Assembly: GCA_037783545.1 (NCBI GenBank)
Contig: JBBELK010000329.1
Span: 1,006,501-1,070,500 of the forward strand
Reading direction: 5' to 3'
Length of the DNA stretch: 64,000 nucleotides
Origin: Henricia sp. BOLD:AAB3569
Taxonomy: Eukaryota; Echinodermata; Asteroidea; Spinulosida; Echinasteridae
Below the pieces are notes generated by a model that was not told where the DNA came from, did no database searches, and was given only the letters and a program-made list of their open reading frames with translations. Below, piece after piece: positions 1 through 64,000 of this stretch (position 1 is its first letter; each line of letters starts with the position of its first letter). A program made the position numbers and the translations under genes.

Positions 1-210
1 GCTCATTAATGCCAGGTTGTCAAACCAACTATGTGTACTGAGATGTGATTACGTAATTTTGATGCTTTGCGCATTCATCTAGTCGTCTCTCTCGTCCACC
101 GCGAGAATAAAAAATGCAGTGACTATGATTTGTTGGCATTCTCTCTGAAACCTGAACATGACATCATGACGTCTCAGTCCACGTAGTCTACATCACGTTT
201 CAATTTGTGG

Positions 211-571
211 GGTACCGTGGCCGAGTGGTTAGGGCCATTGACTCGCAATCATGGGTGAAAACTTGGGGTTGCGTGTTCGAATCCGGCTGCGGTACCTGTG
301 CCCTTGGGCAAGGCACTCAACCACACTTGCTCTATCCTTCGGAAGGGATGTAAAGCCATTGGTCTAGTGTGTTAGGTAATGGTAACGCACTCTAAAGATC
401 CCAGAGCATTCTTTCGTGAAGAGCAAGGGGATTCCCCGATGTCTCTGGCCATTTCTAATTCTAATTCTTCATGGGTTTCCTCACGCTTACGAGTGACAGT
501 GCAATGAGCACTATTGAGGAATCCTTGGTATGAATACCAGAAAGAAATAATAATAATAATAATAAAAAATA
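211..571 (+). mobile_element. tRNA-derived SINE
   Basis: The head (about 211-297) has a tRNA-Ser/Leu look: a 7-bp acceptor stem GGTACCG/CGGTACC, A-box GTGGCCGAGTGGTTAG and B-box GTTCGAATCC. The anticodon stem is imperfect, so this is a SINE head and not a working tRNA. A body follows (TGCCCTTGGGCAAGGCACTC, also seen in reverse near 12300 and 53110), then an A-rich (AAT)n tail at about 548-571. It lies in the intron before the first CARM1 exon of the window. Confidence 0.75.
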
Positions 572-636
572 AATCCCAATTTGGCCAAATTCTGTCTGCT
601 CAATTTCAGTTAAATTATTTTGTTCCATTCCTTCAG

Positions 637-4289
<3,653 letters not shown>

Positions 4290-5180
4290 TGAAACATTTA
4301 TCCTCAACATCCTGAAGTGTCACTTCACAAAACGTTTGGGTAATGTGCTGTGTTTTAAACAGAATTTAACTTTGCTGTTTTGAAGACATGAATTATTGCT
4401 GTCTTCTACCAGTTTTAACTTGAGTGCAATAGACCGTATTCCTGAACGCACTCGAACTGGGGTAAAGACGCATACGCGCAACGCGGGTAGAGATTTCCAT
4501 TAAAAGTAAACATGTGAGCCTCAGCGTGTAGCGCATTTTGTGTTCAAATGATGGGAGCGGGCCACTTGACAGCCACGCCCTCACATGTTCTGGAATACGG
4601 TCTATTATCACAACAGCGACTATTGCATTGTTGATATGCGATAATCCATTTTTCAAAATAATTTGATGCCAAAATCAGCCAGTGAGTAAAATACTAATTC
4701 AACCAGGATTGGATATGAAGTCTGCTGCTACTGCAGGCTTAAAGAGTAACAGTTGATGTGTGGAAACCAGCCCTGAGGTCCACCAAGTGGAATCAATTTC
4801 TGCAAGGAGGAAATTCTTAAAATAAGGTAATTAAGGCTATTATTGTTTTCTTGTCTGTCATTGTCTTTTTTCATGTGAGCTAAGGATTAAAATTACCTGT
4901 ACAAATATTAGGTCCAATGTTGGTGTATACCGCTACAATTTTTACATGACAAATTTTGCCCAATTATTGATTTGCACATTAATTTTCAAACTCGATTGTT
5001 ATGTGACACCTACACCCATATTTATTCGAAAAAAATTATTGGAAATTTAATTGCCTCTGTGCAAGCAAACTTGTAAATATGTGTTGTTACTTGTCCGTGG
5101 TCGTTTGTATGTTTACTTCATTTTAGTATCAAGAATTAGCGTAGATTTGTTTGTCGTAAATAAAGGTTCAACTTGAATAA
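4290..5180 (+). other. CARM1: CARM1 3' untranslated region
   Basis: The sequence after the stop is AT-rich and non-coding. An AATAAA signal at 5159-5164 is the first convincing polyadenylation signal, so the transcript probably ends near 5180. A small inverted-repeat element sits inside it at 4429-4605. The exact end is inferred. Confidence 0.55.
4429..4605. mobile_element. MITE in the CARM1 3' UTR
   Basis: Terminal inverted repeats of 19 bases (ATAGACCGTATTCCTGAAC at the left; its complement with one mismatch at the right) bound 177 bases. The interior has a segment around 4485-4550 that recurs diverged at about 40805-40905, so it belongs to a dispersed family. No coding capacity. Confidence 0.7.
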
Positions 5181-6425
5181 TGTGTCATATTTACATTTAA
5201 TTGATCTTACACCCTACTGAAGTTTATCGAGCATTGCTCGATTTCATATAAGCCATTTTTGTAGGCTGCTTGTGTATAGTGCTTTGTGATTTTATGACGA
5301 TTAATTACATGTATGAAGGCGTAATGTGATCAGGATCTAAACATTTTTGGAAGTGTGTAAATTGAAGAACACAGGGGTTGTGCAAATACACAAAACATGA
5401 CATGTTTTTGGTTTGCTATTTTGTCAGAGTTTTCGCATCCCAGTGTTTGTTTAAAAATAACATTTTGTTTTTTAAATATAGTGTATTCAAAGTGGTTGCC
5501 TCTTAAGATTTTAATAATTTTTTGGCCTGATATGTTTCCAAGGGAGTAATCATGAAAGCTGTGTAGAGATTTTCTTTTCTTATGTGCGAAAAGATGTTTG
5601 CTCTGATAAATCAAGCTTTTTACATAATTGCCTTTAAAGACAACTTGTCATTAACAATTCTTACTGTACATTATAAGGGTTTTTTTTCCTGTGAAATAAG
5701 TGTAATTTTCTGGCATGACAAGTGCAAAAATGATTAAATTCAAAAGTTTCTCATTTCCAACGCTTTTGGCTGCGTGTACACACAAGTATTTTGGGTCAAC
5801 TATAACAGCAACTCATTAAGGTTTGTTCCAGACGGCATCAATGATTCCACAAAGGTTCTCACGTCTGTATTTTGACTATTTTCTTGTGACCAGTGAAACA
5901 GCGTTTTTTGTGTAGTCATGGCAAGAGACAGACGTTCGCGTAATGTGCACGCATTACTCCGGAGTAACGAGAACTGTATGCTAGGTACATCCTTTGTATT
6001 CTCACCACCAATATCATAAAATTGTCTTATTATACTTATTGCATTACAAAAGTAAAACATTAGTTTCAATTACACCAAATGATTTCACCATAAATGTACT
6101 GAACTTGTCTAGCTTCAGCTGATATGCATCCAATTTAGAGTTCTAAAACCTCCACAATTCTTTTTTTTTAAAAATCATAATAAAAAATTATTGTATATGG
6201 GTCCTTCTATTATTCCCCACATTGGAAACAAAAAGTGTCGTCTTGGTTAAGTGGGGATTCCTTTTCAAAATAATTTTGTTTTACCTTAAAGAACATATGG
6301 TAGGCTTTAATATCATACCAATTTTGTATACTTCGAAGAGTATTTTCAGCAAATACATGTGAAAAGGTAACAAAATTGTAGGGAATAGTGCGACATAAAT
6401 AGGTTTGGAAATACACTCATCACAT
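5181..6425. other. Intergenic, nothing recognised
   Basis: AT-rich sequence between the CARM1 3' end and a fold-back repeat. Short open frames here show no splice-consistent or family-like signal. Confidence 0.5.
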
Positions 6426-7022
6426 TTAGGCCGTGAGACGGCTCCACTTATCGTTCAGTTTTGTGGTGATCACCTGGTAACTAAGTGCAAACCACTTATA
6501 AATTAACTTTGTTTACGTAGAAACAAAACTAGCTTGTTACCTGTGTCCTTTGTTGGGATGCATATTTCTAGGATCAAGGTTGCATTTTTAACATATGCAT
6601 ACAATCATGTACTAATCAACAACTTTCACTGGGAACAAGGATGGATGAAAGAAAAAATGGCACCGCACTACGAAGACACAGAGGGGACATTTAAGTATTG
6701 TGCTTTATAAACAATTTAAAAATACGTAAGTGATGTCAAAATTCCATAACATTGGTGTTAAAATCATGGTGAGACAGTAAACAAACTCCTCGAGGCATGA
6801 CATGAAAAACAAAATTTAAAAATAAAAATGTATGGGGAAACTGCGAGCTCCCACCGCTTTTTGGGTTAATTACCAAAGTCGCATTTTTATCAAAACTGGC
6901 AAAATTCAGGTGGGGTAACAAATGGTATTTCCCGTAGAACTACAAAATAATTTTTTAGTTACCAAGTGGTCACCACAGATTTTGTTTTCCAGGCTGTTTT
7001 GGGGCATCTATCTCGCGGCCTA
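6426..7022. mobile_element. Fold-back element of about 600 bp
   Basis: Ends are inverted copies: TTAGGCCGTGAGAC at the left and its near complement (CTCGCGGCCTAA) at the right. A second inner matching pair surrounds GTGGTGAtCACCTGGTAACTA. Non-coding. Confidence 0.65.
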
Positions 7023-7133
7023 ATTTATATACTACAAATTTCATAGAAAACCAGTAAAAAAAAGCATACAAAGAATTCAAAACATGTTTGTATGTTATAT
7101 TTTGTTCAATAGTTGTCACCAAATACTGGGTTT

Positions 7134-7754
7134 GCTGACGTAACATATGGTGTCAACCTTTATGTTACGTCAGCACACTCCCTAAATTGCTTATAATTCA
7201 TATATCTTCAGTCACAGTTTATCTTAATTGTCATTTTAAAATTACTTCTGCCTTACTTTACGTAACATTTTTTGAATGAGTCTAATATCGGTTTTATTTT
7301 TGAAATATGATGAAAATTGTCTGTCTGTTCTAAGCACGGTGTCAGATGTTACGTCAGCACATTTTTTACACATTAAATGTCAAAAGTAAAAAAATATCTA
7401 GGCTAAACATCGCATCTTACCTTTATAATAAAGGTTTTGACAGTCCCTTTAAAAATATAATCAACTTTTACCTTTAACTACTTTAATGTAGTAATAATAT
7501 GAAATTGTTTTTATGGTGTCATTAAATGTGCTGATGTAACATTGACAGCGTTTTGGATCAACTTGTCATCATTTAACAACTATCTTGTGCTTAGAAACGT
7601 AGAATGTCTTTACAGATTATTTGAACATAGTGTTACAAATGTGAAACACCTAATAGAAGCATCTGCGGAAGATTATTGATAAAGTTATTACTTTTAATTA
7701 GTGATTGAAAAATTTGAAGTAACATTGACACGGTGTCAATGTTACGTCAGCGAA
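7134..7754. repeat. Five scattered TGTTACGTCAGC-type motifs
   Basis: The motif or its complement appears near 7134, 7163, 7348, 7528 and 7739, in both orientations, usually beside GTGTCAA or TGACA. It contains the CRE-like octamer TTACGTCA. Non-coding AT-rich surroundings. This may be a decayed element or a regulatory cluster; I cannot tell which. Confidence 0.5.
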
Positions 7755-8361
7755 AAGCATGTCCTCAAATACAATTGATTTCATGTCACATTTTTTTGTT
7801 CATGGCCAAAACCCAAATCAAGTGAATTTTTGTAATAATACTTAATAATTACTGTACATTTTCCAAAGAATGTAACAAAATGAAAGTATTTAGAAAATTT
7901 CACTATCATGTCCCAACCCGGTGGAATGACCCATATGGCAGTACCATCAAACCATCACATCATTTTTGAAAGTTTTAATTCTTTCTTCATTGAGTGAATC
8001 AGAATGGAAGCATTACATTGTTATGAAAGAAGAAATTGGTGTTGCTGGAAGAATTTAAGAATATCAACAATGTGTATTTCTTGAAAACTAAACATTTATG
8101 CTCCCCATCAAAAAAAGTGTAAGCACATATCATTTTTAAAATGTAAAATACATGCACAACCAATAAATTGGCCACAAAGTCACATACAAAAAATTTATGG
8201 GCAGTGGAGATTTCAGATTTGATTTCTCAAAACTCAATTGCTACAATGCATTAACATTCTTATACAGGCGAAGACAATTCCATTATGCAAGTAGCAAAAT
8301 TGTTAGCCTCTTTATGACTCACCCAGGGAGTTGTGAGAACTTAAAGAGGCCTCACACTTGC

Positions 8362-11300
8362 CTATGTTGAATTTGAGCGATTTATCATACCAGCCTGGTC
8401 ATTGCCAACCGACTCGACCAAATGCTCCTTCTCAGTGCCTCGATCTTTGATGTCCTCCTCTGCCATAATGGTGGGGCTCCGCCCACGATAGAGGACGTAG
8501 TGCTGAATGATGAAGAGTATATCAAACAGAATGGAGAACAGGCCCAGACCAAACTTGGTTGGATCGCCGAAAATTGATCTCCAATCATCTGAAAAGATAC
8601 GAAAAAAAACGACCATAAGAGTGACATTCCGGCTTAAAGACCAGTGTTCTCCAACTATAAGATGGTAGATTGTGCATGTCACATGGCTGGGCGACTATAC
8701 TTGCACAAGTCCATGCTGCGCTTTGCGACTGGTTATTTTAAACGCGAGGTTCTTTTAGTTTTATTCAACATTTTTATAAGTTATGTTATTTTTATATATT
8801 TTTATGTTACCCATACATTTGAATAAAAATAGCAGTGCAGTGGATTTTACTTTTTCAGATTTCTATTTCGTAAAAACCCCGGTTAAAAACTATTAACTGT
8901 TGAACCTCGGCTTAAAGAGGGCGCCCTTCCATGCTAGATTCTGCTAGCTTTACATCTCTGGCTAGCGCTAGTCATGTCCTGCCATAGAGTTATATATAAC
9001 CAGAGACCTAGTGCTTCAGTTATTAAACTGAGTGATTTTTCGTAGCATGGCAGTGACTCTTTAAGCATGGCGGCGAAGTTTTTAAGCATGGCGGCGATTT
9101 TTTTTAAGCATGGCGGAATTCCCGATGACAAAAATTAAGCATGGCAGGCCGCCATGCTTTAATATACACTTGGAGAACACTGAAAGACAACATACAATTT
9201 AATGAAATGAAACGGGTTATTCATCGTGGTGATCGGAATAAACCGTCTCAGGACGTGGTCAGGAATGAGGACCATAATGAAAAATGAAGCACAAGTAGCA
9301 GTCAAAACAAGACTCACTTTTCACTTACAAATTTGATTTTGTTTTTGAAATAGAAGTTGGCACTAAAAATTTTAAAAAAATATCTTGCAAACCTCATACA
9401 TAAACGCTACAAAATGCCTGGAATTTTATATCTCTTTCCATTAACGTTCAGAATCACCACAAATAATGGGGAATTGATTCCCTCAATCAAGTTAGCTATT
9501 GTCGGGATCTTTCAGTTTAACATTTTTGCTATGGTGCACATGCACTGCCCACAGTGGCTTGTGAAATGTTGACGTCCGACTAGAAAGCTGCTCACACTGG
9601 AAACAAACCAAGCATTCATTTAAAGGGCCTGTGACATGCTAAACAACTTTGTGCCTATGCTTCATAATGACGGATTACTTGTTCAGCAAGACATACTATT
9701 GTTCGTTTGAATGTAAAATCAATAAAAAGGTGGCCTTTTTCAACTTTGAATATTTCATTGCAATAAATCACAGACAGAGGGCGCTGTTCGGAGTGCATCA
9801 CGTAAGGAAGACAGAAGGGAAAAGTTAAGAAAAAACATAAGAATTCAAGTTGGACTTGTTGCAAATTGCTGCAGTTTCTACCCCCAGTTTTGTCATGGCT
9901 TACAGCAGTAGGGCCAATGATTTTCCGTTTCAGAAAAGGGCAAATTCCGTTTTTGAAAAACATGAGTTCCGTTTCAGACAAAATAAATTCCGTTTCATGT
10001 TCTTTAATAGATAAAAGGTTGTTAATGCCCAGGGAGTCGATTATAAACATAACTTTTGTATACGATGCACTGCTGACTTCTTAAAATGTTAATTTGAATT
10101 GAAAATTTTCCTGAAAATTACTGTAAGTTTACTTGTTGATTTGTTACATACAAGCCTTATCAGCAAAACACAATTATGATCAAACAGGCAAAGTTTTCAA
10201 ATGTTCAGTTCTCTATGATAACAGATGATCAAAATGTCGGAAAATGTCTTTACTCAATGTCTTTGTAAAAACTTTCGTTAAACTTTTTAACGGAATTATA
10301 TTGAGATGCAGATCGTAAATTTTTGTTAAATCAACGGCCGATTCAGTTCCGGAGTTGGCAATTTCTAAAACGTAATGCACTGACTCACTGACTGATCGCT
10401 GCAACAAAAACAAGAAACATGTAACAGCCGTTGCACTGCAGTATCATTGCATGACGTCACCGTGTTCTTCTCCTCCACACAGAAACAAATTGTCAGCCAT
10501 TTTGTTTTCGCTTTGGCGACAAAATGTTGAAAGTTTATGGTTGATTTTAGACCTTTCCGAGATGAAAAATCAATGTGTGTGTTCATATAGAGCGTAGGTA
10601 AGGTAGTTTGAGTATAATTGTTGATAACAGGGAGGGAGAAAATGCAATTTGGGTGAAAAAAAATGTAAAGATCGTGGCGTGAATGTGATGATTTTGCCCT
10701 CGCGTCTAACGTGTATTCATTTGCAATGTACATGTACATGTACATCTGGTCGAGTCAACGGTGAATCTCGTAACTTTCTACGGTCTGATTTCTGATGCTT
10801 TTTTAGTTTAACAAAAAGAAGCTTAATAAAGAATTCAGTGTTAAGCTTGATCAATTTCAATAGGTTTGGCCTTAATAACATGAAAAAAACCTACGTTTTT
10901 GTCACTATATTTACAATTTTTTTTACTTCAAACTCAAATCCCGTTTTCCGTTTCAAAGGGCAGATTCCGCGAATTCCGTCCGTTTTCCGCGATCGCGGAA
11001 AATCATTGGCCCTACAGCAGGCAACATGTAAAAACAAACTCAAACAGCCATGGATTACAAAAGTTTCAGAAAAATTGAGAAAAAAGTGAAATCTTTTGTG
11101 CACAGTTGAATGTGATTTTTCTGTGTTTGCCTCTTGTGACATCGTGACCTTGGTCATGAATATGCATATTTGAATTAGCATAAAAACTAAAAACCTTAGT
11201 TTTAACCCCCAAAGCAAGCTCCAAATAGGTTTTTTATGACCAACTGAGTAGAGTGGTTTTAAAGCATAGATTTAATTGATACAAATCCTAAATAAGGGGC

Positions 11301-14300
11301 CCTTTAACTATATCACAGACCTTAAAAACATTTTAAAGTGAAAGAGTGAACCGCCTTTTCGTAAAGCTTACCATTATTGTAGGAGAGCAGAAACATCTGT
11401 AAGAGACTGAATGAACCTCCAGTGAAGTCTAGTAGGACATTACCAATGCTCCATCCAACGGTGCTCTTTCTACTGAAGTTCATCCAGGCCTGACAAGGAT
11501 TAAAAAGATTGATTCAAAACAGTCAACGTTCCACAAACAGATGTCAATGAAAGCCTTACCAATTTCTGAAAAAGCAGCAATGAATGATAATCATAGCAGC
11601 ATTTATATAGACCGTACCGAATAGCCGCCATTTCGTGGGGCAGTTTCTTTGTTCCTTAAGGACATGCATTGTTGCACAAATTGTGCTTCCATTGTTGAAT
11701 GGTTTAAGTAACAAAAGGGCCCCACGAAATGGCGGCTATTCGATACGGTCTATAGCGCTCCTACACTAGGTATCACAGTATTAAATACCACTTAAAGGCC
11801 CTGTAGATGATCTGTTTTTGAGCGATTCTGCGAATAAAACAATTATAAATCAAAAGAAAGACATCAACAAACTCAGTTGATCGGGTACTATGTGGCTTGC
11901 GTCATGCACTCTGTGGCGCACATATACTGAGTGTACGTGCGATCCATAATGGAACACGCACACGCAGTACACAGCGCCCATGCATTTTGGACCGCGTAGA
12001 TGCGAACCAAAAATAAGTCAATCTTTTGCAAACGATCTAAATAATTTCATCTTTACGGATTATTTTCTGGTAAAATTATATCATTTTGAGCGGAAACCTT
12101 TCATTGGGTAGTTGCTATTAATTTAATCTTTACTTTCAGAATTTTTCCCCTGTAAACTCGTCGATTACTTTTTGGGGTCATTGCAAATGATACACTTGGC
12201 CTTTAAACATCGACATAAATAGGCAGGAAACATTAACATAAGCCAGAAATACTGGGGAGATTCCCCTCTTTGAATCGTAAGTGCATTACACAACACACTG
12301 AACCTACGGCTTTACATCCCATCCAAAGGACGGAGCATTTGGGTTAAGCGTCTTGCTCAAGGGCACAAGTACCATGGCCATGAAGACAGTCAAACTTTCA
12401 TGATGTATGATCTTGCTATGATTCATTTATGAGGCTACTGGCTAACGTACACAAGACCTACCTGAGGAACATACTTGATAATGGATATGGCTAGCTTGAT
12501 ATAGGAGAAAAAGTAGAGATAGGTGAGCCAGTTGATAATGCGCTCATTGGAGGCAATTGTTATGATGATTGTGACCAGGCTAAACAAACCGGCTATGGCT
12601 AGCAGGAGCATGCAGACACGAGACACTCGTTGGCCACCTCTCTGAAAATGTGAAAACAGTTTCCACAGATTACCAATGAACTCATTATTAAAGTATGAAT
12701 GGAATTTTGGCTTTAGTTGTAGGTTATGGGACTGTTTTCATTTTTGCTTGTCGCGATATAAAACGGTGAATTTTTCACACAAAGGTGCCTGCAAAAGAGT
12801 GTCAAGGCAACCACCAACCTCTTAACAGTACAGGCACATGACCGACTCTAAACAGATTTTAACAAATAAAAATGGAGGCATAACAATTGTGATGAAACTC
12901 TTAAATCTTTAACCCTTTAGAGACTGTGCATCTGTACAAGTAAACAGTTCTACGCCATGCCATAAAAATGGGATATCAAGTGCTGATTACCAATGGGAAT
13001 ATCCATACAATCCAAACTACAAAACAAATTTAAAACTTTTCAGATGAGTACAGCATGTACATGTTATCTATAGACACTTTGCACAGGCATCCATGACAGA
13101 GAGCAGTCACATTGTCACTGTGTGTCATGCATGAGTACGAGTAGGCACTTTGTGGATCTATTGTCACATCATTTAAATATGAAAATCTGCCCATCATGGC
13201 TGCCGGTGCAAAGAGTCTATTCAAATTATTGTAGGGCTGGTAGCCACTTAAGGCTTCTATGGGTGTTAGGCTTCAGGGGCGGTATTCACAAAACGACTTA
13301 AGTCGTGAAATTTGGGCGCCCCGCTTAAATTCTAGACTTGAGTCAAATCATAAAGTTAAGTGGTATTCACAGCATGTTTTCTTTTAGTGGCCCGCTTATT
13401 TTTGAGACTTAAACTTAAGTGTGGTTTGACCTGTCTTAAGTGCATTTAACGCTGGGTCAACCGTCTGCAATTGCATTGTTTTTCTGCCCAGTGTGTTATC
13501 GAAAAATGGCTATATGATTGATTAGAGAACGCCTAAACAATTTAGACATTGGGAGATTACAACAGATTTCAATTTATATTCTTACTGACCTTAAAAAGCC
13601 TTCGTTTTCCGTCTTTGTTCGCCACTGACTATTGACTACCATACCGCATAGCACAACGTACGTCGTCTACTTGTGGTACGTGCACGCGTATGTACGTGTG
13701 CACGACACGCGCGTAATGTGCGCGTATGATGCACGCGCGTAGTAATCGAATGTTTTTGAAACGTCCGCGCGTGGTCTGCGCTGCTTTGATTGCAGAGACA
13801 TTATGACGTGCAGAGTTAAGCGTGCACTGATTGATTAAGTACACCACTAAGGTAAGCGGGCGCTTAAATCTTTTGTGAATACGAAGTTGAGTGCTCCACT
13901 TATCTTAGCGGGGTGCTTAGATTTAAGACAGACTTAAGTACTCCGCTTAGATTGAGTTTTGTGAATACCGCCCCAGGCCGCTTGTGGTCACTAAAAGGTT
14001 TAACCATAAAAGAGGAGAAAATCCAAGAACTTACTTCATAAATCAGGCACTGGAATATGGTGACGGCAGTAATAGCCACAGCATGTAGAGTAAACATGAC
14101 ATCATTGATTAAGACCGGGTTTACACCCTGGGGATTCTTGGCCATGTATTCATCCTGTAGGAATGTACAAAGAAATCAAATAATTCAGAAGGTATTAAAC
14201 ACTTTTAATACCACTTAAGAGCGGGACAAAACGAGACATGCCCGAAAGCAACTTGTAGCGGGCATACGAAATCCGCATTAATGCTTGCTTTGTGGAAAAC

Positions 14301-17144
14301 ACGCATCACACGTATAAGAAATTGATTTGACAGAAACAATAACCGTACGAACACAATATGGATGGGCAAACTGTACACAAAAAAACCAAATGACAAACTT
14401 CACCGTTGCAAAATTTCAGAACCTTTTCCTGACTAACACAAAAATGAATTTTTAAATTGGAATAAATTTGTGGCTGGCCAGTTTTAAACAGTATGTTTAC
14501 AACCTGCTATGGCTTGCAATGGTTGCATCATAAATGCTCTCAGCTTTGCCTGGGGTAATTATTTGCAGTTTAAATCTGGCCATCCATGCATTTATTCCCT
14601 TAATAATAACCATACCTTTACATGATCAATCCAGAACATGCCGACATTGAAGACACCATACGCTGTAAAGCCAACAATGTTATAAGCCAGAAAGTCAAAA
14701 TTGAGTCCCACAACACTGCAGAAAGAGAAAATCCCACAAAAAATTAGTCAAAAGTTTCCAAACACTTTCGGGCCAGTCTCTGGTTTATGGTCAGCATACA
14801 AGTTGAAATTATTTCATTTTCACCAAGTATGAATAGGTTAATTTTAGGGATGATGACCCATACAGAGGGCAGTTGTCACCGTGCATCATGCATGAGTAGG
14901 CACTTTGTGGATCTATTGTCACATCATTTATAGAAAATCTGCCCCCTGTCATGGTCTCCGGTGCAAAGGGTCTATATGCAACTTAGAATCTTTACAGAAA
15001 CAATTACTACAATTACCTTTTCCTTTGGAAGTTGAGGATGACTTGTGGATAAAATGAAATGGTCCACGCAGAGAAGTAAATCCAGCCGACCACGATAATG
15101 ACGACATTAAGCGCAAAGCTGTGTACGACTTGTACCTTAACGAAGAGTGTCGACAGGCTGGAAAAAAAACACAAAGGTTTAACTATAGGAGCAGCAGTGA
15201 ATTTATTTGCCATCTACAGTACACAAAGCAGTGGTATGAATTCCGTTCACTGGTCACCACTGAGATGGCGTGTGTTAAATCTATGGAACACCCAGCCCTC
15301 ACCTTTTTAAAGCAATTTTAGGGGGCGCTATAGTCCCCCCTCCCACCATGAGATACTGATGCACATGGCAATCTGTAGGCAGTGACGTCATTTGAGAGAG
15401 ACCCATTAGTTGGTTAACCTACATTTAATAGTAACAAAGAACAATGCGACAGTAACTTACTTTCCCAGCTGGTTATTGGTTGTGTTGAAAGTGATTCTGA
15501 CCCCTCCCACATCTTTGGATGTGTTAGTGAAAACTGTAATCCGTACTTTAGCCTCTGTGATATTGCTGGGAATTTCAACCTGAATTAAAAAGATATAATT
15601 AAAACGACACAGATTCAGTTACCATTTGAATAAAGGTAATTTACATCAACTGAAGGTCTTATATAATTTTGTTAATTTAATAATTGGTCACGACCAGGAG
15701 GAAAATACAAACTTGGGCAAAATACTTTTTTGGGGGAGGGGGGGAGGGGGGGGAGGGGAGAGGAAGGGAGTGAAGAGAGACAAATGACCCCTTGACTCTA
15801 TGGTAAGCCCAAACTATGCCAACAGTAGCAGTTTATTGTCAACTTCCAAACACACAAAGCTGGCCCAACTATTGCTGTGGTAGTTCTAACTTATTGTTGG
15901 AAAAGTCTTAACAGTAAGTTGGAATCGTTGCCATAGTTGTTGCCGTTCCTAAGACAATTCACGGAAAAATACCATACACATTCGCCAGTTGAGACTCCAT
16001 TGACTCTATACACTAAGTCTATGGAGCATAAAATTTAAAAAAACTTAAAGGAAGAGGCAACACGTACTACTACTTGTTTGTAATTATTGACGAATTTAAT
16101 CAAAAATATACCGATGTATTTCCCCGTGCATAAACCCTCATGAGAATCAGAGAATCGTGTTTTCAACGTCGGTAACAATTAATTTTGATGATAAACTCTG
16201 CAACTAATGTAACTATGTGCCGCACCATATTTGAAATTTTGAAAGGGATGTTGACGTCAACCATGCAATAATTGCACGGATGACGTCAAGATTGATGCCT
16301 TGTTTCCCCCCCCCTCCCCCCCCCCCCCCCCTCCCCCCCCCCTCCCCCCCCCCCCCCCCCCCCCTCCCCCCCGACTCCCACATGACGTAAAGTGTGTAAT
16401 ATCTCAGCGTTTGCCCTTAACTTAAGTTGGCTTAAGTCTTCACTGGCCCGTCAGCATTTCAAGTGGCCCGGTTAAAATTTTGGTTGTTCTTTTTACATAC
16501 AGTCGACCTTTAATGTTTGCAATAACCACATTTGAGTGAATAAATTAGGAAATTTTGGTAGTCATAGAGTTCTCCCCAGTACAAGTTTTATTTCAATTGG
16601 ACAGCCGGACCATTTGGGGAGGCTTTCCAGCTGGCCCGAGACGATTTCAACTGTCATTTGGCCAACGGACCAGTGCTAATTCGAACGCTGTATCTGTTGT
16701 GACCTGACCCACGCCTTCTCAAGTCCGAGCGCCGAACTGCAAAAAATGGCCACTTACATGAAGCGTACAGAGTTAGGCAACCCTTTGCAAGTGTTGTCCC
16801 TTCCTTTGAAGTGTTTTCAAAGAAAATCATGTTTCCTCACTAAATTTGAACTTTCTGGGGCAAACGTGTATGTTATTATTTTTTTACCCAATTCTCCCCA
16901 ATATACTCACACTGTCCTTGGTTATTGCAATGGCATAATTTGTACTCATGAAATAAACAGTCGCATCATGATCCAAAACGATGCGAGATTGAAGGAAGAA
17001 ATCTTTCGAGTCGCCATTCTCAATCGTCAGGCTTGTTGGCAAGACAGTCAGATTAGTCTCTGTGTGGGCTTCAGTAGGTTGATATAACGCCACAGCAATT
17101 ATGCAGAAAACCAGGAACTGGAGGCGAAGCAGGGATGCATCCAT
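8362..17144 (-). CDS. CTNS: Cystinosin, lysosomal cystine/H+ symporter, complete eight-exon gene
   Basis: Coding exons in transcript order: 17144-16911, 15579-15461, 15157-15017, 14715-14616, 14154-14035, 12641-12462, 11489-11372, 8588-8362 (TAG 8364-8362). Phases agree throughout, giving 412 residues (human 367). Cystinosin exports cystine from lysosomes with protons. Residues 1-26 are a hydrophobic signal peptide ([16 protein letters not shown]). A lumenal N-terminal region with NxT/NxS sites follows, then seven-helix PQ-loop architecture. First PQ motif: [18 protein letters not shown] at residues 155-156. Second: [16 protein letters not shown] at 297-298, then [20 protein letters not shown]. 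The end [18 protein letters not shown] is nearly the vertebrate sequence. The tail is about 40 residues longer than the vertebrate one and lacks its GYDQLN ending. MITEs lie in introns 4, 5, 6 and 7. Confidence 0.96.
8642..9182. mobile_element. hAT-like MITE in CTNS intron 7
   Basis: Termini CAGTGTTCTCCAA and TTGGAGAACACTG are perfect inverses. AAAGAC directly repeats on both flanks (8636-8641 and 9183-9188), probably part of an 8-base target duplication. The right half contains five near-copies of TTAAGCATGGCGGCGA (9040-9165). The element starts only 53 bases upstream of the last CTNS exon. Confidence 0.75.
9624..11303. mobile_element. TTAA-flanked element, interrupted by a second insertion
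   Basis: Flanked by TTAA at 9620-9623 and 11304-11307, with short termini AGGGCC/GGCCCT, which suggests piggyBac-type mobilisation. An uninterrupted copy of the same family is at 42819-43391. The family copy here is split at 9908/11015 by the element listed next. Confidence 0.8.
9909..11014. mobile_element. 1.1-kb element nested in the TTAA element
   Basis: Terminal repeats TAGGGCCAATGATTTTCCG and CGGAAAATCATTGGCCCTA are perfect inverses. The target CAGCAG is duplicated at 9903-9908 and 11015-11020, and the uninterrupted copy at 43103 onward has a single CAGCAG. The interior is AT-rich with no transposase. A CGCGATCGCG palindrome lies at the right end. Confidence 0.88.
11606..11754. mobile_element. 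149-bp fold-back MITE
   Basis: Terminal repeats of about 34 bases begin TATAGACCGTACCGAATAGC and contain GCCATTTCGTGGGG; the right end is their complement. A diverged relative is at about 48029-48153. It lies in CTNS intron 6, about 120 bases upstream of exon 7. Confidence 0.8.
11796..12202. mobile_element. TTAA-flanked MITE
   Basis: TTAA at 11792-11795 and 12203-12206 flanks AGGCC...GGCCT termini. Same overall style as the element at 42819-43391 but a different interior. Non-coding. Confidence 0.55.
12255..12376 (-). mobile_element. SINE body fragment
   Basis: Contains GGCTTTACATCCCATCC and CTTGCTCAAGGGCACAAGTA, the reverse complement of the SINE body seen at 300-360. The tRNA head is not clearly present. 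Located in CTNS intron 6, close to the end of exon 6. Confidence 0.6.
13069..13220. mobile_element. 150-bp fold-back MITE, copy 1
   Basis: Begins TATAGAC.CTTTGCAC and ends GGTGCAAAGAGTCTAT. The interior has GTCACATTGTCACTGTGTGTCATGCATGAGTA. Relatives: about 14860-14976 (left end lost), 17430-17580 and 38669-38815. Confidence 0.75.
13277..13973. mobile_element. 700-bp MITE in CTNS intron 5
   Basis: Termini GGGCGGTATTCACAAAAC and GTTTTGTGAATACCGCCC are perfect inverses. The flanking trinucleotide CAG is repeated on both sides. The motif ACTTAAGT and the block GTGGTATTCACA recur inside. Its right end lies 60 bases from CTNS exon 5. Confidence 0.8.
14860..14976. mobile_element. 150-bp fold-back MITE, copy 2 (partial)
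   Basis: Shares GTGCATCATGCATGAGTAGG, GTGGATCTATTGTCACATCA and GGTGCAAAGGGTCTATA with the copy at 13069-13220. The left arm is missing. Confidence 0.65.
16305..16373. repeat. Poly-C tract
   Basis: About 70 bases almost purely C with occasional T, in CTNS intron 1. Length is likely variable and hard to sequence. Confidence 0.9.
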
Positions 17145-17184
17145 GCTGTTTGGGTTCTGGTCAACGCAGCGTCAAATAACTTGC
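17145..17184 (-). other. CTNS: CTNS 5' UTR piece beginning at a splice acceptor
   Basis: Just upstream of the start codon the minus strand reads TTTTAATTCCAG then GCAAG, a good acceptor with a T-rich tract. The coding exon therefore probably begins at 17184, and at least one non-coding 5' exon with the promoter lies further right (perhaps 18-20 kb), where I could not fix it. Confidence 0.5.
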
Positions 17185-17429
17185 CTGGAATTAAAATTAT
17201 AATTTGTTTTCTTTAAAATGACCGTCAAGCATCAGTAAGTGCAAATTTGGTAGAAAACCCAAATTTAGGAGTGTAAAAAATAAGATTCTCAGAAAAACAC
17301 TTAATTTAAAAAAAATTTCAGCCAGTCTCATGTTTTGCATGTGCACAAGGTCTGAAGCCATGATCAACCTCTCAATCTTTCCAATTATAGAGTGAAACAA
17401 AGAAAATGTCTTATGCAAAGGTGATACAC

Positions 17430-17580
17430 ACCTTTGCATGGCAGCCATCTTGACTCAATGAGGGGCAATCACATTGTCACTGTGCATCATGCATGGATAG
17501 GTGCTAGGTGGATCTATCTATTTTCACATTTAAATAAGAAAACCTGCTCCCTAGCATCGCCACCAATGCAAAGGGTCTCT
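17430..17580. mobile_element. 150-bp fold-back MITE, copy 3
   Basis: Contains CCTTTGCATGGCAGCCATCT at the left, CATTGTCACTGTGCATCATG in the middle and AATGCAAAGGGTCTCT at the right, matching the family at 13069-13220. Confidence 0.6.
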
Positions 17581-17982
17581 AATTGGTCAATGGTAAATAT
17601 TTAGGCCTATATTTTGATAACATTTTTTAGGCATGTCCAAAATAACCTATTGATGAATTTCTGGTAGGCCTAACTGTTCAAAACGAAGTGAATTTTTTTT
17701 AGACATGATAATTAAACAGCTAGCTAGCACAGCGGTTTTTATGCATAGGGGGTGCATATCGGCAATAGACCACAATGCACCTAGATTAATTGTTTCCCCC
17801 ATCCCTCCATTCCCGGGCTACTCCACTGTGAGATTGTCACTTTTTGCATGACAAAATACCCACCCCTGGGGCAAAATTTAGGTGACAAAAATCCCCAATG
17901 GGTCAAAATTGGGCATAAAAAATTTGACCAAACCCCCACCTATAGGCTAAGGGGTGGGGCAGCGCGGGGTGGGGGAAACGAA

Positions 17983-18322
17983 CCTTATTGACGTTCTCAT
18001 CATGGGATTGGATGACAAATGAAGCTGGCAATTTTCACACAAACCTATGGGGCTCCGGGGACATGACAACGTTCATCTATTTCATTCTCATTTCTGTAAA
18101 GTGATTGACATGTGATCTTCCCACACGCTTTTGATCAAGGAAAGATGCAATTTTTGACAAATGATTTCTATTTTAATTGGGCTTAGATGAAATAAACTAA
18201 GAAAACTCGACTTTTTGAACGGTGCCAGTTTGTCATGTTCCCAGAGCCCCATAGGTTTGTGTGAAAATTGCCAGCCTCGTTTGTCATCCAATCACATGAT
18301 GCCTTGAGAACGTCGATAATTA
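17983..18322. mobile_element. 340-bp fold-back element
   Basis: The left end (TTATTGACGTTCTCA.CATGGGATTGGATGACAAA) and the right end (TTTGTCATCCAATCACATG...GAGAACGTCGATAA) are inverses. An inner pair encloses GGCAATTTTCACACAAACCT. The larger element at 23749-24596 has the same ends. Confidence 0.75.
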
Positions 18323-21150
18323 AGGCATATAAGCACTAAGAATTCTCTTCTTTTTTTTTCCTTGGGAGCATGCATGCCTCCCCCACCATGTCCCACAGAC
18401 CCGCCCCTACACATTCCCTTCCCCTGCATGGCTGCAGTTCAGGTATGTACGTACATTTACGTACGTACACGCCCCCAACACGCAACAGGTAGTGCTGTTG
18501 CAACGATTCATACGATCCAACGAAACATAATGGCGGACTATTTCATGTTTCGGTACCGGATCTTAAGATTTGACTGTGTGTTAGATTGCGCCCTCAATTG
18601 TGCACATACGGCGCGACGTATAGTACTATACTAGCGGTGTTGCATGCTGAGAAAATCACGATCGATCCATCGATCGTACGTGTTGCTTATGCTTGGAATG
18701 GAGCCTTTTTAGAAAAAAAATACACGGTAAGATTAAATTAAATTATTTCCTCACTTAGTAAAAATGATTTTGCCGGCATTTCAGCTATTCTTGGGAACAG
18801 AATTGACTAAGAATCATGGCTTCCCTTCAGCAGATAGATGTCTTTAAATTGTGCACAAAAACATATATGATGAAACTGGCTGAAAAATTTTGGAAAGAAT
18901 TTTTAAGTTGATCATGGCTTCAGACCTTGTGTGCCAAACATATGAGACGGCCGGGCTTAAAAATTTGTTTCCTCACAAAATCGCAATTTGTTTCCACTCG
19001 AAATTTTGGGGTTTTTGTTTTCATTAAATCTGCACATATTCCAATGCTAAATTTGTAATTTTGTAATCAACTTCCCAATTCTTACCCAAACTGGAACATG
19101 TGCAAACTTGTACGTAGGCGTACGCCTACACATACGTACACTACTTGCACTCCGATGCAATGCAGATTCTTTATCTCTGACAAACTAAACACAATAACCG
19201 TGCATTAATTAAGCTTGTGCGGTATTTCGGTAACACCGAGTACACCGCTGTTCCAGCTGCACGGCCGGCGACATTAAGTTTATGCGCATGCGCCACTTTT
19301 ACCATGAGGTCAAATAAAATGCATATTCATTAGTGCGTGACCTCAGAACTGTTTCGCTCCGACTCGTTGGAGAAAAAGCCCTCCTATAAAATGAATATAT
19401 ACATCAAAACTAAGATACCAAGCCAATAGTGGGTGTAGAAAGAAAAGATTAAGCATATTTTTCCCGTTTGGTGATATGTTAACGCGTGATGAGTGAGAAT
19501 TCGGATGATTTTGAGCTCCCATCCTTTCTTGGAGCGGACGGCTCGCGGTCCGAAGGAGGGCCACTTTGCGGAGGAATTTCGACACGAGTAGAAGTTTTGC
19601 CAAGGCTTGTGATTACTTTAAACAAAAGAGGACAGTTTAATTTATGTAATGACTGTATTTTCTAAATTAAAAACCTCTTCAGCTTCCCATGAAAAGGCAA
19701 GTGTTTATGCATGTAGGCATATGCTGCTATGCTACGTACATGTACATATGTGCAGTCATATAAATCATGGTCGACTAGGGGCTAGCCTATGTAGTTTGAT
19801 TCGCTATTCCCGAGTATCGTGCTATTTCCGAATTACGAAACTGTACAAATTAGTGTTCAGGCTTTACTAAGTGGGTTTTATGGGACAACTCTGAAAAATG
19901 TGTTTCTTTAATTCCGTTTTTATCCTCAAACCAGCATTTGTACTTGGATTATAGGTTATAACAAGGCAAATCCTGGGTGTCCGTACACGTACATAAGCCT
20001 AAATGTTCATGATGTTCTGTGTAGTACATGTACTTTCCATTTAGGTTTTCAAGTCTGATTTTACTACAAACGCAATGTACAAAGACTAGTCTTTCGCAGC
20101 AATTTTTGTCAAGAAAACTTCCACAGACTTCCTCAACAGCCACAAAAAACCCCATATATTCCTCTCAAAGAAATTGGCGTGCAAAAGTACGATTTTGTGA
20201 CGCATCTTCAGGGTAATTTTTCACCTCGAGTTTGCTACGTACGAGTCCTCGAAAGACATCCATATTGTAGTGGCCGGGTCGGGTCTTTGAGAACAGCAGT
20301 CCAATTTGTATATTCATGAAGTAATTAATAATAAACAATACTTGAGAACACTCCGCCCATCGTGCGCGCGACTGCTTTGCATTGGCCTGGACATAATTCC
20401 CGACGAGAGGGCGCTACATATTGAAAGCAGACTTGGACTACTTGTCGCTTCGCTAACAGCGGTGAGTAGTAACGGTCATTTTAAAATACAGATTAATACC
20501 GATTGCTCTCACAGAAATACTGAAATACCGGTAACTCGGAATAGAGTTAATTACCGCGGTATCGCGAAATCATTACCTGGGTGAAAAGAAAATTTGCGCA
20601 ACAGAAAGTCATGGAAACGAACGTTAAAAATGTGGGTGTTAATTGTATAAGATAATAGCACAGAATGTTTACTTTCATTGTCTTTTTTATTTGCCTCTGT
20701 ACACTTGTACAAAACTACAGTTAAAGGTGCCTACCACTCCAGATCACCTGATGATGGACGTCGCGATCCAGTAAAGTGAACCAGGACTTGACGCCCCGCG
20801 CTACATCAGCCCTAGACTTTCCAAGGTTAAGATATTAGACTTATAATTGGTTTTTTTTGTTTTTTTCATTTTTAAAATAATTTGTTTCATACAGCTCCAA
20901 GAGCACCAGTACATGATCTTGTTGGTTTAGAGCGGTTTCACACGTCAATCACAGCTCACTAAACATCTCCGGTGTTTGTCCTCCATAACAGAACGAGAAC
21001 AAAAGAACCTCATGCTTTTCTGCTACATATGTACATACATGTAGCAGCCACATGCCTTTTTGCATGTGGCTCTATTGTTCTGTCTAGAGGACAAACACAA
21101 AAAAGGAAACCGAGATTAAATTGTTTATTACTCAATAATGACTGAGAATT
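18323..21150. other. Intergenic, no supported gene
   Basis: CpG-containing stretches at about 18420-18660, 19200-19600 and 20340-20470 could include the CTNS promoter and non-coding first exon, since CTNS is read leftward from here. A GT donor (AACAGCGGTGAGTAG) at about 20455-20470 is on the plus strand. I could not tie any of these to a gene. Confidence 0.35.
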
Positions 21151-21164
21151 TTGGAAAATGGCAA

Positions 21165-21690
21165 CTGCTATCCGTTTCATTACCGTGTTCTCTTTCTTAT
21201 GACACCAAGAAATCCAGAATACCTTTATGGATGACTCAGCACCCATGGTTCAAAGCGTCCAGGTCAGAAATGGCTTTGTACCAGATTATGAGTTAAAGCT
21301 CATCTGCTAAAAAGAACATAAACAGCTTACAAAAAAAAAATAACTGCAAAAATCAATTCTCCAAACATAAACCTCCATGTCTTTAAAAGCACAGGCTCGT
21401 CAGCAATGCGCGTGTGCCAAATTCGTGCCACGAAATACGCAGCTCCATGCCTTTGCTATGGAGCTGCGAGAGCACTTCGTAATGAGAGCACTTCGTAAAG
21501 GGTTTTTAAATTGATAATTGGTATTTTTGTTTTGTATATCATTTTTGTATCAATCAACGTACTCATAATCTGGTACAAAGCCATTTCTGACATGGTCACT
21601 TTGCACCGCATTGTGCTCAGTCATCCATGAAGGTATTCTATCTGGATTTCTTGGGGTCATAAGGAAGAGGAAACGGTGATGAAACAGATC
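21165..21690. repeat. Inverted repeat, arms about 120 bp
   Basis: The left arm about 21170-21293 (CATTACCGTGTTCTCTTTCT...GGCTTTGTACCAGATTATGAG) is matched in reverse by about 21563-21685 (CTCATAATCTGGTACAAAGC...GAAACGGTGATGAAAC). The spacer holds unrelated AT-rich sequence. Probably a fold-back element. Confidence 0.7.
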
Positions 21691-21699
21691 TTTAAACAA

Positions 21700-23560
21700 A
21701 ATTATGTGCAGTGACACTTACCAAAGTCTGGGTTTGTCGAGTTGGATTTTCAAAAATTCTGTGCAGTTGCCGTATATTTTGCATATTTATAATATTCATA
21801 CAGACGAAAAATCCTCATATTTTAAGATTCGTTGTGCCAAATCTTGTCTGTAATAGCAAAGGCCTTGTGGAGTTTTATTATTTATTTTGTAGAATTTATA
21901 TTTTGCATATACTTTACAATTTTGATGATGCATATTTTTAATAAAAAAGTACATGCAGTTGAATGATTTAATTTGCCACTTTTGCTAATTAACTCAATTA
22001 CCAACCCCTTTAAATGGTCGCTTGCTGATTTTGCAAAGTAACACCAAGTTTTCTGTTTGTTGCCGTTTTGATTGATTGATTAATATTTTTGAGACAAGTC
22101 TTTCTCACAGCAAAAGTTGTATAATTTATTTTCGTTAATTTATTTAATCCAGATCGGACATTGATTTTGCGTTTAAGTTTTTATTTACTGAGACAAGTTT
22201 TGCTCAAAGTATAAGTCTTATTTTGTTTCGTTATTTTATTTAACTCGGATACTAATTTCAACAGATTTGAAGTGTTCTCCAATGAGATTTTGGGATCGGG
22301 GGTGACATACACATAAATTGTATTGCATTATTTTTAATAAAATTTTATCAAATTTAATTATCAGTTCGTCCAATTCTTCCTGATGTCGACCCCAGAAAAT
22401 TAAACTTGTGAAAAAAAATAAGAAACCTATTAGTATTACATGTAAAGAATGCTTAAAAAGAAACCGCCGGCCCCTTTAAGGCAACAGAAAATTGATTTAT
22501 ATTGATTTATTTGTTTTAATATGCAGATTCATTTATTGATCGCCGTACTTATAGTCTGTCGCTGTAATTGATAGCATGATTATGGGAGAGGCACCAGATA
22601 GCGATTAAGTTCGCTTTTTGGCAATCCTTCAGGGGTGTTTTTCTCGTTTTCAAAATTTCTTTTTTAATGCTTGTATTGTACTTTGTCACGTTTGTTGTTC
22701 TCCTGAGAAATCATAAATGATTGAATGATATGAATGATATGAATGAATGAATGAAAATGCGAACGCCACCAAGCGGCGTAACGTTGTCACATCGCGTACA
22801 TGACAGATGTCAAAAATACTGCGCATACCAAATCTTATGATCCGGTACCGAAACTTGAACAGCACTACGCCAACATAGCCCAGGTTGGACTCCGTACCGC
22901 ATACTACATATGGATACGGAGTCCAGGGTATGAAGTTCCAAAAACAGGGGGGAAAATTTTTGTAAAGAAAAAAATCAATATTTCTACCTTTGTGCTGGAA
23001 GCCGGTAATGTGCTAACAAAGTTGCACGTGTCCTAATCTCTGGGATTGCTGGGTTTTGAAATCCTCTACAAAGCAGCAAACTGCATAATCCGGAAAAAAA
23101 TGGCGAAAAGTCACGCTAAATTGTGCATTAAGTGTGCACGAAATTTCCCAACACATAAGGTATACAAAATGTACAGCCAGCTCGAAACGCGCAGTGCGTT
23201 ATTTTTTGTTCTCACCGCGTTTGCGCAATTTGCGGTTGCCAGGCAAGTCGCGCATGCGCAAGTCCTTGCGCGCGCGCAAACGAAATTGCGTGGCGAGCAC
23301 TTATCCAAAGTTGATGATACCATAGCTCCATGATGATACCATGGAGGAAGAAAACACCGACAGCTTTCCCTGGAATTTAATGTTAGTTCGTGCTTAAGGT
23401 TAAAATCCCAGCATATTTTCGTCAAATTTGATGTACATGGTTTTTAAACATTCCGTTCCAGTAAATGAAGACGTCAAGGATATACGAACATAAATTTGAC
23501 GTCCGTTAAAAGGTAAAATAGCTCAAAAAATTGTGCCAGTTTCATTCCCCCTGTTTAGAG
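21700..23560. other. Intergenic, simple repeats only
   Basis: AT-rich; includes a GAATGA/ATGATATGA microsatellite at about 22720-22752 and a CpG-rich patch at about 23180-23290 (CGCGCATGCGC, GCGCGCGC). No exon with both splice sites and a recognisable product was found. Confidence 0.4.
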
Positions 23561-23647
23561 ACATCGTAACCTGGACGTCACTCGTAATGCAATGAAGACA
23601 ACGTCCAACCTGGGCTATACTAGCTAATGTTACGTTAGCCCTAACTT

Positions 23648-24897
23648 TATCATGTGGTTTTTTCATATAGAGAACAGTCAACATGAACACGATATCACAA
23701 AACAAATGTGTCATTTTCTCCCCGTGACACACTAATAAACCTTATCGACGTTCTCAATGCATTATGGGATTGGATGACAAAATTGCCGGGCCAAATGTGC
23801 ATAAACCTATGAGGCGGACTCTTTTTCACGAAAACCAAAAAGAGTTAAAGAATCAACCTCCCACCACTTTATCTTTGACACATACAGTATCAAACATACT
23901 GACAAACATGTCCCGAAACAGAAATGTTGCAAATGCGAGAAATCATCGGGGATTCCCTTCGTAGTGGTAAAGTCCGAGTACCGCGCTCGCAGCTCGGTAT
24001 GCGCTATGCAACACACGCCGTATCGGCACGGCGCTGGTTGGATTGGGCGTGCTGCACTGCGAGTCCGCGTACACCGACTCCCCCGCCAATATAAATTTTT
24101 AAAAATCGTTTTTAAAAATGCATATCGTCAGAAATGATGCTTTATTTTCAGTATCTATTTAAAATGTTTGAATTGCACAATGTTGTGATATTTTAGAGGA
24201 TGTTTTTCAAGATGCGCTATTTCAGAAACGGCAGGAATGTGTTGTGAAACTCAACAGTTTTACCAGGGGAGTCCGTGTACACGGACTTGCAGTGCAGCAC
24301 ACTCAATCCAACCCGCGCCGTGCCGATACGGCGCGTGTTGCATAGCGCATACCGAGCTGCAAGCGTGGTATTTGGACTCTACCGATACGAAGGGAATCCC
24401 CAATGATTTCTCGCATTTGCAACATTTCTGTTTCGGGACATGTTTGTCAGAATGTTTGTGGGAGGTTGATTCTTGAACTCTTTTTGGTTTTCGTGAAAAT
24501 GAGTAAACAAGTTGCCGAGTTGGCGTCCGCCTCATAGGTTTATGCACATTTGGCCCGGCAATTTTGTCATCCAATCCCATAATGCATTGGGACTTACCCA
24601 AACCTTGTCAGGCATAACCACTACGCAGGTCCTTCAGGGAAATAACAAGCCACGATGAAGATTCAGCCTACAATTGCAGTAAAAAAGGAGGTCTGGAATG
24701 ACAACCGATATATCATGTGTACAAATTCAACTTCAAGTCTTGTGTATGATGTGTCTATCCGTGTACAAAGGAATGGCAATGCGCGGTCGATTACCAGACT
24801 ACCAGTACACATGGTACACAGACTGAATTTGAGATATCGTGTTCATGTTGACTGTTCTCATTAGCCCTATATAAAAAAAACCACATGATAAAGTTAT
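23648..24897. mobile_element. Inverted-repeat element enclosing another one
   Basis: The outer arms 23648-23700 and about 24832-24897 are inverses (AACTTTATCATGTGGTTTTT; AACAGTCAACATGAACACGA). They enclose the fold-back element at 23749-24596, so this older element was opened by a younger one. Confidence 0.7.
23749..24596. mobile_element. Fold-back element of about 850 bp
   Basis: Long inverse arms, about 23749-24060 and about 24280-24596. The outer ends read TTCTCAATGCATTATGGGAT and its complement. They contain GGCCAAATGTGCATAAACCT, CCAAAAAGAGTTaAAGAATC and GTCCGcGTACACcGACT in mirror order. Same family ends as 17983-18322. Confidence 0.8.
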
Positions 24898-25352
24898 GGC
24901 TAAGGTAAGGCCGATGAAATTAGATGACTAGTTTCTCGTCAGCGCCCGCAAGTGATATTGACCCCACACCAAAAAATGTCATTATTTTGCAAAAAAAATT
25001 GCGAAATCCGACACAAACTACTCCCAAGCGATGTTTCTGTTTCGGTTGCGCAGTCAGTGTTGTGTACTTTTAGAAGGCTAAAAGTGTTTTTTTGACATTT
25101 ATATTGGGACGTTATCATTTTGTTTGTTACACTTTTAGCCCTTTAACATTTTGACCCCATTCGCTGTGGTGAAGCATGCTTACACGCCTAAGGTCGTCCA
25201 AATACCGGTACCCGTGTGAAAAATCTCACCTTATTTTCCAAATCAGACATTTGAAAACACACCATGGAGGTCCTTGTAATCTCAAGACTTTAGTACCGTT
25301 GTCGTTCTTTTCCCATTATGACTCAAACATCAGAAAAAGATAAAAGGGAGCA

Positions 25353-25680
25353 AAATTTTGAGTAAAATCGAAAATTTTCAATCGGTTTGGTACCACGGCC
25401 TTCGTGTAGACCGCGTGAAAAGGAAAGTAGTTCCACCAACGCGGATGGATTTTGTTTACACTGTTAAGCTAGACTGGTCCCCTGTCTATGTGCGCTACGC
25501 TGCTCTCGCTCATATATACGACGTGTGGGGAAGTAAATATATGGACAGGGGGCCAGTCTAGGCTTAAGAGAGTGTAAACAAAATCTATCCGCGTTGGTGG
25601 AACTACTTTCCTTTTGACGCGATTACTAGCAAAGTCAAGTCACCAATCGATTGAAAATTTTCGATTTTACTCCAAATTGG
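25353..25680. mobile_element. Nested near-palindrome (two fold-back elements)
   Basis: The outer arms 25353-25469 and 25561-25680 are mutual complements (GTAAAATCGAAAATTTTCAA; AAAGTAGTTCCACCAACGCG; TTTTGTTTACACT). At the centre is a second fold-back, 25470-25560, with ends TAGACTGGTCCCCTGTC and GACAGGGGGCCAGTCTA. A solo outer arm recurs at about 28420-28535, and the central element recurs at 49970-50747. Confidence 0.85.
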
Positions 25681-26482
25681 CTCGATCCGAATTAGTTGCT
25701 TTGGCTGTGGCTATGGCTGTTGCTATGGCTGTTGCTATGGACGGACAATGAAAATCAATTATGGGATGGTGTCATCCCATAATTCAATGCGGCAGCTGGC
25801 GGCCATGTATGTCATGGTTCTGCACGCACGTGAGGTGAGTTTGTGAATTTGAGAAAAACGGAGGTGTGTACGTAAGTCTTCAGAGAATTACGGCCAGGGA
25901 GCTAGGTACATGTCTGTAGAACGTGTAGAGATTTTGATTTTACCAAAACAAATGGCAATTTCCTGTAAAAAGACTTGTCTAAAGATTCCATTTTGAGCAA
26001 CGATTTTGATGGGGGAAAAAAAGTGCTGATCTTGAAAGTCACCCATGCCGCCAAGCAGAAGCATATATCAGCAAAAAACAGGCCTGGGTGCCTTTCAGTA
26101 TTTGGAAGTACTTTTGTATACAAACACAACCGTCCGCTCCATTATTAGATCGGTGGTTTGTAGCTGCGAGTGCTAGCCTAGAACCAAGATGCCATGGACT
26201 ATCACGACTGTGTCTCAAATGTGCATTTTGTTGCAGTTAATTGTCGAACTCGGTAACAACAGTGTTATTAAATAAAAGGTAGAAAAGCATGGGTGCAATT
26301 CCCATTTAAAATGTGTGGACTGTTATAAATGTGTTTTGTTATTTAAATATACATTATACATACAATATACAATATACAATCATAAATACCTGGGAAATGG
26401 TGAAGGATATTTAAATAAATACAAATTTGTGTATAAATTGATCAGGGTTGTGTTTTAACTAGACAGAATATAGACAGAATGA

Positions 26483-26516
26483 TTCTGTCCCTACGGGATT
26501 TCCCGTAGGGACAGAA
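26483..26516. repeat. 34-bp palindrome (16-bp stem, 2-base spacer)
   Basis: TTCTGTCCCTACGGGA, then TT, then the exact complement TCCCGTAGGGACAGAA. It abuts the left boundary of the duplicated arm at 26518. Confidence 0.9.
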
Positions 26517-26517
26517 G

Positions 26518-27590
26518 GTACCCCTTTCATACAGTGGATTGTTGTCATTTTGCCTCGAAATTAAATTCACACCCAACTATTTCCAGCTAGTTGTTTCCTG
26601 TAGTGGTTTTAGATATTCTTGATTAGAAGACATTATAAAAAGCACTATTTACATTGCCGTTTTTGAATCAAAAACGTCTATTTCCGACAATCTTCGACGA
26701 AGAAATTTTCCGGACTCCTTATCACGATAAAAACGATTGCAAATGTGTAGTTGTGCATTGACGGACGCTCAAAGAGAACGTCAAACGAAGGTACCCCTTT
26801 CATACAGTGGATTGTTGTCATTTTGCCTCGAAATTAAATTCACACCCAACTATTTCCAGCTAGTTGTTTCCTGTAGTGGTTTTAGATATTCTTGATTAGA
26901 AGACATTATAAAAAGCACTACTTACATTGCCGTTTTTGAATCAAAAACGTCTATTTCCAACAATCTTCGACAAAGAAATTTTCCGGACTCCTTATCACGA
27001 TAAAAACGATTGCAAATGTGTAGTTGTGCATTGACGGACGCTCAAAGAGAACGTCAAACGAAACTGTACATTGTATGCCACGCCGTATAAATGCGCGTGA
27101 CGTAAGAGCGCCACCCGTACTCTCATTGGGCCTCCGTAGAGGCACACCAACTGTACGTTCGCAAAAAAAAAACCACGTCGAACTTTGGCGCGACTCCACA
27201 CTAGAATCGATTAGAATGGGTTGTCCTGGACACAATAAGAAATCGCAATGTACACGTATGTTTTCATACGAAAAATGGAATCGATCTGGAATAGAATTTT
27301 TATTCTTTTTTGGAATCGGAGTCGACTCCGAAAATGCTGGAGCGCCCCCAAGCGTTAAGCCTATAGCCAACTTTATTTTAGCTGGTCACATCGTAACAAC
27401 AGATTTTCTCGTCGAAGATTGTCGGAAATTGCCGTTTTTCAATAAAAAACGTCTATGTAAGTAGTTCTTTTTTGTTTGTTTTCCAATCAAGAATATCTAA
27501 AACCAATGCAGGACACAACCAGCTGGAAATATTTGGGTGTGATTCTAATTTCGAGGCAAAATGACAACAATCCACTGTATGAAAGGAAAG
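26518..27590. mobile_element. Inverted-repeat element with a tandemly duplicated left arm
   Basis: Two nearly identical 273-bp units, 26518-26790 and 26791-27063, begin GTACCCCTTTCATACAGTGG. A diverged inverse copy lies at about 27395-27590, ending CAACAATCCACTGTATGAAA. The middle (27064-27394) is unique. Overlapping open frames on both strands of the middle show no recognisable product. Confidence 0.85.
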
Positions 27591-28136
27591 CTCACTGACT
27601 AGTTTTAACACACTATTAGAGGGTATAGAGCGCGCTAAGTTTTGATCAAATAGCCGTTATTTTGCAAATAATGAAATGCTACAAAATAATGAATAATTAA
27701 TAATGAAAAAGTTGCCTCATTTGGGCTTGACTAAAATGTTACGGGAAACATAACATTGAGTTTCAAGAGCCTTAAATGGAAGATTGTGGACATCGGGGAT
27801 GTGAGCGATTCATATTCTTTTATTCAACTTTTCGACGAACTGAAGGCCGGTTTGATCGATGGCATTGATGAAGCAACGGAGTGGTTTCGCAATCGCAACT
27901 GTGCATTGGTTGACACGTACTATACAGGAACAGGGACAGCAGCATCCACGGATTTTGGAACACGTGCATCTAGAGAAGGTTTTTGTGGGTAGGAACTGTA
28001 CCGAACTCATAAAGTTCTTCCTTCAAACACAAGCTACATGTATAACTCCATGGAACTACTAGTACTGGCACCAACATTCTGGGCGACTTTAGAGCCTAAA
28101 TCAGTTTCAAAATAGCAGTTAGTTAGTGTATGTATT

Positions 28137-29138
28137 ACTTTTAGAAGGCTAAAAGTGTTGTTTTGGACGTTTATATTGGGACGTTATCATTTTCTGTATA
28201 ACACTTTTAGCCCCTTAACATTTTAACCCCCTTCGTCGTGTGGACCATTCTTACACGCCCTCAAGAGGCCAAATACTCATGTGAAAATTCTTACCGTAAA
28301 TTCCAAATCAGACATTTAAAAGCACACCATGAAGGTCCTTGTAATCTCAAGACTTCTGTACCCTTGTCGTTCATTGTCCATGATGACTCAAACATCCAAA
28401 AAGGATAACAGGGAGCAAAATTATGAGTAAAATCGAAAATTTTCAGCAAGCATGGTACCACAGACTTCGTGCTCTAGCATTGTCTCGCCGCGTCAAAAGG
28501 AAAATAGTTCCGCCAACGCGGATGAATTCTGTTGACCGTAGCACCTCAGCTGAAAATGTAGATCACGGCTTTACACGTTGCCCCTATAGAGCGCCCTCTA
28601 CACCAAGTTTAGAATATCCTCAAGACCAACGTTCGCCTTGATGTTTGTACATGTACTTTTATTTTAATATAACAGCCGTCGGTATATCCTTTCACTTTTT
28701 CTTGTTTAATCTGGACTCCACTCGTTCGTTCGGATCCGTACCCTAGTTCCCTTTCACCTCGCCAACTGGGTGCTACTCAACTATGGAACGCCAAATTGTC
28801 AAAGTTGGATTTTTACCGATGGCACGTGTGGCGTGGACGGACGATATATAGTCGACTTTTATCAAATCCATTTTACCCAATTAACGAAGAACCCACTAAT
28901 GTACAATTGAAAGAATCACAATAAAACTCCTAATTTGTAATGAAATATAATCCAACTTTATAATAAACAAAATAGAGAGGGAGAGGGGGTCGGGGGGGGG
29001 GGGGGGGGGGGGGGGGGGGAGAAAAATGAAATGATTGATCGATCGATCAATCATTTCATTTCTCTAAAAGTGTTATACAGAAAATGATAACGTCCCAATA
29101 TAAACGTCCAAAACAACACTTTTAGCCTTCTAAAAGTA
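28137..29138. mobile_element. 1-kb element with identical 74-bp terminal inverted repeats
   Basis: The left arm 28137-28210 (ACTTTTAGAAGGCTAAAAGT...) and the right arm about 29065-29138 are exact complements by eye. A diverged third arm is at about 25068-25150. Between them are a solo arm of the 25353 element and a poly-G tract. Confidence 0.8.
28989..29019. repeat. Poly-G tract
   Basis: About 28 G in a run inside a GA-rich stretch, next to the palindrome ATTGATCGATCGATCAAT at about 29033-29051. Confidence 0.9.
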
Positions 29139-30156
29139 GTGTATGTATAACGGGTTGCATTTTTCATCGATAAGAAATAATGAATAATGAAGAAAAAAAC
29201 CTCATCAAAATTTGAAAAGTGGTTGACGAGAAACTAGTAATCTAATTTCATTGGCCTAACATTAGCTAGGCTACTATACGCCAACAGTGAAACACCTGAA
29301 CACCGCTCAGAAATCTCAGTCTCAGAAAATTAATCAAATTAGAAAATTTTAAGTAACTGCATGCATGTGTCGCAGTTATACTTCTACATGTTCTAAATGT
29401 TATGTTCATAGGCCTACCTTGATCACCAAAGCATTACAAAATACATGCAGGCCTGGAGATTTAAATAGGAACCATCTATCGACAAAGACAAAGTGAAAGA
29501 GCAGTTTCATCTATCTGGTCATGGAGGTAGGTGGTGCACGTGCTAGATCATGAGATGCTACATACGTTCCGAGTCACCTGACAAGTACTCGTGATCGTAC
29601 GGGTACGGTACGGTGACAGACTGACAGTTCGCTCATTCCGGATCTTTCCGGCGCGCTTACACCGTACCACTGCGAGGGGTAATCCTTCGTTACAGCGCAC
29701 GTACAAAGACTACGAAAAAGTCGCGCATGCGTAATAAGCCAATGATTGCAAACCGCGTGTCTGTCGACCGACGATGATGATACCGGTGACTTAAAAAAGA
29801 ATGAGGGGTTCGAGATCTTGTATGCCAAACAACTTTCCTTCCTCCATGGTTTAATGATACTACACGTAGGCTGAAAAATATGTGTTCCCTGTGAAAGTCT
29901 TCTATATTTTCCTACCCTCAACGGGGTTTTTCCATATCAAATATGCACCTACTGACATGACTGATGTTTTTACTGGGTAATTTTAAAGAATTTTACAATT
30001 CTCAACATCAGAATTTTCGGAGTATTTACTAGAAGAAGTGATTGAAAAAGTGTTGTTTGGAGGGAACGTTTGAACAGTGACTTTAGGTAACAAAAAGTGC
30101 TTCAATTAAGGGGCTATTTTATGGTGTTTAAAAAAAAAAACAATCAAAAATTAAGA

Positions 30157-30399
30157 TCGAAACGTCGTTATACGAAATAACGATCGAAACGCGCGTTTCG
30201 AAAGAACGATCGAAACGTCGTTTCGAAAGAACGATCGATCAAAACGTCGTTTCGAAAGACCGATCAAAACGTCGTTTCGAAAGACCGATCAAAACGTCGT
30301 TTCGAAAGACCGATCAAAACGTCGTTTCGAAAGACCGATCAAAACGTCGTTTCGAAAGACCGATCAAAACGTCGTTTCGATAGAACGATCGAAACGTGT
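30157..30399. repeat. 25-bp minisatellite with internal palindrome
   Basis: About nine copies of a unit of type CGATCAAAACGTCGTTTCGA plus AAGAC. The outer units are degenerate and the central five nearly identical. Each contains CGAAACG/CGTTTCG complements, so a single strand could fold repeatedly. Confidence 0.9.
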
Positions 30400-31229
30400 T
30401 TTTTTTTTTACAAAAATATTTCACCATAAATTCATTCAACATAAAAAACATGCACTAAATTTGGCTGATATTTTAACATGTATGCAGTTCTTTTTTTCCC
30501 CCTTTCTAATCAATCATGAAATTTATCTTAAATTTACAGTACGTACGTACGTACATGCACATGTACAGCGCATTGTATAGCACATGTATACGTACGGGGA
30601 ACTTTAGACTCTTCACCAGCAGTGAAATGGTGCGCTTTCTGCCAAATTCCCCTCGCAGTGGTGTAAAAAAAAAATGCGCCCGCGGGGGTCGATCATGAGC
30701 GAATTGGTGTACAGCACAGTCTCCATGCATGAGGGCGCACTTCATTTTTCTGGGCGCTTGCGGTTCAAGTTGGGAGCAGACGACAGGTGCAAAACTGTAG
30801 ATCAAAGGCCCTATCTGGGTATAAAAAGAAGAATTGTACTTTGGGAACGAAAATGGAAAGAAAATTTGCCCCGGCAACCTTCCCACAATACAGTTCTGCT
30901 TTTGTGCAAACTCGGTAACAGACTGCCGAAGTGAATACGTCATATTTTAAACTAAAAATCACTGAACCGTGTCCGTGCTTTTGCAATGGTACTTTTGCTG
31001 ACGGCCATGATGTTTAGATCAAATCACCATGGCAACGCACGTCACAATTCGGCTGTCTACTCAGGTTTATCACGCTACGTCACGAGACGTCCAAAGACTA
31101 TAGGGGCGTTCGAGATGCTAACACCAACTTACACCGGAGCATTCTTTTAGCCATCACGTGCTACACGAGTCTGCCCCGGTGGCAGCCACCACTACCCGAG
31201 CTCGCGGGCGGGTCTGTGGTGTAAAGCAA

Positions 31230-31292
31230 GGTGTAATGACGTCACCTAGTAACCGCGGGTAGTAAACATGGCGGACAGTTTGGAATCGCGAC
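31230..31292 (+). promoter_or_regulatory. Promoter-like patch with a candidate first coding exon
   Basis: TGACGTCACC (CRE) is followed by AACATGGCGGAC, a YY1-type start context. The start at 31268 gives eight codons (MADSLESR) before a strong donor at 31293 (CGAC then GTGAGTAC). It looks like the start of a plus-strand transcript, but no second exon is evident. Confidence 0.3.
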
Positions 31293-31567
31293 GTGAGTAC
31301 GAAGAAAAACACTTATTTATGACACAAAATAGGAGGGAATTGGGCACCATTTTATGTCAACTCTGAAAGCATTTGCAGGCACTATGGTCAAAATAGCCTA
31401 CTGTTTTTGACCAAAAACGGGCAAATCCTGAATCCTCCCAGTCCAACTAGCACAGGGTAATTTTGCATTAATAATGTAAACAATTACGTGCAATGTGGAC
31501 CAGCGGTTTCGGATTCACGGCCTAGTATAAAGATCACTTAAAAAGTTAAGACGATCGAATTCGATAC

Positions 31568-31632
31568 AAATAGGTCAATTGGTAGGGCATCTGCACGTTG
31601 ATCAGAAGGTCCGCAGTTCGAATCCTGGAGGA
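31568..31632 (+). repeat. tRNA-like (SINE head)
   Basis: GGTCAATTGGTAGGGCATCT resembles an A-box and GCAGTTCGAATCCTGGA a B-box. The acceptor stem is not paired, so it is a tRNA-derived repeat head rather than a gene. Confidence 0.45.
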
Positions 31633-33047
31633 GTCAAGTTGCTTTTTACTGCATCCAGATTTCCAAAAATTTGTATCAAATTTATTCAACCCAGTGCGGC
31701 GGTTCCCTAAAAATAATCACTTATCAAGTTAAGACGAAGCTCAATATTTCTAGGCCTCTTACAAATTTTGGCACAACCCCTACATGTATATTGCGATTGC
31801 AGTCACATTTTTATTTATTGCTAACTGCAAATGGGTTCCTTTTTCATTCTCAATCATGTCAATACACGTTGGTACGGCCAGGGCACTGAGCTTTATTAGG
31901 CCAGGGTGGATCGGGATCCAGTCTATTGTAATCCTAACTCGTGTCCGGATTAACGCGACGACACTGCATTTTGCAGTGGCAGCGATAGCTCGAGGTTGAG
32001 AAAAACCGCGCGAGAAAGCGGCTTAAAGAGTCGATTTTTCTGACCTTTATTTCTAAGTTACGTGCAAATGCCGTTCAAATGTGAACAAGTGAAATATTAT
32101 TCAGCATGTCTCAAACTACTTATATCCGTAAAATGAAGTTGCCCCTAAAAAGTAAAGACGAAACTGCAAGATACGGCCTTTGGCCCATGGCCTAGAACCA
32201 AATATTTGACAAAAATTGTGAAGAATTTATTCAAATTAGGAATATACATACATAATAGAAAGTTTTCTTGAGGTATTTTGTTGATAGTATACAAAAGTCA
32301 TGGTTTTACAATAAATAAATAACGTACGTGCACCAATAATAAATAGCAACATTTGGATAACACATTTGAGTTCATACTTTTGAACTTTTAATTGTTTTCC
32401 TTGTAACACGAAGTAAATTTTACGACATGGGAGAAGGGGCTTATTGAGTATTTATCCCGCCACAACGAAAGGCTCAAACTATACCAATTACAGCCCGGAC
32501 GCACGTATGATACAGAACTTTCCACGAAAGCAATAATTGAATCTTATCTCTTGATTATTTGTTGTATAACATGTACACTTCTAATAGAAATGGTGCAGCT
32601 ACTTATGCGTTCCGAATCTCGTTATAAAGACGATCAGCACATTACAGCCGGTTCAAATTTGTTTGCGCTGTACTCCACAGTCTAGTTGCAGCTCAAACTC
32701 GATCCAAACCAATAAAACAATCGTTATGTTATGATTTTCCATTGTTCTCTACCACCGTGACCTCAACACTTTCGTAACTGCGCAATATTTATAGGAAGAT
32801 ACACTATTTCCTCAATTCTTGCAACATCACTCTGTATGGGTTATGTTGAACGTTGGTAGCTGCTCGCTTCTAGAACTGGCGAAACCTCTGGTGGTTTTAT
32901 TTTCTGGAAGAAAATATAACATCTAATCAGTGTTGATCACATAATTATATTCATTCAGAGACTCATTTTTGCGAACACAATACAGAAACGAGTTTCCTTC
33001 ATTATTATAGCTGATTAATGAACATCGGAAACATTAAACAGCTAGTA

Positions 33048-33049
<2 letters not shown>

Positions 33050-33078
<29 letters not shown>
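33050..33078. repeat. Poly-C tract
   Basis: About 28 consecutive C residues between AT-rich flanks. Confidence 0.9.
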
Positions 33079-33079
<1 letters not shown>

Positions 33080-34302
33080 TCCACATTTTTTAAGTTTTCT
33101 TGTTTATCATGGAGGTATATGTGTATAGAACACCATCACAACTTGTTTTCCACCAAAAATCGACAGCCTTTTGCTTAAAACGCAAAGCAGTTCCGACCCT
33201 CTTAACCCGAAATTTTGAAACGCTCGAGGTCACTTGGTTTGTTGATAAACAGGGTTTTGACGTCATCCTGAGAAGAACACAAAACGGCCTGTGCAGTATC
33301 ATGGAGGTAGGCATGTGGAAAATACACGGAGTGAATGTTCTTCAATGCCTGTTTTGTCCTTGTAATTCAAAATACAAACGTGAAAAACGCTTCATGTAAT
33401 ATGACAATAATCTACTATTACATTTTTAGTGAAAAAGGCGGTGAAATTGTGGCTCACAATGAAGCTCTTTTGAAGTAAATACTGGTGCATTGCGACCGGT
33501 GGTTGTCACGGAACGAACGGCATTCACTGCGGTCTGTGTACAGCATGGAACGGTCCCTGTGGGCCGTATTTTTTCCACGTGTTTGAAATTGGCACAACAC
33601 TGTGCACATCGGCCGATACAAGTTAGAACGAGCGACTCATTTTTCTCTCTTGGTAATAAAAAAGATAATCTTTCTTCTCTTTTTTTCCATGGTGTCTGGT
33701 AAAGCATACAACCACACAACTACTGGGCACATCCCTGTAGTGCTTTTTGCACGAGAAAATGTCTTCAAAAAACACTATTGAACAGAGACGGTTTTCGGAG
33801 TTTTTTGCGTGTAAACGTATGGAACTGCCGACCGTGTTTACTCTTGTTTCTCAGGATTGCGTCACGGGGTCATGCGCATATCATTAATACCTAATGAGCG
33901 TTTCAGAAATCGCGAAAATTTCATTTTCGAAAACCGCACTTTTGCTTGCGATTTATACACTTAAAACGAACAATTTGAAATAAACAGCGGTGTAAGTCGG
34001 CTGGAGGGATATGTCGACTATCGAAAAAGGTGCAAATGCTGGATTTTTCGTCAAGGGGGATTTTAGCTCTTTAAGGCGTGGCCGCCGAAATAATTTGGAC
34101 GTAACCCGAATATACACAAAGGTTGTTGGTTCCAAACAATACTTGCTTCACCCTCCGTGGGTCCAATGTATTGTACATTGCATGTGATGCTTCCAAAGTA
34201 GACCTTGCTGTATATGCCATCTCCCTATAACCCAGTTATCCTTGGGGCGACTGAGTTACCATCGCATCGATTAAAAAAAAAACGCAAGAATGAATTTCCT
34301 AC

Positions 34303-37300
34303 CTGAACAACTTCTGTCTTATCCCCAATCTCCTTGGCCGTCCTCGCCTTACAAGCCTTCTTAGGAAACGGCGATATCTGCATGCATTCCAGGCACGTCT
34401 CGAGATGTTGTCGAAGCCGTTTTTGCTCATACACCAACACCTCGGGGTTGCCTCCGAACGCGATCTCTGTAGCGTACGCCACAGCAAACATACCGCAGTC
34501 ACTGGACCCGCGTTGGCGGTGCATTCTCGGCAGACGAACCTCCAACGTGTCCGCTGATGGGTCCTTATCGGGACTGGTATCATCGTTGTCTTCACTGCAC
34601 AAATTGAGGACCTGGGGCAGACATACGACACAATAGGGTAATTCCGTGTCAGTTCAACGAGCTTTTGGACCTGACCATCTCGGATTGAAATGAAATTTAG
34701 TGTGCTGATAGGACTCCTTGAGAAACCCCGAGAACTGAAATTTTATGTAATTCGGTCAATTAATTTTTGAGATACGGGTCAACGAACTTTGGACTAATTA
34801 GCATGACCTGCTATGTTTGGACAATTATATCTCTAAAGGTAATGTACCTACAGAGATAAACTTTACATCATTTTAAAGCTCTTGAAATGGCCTTCATTTT
34901 ATAAAATAACATCAAAATTGTATCTCGTCTCACAAAAAAGTTATGTGAATTTATAACCTTTGACCTTGATTTGCAAAAATGCGTAATTTTTTTTTATTTG
35001 TTTGCTTAAGATGTAAGGAACATTTCCAGAAAGATTTGGGATGGGCACTTTAACTTTTACAGTTTTTGAGCTACGATAATTTTAACATTAAATAACATGT
35101 AATTACCATGTAAATACCATGTACAGCACATGTACACAGTTACTATCTTTCCTGTATACTTGCCTGATGGATAAGCTGTCGCGTCAAGCCCATATTCTTG
35201 CTGTCCATCACTTTGATAACTCGACCCCGAGTTTTCTGCAGTGTGACCCAGTGGTTGTTACCATTCTGTATGACTTGTATCCCATCGGAGACAATCGGCT
35301 TGAACTGCAAGACGTTCCCAAGGACCGGTTCCTGCAAACCCTCCAAGGCGGGAAACTGACGTCTTAGAAGCTGCTGTGCCGCTACGATGTGACTGTCCGT
35401 AAGCCAATCTCCTTCCCGTAGAGTCACTCGGTCCACGGCTCGCAGTCCCAGCTCCGGGATCCACGAATCTGCGTCTGATTTCAGCTCCGTCACTGGGTCG
35501 GTCCGTGCGTTAGCCGAGGGCTTTGGGGATTCCGCCACCAGGCAGTTGTCTGCTGCGTTAACAGCGGGTCTCGCCTTTTTGGTTGTGTCGATTGTGTCTT
35601 CGTCCGGTCTCGATTTTCGCTTTGTCCCCGTCGTCTGTTTTAATGGATATACCTACAATTGACAAAAAGTGAAAAAGCTCTTTGCCAAGTATTTTTGCAA
35701 CCAATTTTATGCAAGTAGTAAACATTAAAAACAACTTCGGCACTCCCGAGTTCCAATTTCTCAAATGTCGAGTCCTAGTACGGAAAAAGTAACGGCGTCG
35801 TCACATCTCAAATTTAGGAGGAGGACTTGAGAGGGCTTACTTGTTTCCTCACCACAGCAGCTTAAAACAGCTTCTTGGGGAGGGGAGGTGGAATGTAATG
35901 TCTTCCAGGAATCACGTATGCCAGCCCCCCTATGCCAGCCCCCCTCCCCCAGCCCACTCCCCCAGTGGGCCTTCCCGACATTAACCCGATCCCCTTGGCA
36001 ACGTCATATGTGGATACATACTTTGTTGTTTCTGAGAGTCCGAATGATTAGCTTAATTCGCTTGGTATCTTTATCGTAGCAAATAGTCACAGGGGACGTC
36101 GCCATTTCTTGCACGCAAGGTTCCAGCTTCTCCTATAAACAGAAAATTCGATTTCAAAGGGTCAGTAGGCCTACACCCCCAATGGTTAAAATAAAATGTA
36201 AATTTTAGGCAGGTTTTGGTGCATATTTTACCTTTAAAGGTTTAGTGAAGTGAAAATTATCAACCAGCTGTTTTTATACACGAATCAAAAGATCATAGTG
36301 TTGCAGAAAAAGGGGTAAACTCAAATTTGTTTTCATTTCAGAAAGAAGTGACCTTTTCTCTACTATCAAATTTTCTTGACAGACGAAGGCGCTGTTTATT
36401 AGTAGTCATGGAGGGAATCCACAGTTAAAAAACAAAGAAAGAACATTACATTTCAAACAGTAACAGTAGCCCGCTGATCCATTTTTTACCCAAACAAACT
36501 TGTTGGGATTGTTGCAAATGACATACTAAACAAACTCAGTAAACTGTTACAGATCATAACACCAAGAAGTCACTGAAAATGACAACGTTTGTACACAAGT
36601 CAATGGAGATTTCCTCTGTTGTCCTGAGATGACATCACGGATTTGCTCATGAATATGGAAATTCTCATTAGCATAAAAATAGAAAACTTGCAATTACACC
36701 AAAACGGAACAATCAAATTTTCTGAAATTGACCGAAATGTGTAAAACACACCCTCTACTATTATATTTAATAAAAAACCTATTTCACACGGACAGCACCG
36801 AGATCGGACATTTTATATTAGGAGACCTTAACCCCACCCAGCCCCAACACATGGTGCTTCAAAATGTTCTTCGAAAGTGGCAGCTTTGGGTTTGGTGCCG
36901 AGAACTAGAAAGACAATTCTTTGACAAATTTTCAAATTAACACTATAGCCTTGTTTTAGAAGCTATGCGTTTGTAATACGTCACGCGTCTTTTCATTTGC
37001 AAATTTTGTCACAAAAGAAAGCACAGAGAACCTCGTTTTCTTATAAAATTACTTTTATAAGACATTTTGAACGAGCACTTATTTAACAGTCATCACACTC
37101 TACATTTGCATCAGGTTTTAGCAGCTTGTTATGGCAAGGTCGCCCAACCAGGGGCAAAATGAATGGAAAACAAAATAGAACTTCTACAAATTTTGCTTTT
37201 TCCCCCAAAGTCTTGCCATGTATTTCGTTTTTAAATGTATCAAGAAAAAGTCGAATTTTTATTCGAATTTTTACCATTGCCAGTTTGATTTCCATCAAAT

Positions 37301-37553
37301 TTATCTTACCGTAACGAATGAATTCCAAACACATAACAGCATATGCGTTCTTTCCAAAATGTAAATTTTTTCTCTCTCTGGGGCCAAGATTTCTGCTTAA
37401 ATTCCTGCATTTTCATTCCACAGCAAATATATTTACTTAAACTTTCTACATTTGTACACATTTTATAAACACAAAATCGACCTTATCCTGTTCAAAGAAC
37501 TAAAATCTTACCGTGTTAATGGCGCACGAATCTGACAAACCAACGGGACCCAT
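34303..37553 (-). CDS. Ulp1/SENP-like (C48-type) cysteine protease, four coding exons
   Basis: Coding pieces in transcript order: 37553-37512 (start ATG 37553-37551 inside an exon beginning at 37613), 36132-36022, 35652-35164, 34611-34303. All phases are 0, giving 317 residues. A basic/acidic stretch (KRKSRPDED, KKARP) at about 62-80 looks like a nuclear signal. The rest is an Ulp1 fold: WLTDSHIVAAQQLLRRQFP, then NNHWVTL with catalytic His185, VMDSKN with Asp201, and RQRGSSDCGMFAVAYAT with Gln247 and Cys253. Such enzymes remove SUMO/NEDD8-type modifiers; the substrate here is unknown. The intron after residue 214 uses a GC donor (CATCAG/GCAAGT). After 34303 there is a GT (GTAGGA), so another exon may follow; reading on instead gives 25 more residues to a stop at 34225. 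It could be a domesticated transposon protease. Confidence 0.75.
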
Positions 37554-37911
37554 ATTTGGTGTAGTTGGTTGGCAAAACAAGCTCCTCCAATATCTCGTGT
37601 GAGTTTCTCCCGTCTGAAAAAATATGGCCGTACGAAAGCGTCATGATGTCCTTTTAAATTTTGCGCCAGATGCCCTTAAAACAGCGGTCCTTCTCTACTG
37701 AACAAACAAATAACAAAAGCTTTTGTTCCTTCCTATTTAGTTTGCGCAATGCGGGGTTGTTGAAGCGCATTCCGCAGATCGTTCTGCTATGGCGGGAAAA
37801 GAATAGCAATTTGAATGCGTATCCATTCCACGTGCTTTAGGGTTTGGTCGTTGAATAGATACGCGCATTTAAAAGTTTTCTTTTTGGTATGGAAATTAAA
37901 AATTAAAAATA

Positions 37912-40900
37912 TTACCGAGCAAAGAGACCCATGTTGGAATCAAACTTGAAATAAAGATTTTTTGCTTGATTAAAAAGTTCCAGTTGGACCAAATTTTCTG
38001 AAGCTGTTTTTGTTCCACCATCCCCGTCGAAATGAACTGAACTTCGCGCCAAGTTGTCTAATTGTTTACGAAGGAGTTCCGAGGGTATTAAAATAGAACT
38101 CGACAGAGAAACCAGTTTGGAGAACAGCTCGGTTATCTGGTTGATGCACAATAAAATGTTTGTACAATTATATTTGTCTTCCTCAATTTATATTTCGAAC
38201 ACAAAAGTGGTTATTTATGACTGGGCCTAAAAGAACATTAGATCCATGCAAATAAAAACTAAATCATGGACATAATTGCAATCAAGGATTAATTACTGAA
38301 GAGGAATGCACGCCTGTAGACTGGTTGTCCGATGGGGAGTTCTTAGGTGGACCAATTTATCTTTGTAAGAAGATGTCCTGGAAAGAAACAATGACGTCAT
38401 GAATTACACCCCAAAACAATGAGCAGACTTTCTTGGAGGGATGGGCGAGATTGTGTACACCCCAACCTACGGACACAAAAATAAAAATACTAAGCACGAA
38501 CAAGAAGAATAGGACAGCTAGGTTCCGTTGCATTTTACATGTTTTTATTTGTCAACCAACGCATGTAAATCCATGAAACAATTTTAAAACACTGCAATGA
38601 ATTTAACTACATGTATAGTAAAACCGCGGACGGATTGGTAAATTCAATTTGTATACTTTGTACTATAGTATAGAGCTTCTGCACCGGCGGCCATGACAGG
38701 GGGCATGTTTTCTGATTTAAATGAGGCGACAATGGAACCACAAAGCACCTACTCATGCTTGACACAGTGACAATGTGACTGCCCCCTGTCATGGCCGCCG
38801 TGCAAAGGCTCTATACTTTAAAAACATTACACACACTGTAAAAACGGCCAGATAAATCACTCAAAATTACAAACAAACCGCTATATTTCTATTATTCTCT
38901 TTAATAAAATTAAATCAGGAAGCTGTAGTTGCATTAAAAAGTCAATGGACGGATCAAGTGATCAAGAATGGATCAAATGGCCTTAGCAAATTTCAGATAT
39001 TTTACATGAGTCATGTATACGGCTGCAATACTTATTACAACGATGCACCGAGTACCCACAGAAAACAGACTGAAGACTCATATAGGCTACATACTAAAGT
39101 TTATTATAGCAGTTATCTAAATAATGCTGAAAAAACAAAAAACCATTCCGATATTAAGGCACTCAATAGCAATAAAGACATAGATGAGGAATGTATAACT
39201 TCTTGTATTCATTTAGTAAATCTCATTAAAACAACAATGACCCCGTTCTCACTAGAGAAATCGCTTCGTTCGACGTAGACTTGATGTCAAGTCTGTAACT
39301 AGACTGGTTGTTTCGTAAACGGCAGCAGCGTAGTCGTGAATGGACTGGGAACAAGTCTAATCGACCTCTAGTTAACTATTCATAACAACGACTGTTGCGT
39401 GTGGGGATTATAGGCGTCAGACGAACCAAATACGACTGTCTAGAGACTTGACCTCAAGTCTACGTTCGACGAAGAGTATTTCTGATGTGAACGCACACCT
39501 CTTCATTTGACAAAGATTAGAATCGCTTCATTCGACGAAGCAAATTTGTTATGTGAATGCTCTCTTCGTTCGACAAAGCGCTTTGACACGTAAAGGGATG
39601 GGGGCGTCGCACAGCTTCATTTGATCTTCATTGGCGGTTGCCTACTGTGAACGGTAACGCTCTTCGTCCGATCTTCGTTACGCTTCATTAACTAACAATG
39701 AATAACTAATCTTCGTCAAACGAAGAGATTTCTCTAGTGGGAACGGGGTCAATGTCACTAAAGCCTTATTTTACAATCATTAAGTCCACACAATATAATA
39801 CTCCCTTATTATGAACTAATTATTAACAATCTCATCAGAAGATGTATAATGAAAGGGGAGGAGTCTGAAGATCAAGGGGTGGGGGCTGAAGATCAAGGGG
39901 GCTGAGGAGGAAAGGAGAGGGCCTCATTATTAAAGGGGAGAAGTCTGATGATGTTGTGCTGTAGAACATAAGAGGGGTGGGGTTTGAACGGGAAATGGGA
40001 GGAGCTTGGGAAACAAAAGCTATGTGATAAAGGGTTTATATGGTGTGTGTTTGAAGTTTGAAACAAGTTTCAGGGCGTGTTTGACATTTGCTTCATGACA
40101 TGACACTGTTGGCATCATTGTCAGCTGTTACTGTGGATGCAGCTGCAGTAAACACTGGCCGAAGATCCTGCAGTGAAAGACAACATGGAAGATTGGATTA
40201 TGCATGACGTGCTTCAAAATCTAAACTTAGGCCTACTTTATGAAAACATCTCACAAATCAGATAAAGAAATGGGTTTAACACACAAAAATGTTAATTTTG
40301 GTCAGTCATTAAATTTCAGAAATTCATCCATTAAAAAAAATTACCCAGTTCTTCTAAGAAATCGTTCAGAGATTTTACTTTAAAGTATGTTAGCTCTTTC
40401 GTAATTTTATATATATTTTAAAAATGTTGAATGTCTTAAGGTTTTTATAACCAAAACGGGGCCTTAATGGAAATCAGCTTCTGCCGTTGAGCTAACCCTG
40501 TATAAATATGTGAAATAGATAAATGGAAACAAGTCAAATTTTGAGATGTAAAACAAGACATTACTTACAGGTGTTTTGTATGTGTGGCACAAGGACAGAC
40601 AATCCTGAATGATAGGATGGTCCATCAGAGTGAAGAATTGAACCGGACCCAGTTTGTTGTTATCAGACCCGGCCAACTCGCGATAGACACTCGCTAGTCG
40701 CTCCTGGGAGAATGTGTCTTCAGGGTCAGAGGTCACACTGAAACGATGGCTGTCACCGAGTGTTGGCCGACCGTGGTGCAGTACCTGTGGTAGGGGAAAC
40801 CCGAGATTTCCATTAAAAGCTAGATAAGAAATGACTGTTCTATTGAATGGCACATCGCTGTAACTGGTTTGGAACACGTGTGCACGTAGCGCGTTTTGTG

Positions 40901-43900
40901 TTAAAACATAACAAGTACAATCGTCACAAACATTGAGAAAAAATGCACTCGCAAAGTTTTATCTGTCATCCAATTGAAAAGTGCCCAAACCATGCAAATG
41001 AGGTGCCAAAAATTATGCAAATGGTGCCAACATTCTTCCTTAGATATGTTACACTCTTATTCCACGAATCTGTAAAAAGTTTTATCTTGCAAATGATACA
41101 TAGGGCCTTTAAGCAGTGCCATGAACTTGGCCCCTGGACCCAGGGGCGGATCCAGGAATTTTTCCAGGGGGGGAGTTTCGGCCCGTCAGATTTTGTTATA
41201 TATATACATATATATAAAGTATGCAATCTATCACTTGTACTTTGCTGAGTGATGCACTTATGATGGGGAAGACTTGTATATCGGGGAAAATAACCTCCTT
41301 GGATTTCTCTATGATGAACATACTTTGACAAGATTTTTTTTTTTTTTTTTAAAGAGCAGGGGGGGTTTTTGACCCCCAAACAAGACCCCCCCCCCCTTGG
41401 ATCCGCCCCTGGGACTAGCCTGAACTTGGCCCCTGGACCAGCCTGAACTTGGCCCCTGGACCAGCCTGAACTTGGCCCCTGGACCAGCCTGAACTTGGCC
41501 CCTGGACCAACCTGAACTTGGCCCTGGACCAACCTGAACTTGGCCCCTGGACCAACCTGTACCAGGGTTGTAGTCGAGTCCATCACAAGTCTATCACAAG
41601 CCCAGAGCCGATGGGACTTGTGGTGGACTTGTGAAGGCTTGTGAGGATTTGTGATGGACTTGTGATGGACTTGTGATGGACTTGACTACAACCCTAACCT
41701 GGACTAGTGCCTTGAGCTCCACGGTGGCATGCAGGGCACTTGAAGGGACGCCTTCCTCTGAAGGTCCCAGGCTAGGCTGGACTCTCTTGTCCTGAAGTCT
41801 TATCTCACTGCCCGTTATCACCTCCACAACCTTTGTAGAAATTTAAAAGTGATTCAGATTCAGATCATTTATTCAGCCAATGATCCATAAAAAATAATTA
41901 TAGGAATTTAAAATGTTAGACTCGCACAGAGATTATTAAATCCAGGAATACAACAGTAACAGAGCAACCAAGTTACTCTGATGTCAGACAGAGTGAAGAA
42001 AAATTTACTTTTTGAGATAGAATTTGGAAAAACAGGTTAAAACGAGTTTTACAAACAAGAAACTCTTCTCTAAAGTGAAAATGACCTATAAACAGTGGAG
42101 TAAAATACAACTTTGAATCCTAAAAATTTGAAACTGAATTAAGGGTTGAAATATTTGTTTTCTTTCTTCCTGTATTTTGTTCAAAGATAAATAGGCACCA
42201 CACCAAATTTTGCGTTAATTACTTTGCCAGTTGCACATGTTTTGAAAACCACAGTACTTTAACAGTCTCTCTGAAATAGCTGGAGACTCAGAAAATCTGC
42301 AGCTAAGCAGCACTATGAAATTGGGTCCATGTTCGAACTCACAGAGTAAACCAAACTTGGGATGACAGAAAAATCGTAAGGACCCTATTGGGATTCGAAC
42401 CAGAAACCTCTGACTCACCGGGCAGATGCTCTACCAGCTGAGCTATAAAGCACAGTGGTATACTATCTCAGGTATTCCCTATGGACACAATTTTTCTCTC
42501 GGTGTTGCAATGTAAACCATCTAAAGCTTGACAAACTATATGATCTATATCGTTAAAATGGTTTGTAAATGATTGCATGCATACCTCTTTCACAACGTTC
42601 AGTTGATCCAGTTGCTTCTCACGAGACTCTGCCTCCTCCAGACGAGGGCGGGGCATGTGTTTCCCTGAGGCTACACTAAGAGCTCGGAAGAAGCCGTTCA
42701 TAGCATCCGAGTTCACACTGAAATACAGGAGCTGGAAACAAAACCATAATAAGAATCATTCCTATTGGATTTGTAATGCTTTCACACATCTGTGGTACAT
42801 CGTTTTATCAACAGGTAAAGGGCCTGTGACATGCTAAACAACTTTGTGCCTAAGCTTTGCTTCATAATAACGGATTACTTGTTCAGCAAGACATACTATT
42901 GTTCGTTTGGATGTATAATCAATAAAAGGTGGCCTTTTTCAACTTTGAAGATTTCACTGCAATAAATCACAGACAGAGGGCGCTGTTTGGAGTGCATCAC
43001 GTAAGGAAGACAGAAGGGAAAAGTTAAGAAAAAACATAAGACTTCAAGTTGGACTTGTGGCAAATAGCTGCAGTTTCAACCCCCAGTTTTGTTATGGCTT
43101 ACAGCAGGCAACATGTAAAACAAACTCAAACAGCCATGGATTACAAAAGTTTCAGGAAAATTGAGAAAAAAGTGGAATCTTTTGTGCACAGTTGAATGTT
43201 ATTTTCCTGTGTTTGCCTCTTGTGACATAGTGACCTTGGTCATGAATATGCATATTTGCATTAGCATAAAAACTAAAAACCTTTGTTTTAACCCCCAAAG
43301 CAAGCTCCAAATAGGATTTTTATGACTTTAACTGAGTAGAGTGGTTTTAAAGCATAGATTTCATTGATAAAAATCCTAAATAAGGGGCCCTTTAAGGCCA
43401 GTACATGAACTCATCCCAAGTTTCCATAACATGGAATGACTAGGATCATTGCTACTCTCCCTGGATGGAATGCCAGTCTATTGCAGGTTTATCCCGAGCA
43501 GTTAGTTGGGTTCGCAACCAGTATTGGGGGGTACCTAAATACACCTGGGTGGAGAGAGACAATATGGAGTCATGTGTCTTGTCTAAGAACACAACGTGAT
43601 ATTAGTAACCTGGGGTGGATTGCAATTAAGAAAGTTAGGACGTCCTAACCCCTAGGACGTCCTAACTCTGACATCACTAAGACATCATAGATGATTTTGC
43701 CTTGCAATAACAAATTATGTGTCCTAACTTGTGTCCTAGGACACATACAATTTAAGACACATAATATGTGTCCTAAGCTTACGTCTTTAGAAAAATTGTT
43801 TGGAATTTAATGCTCAATTCCCACAAAAGGAGCCTTGTGACTAGGATCAAAACTTTATTTTTTGATAGTTAGACTTTCTTAAACTGAGTTTTCATTGAAA

Positions 43901-46900
43901 GGTAGTTACGATTCAAGCTGGGCCTATGTTAATTATGAAAGTTTTCACAATGTGTTTCACGCCACTGTCACACGTACATACGTACGGCAGCAACGGGCGG
44001 TATGCATGCGCGACGGTATGCAAACACATCGGCTGCGATTGAAACGCCGTTCACAACAGTAAAGACATACAAACATTTATGTCTTAGCTAAGACGTCCCA
44101 ACTTGTGGGTATTGCAAGACATTTTTCAATGTGTCACAGCTAAGATGTCATAAATTCAGTTAGGACACATGATGTGTCTCAGACGTAAGACGGTTATATT
44201 GCAATCCACCTCTGGCCTTGAACCATGGACTTATCGCCAAAACATCTGACACGCTATTCACTAGACCACCGCTTTTCCACAATCAACATATTGTGGAGGA
44301 TTGAAATGGACTTTATTTATCAACAGAGTCTATCTATATTCTAAATATATGTTCCTGATATGTCTCATTAACCTACCATATTGGTGTAGTCCACAAGCGG
44401 AGGTTCCGAGGAATGATCAGCAAAGATATTAAAGAACAGCTTCTGGACATGGCTGACCCGATCAAAGGGCAATGGCTTGCTGGGGTCATCTGGGGTCGAA
44501 GGTCGGGGGTCAGCAATGAACCACAAGCGGACCTGATAGCGTGGGGAAAATACGACTTGGTTTAGTACATGCTGGAGTTTTAGTCCTCAAAGCGCCAAAA
44601 CCACCCTGCAGCTTTCACCCTCAAAGTGCCCAAAACCGCCCAGCAGCTTTCTCCTCAAAGTGCCCCAACCCGCCTGTATGTCCAACTCAGTGAAATTCAA
44701 GTTTCTGCAAACACACCCTCAATTGATAGGCACGTACTCATAGCTTGACTCATCCTCTTTCAAATCTTGTGTTCAGGAAAGCTGGCTACTATTGCATAGT
44801 TAAACAACTCGGCAAATTAACAAATTCCACAGTAAATACTGCGTTCACAACAAAAATAGTGAATCCAACCGTGACATCAAATCTTGATATTGATAATACC
44901 CTTTTGTATGTATTGAGGCAAATTTGCAAAAAATCTGTAAGAATGATGAAAGAAACTCAAAAATCTGCAAAGAAAAATATAAATCAGAGGCAATTCCTGT
45001 GAACAAAATATTTTTTCATACTTTTCTAGTGAATATACCTGCTCATATTGTTCCCTTGTGATCGTGCCTGTATTGAGCATGTCTACATCTCTGAATCGAT
45101 TGAGTGTTTCCAGAAGTTGTGCCTGAGTGGGTTGGGGCCAGGGCTGGGCTATCTGTAGCATAAACGTCCTCCAGTCAACGTACTCACAGTCTGGTGATAG
45201 GATGCCAGCGAGCTGGTCCAACTACGATAATAATAATAACAGAGACATTTGTATCATGCACATATCCATCCCATGATAGAGCTGGGCCCGAGTAGGTTGG
45301 GGCCATGGCTGGGCTATCTGTAGCATATACGTCCTCCAGTCAACGTACTCACAGTCTGGTGATAGGATGCTAGCAAGCTAGTCCAACTAGAGAACCAAGT
45401 CAATGATGATGAAATTAAAGTAATTACTTGGAAGGAATGAAAGCCTGTAAACAAGATTTGCAAATGTCAACAAGCAAAACTACCACATTATTAATGGTGG
45501 ATTGACGTAATTTGATAGCTACATGATTCTGTGATTATCAGTGCCTTATTTCACTTCAAGTTTTCTCCAAACCACGTTTTCTGAAAGTGACACGCATCAA
45601 ATTTACGCGCCAAAAAGCTCAGAAAATAAAGGCATGGTTGTCCGGTCTTAAGGCTGGCTCACACTATGACGAATAGGGGGGTACCGCAAGCTACGTTAGG
45701 CTGCGAATTGCAATTTTGAATTTCCCGCCAATCATCGTGTGTTGCCTTCAATTGTCGCTGACGAATCCGCTAGCGACCGCAGACGGCCGAAATTATCAGT
45801 CGCGTCCGTCGTAAAATTTTCAGCATGTTGAAAATTTTGTGGCGGCAAAAAATTCGTTGTGATTCCGTTCAGATTTCGTTGGAGACCGCAACCCTCATTT
45901 CTTTGACGTTTCCATGCCGTGCGAGGCCGTCTCTAGTCGTTTTGAGGTCGTCACAATTTCTTTGGTAGTCGTTGTCAACGACCATTGACGACAAAACAAC
46001 GGCAAGTGACGTCACATCTCGAACCCTGACGACACATTGCGGCAAGTAACGAAATTGTAACGACCTTGGTGCGACAATGGCTTGCGAATTTTGTCCGGAG
46101 GGTGACGGGTGATGACTGTTGATGGCGGGTCGTTTGCGAGTACCTGCGGCATTGCAACGGTGGACTGCGATGGGTTACGATTTTGAAACGATGGTCCACG
46201 ATTTTAAACCTTTTGTGCGATTTTTGACGTTTTTTGACGTCAGTTCGATTTTAATAGACTGTCCGGCACGATGCAATTTTGAAGTTCATATAAAAAGAAA
46301 TCGTCGCCGCAACCCACCGTCAGCCGCCGTTCCTTGCCCCCAGCCAATCTGCTGCCGGGCTCCGTCGAGACATCGTCACTCGCCGCCCAGACAACATCCG
46401 ATTTTGGTCGCTAGACTCCGTTCCCTGCCGCAGCCATTCGTCCCTTGCCGTCGTGTTGTCGCTGAAGGTCGTTTCCACCCGTCAGCGAATCTTGCTTTTC
46501 CCCTTTTGCCGCCAAAATTTTGTGATTTTCACGTCCGTCGCCTTTCGCGGTTTATCTGCCGCTACTATGTGAGCCAGCCTTTAAACTGTAGTTTTCTTTT
46601 CTCATCCTAAATGCAGTAAGAATCAACATGAGAGCCTCACCTGTTGCAAGGTCAGAGCCATCCAATTGTCTGGAAGTGCTTCAGTGCCATGCTGACAAAA
46701 TGGAAATGCAGAAAACAAATGCCAAATAATCAGCGGTAAATGAAAACTTTCACTACAAAAAGCAAAATTGTAGAACAGGTGTGGTTAATGGCCTCCTAGC
46801 TCCCAAAGAGCCAAACATACAACTAGTTACTTTCCCCCACTGTTGGGTTACTTTTGTTGACAATATTGTTCAAATAATTGTTCACCGAGCAAGAAGACAT

Positions 46901-49900
46901 TTGATGAGTATTTTTCAAATGAAAATTAGTGATTCTTAAACATCTGGAAAAAATCAAACATACATTCTCAAGATGGGGAAAAAAAATCCAAACCCACTCA
47001 CAGTAAGTGCCGTCATGTCCGACAGAGTGTCCATGAAACCCTTATTGGAGATAAATCCTGATGGTGCTGAACAAACAAACTGCCCCTGGAGTCTTTTCAG
47101 TTGGTCCACAGTGAAGGTGTCGGGTAGGGCAATCTCAATAGGGGAGGGTCTCCCGGGTGGACTTGGGGTGCGGAAGACCTTGACTGCCTGTTGATTAAAA
47201 TCAGGACAAAGAATACAATGCTTTTTGCATCTACTAAAGACTGTCCCAATGCATAGTTCCGACCTGTCAATCAACCGAACCCGCCGACCAATCACAACAG
47301 AGCTAGCAGAGATCACCCACATAGGTCAAAGTGCAATGTTTGCAACAACATCACGCGATGTTCTGCCCCATACAATTTGTACAGTGTTTTATGCGATGTT
47401 CCGGGTGAATTTTTGGTTTCAAGGCCGGTCGTTTCGTTGTTCAAAGGTACGAAAGCACGTATTTCATGATATGACATATCTGTATTACTGGCCCTTTACT
47501 CTGTGTGTTCTAAGATAACTGTCGACCCTGAAACATGAATACCTTCAAGTTTTCTTCAATGAATCTGTGCTTTCCGTTGAAAGTCCCATTGCTTTGTGCA
47601 TTGTGTGTCGCCATTTTTACGATAGCGTGTGAGCCATAGCAACAATATCCAAGGGGGCGGGGTTAACTGGGCAAAATCGGAACTATGCATTTTGATGACT
47701 TGTCACTTTGATATCTATTAACTGAAACAATTGATCACGTTCAAATGACGTCACTTCCTACAAACTGCCACGTGCATCATGATTTTGAGCGTATTTTTTT
47801 TAGACGAACAAATTTCGAGCAACACGCGTGCGTGTTTAGAACATGTTCCAACGTGTGCGTGCTCGTACTTTATGGCATTTAATACGCAGTAGCATTTTTT
47901 CCTACGAAGATGGCGTCTGTGAACATGATCCTGGTGAGAAGTACTTCATATCATTGCCGCTTCTGGTTCAAAACCTGTAGAAACATGGTAATTTGAGGTC
48001 ACTTGAAATTTGGACACTCTGGTTGACAGGTCGAATCGAATATAGCTGCCATTTTGTGGGGCAGTTTCTTTGTGTGGATTTTGTCCTTACATTGTTGACG
48101 AATTTAAACAACAAAAGTTGCCCTACAAGATGGCAGCTATTCGATACGTTCTATTTCATGTTATTTTAAAACACCCCTATTGCAACCATAATGCTTACCT
48201 GGTTGATGATAAAGTCATCTTGAAAGGAGACTAGTTCTGGTTGGATCCTTTCTTTCTTTTCAATCTTCTCCCCAAGTAGCTCAGCCAGAGTGTCAATGCT
48301 GTACATGAACAGTGAGAAACATCTCAGCATGTCATGCTATTCACCACTTGCATATATACGTCATTTGGGAGTCAATGCATAGTTCCGATTTTGCCCAGTT
48401 AACCCCGCCCCCTTGGACATTGTTGCTATGGCTCACACGCTATCGTTAAAAATGGCGACACACAACGCACAAAGCAATGGGACTTTCAACAGAAAGCACA
48501 GATTCATTGGAGAAAACTCAAAGGTATTCATGTTTCAGGGTCAACAGTTATCTTAGAACACACCGAGTAAAGTGCCAGTAATACAGGGATATCATATCAT
48601 CACGAAATATAGCTTTCGTACCTTTGAACAACGAAACGACCGGCATTGAAACCAAAAATTCACCCGGATCGTCGCATACAACACTGTACAAATTGTATGG
48701 GGCCGGCAGAACATATCACGTGATCATGTTGTTGTGAGCGTACAGTGCACTTTGACCTATGTGGGTGACATCTGCTAGCTCTGTTGTGATTGGTCGGCGG
48801 GTTCGGTTGATTGACAGGTCGGAACTATGCATTGGGAGTCGGCGTAACGCAGTATATTTTACCAATGGGAACCTTAGTACAGTGCGTTACGCATGCTAGA
48901 GGCACACACAACGCGCACGCACATCGCTTGAACAATGACGCGGCATTATTTGACTCCCAAAATGACGTAGTAAGCACAAACCTAATATGAGGCATTTCAT
49001 GTTTCTTATCAAATATGTGACTATCCATAACAAATGCGCTGTAAAGACGACCACTTTGGATTTCAAGAAAAGAAAAAACCTTCTAAGCTTTAAAATGATG
49101 CTTGTTTAAAGTTCATGCGATACTCAGAAGGAGAGTTACGATTTACTGAATGTGGCCATACCCGAGTATTACAATAGACCGATCCAGTAAGCTCCGCCCA
49201 TTTACAAATTGCCTAGCAACATGCCACACATGTGAGGCACGTGTGCAGTAGAGTCGCGTCGTGCGTATTGAAACACACACACACACGCACATATAGACCG
49301 TTACCACATACACTATGCGGACTTCTTTTTGTACTCGTGCACTGTAGAAAACTTCGCCGGCAGGATTTCGCCCTAACTTTATAATTCGTTTAAAGGCATC
49401 GTTACACACCTTATACTTTTTGTTGAACACCCCTCCCCCTCCCCTTATTCTTTCTAAAATGCTAAGACAACTCGTCTGCGAACCTGTACAAGTCCACACA
49501 GTTACGGTGCTACCTGGTTTATGCGGACCTCTTTTGTCCGCAAGTTCGTATAGTGTACTACACGCTCGTACACAGAAACTGCACGCTCGAAAGCAAAATG
49601 TGCCCTTGAGTATCCGGTCGTGTGCGTGCACGTACAACACACCTGCATTACACGTAACGCACGCGATCGAACAAAAACATCTCGACACACATCTAGAACG
49701 CATTGAATGCACAACATAGCAAACCGACAAGCTAATTTTGGTGAGTTTTACCGATTTTTACAAAAACACATTTATGAAGGGATTAAAAATAGGTTTGGAT
49801 AGTCTTATACAATCCTTTTTAAACCGGCTAGGGTCCTCTGTGCTGATAAAAATGATGTTTAAGGTGTTTTTGCGTCACTCGTGCTGCATTTCGCCGTAGC

Positions 49901-52900
49901 TCTGTGTACAAAAATTTTAGGACTCGGGTAACCAAAATGGCGATCTTCTTTTTGGCTACCTGAACCTTAGACTGGTCCCCTGTCCATGTGCACTACGCTG
50001 CTCTCGCTATACAAGGACAGGCACACGCCGAGCAATAACCACGGGTGATTGGCCGTTGTATTACCACGCGTGATTGGTCGTTGTATTAAATATATGCATG
50101 ATCTATTTTTAGAGTTCGCAACTGTTAATTTTGTCGCTGGGTTTTGCATATCTTATTCAATCTTTGCCATCCCTTATAATTATTTAGTAATTTTGGCAGT
50201 GGTGTACTCGTCAACGCCCAGGTTTGTACTGATACATTACTTTTTACTTGAAATGGCGCTGTTTGCCGTATTTTTAAGCCGCCAAACATCAATATCACAG
50301 TGCGGCCGTTGTTCAAAAAAAGTTTTTCATCGCATAAAAAAACTCGACAAAACATGACAGAAACTCCATCGAATGATATGAATGACATGGTTTGATATAG
50401 AGCTATTTGTTTAACCTTGATTCCCACCGAAACCAGTATGTTTATTTGGTTCTGACAGCAATTTTACAGGCATATCTTCTGCTGTCGATGCAAAAATACT
50501 GCTGCTGCCGCCGCTGTAATTTTCCCAGACATTAAATATGCGTAGCGCGCGCGATGCCAAATCGAACGAAGACGCGTAACACGCTGTATTCTGGGCGCCT
50601 GCTTGGCGCTTGCGCAAACCGTGACACAGTCCTTTTAATTTGCATAAACATCCAGGAATTCCTGGATATTTATGCCAAACATGGCGGCGTGTACCTGTCC
50701 TCATATACGACGGAGGGGAAGTAAATATGTGGACAAGGGAACCAGTCTACCTGAACCTGAGGCTGTGATCGGTCAATTCCAAAATGGGCGGAGCCTACTG
50801 GATCGGTCTATTGTGTGAATTCTGAGTTTAAAATCAAAGGACCCAAGATTAAAGGGGCTATGTAACGGTTTGCGCATGCGCCAAATCCTTTCATATTTTG
50901 ACATACGTGCGGGCTCAGATGAATGTAGTGCAATTTCGTTACACAACGCTATTGGTGCGTGTGCTGTAGTTGTGTACATCGTGTACTTAGCACGTGCCGC
51001 ATGGGCAGTGTGTTCGTTCATGAGTGTTTACAATACGCAGAATTCAACTACATTGTGCATCGTGTGCGCGCATTTGTTCGATTTGGCATCGCGCGCGCGC
51101 GCGCGCAATTGCGCATTTAATGTCTGGAAAAAAAAAATCGTACAGCGGTGATGGCCACTGTGTCTTTCCAAGGACAGAAGGTATGCTGTAAAATTGCTGT
51201 CAGGACCAAATAAGCATTACAGTTTTGATGGGAAACAAGGTTAAGTAAATTGCTGTATCTAACCATGTCATTCATATCATTCGATGCCATTTCTGTCATG
51301 TTTTGTCGAGTTTTTTGATGGGATGAAAAAACTCTCTTTTTAACGACGGCCGTACACACGGTGATGTCGATGTTTGGCGGCTTAAAAATACGGCAAACAG
51401 TGCGATTCCAAGTAAAAAGTAATGCATTAGGACATCCTGGACGTTGACAAGTACACCACTGCCAAAATTACTAAAGAATTATAAGGGATGGCAAAGATTG
51501 AATAGGATATGCAAAACCTGGCGACAAAACTTGAAAAAGTTAGCCACACTTTTTCAAGTTTTGCTGCGCATGCGCAAACCGTGACATAGTGCCTTTAAGC
51601 CTTTGGGCGTGTTTGTTTCGGACGGATCCAGATTCAGATCGGCGCATTACCAAGGTGAACTCGTTCACTTCGCGCACATCCTGATCGAGATCTGTGATCT
51701 GTGGAATCCTTCTCGAGAGATGGTTCAGCGCTAGATCCAAAATGGCAACGTAAACATCGTGGAGATTTTGTGTGAGTAAAACCGTGTCGTTTCAGTTTTC
51801 AGAGGCAACACACGATACAAAAAATTTAGAATGCTTGTTTATTTACGACGAATGTCGATTGTCGTGGGAGAAATTTGGAACAGAAATTTGACAAATTTGG
51901 TAAATAAATTGCAATTCACGTGATTTGAGATCTGAGTTGAGAGCGGTTTCGTTTGTTTCTGCGCGGTAAAACAGATCGGAATCTGGATTCGGATCTGTCA
52001 TGAAACAAACACGCCCTTCGTCAACCTGGGGCCAACTTCATGGCGCTGTTAAATTTGCTTAGCACATAATTTCTTTGCTTTATATTTCACAAATGAGTTG
52101 CCAGCCAAAATTGTATGTAATGTTTATTTACTGATATAATGCTATGTTTCTAAAGCACAATTTACAAACCAAAGAAATTTTAAGCTGAGAAAATTTGTGT
52201 GCTCAACAGCGCCATGAAATTGGCCTTGATCTTTCTTCAGTGAATTAAGTCTTCACCTCGCCATTTCTTGCTGAAATCGTCCTCCGAGCCAATCATCCAT
52301 GTCCTTGTACACTTCCTCTGACTTAGCTTTTAGATCCTGAAGAACCGAGATGGCGTGGATCTTGATCAGTTCCATTCGGAGCTTCAGTCCATTCTCTAGA
52401 AACACAACAAATTATTTGCATAGTTTCCATGTTATGAGAAGATTTGAACTTAGGCTGGATCCGAATTAGTGGCTTTGGCTGTGGCTAGGCTGTTTCTAAG
52501 GACTGTCATTGTCCACCCATAGCAACAGCATAGCAACAGCCATAGCCACAGCCAATACCACTAATTCGGATCCAGCCTTAGTTACTATTTCATCACATTT
52601 GCCCACCACCCACTGTACTATTGGCAACAAAGTCGTGTGTGTTGGCAAGAGAGTTTATAAACTAACCGTACCTTCGTGCGAGATTGCCGCAAGATATTCT
52701 TGTTTCATGCGATCTCTCAATTCCTTCTTAGCTTTCTCTTCAGGAGTGTCTTCTGTTGCTGAAAGGTGAAATAATCAGGGGGAGGGAACAATGAATCAAA
52801 AACATATTGGGTTAGCTACTGCTTGTAAGAAAATGCCAACATTCACCACTGGTTCAGCACTCGTCTATAGACTAATCCAACGGACGAAAACTGCGGTGTA

Positions 52901-55900
52901 TCTCCAATGCATTTACGTGACGTCACAATAGACACCGCAGTAACAATGGAATTACCACAAGCGGGCGGGCTCACTAAATGTTATTCGGATTACACTATAG
53001 AAAGCTGGGAACTGGCTGTTGAAATGCAGCCCTGAGGCCAATTTCATGGAGATGTTACTTGTTTATTTATATACCACATCCAACAGCGGAGGGACCGCCA
53101 ATTACAGGAATGGGAGCAAGTGTGGTTGAGTGCCTTGCTCAAGGGCACAGGTGCCACAACCCGTCATGGCCAGGAATCGAACCTACATTCTAGTACTAGC
53201 ACAGGAACTTAAGTTCGACGCACTAGACCGCTCGGCCATAACACCCCACGTACAGATATTTGCTAAACACAAAGTATATTTAAGAAGTAACTATAAATAA
53301 ATAGTAGTAAACTTGCGGGTACAACCATGTGAAAAATCGGCTCTTTTCAGAGCCAACACTACTCCAAAAAGAGATTTTTCACATGGTTGTACCCGCAAGT
53401 TTACTACTATTTATTTATAGTTACTTCTTACTTTCAACACCATGCAAAGCTTCAAACACCACTTACAAAGTATATTTGTTTTGCAAAAATGGGTTACTGG
53501 CCAAAATTGTATGTGATGTGTATAACGACTGACTGGTATTCTGTTACTGTTGCTAAGAATACAAGATCTTTTTTTTTTAGGTTGGTAACCCAATAAATTT
53601 TGTGCTACTTAAATGTTCATGCTTGAACAGCTCCATGAAACTGGTCCTTGTTGCTGCTTATAAAAAACTTGAATTAGATTAATCATACCAGGCGGTGGGG
53701 TCGGCGGAGGGGTTGGAGTGGCCGTTTTCTTGCCTTTCTTGGGTGACTTTTTGCCCCCTGGTGATTTCTTTCCCCCAGATGGTGACTTTCTACCGCCACT
53801 GGGTGACCGTTTGCCTGACGGTGATTTGCTCTTACTTGGCTTCTTGCCAAGTTTTTTATTAGCGGCTGCCGCTTTGTCTTTTTCTTTGTCTCGTTCTGCT
53901 TCTCTCAGTTTCTCAGCTTCGTCTTCCGCATCCCGGGCTGCCAACTCCGCAGCCGTCTGTTAGACATCAAACAAATTGTCATCCAAAATTATATTTCACA
54001 AACCTATATACCTTAATCACGGTACTGCTATCTTGATCTTGTTCCCGATACGTGTCCTGGAAGATTGTGCACCTGCACGACTGTGAAATTGTCCATTTTA
54101 GCAAAAGAATCTATCTGCGCTGCGCGTTTACTTAATTGCACTGCGCGTGTGTCATTGTGAAGCACACAAAACGGTTTCATAAAACGGGGCCAAACTATTT
54201 TTCGGCAAGCCTCGCTTTGGTTACGTTGTTTTTAATAGGGAAAAGGGAAATGGCCGCACCGTGATAAAGGTCTATAATTAAGCAGACAGCCAAGATTTTT
54301 TGACATTTTACAAGGCAGAAATTATTTGTTCACAATTAACGACAAGCTCCAAAATCAAGGTCGGAGTAAATCAAGTCTTTTAAACTATGTACAAAGGGGA
54401 ACATTAGCTAGTGGAATGTAAAGGGTGTTGGAGGAAGGAATTTATGGGGGAGCAATTCTGATTTGTGGATGAGATGTTCAAATCTTTACTTACAATTTCT
54501 GAAATCTTTACAATTCCAAACTGAAAGGCGTCCGAGATCAGCTGAAAAGATATTAAAAACATTGAAGTCATTCGCTATTTCTCACTGGCAACATTTTAAT
54601 TTCCGTTCTCAAATGGTGCATTTCACTACAACAAAGGTATTTTTTGTGTTTGTTCCTCCGTTTTTTGCTTGTAACTGTTTTTGTGACGTGTAATAGACAC
54701 CACTGCAGCCCTGAAATACACTACTCACAATCACTCTCCTAATGACTGTTTTCACCTATTCCTGTGACAAGATGTGTCTGCCAATCATATACAAATTCAT
54801 TCAAGCAGAATGCATACCCTTAATAAAATAATCTGCGTACACCCCACAATATCCCTAACTTATTGTGAGTAGTGTAAGTTAAACATTAAGATAAGCAGAA
54901 ATTTAGTTCTTATACTATCCAAAGGAACTAATTTTTGGTTGGGGTTTAAATACATCAAAATTACACCAAATCACAAATAATAATTACGCGGTACCAATTT
55001 AGAGATTATAACCCAAGTACCCAACTATCTTCATTTAGGTATTAACAAATTTAAAGTTAAAACTGTAAAATCATGTGAGGACACTTACTAACTGCATTTG
55101 TGACAAACGTGTAACAGATTCGACTGTCTCGCTGACATAAAACCCTACCTTCTCATCATTATCTGCCGGTGGCAGGGGGCTTTCCTGAGTCTCCTCCGAG
55201 CTAGCGGCAGGTGCCGGTTTGTCTTTTTCCTTCTTCCCTCCTCGACTCTTGCCACCTTTCTCTGCCTTTCCTGCCGGAGTTTGGCTTGGGAAGAAACCCT
55301 CAGTTGAGGTGGGTCGGCGTGGCACCAGTGGAATCCTGAACAAAACCACAAATACAATTTGGGACAAGTTTGGACAGATAATGTTCTCTAAGTGCATGAA
55401 ACATGTCAAAGCAATTCCCTTTCCTTTGTGACAAAAAATGGCAGAGAAATCAAAGTGTATAAAAGCTGTATTCCTGAAGGCTTTCATATTTTTAATTTTA
55501 GCAGTAATTTTTAAACCCCTGAATTATGTGGCCCATTTTCCACGCAGTATAGCCAAGGAATCGGCCACGCAGTATAGCCAAGGAATCAGCCTAAATTGGA
55601 CTGCAGCTGTGCACAATTTTTTGTGACCATGAACACAGTTTTTCATTGTTGTCTTGGAACTTGGATGAGGTACTCAGCTTACTTTAATATACACAGGTTT
55701 GTTTTGAACACATCCTCAATCACAAATGGAAATAACACCGTTTGTAACAGTTTTCCAATCCTGTAATCAATCTCTAACCCTAACACTCCTCAATCCTCCA
55801 AAATCAATATAATTTTACATACACCCTAGGGAGTTCTTAGGGTTAGGACATACTTCGGTTTCTCCTCCTCAGCATCTTCCTTTGTTTCCTCCGGGGGCGG

Positions 55901-57653
55901 CTCCTTGCCCTTCTTCCCACCCTTGGCTGAGGGTGTGGTGGGCGTAACAGCCCGCGTGACAGACTCACTAGCGGGGATGCTCATAGGGGCCGAGCTTGGT
56001 CTCTCCGTAGCTGTAGACAGGTCAATGAGGGGAATGCGGACAAAGTTGGCATCAAATTCCTCAGGGATTTTGCCCTCCATGCCTTGGTAGTAGTCCTTAA
56101 GGAGATGGAGAGTGTCTTGGTAACGATCTACCTCAGACTGAAAAAGAGACAAAGTGAAGGTTAGCCCAATAGACCTTTATCACAGTGCGGCTATCTTCCC
56201 TTTCCCCATTTCAAATAAATGTAACCAAACTGAGGCTTGCAGGAAAAATAGTTTGGCCCCATGTTGAAATTGCTCATTGTGTACATCGCAATGACACATG
56301 CGTAGCGCAATGGTCACACAGACGCACTGATCGTGCCCGACACATACTATAGGTAACAAGACAAAGATGGACGCACCGTGATAAAGGTCGACAGCACTCA
56401 AAGGTAACAAGTGGTGTATCTAATGCTAGGTAATATTCCTTGTCATGGTCAATAACCAATAGCCACCATTACTAAACACAAGATTTAACCCTTTAGTGCA
56501 CAGGACGGTCTCTAGTGACCGCCCAAAACAATAGAGTTCCAAAACAATCTGTGCATCAAAGGGTTACAAGAGGCCTATTAATTGATCGAGGGTGTATGCA
56601 GAAACTTTTATTTTACTCAGTTGAAGAAATATGGGGTACAGGAGAAAGCTGTAGGGTGGTTTGGGGAGCTTTGAGAATTAATGGGTTAAGGTTTTAGAAA
56701 AACAGAAACAGTAGCACTAGTCTGTCTTCTAAACAATCCTCTGCCATGACCGTGACCCATTATTACCCCCGCTCATTGAGCTCCATTACCATGCCTCAAA
56801 CCATCCAAACTCTGCGTATGATATTCATACCTGCATGAGTGTCAGATAGTGATTAGTCAGTATCCCAAGTCTGTCTTCTAACCAACCCTCCGCCATGACC
56901 GCAGTTCGTTCCGTTTCGGCGTCAACTTTGCGTTGGTCGGACATCTCCCATAACTGTTCTTTAAGGTCCTACCACACAAACAAACAAACAAAACCACATT
57001 AAATCACATGTTACTTTGAGACAAAGCACGATACAGAGTGTAATCATGCATACACAATGAATAATAATAATGGAAACTTATAAAGCATCAGTATCCACCA
57101 AACAAGGCACTAATGGCAGGAGACAAATATTACTGAAGATAATTCAAATTTAAAATTGGGATATGAACAAGTTATTATTATTATTATTTCTTTCTGGTAC
57201 TGAAACCAAGGATTCCTCAAAAGTGCCCATTGCACTGTCACTCACAAGCGTGAGGAAACCCATGGTGTGTTTTGAGAGGAAGTGCATTGTTGAAGCCAGA
57301 GTGTTGAAAAGGAAAGGTTCCCCAAAGATCACGGGGAATAGAATAAAAGTTGGGACTTAAAAAAGGAAAAGCATCAAGTTAATTACCTGGACTCTCTGAT
57401 GAAGTTCAGCTTTTGTCTCATCATCATCCCTCATATCCTCAGCTAAATCATTATACTCCTGCTGCCAAGCTGACAAGAATTCATGTTTGCCATCCGGTCG
57501 TCGCAGGTACTTCTCAAAGTCACGTCGAACTTTGTAGAAATAGTGATAGATGTCTTCACGTTCTGAACGGACGCTGCTGAAGACGTGTTTGCAACTTGCT
57601 AAATAGGTGGACTCGGTGTTCTCCCAATGGGGTGCTATGACAAGAGCTAAAGC
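37912..57653 (-). CDS. SPEF2: SPEF2, sperm flagellar protein 2, C-terminal half (17 exons)
   Basis: Exons in transcript order: 57653-57387, 56968-56831, 56137-55854, 55335-55149, 54541-54494, 53956-53689, 52758-52672, 52395-52257, 48298-48199, 47187-47002, 46691-46641, 45221-45039, 44532-44377, 42731-42585, 41830-41699, 40784-40569, 38136-37912. Every junction keeps phase, giving 937 residues. SPEF2 (CPC1 in algae) belongs to the central-pair C1b projection of motile cilia and sperm tails. Landmarks: HWENTES..RREDFEKYLRRPD-like block, DLKEQLWEMSDQRK, a Lys/Ser/Pro-rich repeat (KSPSGG type, 53720-53830), WLGGRFQQEM, LPDNWMAL, YVDWRTFMLQIAQPWP, LPFDRVSHVQKLFFNIFAD, MDHPIIQDCLS. The CH and adenylate-kinase-like parts lie beyond the right edge. 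The terminal exon (TAA 37914-37912) is the least certain piece. The exon ending at 55149 has an alternative in-phase donor at 55089 (20 more residues). Confidence 0.9.
38669..38815. mobile_element. 150-bp fold-back MITE, copy 4 (best preserved)
   Basis: TATAGAGCTTCTGCACCGGC and GGCCATGACAGGGGGCA at the left are mirrored by TGCCCCCTGTCATGGCCGCC and GCAAAGGCTCTATA at the right. Located in the last SPEF2 intron. Confidence 0.85.
39240..39749. mobile_element. 510-bp MITE with target duplication
   Basis: The 36-base terminal inverted repeats start ACCCCGTTCTCACTAGAGAA (three mismatches between ends). CAATG flanks both sides (39235-39239 and 39750-39754). The interior repeats CTTCGTTCGACGAAG-type segments and a TAGACTTGA.GTCAAGTCT palindrome. 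Confidence 0.9.
41139..41413. mobile_element. hAT-type MITE with CAGGGGCGGATCC ends
   Basis: Left end CAGGGGCGGATCCAGGAATT; right end CTTGGATCCGCCCCTG. These termini are widespread among animal hAT MITEs. It has split the array of 23-bp repeats: AACTTGGCCCCTGGACC is found on both sides. Confidence 0.85.
41409..41562. repeat. 23-bp tandem array
   Basis: About seven units of CCTGAACTTGGCCCCTGGAC plus CAG/CAA. One further unit lies left of the MITE at about 41120-41138. This array and the MITE create a long spurious open frame on the minus strand. Confidence 0.9.
41565..41694. mobile_element. 130-bp MITE adjoining a SPEF2 splice donor
   Basis: Ends AGGGTTGTAGTCGAGTCCAT and TGGACTTGACTACAACCCT are inverses. 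The interior repeats GGACTTGTGATGGACTTGTG. On the minus strand the SPEF2 donor GTT at 41698-41696 is followed directly by AGGGTTGTAG. Confidence 0.85.
42378..42452 (-). repeat. tRNA-like repeat
   Basis: On the minus strand TTTATAGCTCAGCTGGTAGA (A-box) and CTGGTTCGAATCCCAATAGG (B-box) give a tRNA-like arrangement. The acceptor stem pairs poorly, so it is more likely a SINE head or pseudo-tRNA than an active gene. Confidence 0.5.
42819..43391. mobile_element. Intact copy of the TTAA-type MITE
   Basis: 573 bases with ends AGGGCCTGTGACATGCTAAA and GGGCCCT. TTAA follows at the right and GTAA precedes at the left. About 95% alike by eye to 9624-11303 once the nested insertion there is removed. Lies in SPEF2 intron 13. 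Confidence 0.85.
43396..44290. mobile_element. SINE-like repeat interrupted by a MITE
   Basis: The flank 43420-43622 (GGATGGAATGCCAGTCTATTGCAGG, CAACGTGA) and the tRNA-like end 44213-44282 (CTTGAACCATGGACTTATCG, CTAGACCACCGC) look like the two parts of one repeat. Between them about 43616-44211 has ends TGGATTGCAAT and ATTGCAATCCA and many AGGACGTCCTAAC/ACATATTATGTGTCCTA palindromes, typical of a MITE. Confidence 0.6.
45270..45388 (-). pseudogene. SPEF2: Duplicated, broken copy of a SPEF2 exon
   Basis: Nearly identical to the acceptor half of the exon 45221-45039 (about 36 codons). On the minus strand the acceptor TCTCTAG is kept, but codon 3 is TAG instead of CAG, and the donor half is absent. 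It sits in the intron immediately upstream of the real exon. Inclusion would stop translation. Confidence 0.85.
45652..46580. mobile_element. 930-bp MITE with AGGCTGGCTCACA ends
   Basis: Left TTAAGGCTGGCTCACACTAT; right TATGTGAGCCAGCCTTTAA. Unlike its surroundings it is CpG-rich with many TCGT/ACGA blocks. A 163-codon plus-strand open frame inside has biased, low-information content and no family resemblance. Confidence 0.8.
47248..47692. mobile_element. 450-bp hAT-like MITE, copy 1 (inverted)
   Basis: Ends AATGCATAGTTCCGACCTGT and GCAAAATCGGAACTATGCATT. Reverse-oriented relative of 48374-48832 and about 60213-60660. Shares GATTGGTCGGCGGGTTCGG and GGTTAACTGGGCAA. Confidence 0.85.
48029..48153. 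mobile_element. Fold-back MITE, relative of 11606-11754
   Basis: GAATATAGCTGCCATTTTGTGGGGCAGTTTCTTTGTG at the left is mirrored by CCTACAAGATGGCAGCTATTCG at the right. It lies about 50 bases from the end of a SPEF2 exon (48199). Confidence 0.7.
48374..48832. mobile_element. 459-bp hAT-like MITE, copy 2, with 8-bp target duplication
   Basis: TGGGAGTC is present at 48366-48373 and 48833-48840. Ends AATGCATAGTTCCGA/TCGGAACTATGCAT. An 8-base duplication is the hAT hallmark. Confidence 0.9.
49177..50808. mobile_element. TA-flanked Tc1/mariner/pogo-like element carrying nested insertions
   Basis: Ends GACCGATCCAGTAAGCTCCG and its complement, each bordered by TA (49175-49176; 50809-50810). No transposase inside. 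It contains the fold-back element 49970-50747. A matching left end is at 58857 beside a decayed transposase. Confidence 0.8.
49970..50747. mobile_element. Fold-back element with 10-bp direct repeats
   Basis: Ends TAGACTGGTCCCCTGTCCAT and ATGTGGACAAGGGAACCAGTCT; ACCTGAACCT is duplicated at both borders. The same element stands alone, 91 bp long, at 25470-25560. Here its loop holds further insertions. Confidence 0.8.
50110..51545. repeat. Long inverted repeat, arms about 430-460 bp
   Basis: The left arm about 50110-50572 (TTTGTCGCTGGGTTTTGCAT ... ATTAAATATGCG) and the right arm about 51070-51545 are complements. Both also carry ends of type CGGTTTGCGCATGCGC near 50610-50636, 50860-50880 and 51565-51590. 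They are two copies of one MITE in opposite orientation, the left one inserted inside 49970-50747. Confidence 0.75.
51605..52015. mobile_element. 410-bp MITE with GGGCGTGTTTGTTTC ends
   Basis: GGGCGTGTTTGTTTCGGACG and CATGAAACAAACACGCCC are inverses, each followed inward by GGATC.GAtTC.GATC blocks. Non-coding; SPEF2 intron. Confidence 0.8.
52027..52230. mobile_element. Fold-back MITE with CATGGCGCTGTT ends
   Basis: GGCCAACTTCATGGCGCTGTT and AACAGCGCCATGAAATTGGCC are inverses. The same ends bound the compound block at 53036-53643. Confidence 0.75.
52452..52580. mobile_element. 130-bp hairpin MITE
   Basis: GGCTGGATCCGAATTAGTGG and its complement at the other end. The interior repeats GGCTGTGGCTA/GCCATAGCCACAGCC. 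Relative near 25680-25745. Confidence 0.8.
53049..53248 (-). mobile_element. tRNA-derived SINE
   Basis: On the minus strand the head GGGGTGTTATGGCCGAGCGG (A-box) with GGTTCGATTCCTGGCC (B-box) is followed by the body GTGCCCTTGAGCAAGGCAC. It interrupts a copy of the CATGGCGCTGTT-type MITE whose ends are at about 53036 and 53643. Confidence 0.75.
53281..53430. repeat. 58-bp perfect inverted repeat around a histone-type stem-loop
   Basis: The arms 53281-53338 and 53373-53430 are exact complements. The 34-base spacer contains GGCTCTTTTCAGAGCC (53339-53354), matching the replication-dependent histone mRNA 3' stem-loop, then AACACTACTCC and AAAAAGAGA, which resembles the histone downstream element. 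Confidence 0.9.
54007..54276. mobile_element. MITE with TAGACCTTTATCAC ends, copy 1
   Basis: The left end TATATACCTTAATCACGGTA is mirrored by GCACCGTGATAAAGGTCTATA. Relative at 56170-56392. SPEF2 intron. Confidence 0.7.
56170..56392. mobile_element. MITE with TAGACCTTTATCAC ends, copy 2
   Basis: ATAGACCTTTATCACAGTGC and GCACCGTGATAAAGGTC are inverses. It begins about 30 bases upstream of the SPEF2 exon starting at 56137. Confidence 0.8.
56714..56752 (-). pseudogene. SPEF2: Fragment of a SPEF2 exon, duplicated
   Basis: AGTCTGTCTTCTAAACAATC, followed by CTCTGCCATGACC, closely matches 56869-56902 inside the exon 56968-56831. Only about 35-40 bases are shared and no splice sites are present. 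Confidence 0.6.
57165..57345 (-). mobile_element. 3' part of a SINE
   Basis: TTATTATTATTATTATTTCT with CAAGGATTCCTCAA and CACTGTCACTC.CAAGCGTGA is the complement of the tail of the SINE at 211-571. The tRNA head is missing. Confidence 0.7.
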
Positions 57654-57839
57654 CTTAAAATGGAAAAATAAAAAGTAGTGGTCTAAGTTCTGTACCAAGC
57701 AGTTGGAATGCTTGTTGTAAAAAAAGAGTTTTCAATTGAAAAATTTTAATTAACAGGTGAATTTATTTAACATATTTATACAGGGTTAGCTCAAACAGCA
57801 GGAGCTGATTTCCAATGAGGCTCTGTTTTTGTTATAAAA

Positions 57840-58220
57840 TAATATCTATGGTGCACCCCCCATGCGGACCCCCCGTGCACACATCCCCCCCCCCCCCAGT
57901 ACTAAACCAAACCAACTTTTTTAGGTGCATTTTATGATCCTAAAACACATTTTTGATGTTAACAGTGAAAAAAACCCGATGCACTCGGGATATTCAAAAT
58001 GGCGGCCAATATATGGCCGCCAAAATGGTCCAAAATCATATATTGGCCAAATAATATGATGAAAGCACTTATAAAATTGCTAGTTATATGCTTTTGACCC
58101 TCGCATATTTATATCTGGGGTCCCCTTTTTTTCTATCATGCTTCAAATTCAAAATGGCGGCCAATATGGCCGCCAAAAGTGGCCAAATATGGGAAAAATT
58201 ATATATAATGGACAAAAATA
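57840..58220. repeat. Dispersed GGCGGCCAATATGGCCGCC-containing repeat
   Basis: Contains AAAATGGCGGCCAATATGGC and GGCCGCCAAAAGTGGCC plus TTGACCCTCGCA..TTTAT. Relatives: about 60790-61330 (same strand, diverged) and about 63360-63990 (inverted). Confidence 0.75.
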
Positions 58221-58856
58221 ACGATAAACACATACATGTACATTAAATGCAATCCCTAACTACACCCTTTTATGATCCTGAAGCATATCTGGAATGTTAA
58301 CAATAAAATAAAATGCTCTGGAGATATCTAACGTAACCAGCTATAAATGTCTCCACCAGTTGAGAAAAACCTCCTATTTACATAACGCGTGCCATTCAAA
58401 TGGCGTCACCTAAATAGAATATTAATTTCATATACACCGACCAATGAGAGCTGTTGGACGTCACACAGAAATGGTCACGTGCCGAAACGTGTTTGTCGTA
58501 ACGAAAGCAGACTTTAGCGGTCAGTTTTTCAGCCATACCAACCAACATGATCATTTAGAGTGGGACCTGCAGATGTTCTGTGTTCAGTTTGGAGTGAATT
58601 TCATCATGTAATTATTCTTAAATAAAATAATTACGAAATCGGCGAAAATAGGAAGGTTAGAGTTCTTCAAGGTGGCGGAATTCAGAAGGATGGCGAACCT
58701 CGTTTGAGACTTCACTTGAATGATTGCATTTAACTGTGTGACATATTCACGCATTAATTTTTTTGCTGTTTGATGAACAAACTGCTAGCTGAATACACCC
58801 TATTTACATTTTAGTGGGATCCACACAAAGATTGTTGTGCGACGCGCGTCACAATG

Positions 58857-59925
58857 GACCGATCCAGTAAGCTTCGCCCATTCTGGAATTGACCAATCAC
58901 AGCCCCAGTTTCAGGTAACCAATAAGTGGATCTCCATTTTGGTTACCTGAGTCTTCAATCGAACGACTGCAATACAATAGATTTAGAATCATACGCACAA
59001 AATCCCGTTCCGTTCAATCCTAACGCCATAGATAAAGAGCAGCTTCATGCGCGATCTAAGATAATTCCAAATCAGGATGTCGATCTCTCCCTGCCGCCGC
59101 AGTACACACATGCAGAATCAGTCCAAACGGACAAACTGCTACCAACAGCAACCGGCCAGGGCCTTCTGCAGAAACGGCCATTGCCAATGAGGGAGACACT
59201 GCGACACACAAAGATGCAGACGTTGGAACACATGATACAGGCAGAAGATCCCGCGGTGGAGTTGCCGCCAATCCACTCGTCAGATACGGAATAAGTTCAA
59301 GCGAGCTCGCGAAAATTGTTTGCCCACCATATAAGTAGTACCAGAGGGACGGAAGCTGCCGTTACGGGTCCGTTTGAAGGCCCGTGTACTTACAGCCGAT
59401 GAAATCGAAGACGACATAGGATCACAAATGACAAAGTTAGAAGAAAAGAAGAAAGCACAGGAAAAAAAAAAGCAAGAAGAGAGCGGCAAAGCAAGAGGCT
59501 CAGGATGCAAACCGATCCGAAGACAAGGGAGATGATCAAAAGGAAAGCGACTTGAAGAGAAAAGGAAAGGAAAACGGAAAGGAAAAAGGAAAAAGGAAAA
59601 AGGAAAGAAAATGCAATTGCACCCCCCCCCACACCCCCAAAAAAGTTAAGAAGCAATACGATCCAGACAAACCATCTACCACCAGCAACGCGTCAAGTAC
59701 GAGAACGTACAGCGACGAAGACGACTTGTGCAGCATGACGTGCGACAAGTCGTACTGGGCGGAGACCCTTCGCTTGCAGCACAAGTGGGTCGGATGCTCC
59801 GGTGTTGGGTACAAACACTCAAGTGTGCCCAACATGTCTTCCAAAAGACTTCCATTATACTGATGATTTCTTTTGCGACTTCCACTAAGTTCTGAAACCA
59901 TAAACTGTTCATTACATTTGGCTAT
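58857..59925 (+). pseudogene. Decayed pogo/Tigger-like transposase (C-terminal part)
   Basis: An open segment 58926-59294 includes PVPFNPNAIDKEQL, resembling the segment that follows the DDE domain in pogo/Tigger transposases. A Lys/Arg/Glu-rich stretch follows, interrupted by stops at about 59330-59400. Then comes a Cys/Trp/His-rich end (SDEDDLC.MTC...KWVGCSG, and FHYTDDFFCDFH in another frame) like the zinc-knuckle tails of these proteins. The left end (58857) is a GACCGATCCAGTAAGC terminal repeat. The catalytic domain is not visible, so assignment is tentative. Confidence 0.5.
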
Positions 59926-60212
59926 ATTTATTTCGGACAGCAAGTGGTATGGAAAATAAAAAGGTTAATGTTTCATTAATAAAGAAAATAATGAAGTGGA
60001 CTCACAGAGAGTTTGTGTTTTTATTGTCCTATACCATTTCTTATCCCCACCCCCTCCGGCCAACCCAAAAGCCCACCATTGTCCAATTTGTGTCCTGGAT
60101 CCAGGCATTTATTTCCTTTATTATAATACGAGTGCAAAAGCGAACAAAAATGGTTCTACGGACGGTTTTTATTACTTGATTATAAAAACGCGAAATAAGG
60201 CCGACTATTACT

Positions 60213-60660
60213 CAATTCATAGTTCCGAGATTGCCCAGTTAACCCCGCCCCTTAGATATTGTTGCTATGTGCTCACAAGCCGTCGCAAAAAATGGCGACA
60301 CACAACGTACAAAGCAACGGGACTCGGCATGGAAAGCACAGATTCATTGGAGAAAACTCAAAGGTATTTATGTTTTAGGGTCGACAGTTACTGTAGCACA
60401 CACTGAGCGAAGGGCTAGTAATGCAGGGATGACATATATTCATAAAAATGCGCTTTCCTACCTTTGAACAGCGAATCGCCCGACATTGAAACCAAAATTC
60501 ACCCGGTCACTGGCGCATACAACATACAAACTGTATGGGCAGAAAATCGCGTGATTGTTGTGATGATTGCATCACTTTGACCTATGTGGGCGCTGTCTGC
60601 TAGCTCTGTTGTGATTGGTCGGCGGGTTCGGCTTGATTGACAGGTCAGAACTATGCATTA
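60213..60660. mobile_element. 450-bp hAT-like MITE, copy 3
   Basis: TTCATAGTTCCGAGATTGCC at the left and AGGTCAGAACTATGCATT at the right. The interior matches 48374-48832 (GTTAACCCCGCCCC, GATTCATTGGAGAAAACTCA, GGTCGGCGGGTTCGG). More diverged than the other two copies. Confidence 0.85.
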
Positions 60661-60789
60661 CACTACCACTGGGTGAACTTATTTATTGACCTCTGAAGAC
60701 CGTTTATTTTGGGTGATCGTCGGGATGGCGACATGTAAAATGTAGATGCGAGAAAGGCGGACACGCTGACTTCAAAAAATAAAATAATA

Positions 60790-61330
60790 CATGAAATAAA
60801 TTTTAGGTGGCGACTATATAGCCGCTTACATTATATGGCGGCCAGTATGGCCACTAATATGTCCAAAATGAAAAAGATCATATTTTAGCCAAATAATGAC
60901 AAAATCATTTATAATTAAATTGCTAGAACATTTTGTTTATGTTTCTTACCCTCGCAAATTTTATTTTTTGGGTTTTCTACCATGCTTCAAATTCAGAATG
61001 GCTGCCAAAAGTGGCCATGTATGAGGAGAATGATATATAATGGGCCAAAAATTATGATAAACACGTACATTTAATGCACCCCCACAACCAACCCACACCT
61101 TTGGATATTACCAATTACGCAAAATGTTCTTGAGATATCCAAGATAGCGGCCAAAATACCTGCCAAAAATGATCAAACATGGAAAAGAATTAGCAAACAA
61201 ATATGCTAAAGGTTTAATAAATGTTTTAGTTGTAAGTTTTTATCCCCCACAATATAATTTCTTGAGTCATTTTTGCTATCATGCTCAAAATTGAAGATGA
61301 GTATCACTGTAGCTGTCAAAAGTGGCCACG
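60790..61330. repeat. Diverged copy of the 57840 repeat
   Basis: TATGGCGGCCAGTATGGCC, ACCCTCGCAAATTTTA and CATGCTTCAAATTCAGAATG follow the order seen at 57950-58160. Confidence 0.6.
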
Positions 61331-61679
61331 ATGTGATTGAAAAAGTATGGAAATTTACTCTTTCCCTACAGCGTATAATTTACTTTTGCTTATATACGTA
61401 CGTATGCTTGACGGTTTCTAATTATGTTAATGTATTGCGTCATAGGAGTCTGCAAACCTGGTTGGTTAAACGTATTTAGTTTGCATACCTTTTTTGATTG
61501 GGTAAATCATTATGCATAAATAATAAGCTCAGTGATCATGTGGTCTGTTCCCGCGGTATGTCCAAAATTTTTGACTGGCGATAATTTTTCGATTCTGGGA
61601 CAGTCGTCTCGTGAGTTTTCCGAGGAGAGGGTGTCGTTACCAGCCTCGATGATGAATAACTTGTGTTAATTCAGCTTAA

Positions 61680-62436
61680 AGGTACACACCGGCCTACTGT
61701 TTACATGATTTAGTGATGTAGCAGCATTGACAATACTTTTTTGATGGTCGTTGTGAAAAAAGATCATCAAAATATCCCGTAATTTACTAAAGAAGTGCAA
61801 AATTAACAAAAACGGTCAAAAGACGGGTTATACGCTTTACCAGCCGTTGCAACTACGCGCAAGCCTCACGACTTTGTCACAAACGATTCGCTCTTCTCCT
61901 GCTCAGGATATCTCCAATTTTCTCTTCACGATTTCACTGGACAGCCCGGACGACCGAATAGGAATTTCCGTTTTCTTTTGAGGAGTTGGCATCATGTTTT
62001 TTCTTCACGATTGTACACCGAAGCAACACGCCCGTGTGTGTGTGCACTCAGGCTATTTGTTGTGCTGCGCGGGGCAAATATCCTACACTCCACAGTAGCC
62101 TGCCGTAGCACGCGCTCGCTCCCGTTCTCCGGACTCTCGAAACAAACAATTACTTATAAATATTGGGGGAAATCAGAGTTGAATTTGGTGCAGTTCTGCA
62201 GTAACAAACTTTTATACGGCTGGAAATACAACTAACTCACAAGACCACGTGACTTTTCGGAACCAGAATTTGGTTCTGAAAAGTCACGTGACCTTGAATT
62301 TTTCAAAAGTGCTCAAAAACGGCCAAATTTGACGGCGTCTTTTCAGGATATATCCAATTTACTCTCGAAGGCGCTTCAGAATAATGTATGGGTCTATTTC
62401 GAGCCCAAAATAGCCCAACAAAGCCGGTGTGTTCCT
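61680..62436. mobile_element. 757-bp TTAA-flanked element
   Basis: TTAA at 61676-61679 and 62437-62440. Ends AGGTACACACCGGC and GCCGGTGTGTTCCT are inverses with one mismatch. Includes the hairpin at about 62245-62291 (CACGTGACTTTTCGGAACCA/TGGTTCTGAAAAGTCACGTG). Confidence 0.8.
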
Positions 62437-62441
62437 TTAAA

Positions 62442-63355
62442 TGCTACATTTGATGATCTACATGTATTGAGAGTTCTGAGTATGTTTTTTTGACGACGTG
62501 ATAATCGTGGATTTGTGCCTAATTGCGCAATCACCAAAACCGAATTTCTACTGCGTCACAAGCCAGGATCGCAGAACCGACCTGTAAGTTTAATTGGAAA
62601 AAATTCGTATTTTAATTATGTGCCAAGATAGCCACATTTATTAGTAAATTATTCTGGAATATTGCTCTGGTTCATTTGTGTGGAAATTGGACTAATTGTA
62701 CTATGCCAACCTAGAACGGAATTCTTTCCTAGTTTTGATGCAAGTCAGATTTACCTTATTTCAAGTGTTATACATCTAAACCCAAGGCAAGAAAAGCACA
62801 TGTACATGAAGCTTTGCTTAGTTCGTGAAGAGGAAGTCAAAAGTGGGAGGGAGTGATTCCAGAAACATCAACGGTATTGAAGTGTGCAGAATTATTGGGG
62901 TACACAAAATGTGACCAACTCCATACAATTCTGAATTGGATGTGCTTATAGAGCAGTTTACCTGTACACTCCTCAACATAATAGAAACCAGCAAGATACA
63001 GAAGGATTAGGATGGACATTTGTCCTGTGCGATATTTCCATAAAGATGCATCCCTATATAGGGTCTACTGTGGAGACACCTATCCAATATGCCAATGCTA
63101 CAGTGAGGGAATTCAGTTTCAGTTTCACTGGATCTTTTAGTGGAGGCTCCTTTCAGCGAGGAAAGGAAAAACGCACTAGCCCAGCCAGCACAGCAGACAT
63201 TTTGCTTATGCGAACAGCCACGTACTCTCCTTTTATCTGAATACTTAGTCTTGACACATTTTAACTAATTATACCAGCTCAATATTATCAGCTTACTAGT
63301 AATTTGTAACTCTAAACTATTGTTCATCGAGAGTGCGAAATAAATGTCACTTGAA
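62442..63355. other. Unassigned sequence
   Basis: Short open frames on both strands (62662-62856, 63046-63240 plus; 62837-63019 minus) have no family resemblance, and I see no exon with both splice sites. It presumably lies within the SPEF2 gene, upstream of its first exon in this window. Confidence 0.4.
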
Positions 63356-63359
63356 TTGA

Positions 63360-63990
63360 ATTGAATTTAATTGACATTAGGCTTCTTTTGGCAGCCATGC
63401 TGATCGCAATTATGAAATGTGAAGTAAAAAAGGGATAGCATAAAAATGATTTTTGAGGGTAGAAAACATATTGGCTGCAGCCATATTGGCCGGTATCTTG
63501 GATATCTCGAGGGCCGCAGGTTTTTTTCTTTGTTAATATCCAAAATGTTTTCATGGATCAACGCACCCAAAGGTTGTTATTTATTGGGGTGTGTGTGGGT
63601 GTGTGGATGGGGGTGGAGGTAAGGGAGGTCCATTTTATTCATTCATTTAACATATTTTTGCTGATATATATCACATTTGGCCACTTTTGGCAGCCATATT
63701 GGTTGTGAGCTCAAATTTGAAGCATGATAGAAAATAGGGGACCCCACAAATAAATTTGTGAGGGTCAAAAACATATAGCAATTTATAAATGATTTTATCA
63801 AATTATTCGGCTTATGATCTTTTTCATTTTAGACAATTTTTGGCGGCCATATTGGCCACCGTCTTTATCTCCAGAAGATTTTATTTTAATAATATTAACA
63901 TCCAAAACTGTTTCAGGACTCTAAAAGCCACAATAAAAAGTTGGTGAGGTTAGTTCAGCGGAAGGGGGTTCCATTCAATGTATGCATTAT
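63360..63990. repeat. Inverted copy of the 57840 repeat
   Basis: TTTTGGCGGCCATATTGGCC and GAGCTCAAATTTGAAGCATG with GACCCCACAAATAAATTTGTGAGGGTCAAAAACATA run in reverse order relative to 57955-58160. Runs to the window edge. Confidence 0.7.
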
Positions 63991-64000
63991 TTTTTGGGCA

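Follow-up and report, generated by a model that had tools for sequence, protein, structure and literature searches.

A perfect palindrome around a histone-type 3′ stem-loop, located in a 64,000-nt stretch of the Henricia sp. genome (hereafter the window), is a 5′-truncated insertion of a Penelope-like element (PLE). It consists of two head-to-head pLTR cDNAs, one of which carries a 34-nt tail, within a 12- to 13-bp target-site duplication. Comparison among copies indicates that the stem-loop belongs to the pLTR and is a conserved part of the element. We consider it probable that in these PLEs the stem-loop, together with the element downstream of it, is a working histone-type (SLBP/U7) 3′-end signal.

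The Palindromic Unit

The arms of the palindrome (53281–53338 and 53373–53430) are each 58 nt long, are 100% complementary, and lie 34 nt apart; complementarity stops abruptly at their outer ends. The unit has a folding energy of −99.3 kcal/mol (z = −20.8), which is mostly due to the arms. Read along the plus strand, it is preceded by the left target-site duplication ACAAAGTATATT (53269–53280), an exact match to the right flank at 53465–53476(77), with the T at 53281 as a 13th matching base. The left pLTR cDNA (53281–53338, minus strand) is inverted and is identical (100%) to positions 133–76 of the pLTR reference. It forms the left palindrome arm and is a "short" end, one whose start is the inner reverse transcriptase (RT) start site. 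The two cDNAs join at 53334–53338 with an overlap of a few bases (AAATC vs. AAACC in the element), the reference (37–168) aligning from 53334 and the inverted reference (76–133) reaching 53338.

The right pLTR cDNA (53339–53464, plus strand) matches the 3′ end of another genomic copy, L003, at 99.2% identity over 53334–53465. It begins with the histone-type stem-loop GGCTCTTTTCAGAGCC (53339–53354), which lies on the PLE sense strand, is detected both by pattern and by Rfam, and has a position common to other pLTRs. Ten nucleotides after the stem-loop, the sequence reads CAAAAAGAGA (53365–53374, plus strand), resembling a histone downstream element. The right arm follows and then the 34-nt tail (53431–53464), which contains the PLE start codon ATG at 53442–53444; in copy L053 the same sequence runs on into the RT-EN reading frame. 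The right target-site duplication (53465–53476) is a copy of the left flank. The right arm is simply the element continuing 3′ of the stem-loop; the left arm is the same stretch in a second, inverted copy. In a first-pass annotation of this DNA, arms, stem-loop, and the AAAAAGAGA downstream were described correctly, but arm and stem-loop are not independent features.

The window contains a single match to the stem-loop pattern GGYYYTTTTCAGRRCC, and none of 100 shuffles contains any. An Rfam search of the 64 kb places Histone3 (RF00032) at 53334–53379 on the plus strand with 35 bits (cut-off 34; E = 2e-06), the sole match above the gathering score, and the unit has the 6-bp stem and 4-nt loop of the histone type. 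When the window was searched by tblastn with five typed histone queries, the best match reached only E = 0.6; the earlier statement that no histone coding sequence lies near the stem-loop stands. The overlapping gene had been named SPEF2, an identity that was not confirmed, two window ORFs being without a Pfam family over the cut-off.

Perfect palindromes are typical assembly or sequencing errors, and the unit could in principle be one. Against this, 34 nt separate the end of the left arm from the start of the right one, the unit sits within a target-site duplication, and other contigs contain equivalent units whose junctions and duplications differ. On these grounds an assembly artefact is rejected as highly improbable.

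Elsewhere in the window, a further inverted repeat (52447–52487 and 52543–52583; 41 nt, 93% complementary, 55 nt apart) is present, and a AACAGCGCCATGAAATTGGCC-like motif recurs in both orientations from 52030 to 53644. By eye, a tRNA-like stretch (GGTTCGATTCC) lies on the minus strand at ∼53130–53245 and is perhaps part of a SINE; ARAGORN reports no tRNA within the window.

Element Identity and Origin of the Palindrome

All copies and counts reported here come from the single genome that contains the window (G000, 740.7 Mb). A 170-nt query from the unit has at least 96 matches there, self and arm-only matches included, and many of them span the region from the stem-loop to 53440, mostly at 94–99% identity. 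The first eight loci (L001–L008) are without a histone match. Part of 20 larger stretches contain RT-EN reading frames between such ends. One of these (L047) has an 864-aa open frame matching RVT_1 (PF00078, E = 1.7e-10); another (L046) matches both RVT_1 (E = 1.2e-10) and, C-terminal to the RT, GIY-YIG (PF01541, E = 3.2e-06, residues 619–659). The L047 frame gives no Pfam GIY-YIG match at E up to 1, though a similar stretch is present in its letters. No relative of the RT-EN protein was confirmed in viral contigs. The suggestion that the palindrome is a mobile unit is borne out, in the form of a Penelope-like insertion with a target-site duplication.

The pLTR extends from an upstream hairpin to TTCTTA, and the next 34 nt include the ATG of the ORF; by analogy, these 34 nt match in kind the known PLE "tail." The pLTRs are in direct order in L053 and inverted in 16 pairs. 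These pairs emerged from the ends of 25 sources, 9 of which had no inverted pair (L043 and L044 are the same in sequence). Flanking matches of 12–14 nt accompany 15 of the 16 inverted pairs, L047 being the exception, whereas cross-pair controls have a mean match of 4.4 nt and reach ≥10 nt in only 3 of 240 cases. All 15 well-flanked pairs (the window, L002, L004, L005, L006, and members of L039–L058) combine one tail end with one short end, as if two RT start sites were each used once per insertion. A compound pLTR module, GAAACGT followed by the stem-loop and GAGAT, occurs at 362 places genome-wide and at none in a reversed control; among the first 100 of these places, neighbors <5 kb apart are in minus-then-plus order in 13 of 15 cases.

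With 12- to 14-nt flanking matches at 15 of the 16 inverted pairs, the palindrome is ordinary PLE architecture. According to a study of the purified PLE protein PAc of Anolis, both strands are cut and extended, and reverse transcription starts at two internal sites of the RNA, the tail being the interval between them (PMC11167929). Penelope of the rotifer Adineta vaga is described as having inverted pLTRs with junction palindromes, mostly head-to-head (PMC3846280). In this respect the finding is known biology. Two ideas of the first-pass annotation find no support here: that the stem-loop is an orphan, and that a long hairpin carries it at its tip. Double priming yields the arms as a by-product, and the junctions differ between insertions.

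A DNA transposon or MITE with terminal inverted repeats would likewise be short, near-symmetric, and flanked by a duplication. The ends of the unit are unlike, however: only one has a tail. Copies differ in arm length and junction, and some of them contain RT-EN. We reject this explanation, to which we give practically no chance.

Conservation of the Stem-Loop in Two Families

Two PLE families were compared. For the family of the window unit (family 1), 46 places with an exact downstream anchor were sampled from the 25 sources. The exact 16-nt stem-loop is present in 40, has one change in 2, and is absent from 4. The first-pass annotation had named arm copies lacking the stem-loop as evidence against its reading; this is partly the case, at these four places (L047, L058, and the inverted arms in the window and in L006), and the cause is junction truncation or deletion. 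The A-run before GAGA varies in length among family-1 pLTR copies and is very long in one copy of L056.

Family 2 comprises more distant copies recovered in RT-EN searches, with 54–64% protein identity in the 14 for which 3′ stretches were fetched. Seven of these stretches contain exact GGTTCTTTTCAGAACC. In L061 one base differs but the stem still pairs, in L069 the loop is changed, and in L068 and L067 the stem-loop is damaged or truncated; in three (L062, L066, and L071) no module was found. The first eight family-2 stretches, fetched with their RT, have CAAATGAGA downstream, one base off the AAAAGAGA core. The family-2 stem-loop followed by AAAAGAGATTCACATGG, the form with AAAAGAGA, occurs at 129 places genome-wide (reversed control, 0).

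The stem-loop occupies the same place in both families, and there it is identical at 14 of 16 positions, with both differences in one compensatory pair (C-G vs. T-A). The downstream element is identical at 8 of 10 positions and the upstream hairpin at 34 of 42. Neighboring sequence is near random by comparison: identity is 0.41 from the stop codon to the hairpin (0.38 when shuffled) and 0.40 from TACC to ATG (0.37 when shuffled). Within the alignment, 97.8% of cells pair, and neither the covariation score nor the number of cells changed was reached in any of 500 shuffles. The number of pairs changed on both sides (2) was reached in 426 of 500 shuffles and that of further pair types (4) in 498 of 500, so that neither exceeds the shuffles. 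Because the contrast between families amounts to about one event per pair, the weight of the comparison lies on conservation against a randomized background. The conserved pLTR core also includes a second conserved hairpin, the upstream one, and a conserved CACATGGT..TACC stretch; a stricter pattern for the upstream hairpin alone has 256 genome-wide occurrences (control, 0).

Comparison with Host Histone Genes

Six stem-loops beside histone coding matches served as the host reference: H1 (L017 and L036), H3 (L037 and L077), H2B (L038), and H4 (L078). Their downstream elements start 9–11 nt after the stem, with AAAAGAGA in four and AAAAAGAT in two; more generally, histone genes of this genome have CAAAAAAGAGA or close variants at that distance. 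The spacing is 10 nt in family 1 and 9 nt in family 2, and the purine-rich PLE downstream element therefore sits at the spacing of host histone genes. RF00032 scores of PLE copies reach 42.4 bits (L029) and 40.5 bits (L074), compared with 38.7 bits for a histone array on contig C835 (24 sites among the matches listed). That array, at G000:C835:229000-478700, contains H3 and H4 in tandem steps of ∼4.1 kb.

PLE copies thus share with replication-dependent histone 3′ ends (RF00032 plus the U7-binding element) the 16-nt stem-loop, its flanks, the spacing, the downstream element, and an intronless frame upstream. They differ in that the upstream frame encodes a reverse transcriptase; in the window unit, histone coding sequence upstream is lacking at the same tblastn level (best E = 0.6). 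The PLE stop codon is farther away as well, 153 nt from the stem-loop in family 1 and 250 nt in family 2, whereas in C835 H4 the stem-loop match lies 33 nt after the coding match. In addition, the direct-repeat PLE copy has the signal in both pLTRs, the first of which has one base changed in L053.

A mobile unit that recently captured the 3′ end of a histone gene, keeping it as a functionless passenger, would explain the resemblance of the signal to an entire histone 3′ end. The first-pass annotation had suggested a captured histone end as one possibility, which the copies do not demonstrate. No histone coding trace is present in the window or in L001–L008, and the stem-loop has the same place in two families whose neighboring sequence is near random, unlike a recent passenger. 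By eye, several host histone signals are followed by a TGCCTGA-like stretch, which is missing from the PLE copies. Recent capture is rejected as very improbable; if the stem-loop was captured at all, this happened before the two families split.

A more serious alternative is that hairpin and A-rich GAGA stretch serve as RNA signals specific to PLEs, for example, for RT-EN recognition or RNA packaging, and resemble histone signals by convergence without being processed by the histone machinery. The stem-loop lies in the conserved pLTR core beside the conserved hairpin and the CACATGGT..TACC stretch, and together these could make up a single structure for recognition. A cut would take away the RT start sites, and the family-2 downstream element is often CAAATGAGA. 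Yet stem length, the TTTC loop, A/C-rich flanks, 9- to 11-nt spacing, and AAAAGAGA are all as in histone genes of the same genome, and Rfam Histone3 scores reach the level of real histone genes. We regard a PLE-specific signal as rather unlikely and a histone-type 3′-end signal as the best reading. The first-pass idea of a processing signal put to new use survives in this form, resting on sequence evidence.

Proposed Function

The evidence from sequence for histone-type 3′-end use by PLEs is good. In a tandem pLTR-ORF-pLTR transcript, the signal would follow the RT-EN stop codon at the 153- or 250-nt distance given above. While the tandem transcript is nascent, its stem-loop would be bound by SLBP and its downstream element by U7 snRNP. 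Histone-type cleavage takes place ∼5 nt after the stem-loop, which would be near 53359 in the window. The element mRNA formed in this way would have neither introns nor poly(A) and would be tied to S phase. Because the predicted cut is 5′ of the RT start sites, cleaved RNA alone cannot template a full copy; we infer that uncleaved read-through RNA, which would keep the downstream RT start sites, is the insertion template. Binding by SLBP and U7, cleavage, S-phase use, and the switch between mRNA and template would all be steps of this scheme.

Several observations bear on the proposal. In L047 and L061, the two copies examined for poly(A) signals, no AATAAA or ATTAAA lies between stop codon and tail, and the genome encodes an SLBP domain. 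An Rfam family search of the genome found no U7 snRNA, and the same search was without matches in control genomes too. A U7 pattern has 4 places in the genome and 3 in the reversed control, with folds and duplexes that are not convincing. Against the function, a cleaved RNA would no longer contain the RT start sites, and the hammerhead-like hairpin just upstream, if it cuts, would part the stem-loop from the ORF and mRNA. Our confidence is limited because U7 was not found, the distance from stop codon to stem-loop is long, 3 of 14 family-2 stretches are without the module, a hammerhead-like hairpin is present, and a single species is covered.

On balance, we give an even chance to the broader proposal that a PLE lineage has come under the histone mRNA 3′-end pathway. 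SLBP/U7 cleavage would then yield poly(A)-free S-phase mRNA and cut tandem transcripts into units, and RNAs that escape cleavage would be insertion templates. Cutting into units may be the task that the hammerhead ribozyme serves in other PLEs.

Relation to Known PLEs

The elements described here share many features with Penelope/Poseidon-type PLEs, as set out for PAc of Anolis (PMC11167929) and Penelope of Adineta vaga (PMC3846280). These include RT and GIY-YIG in one ORF, pLTRs, a start codon near the pLTR end, a tail of 30–40 nt at one of the inverted ends, palindromic junctions between inverted, head-to-head pLTRs, short target-site duplications, cleavage and extension of both strands, and two internal RT start sites. 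The word "histone" is absent from the main text of either paper. As reported for PAc, a hammerhead ribozyme lies at the pLTR–ORF junction (PMC11167929), whereas here there is only a hammerhead-like hairpin directly 5′ of the histone-type stem-loop.

Rfam reports no hammerhead among matches at E up to 1 for seven loci or up to 10 for L053. By eye, the hairpin resembles the hammerhead ribozymes of PLEs and retrozymes in the order CTGAAGA ... GAAACGT, in a middle stem that can pair, and in an outer stem for which both partners of the end pair differ from one family to the other. Relative to the hammerhead core, one extra C follows CTGAAGA.

Conservation of a histone-type 3′-end signal in Penelope-like pLTRs is apparently unreported: among papers listed by searches of the open-access PMC literature, none joins a PLE with a histone stem-loop in its title or the beginning of its abstract. 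Replication-dependent histone genes are the textbook case of metazoan mRNAs that lack poly(A). If the proposal is true, a retroelement family with the full signal would show that the histone 3′-end pathway can be borrowed, the 3′ end of the RNA would link retrotransposition to S phase, and PLE RNA biology would become testable via SLBP and U7. In genome annotation, Histone3 matches can mark retroelements.

Other Stem-Loop Sequences

The stem-loop followed by AAAAGAGA has 1354 sites genome-wide and none in a reversed control. The first 100 of these include PLE-type sequences and others, among them histone genes and a tandem array on contig C62. Canonical stem-loops with a CAAAAGAGA-like element and without a histone match also occur in multi-copy sequences (L009–L015; L018–L025 and L032–L035; L027, L028, L030, and L031). 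Pfam gave nothing over the cut-off for four ORFs beside such sequences, three from the multi-copy set and one from L026. The left boundary varies among some of the multi-copy sequences; L027/L028 and L030/L031 form inverted pairs ∼5 kb apart. By eye, L082–L084 and L089 may represent a further type of PLE pLTR, with stem-loop and AAAAGAGA. L090 is possibly another, in which the stem-loop and downstream element are followed by ATGCATAGCCT, resembling the start of the family-2 ORF.
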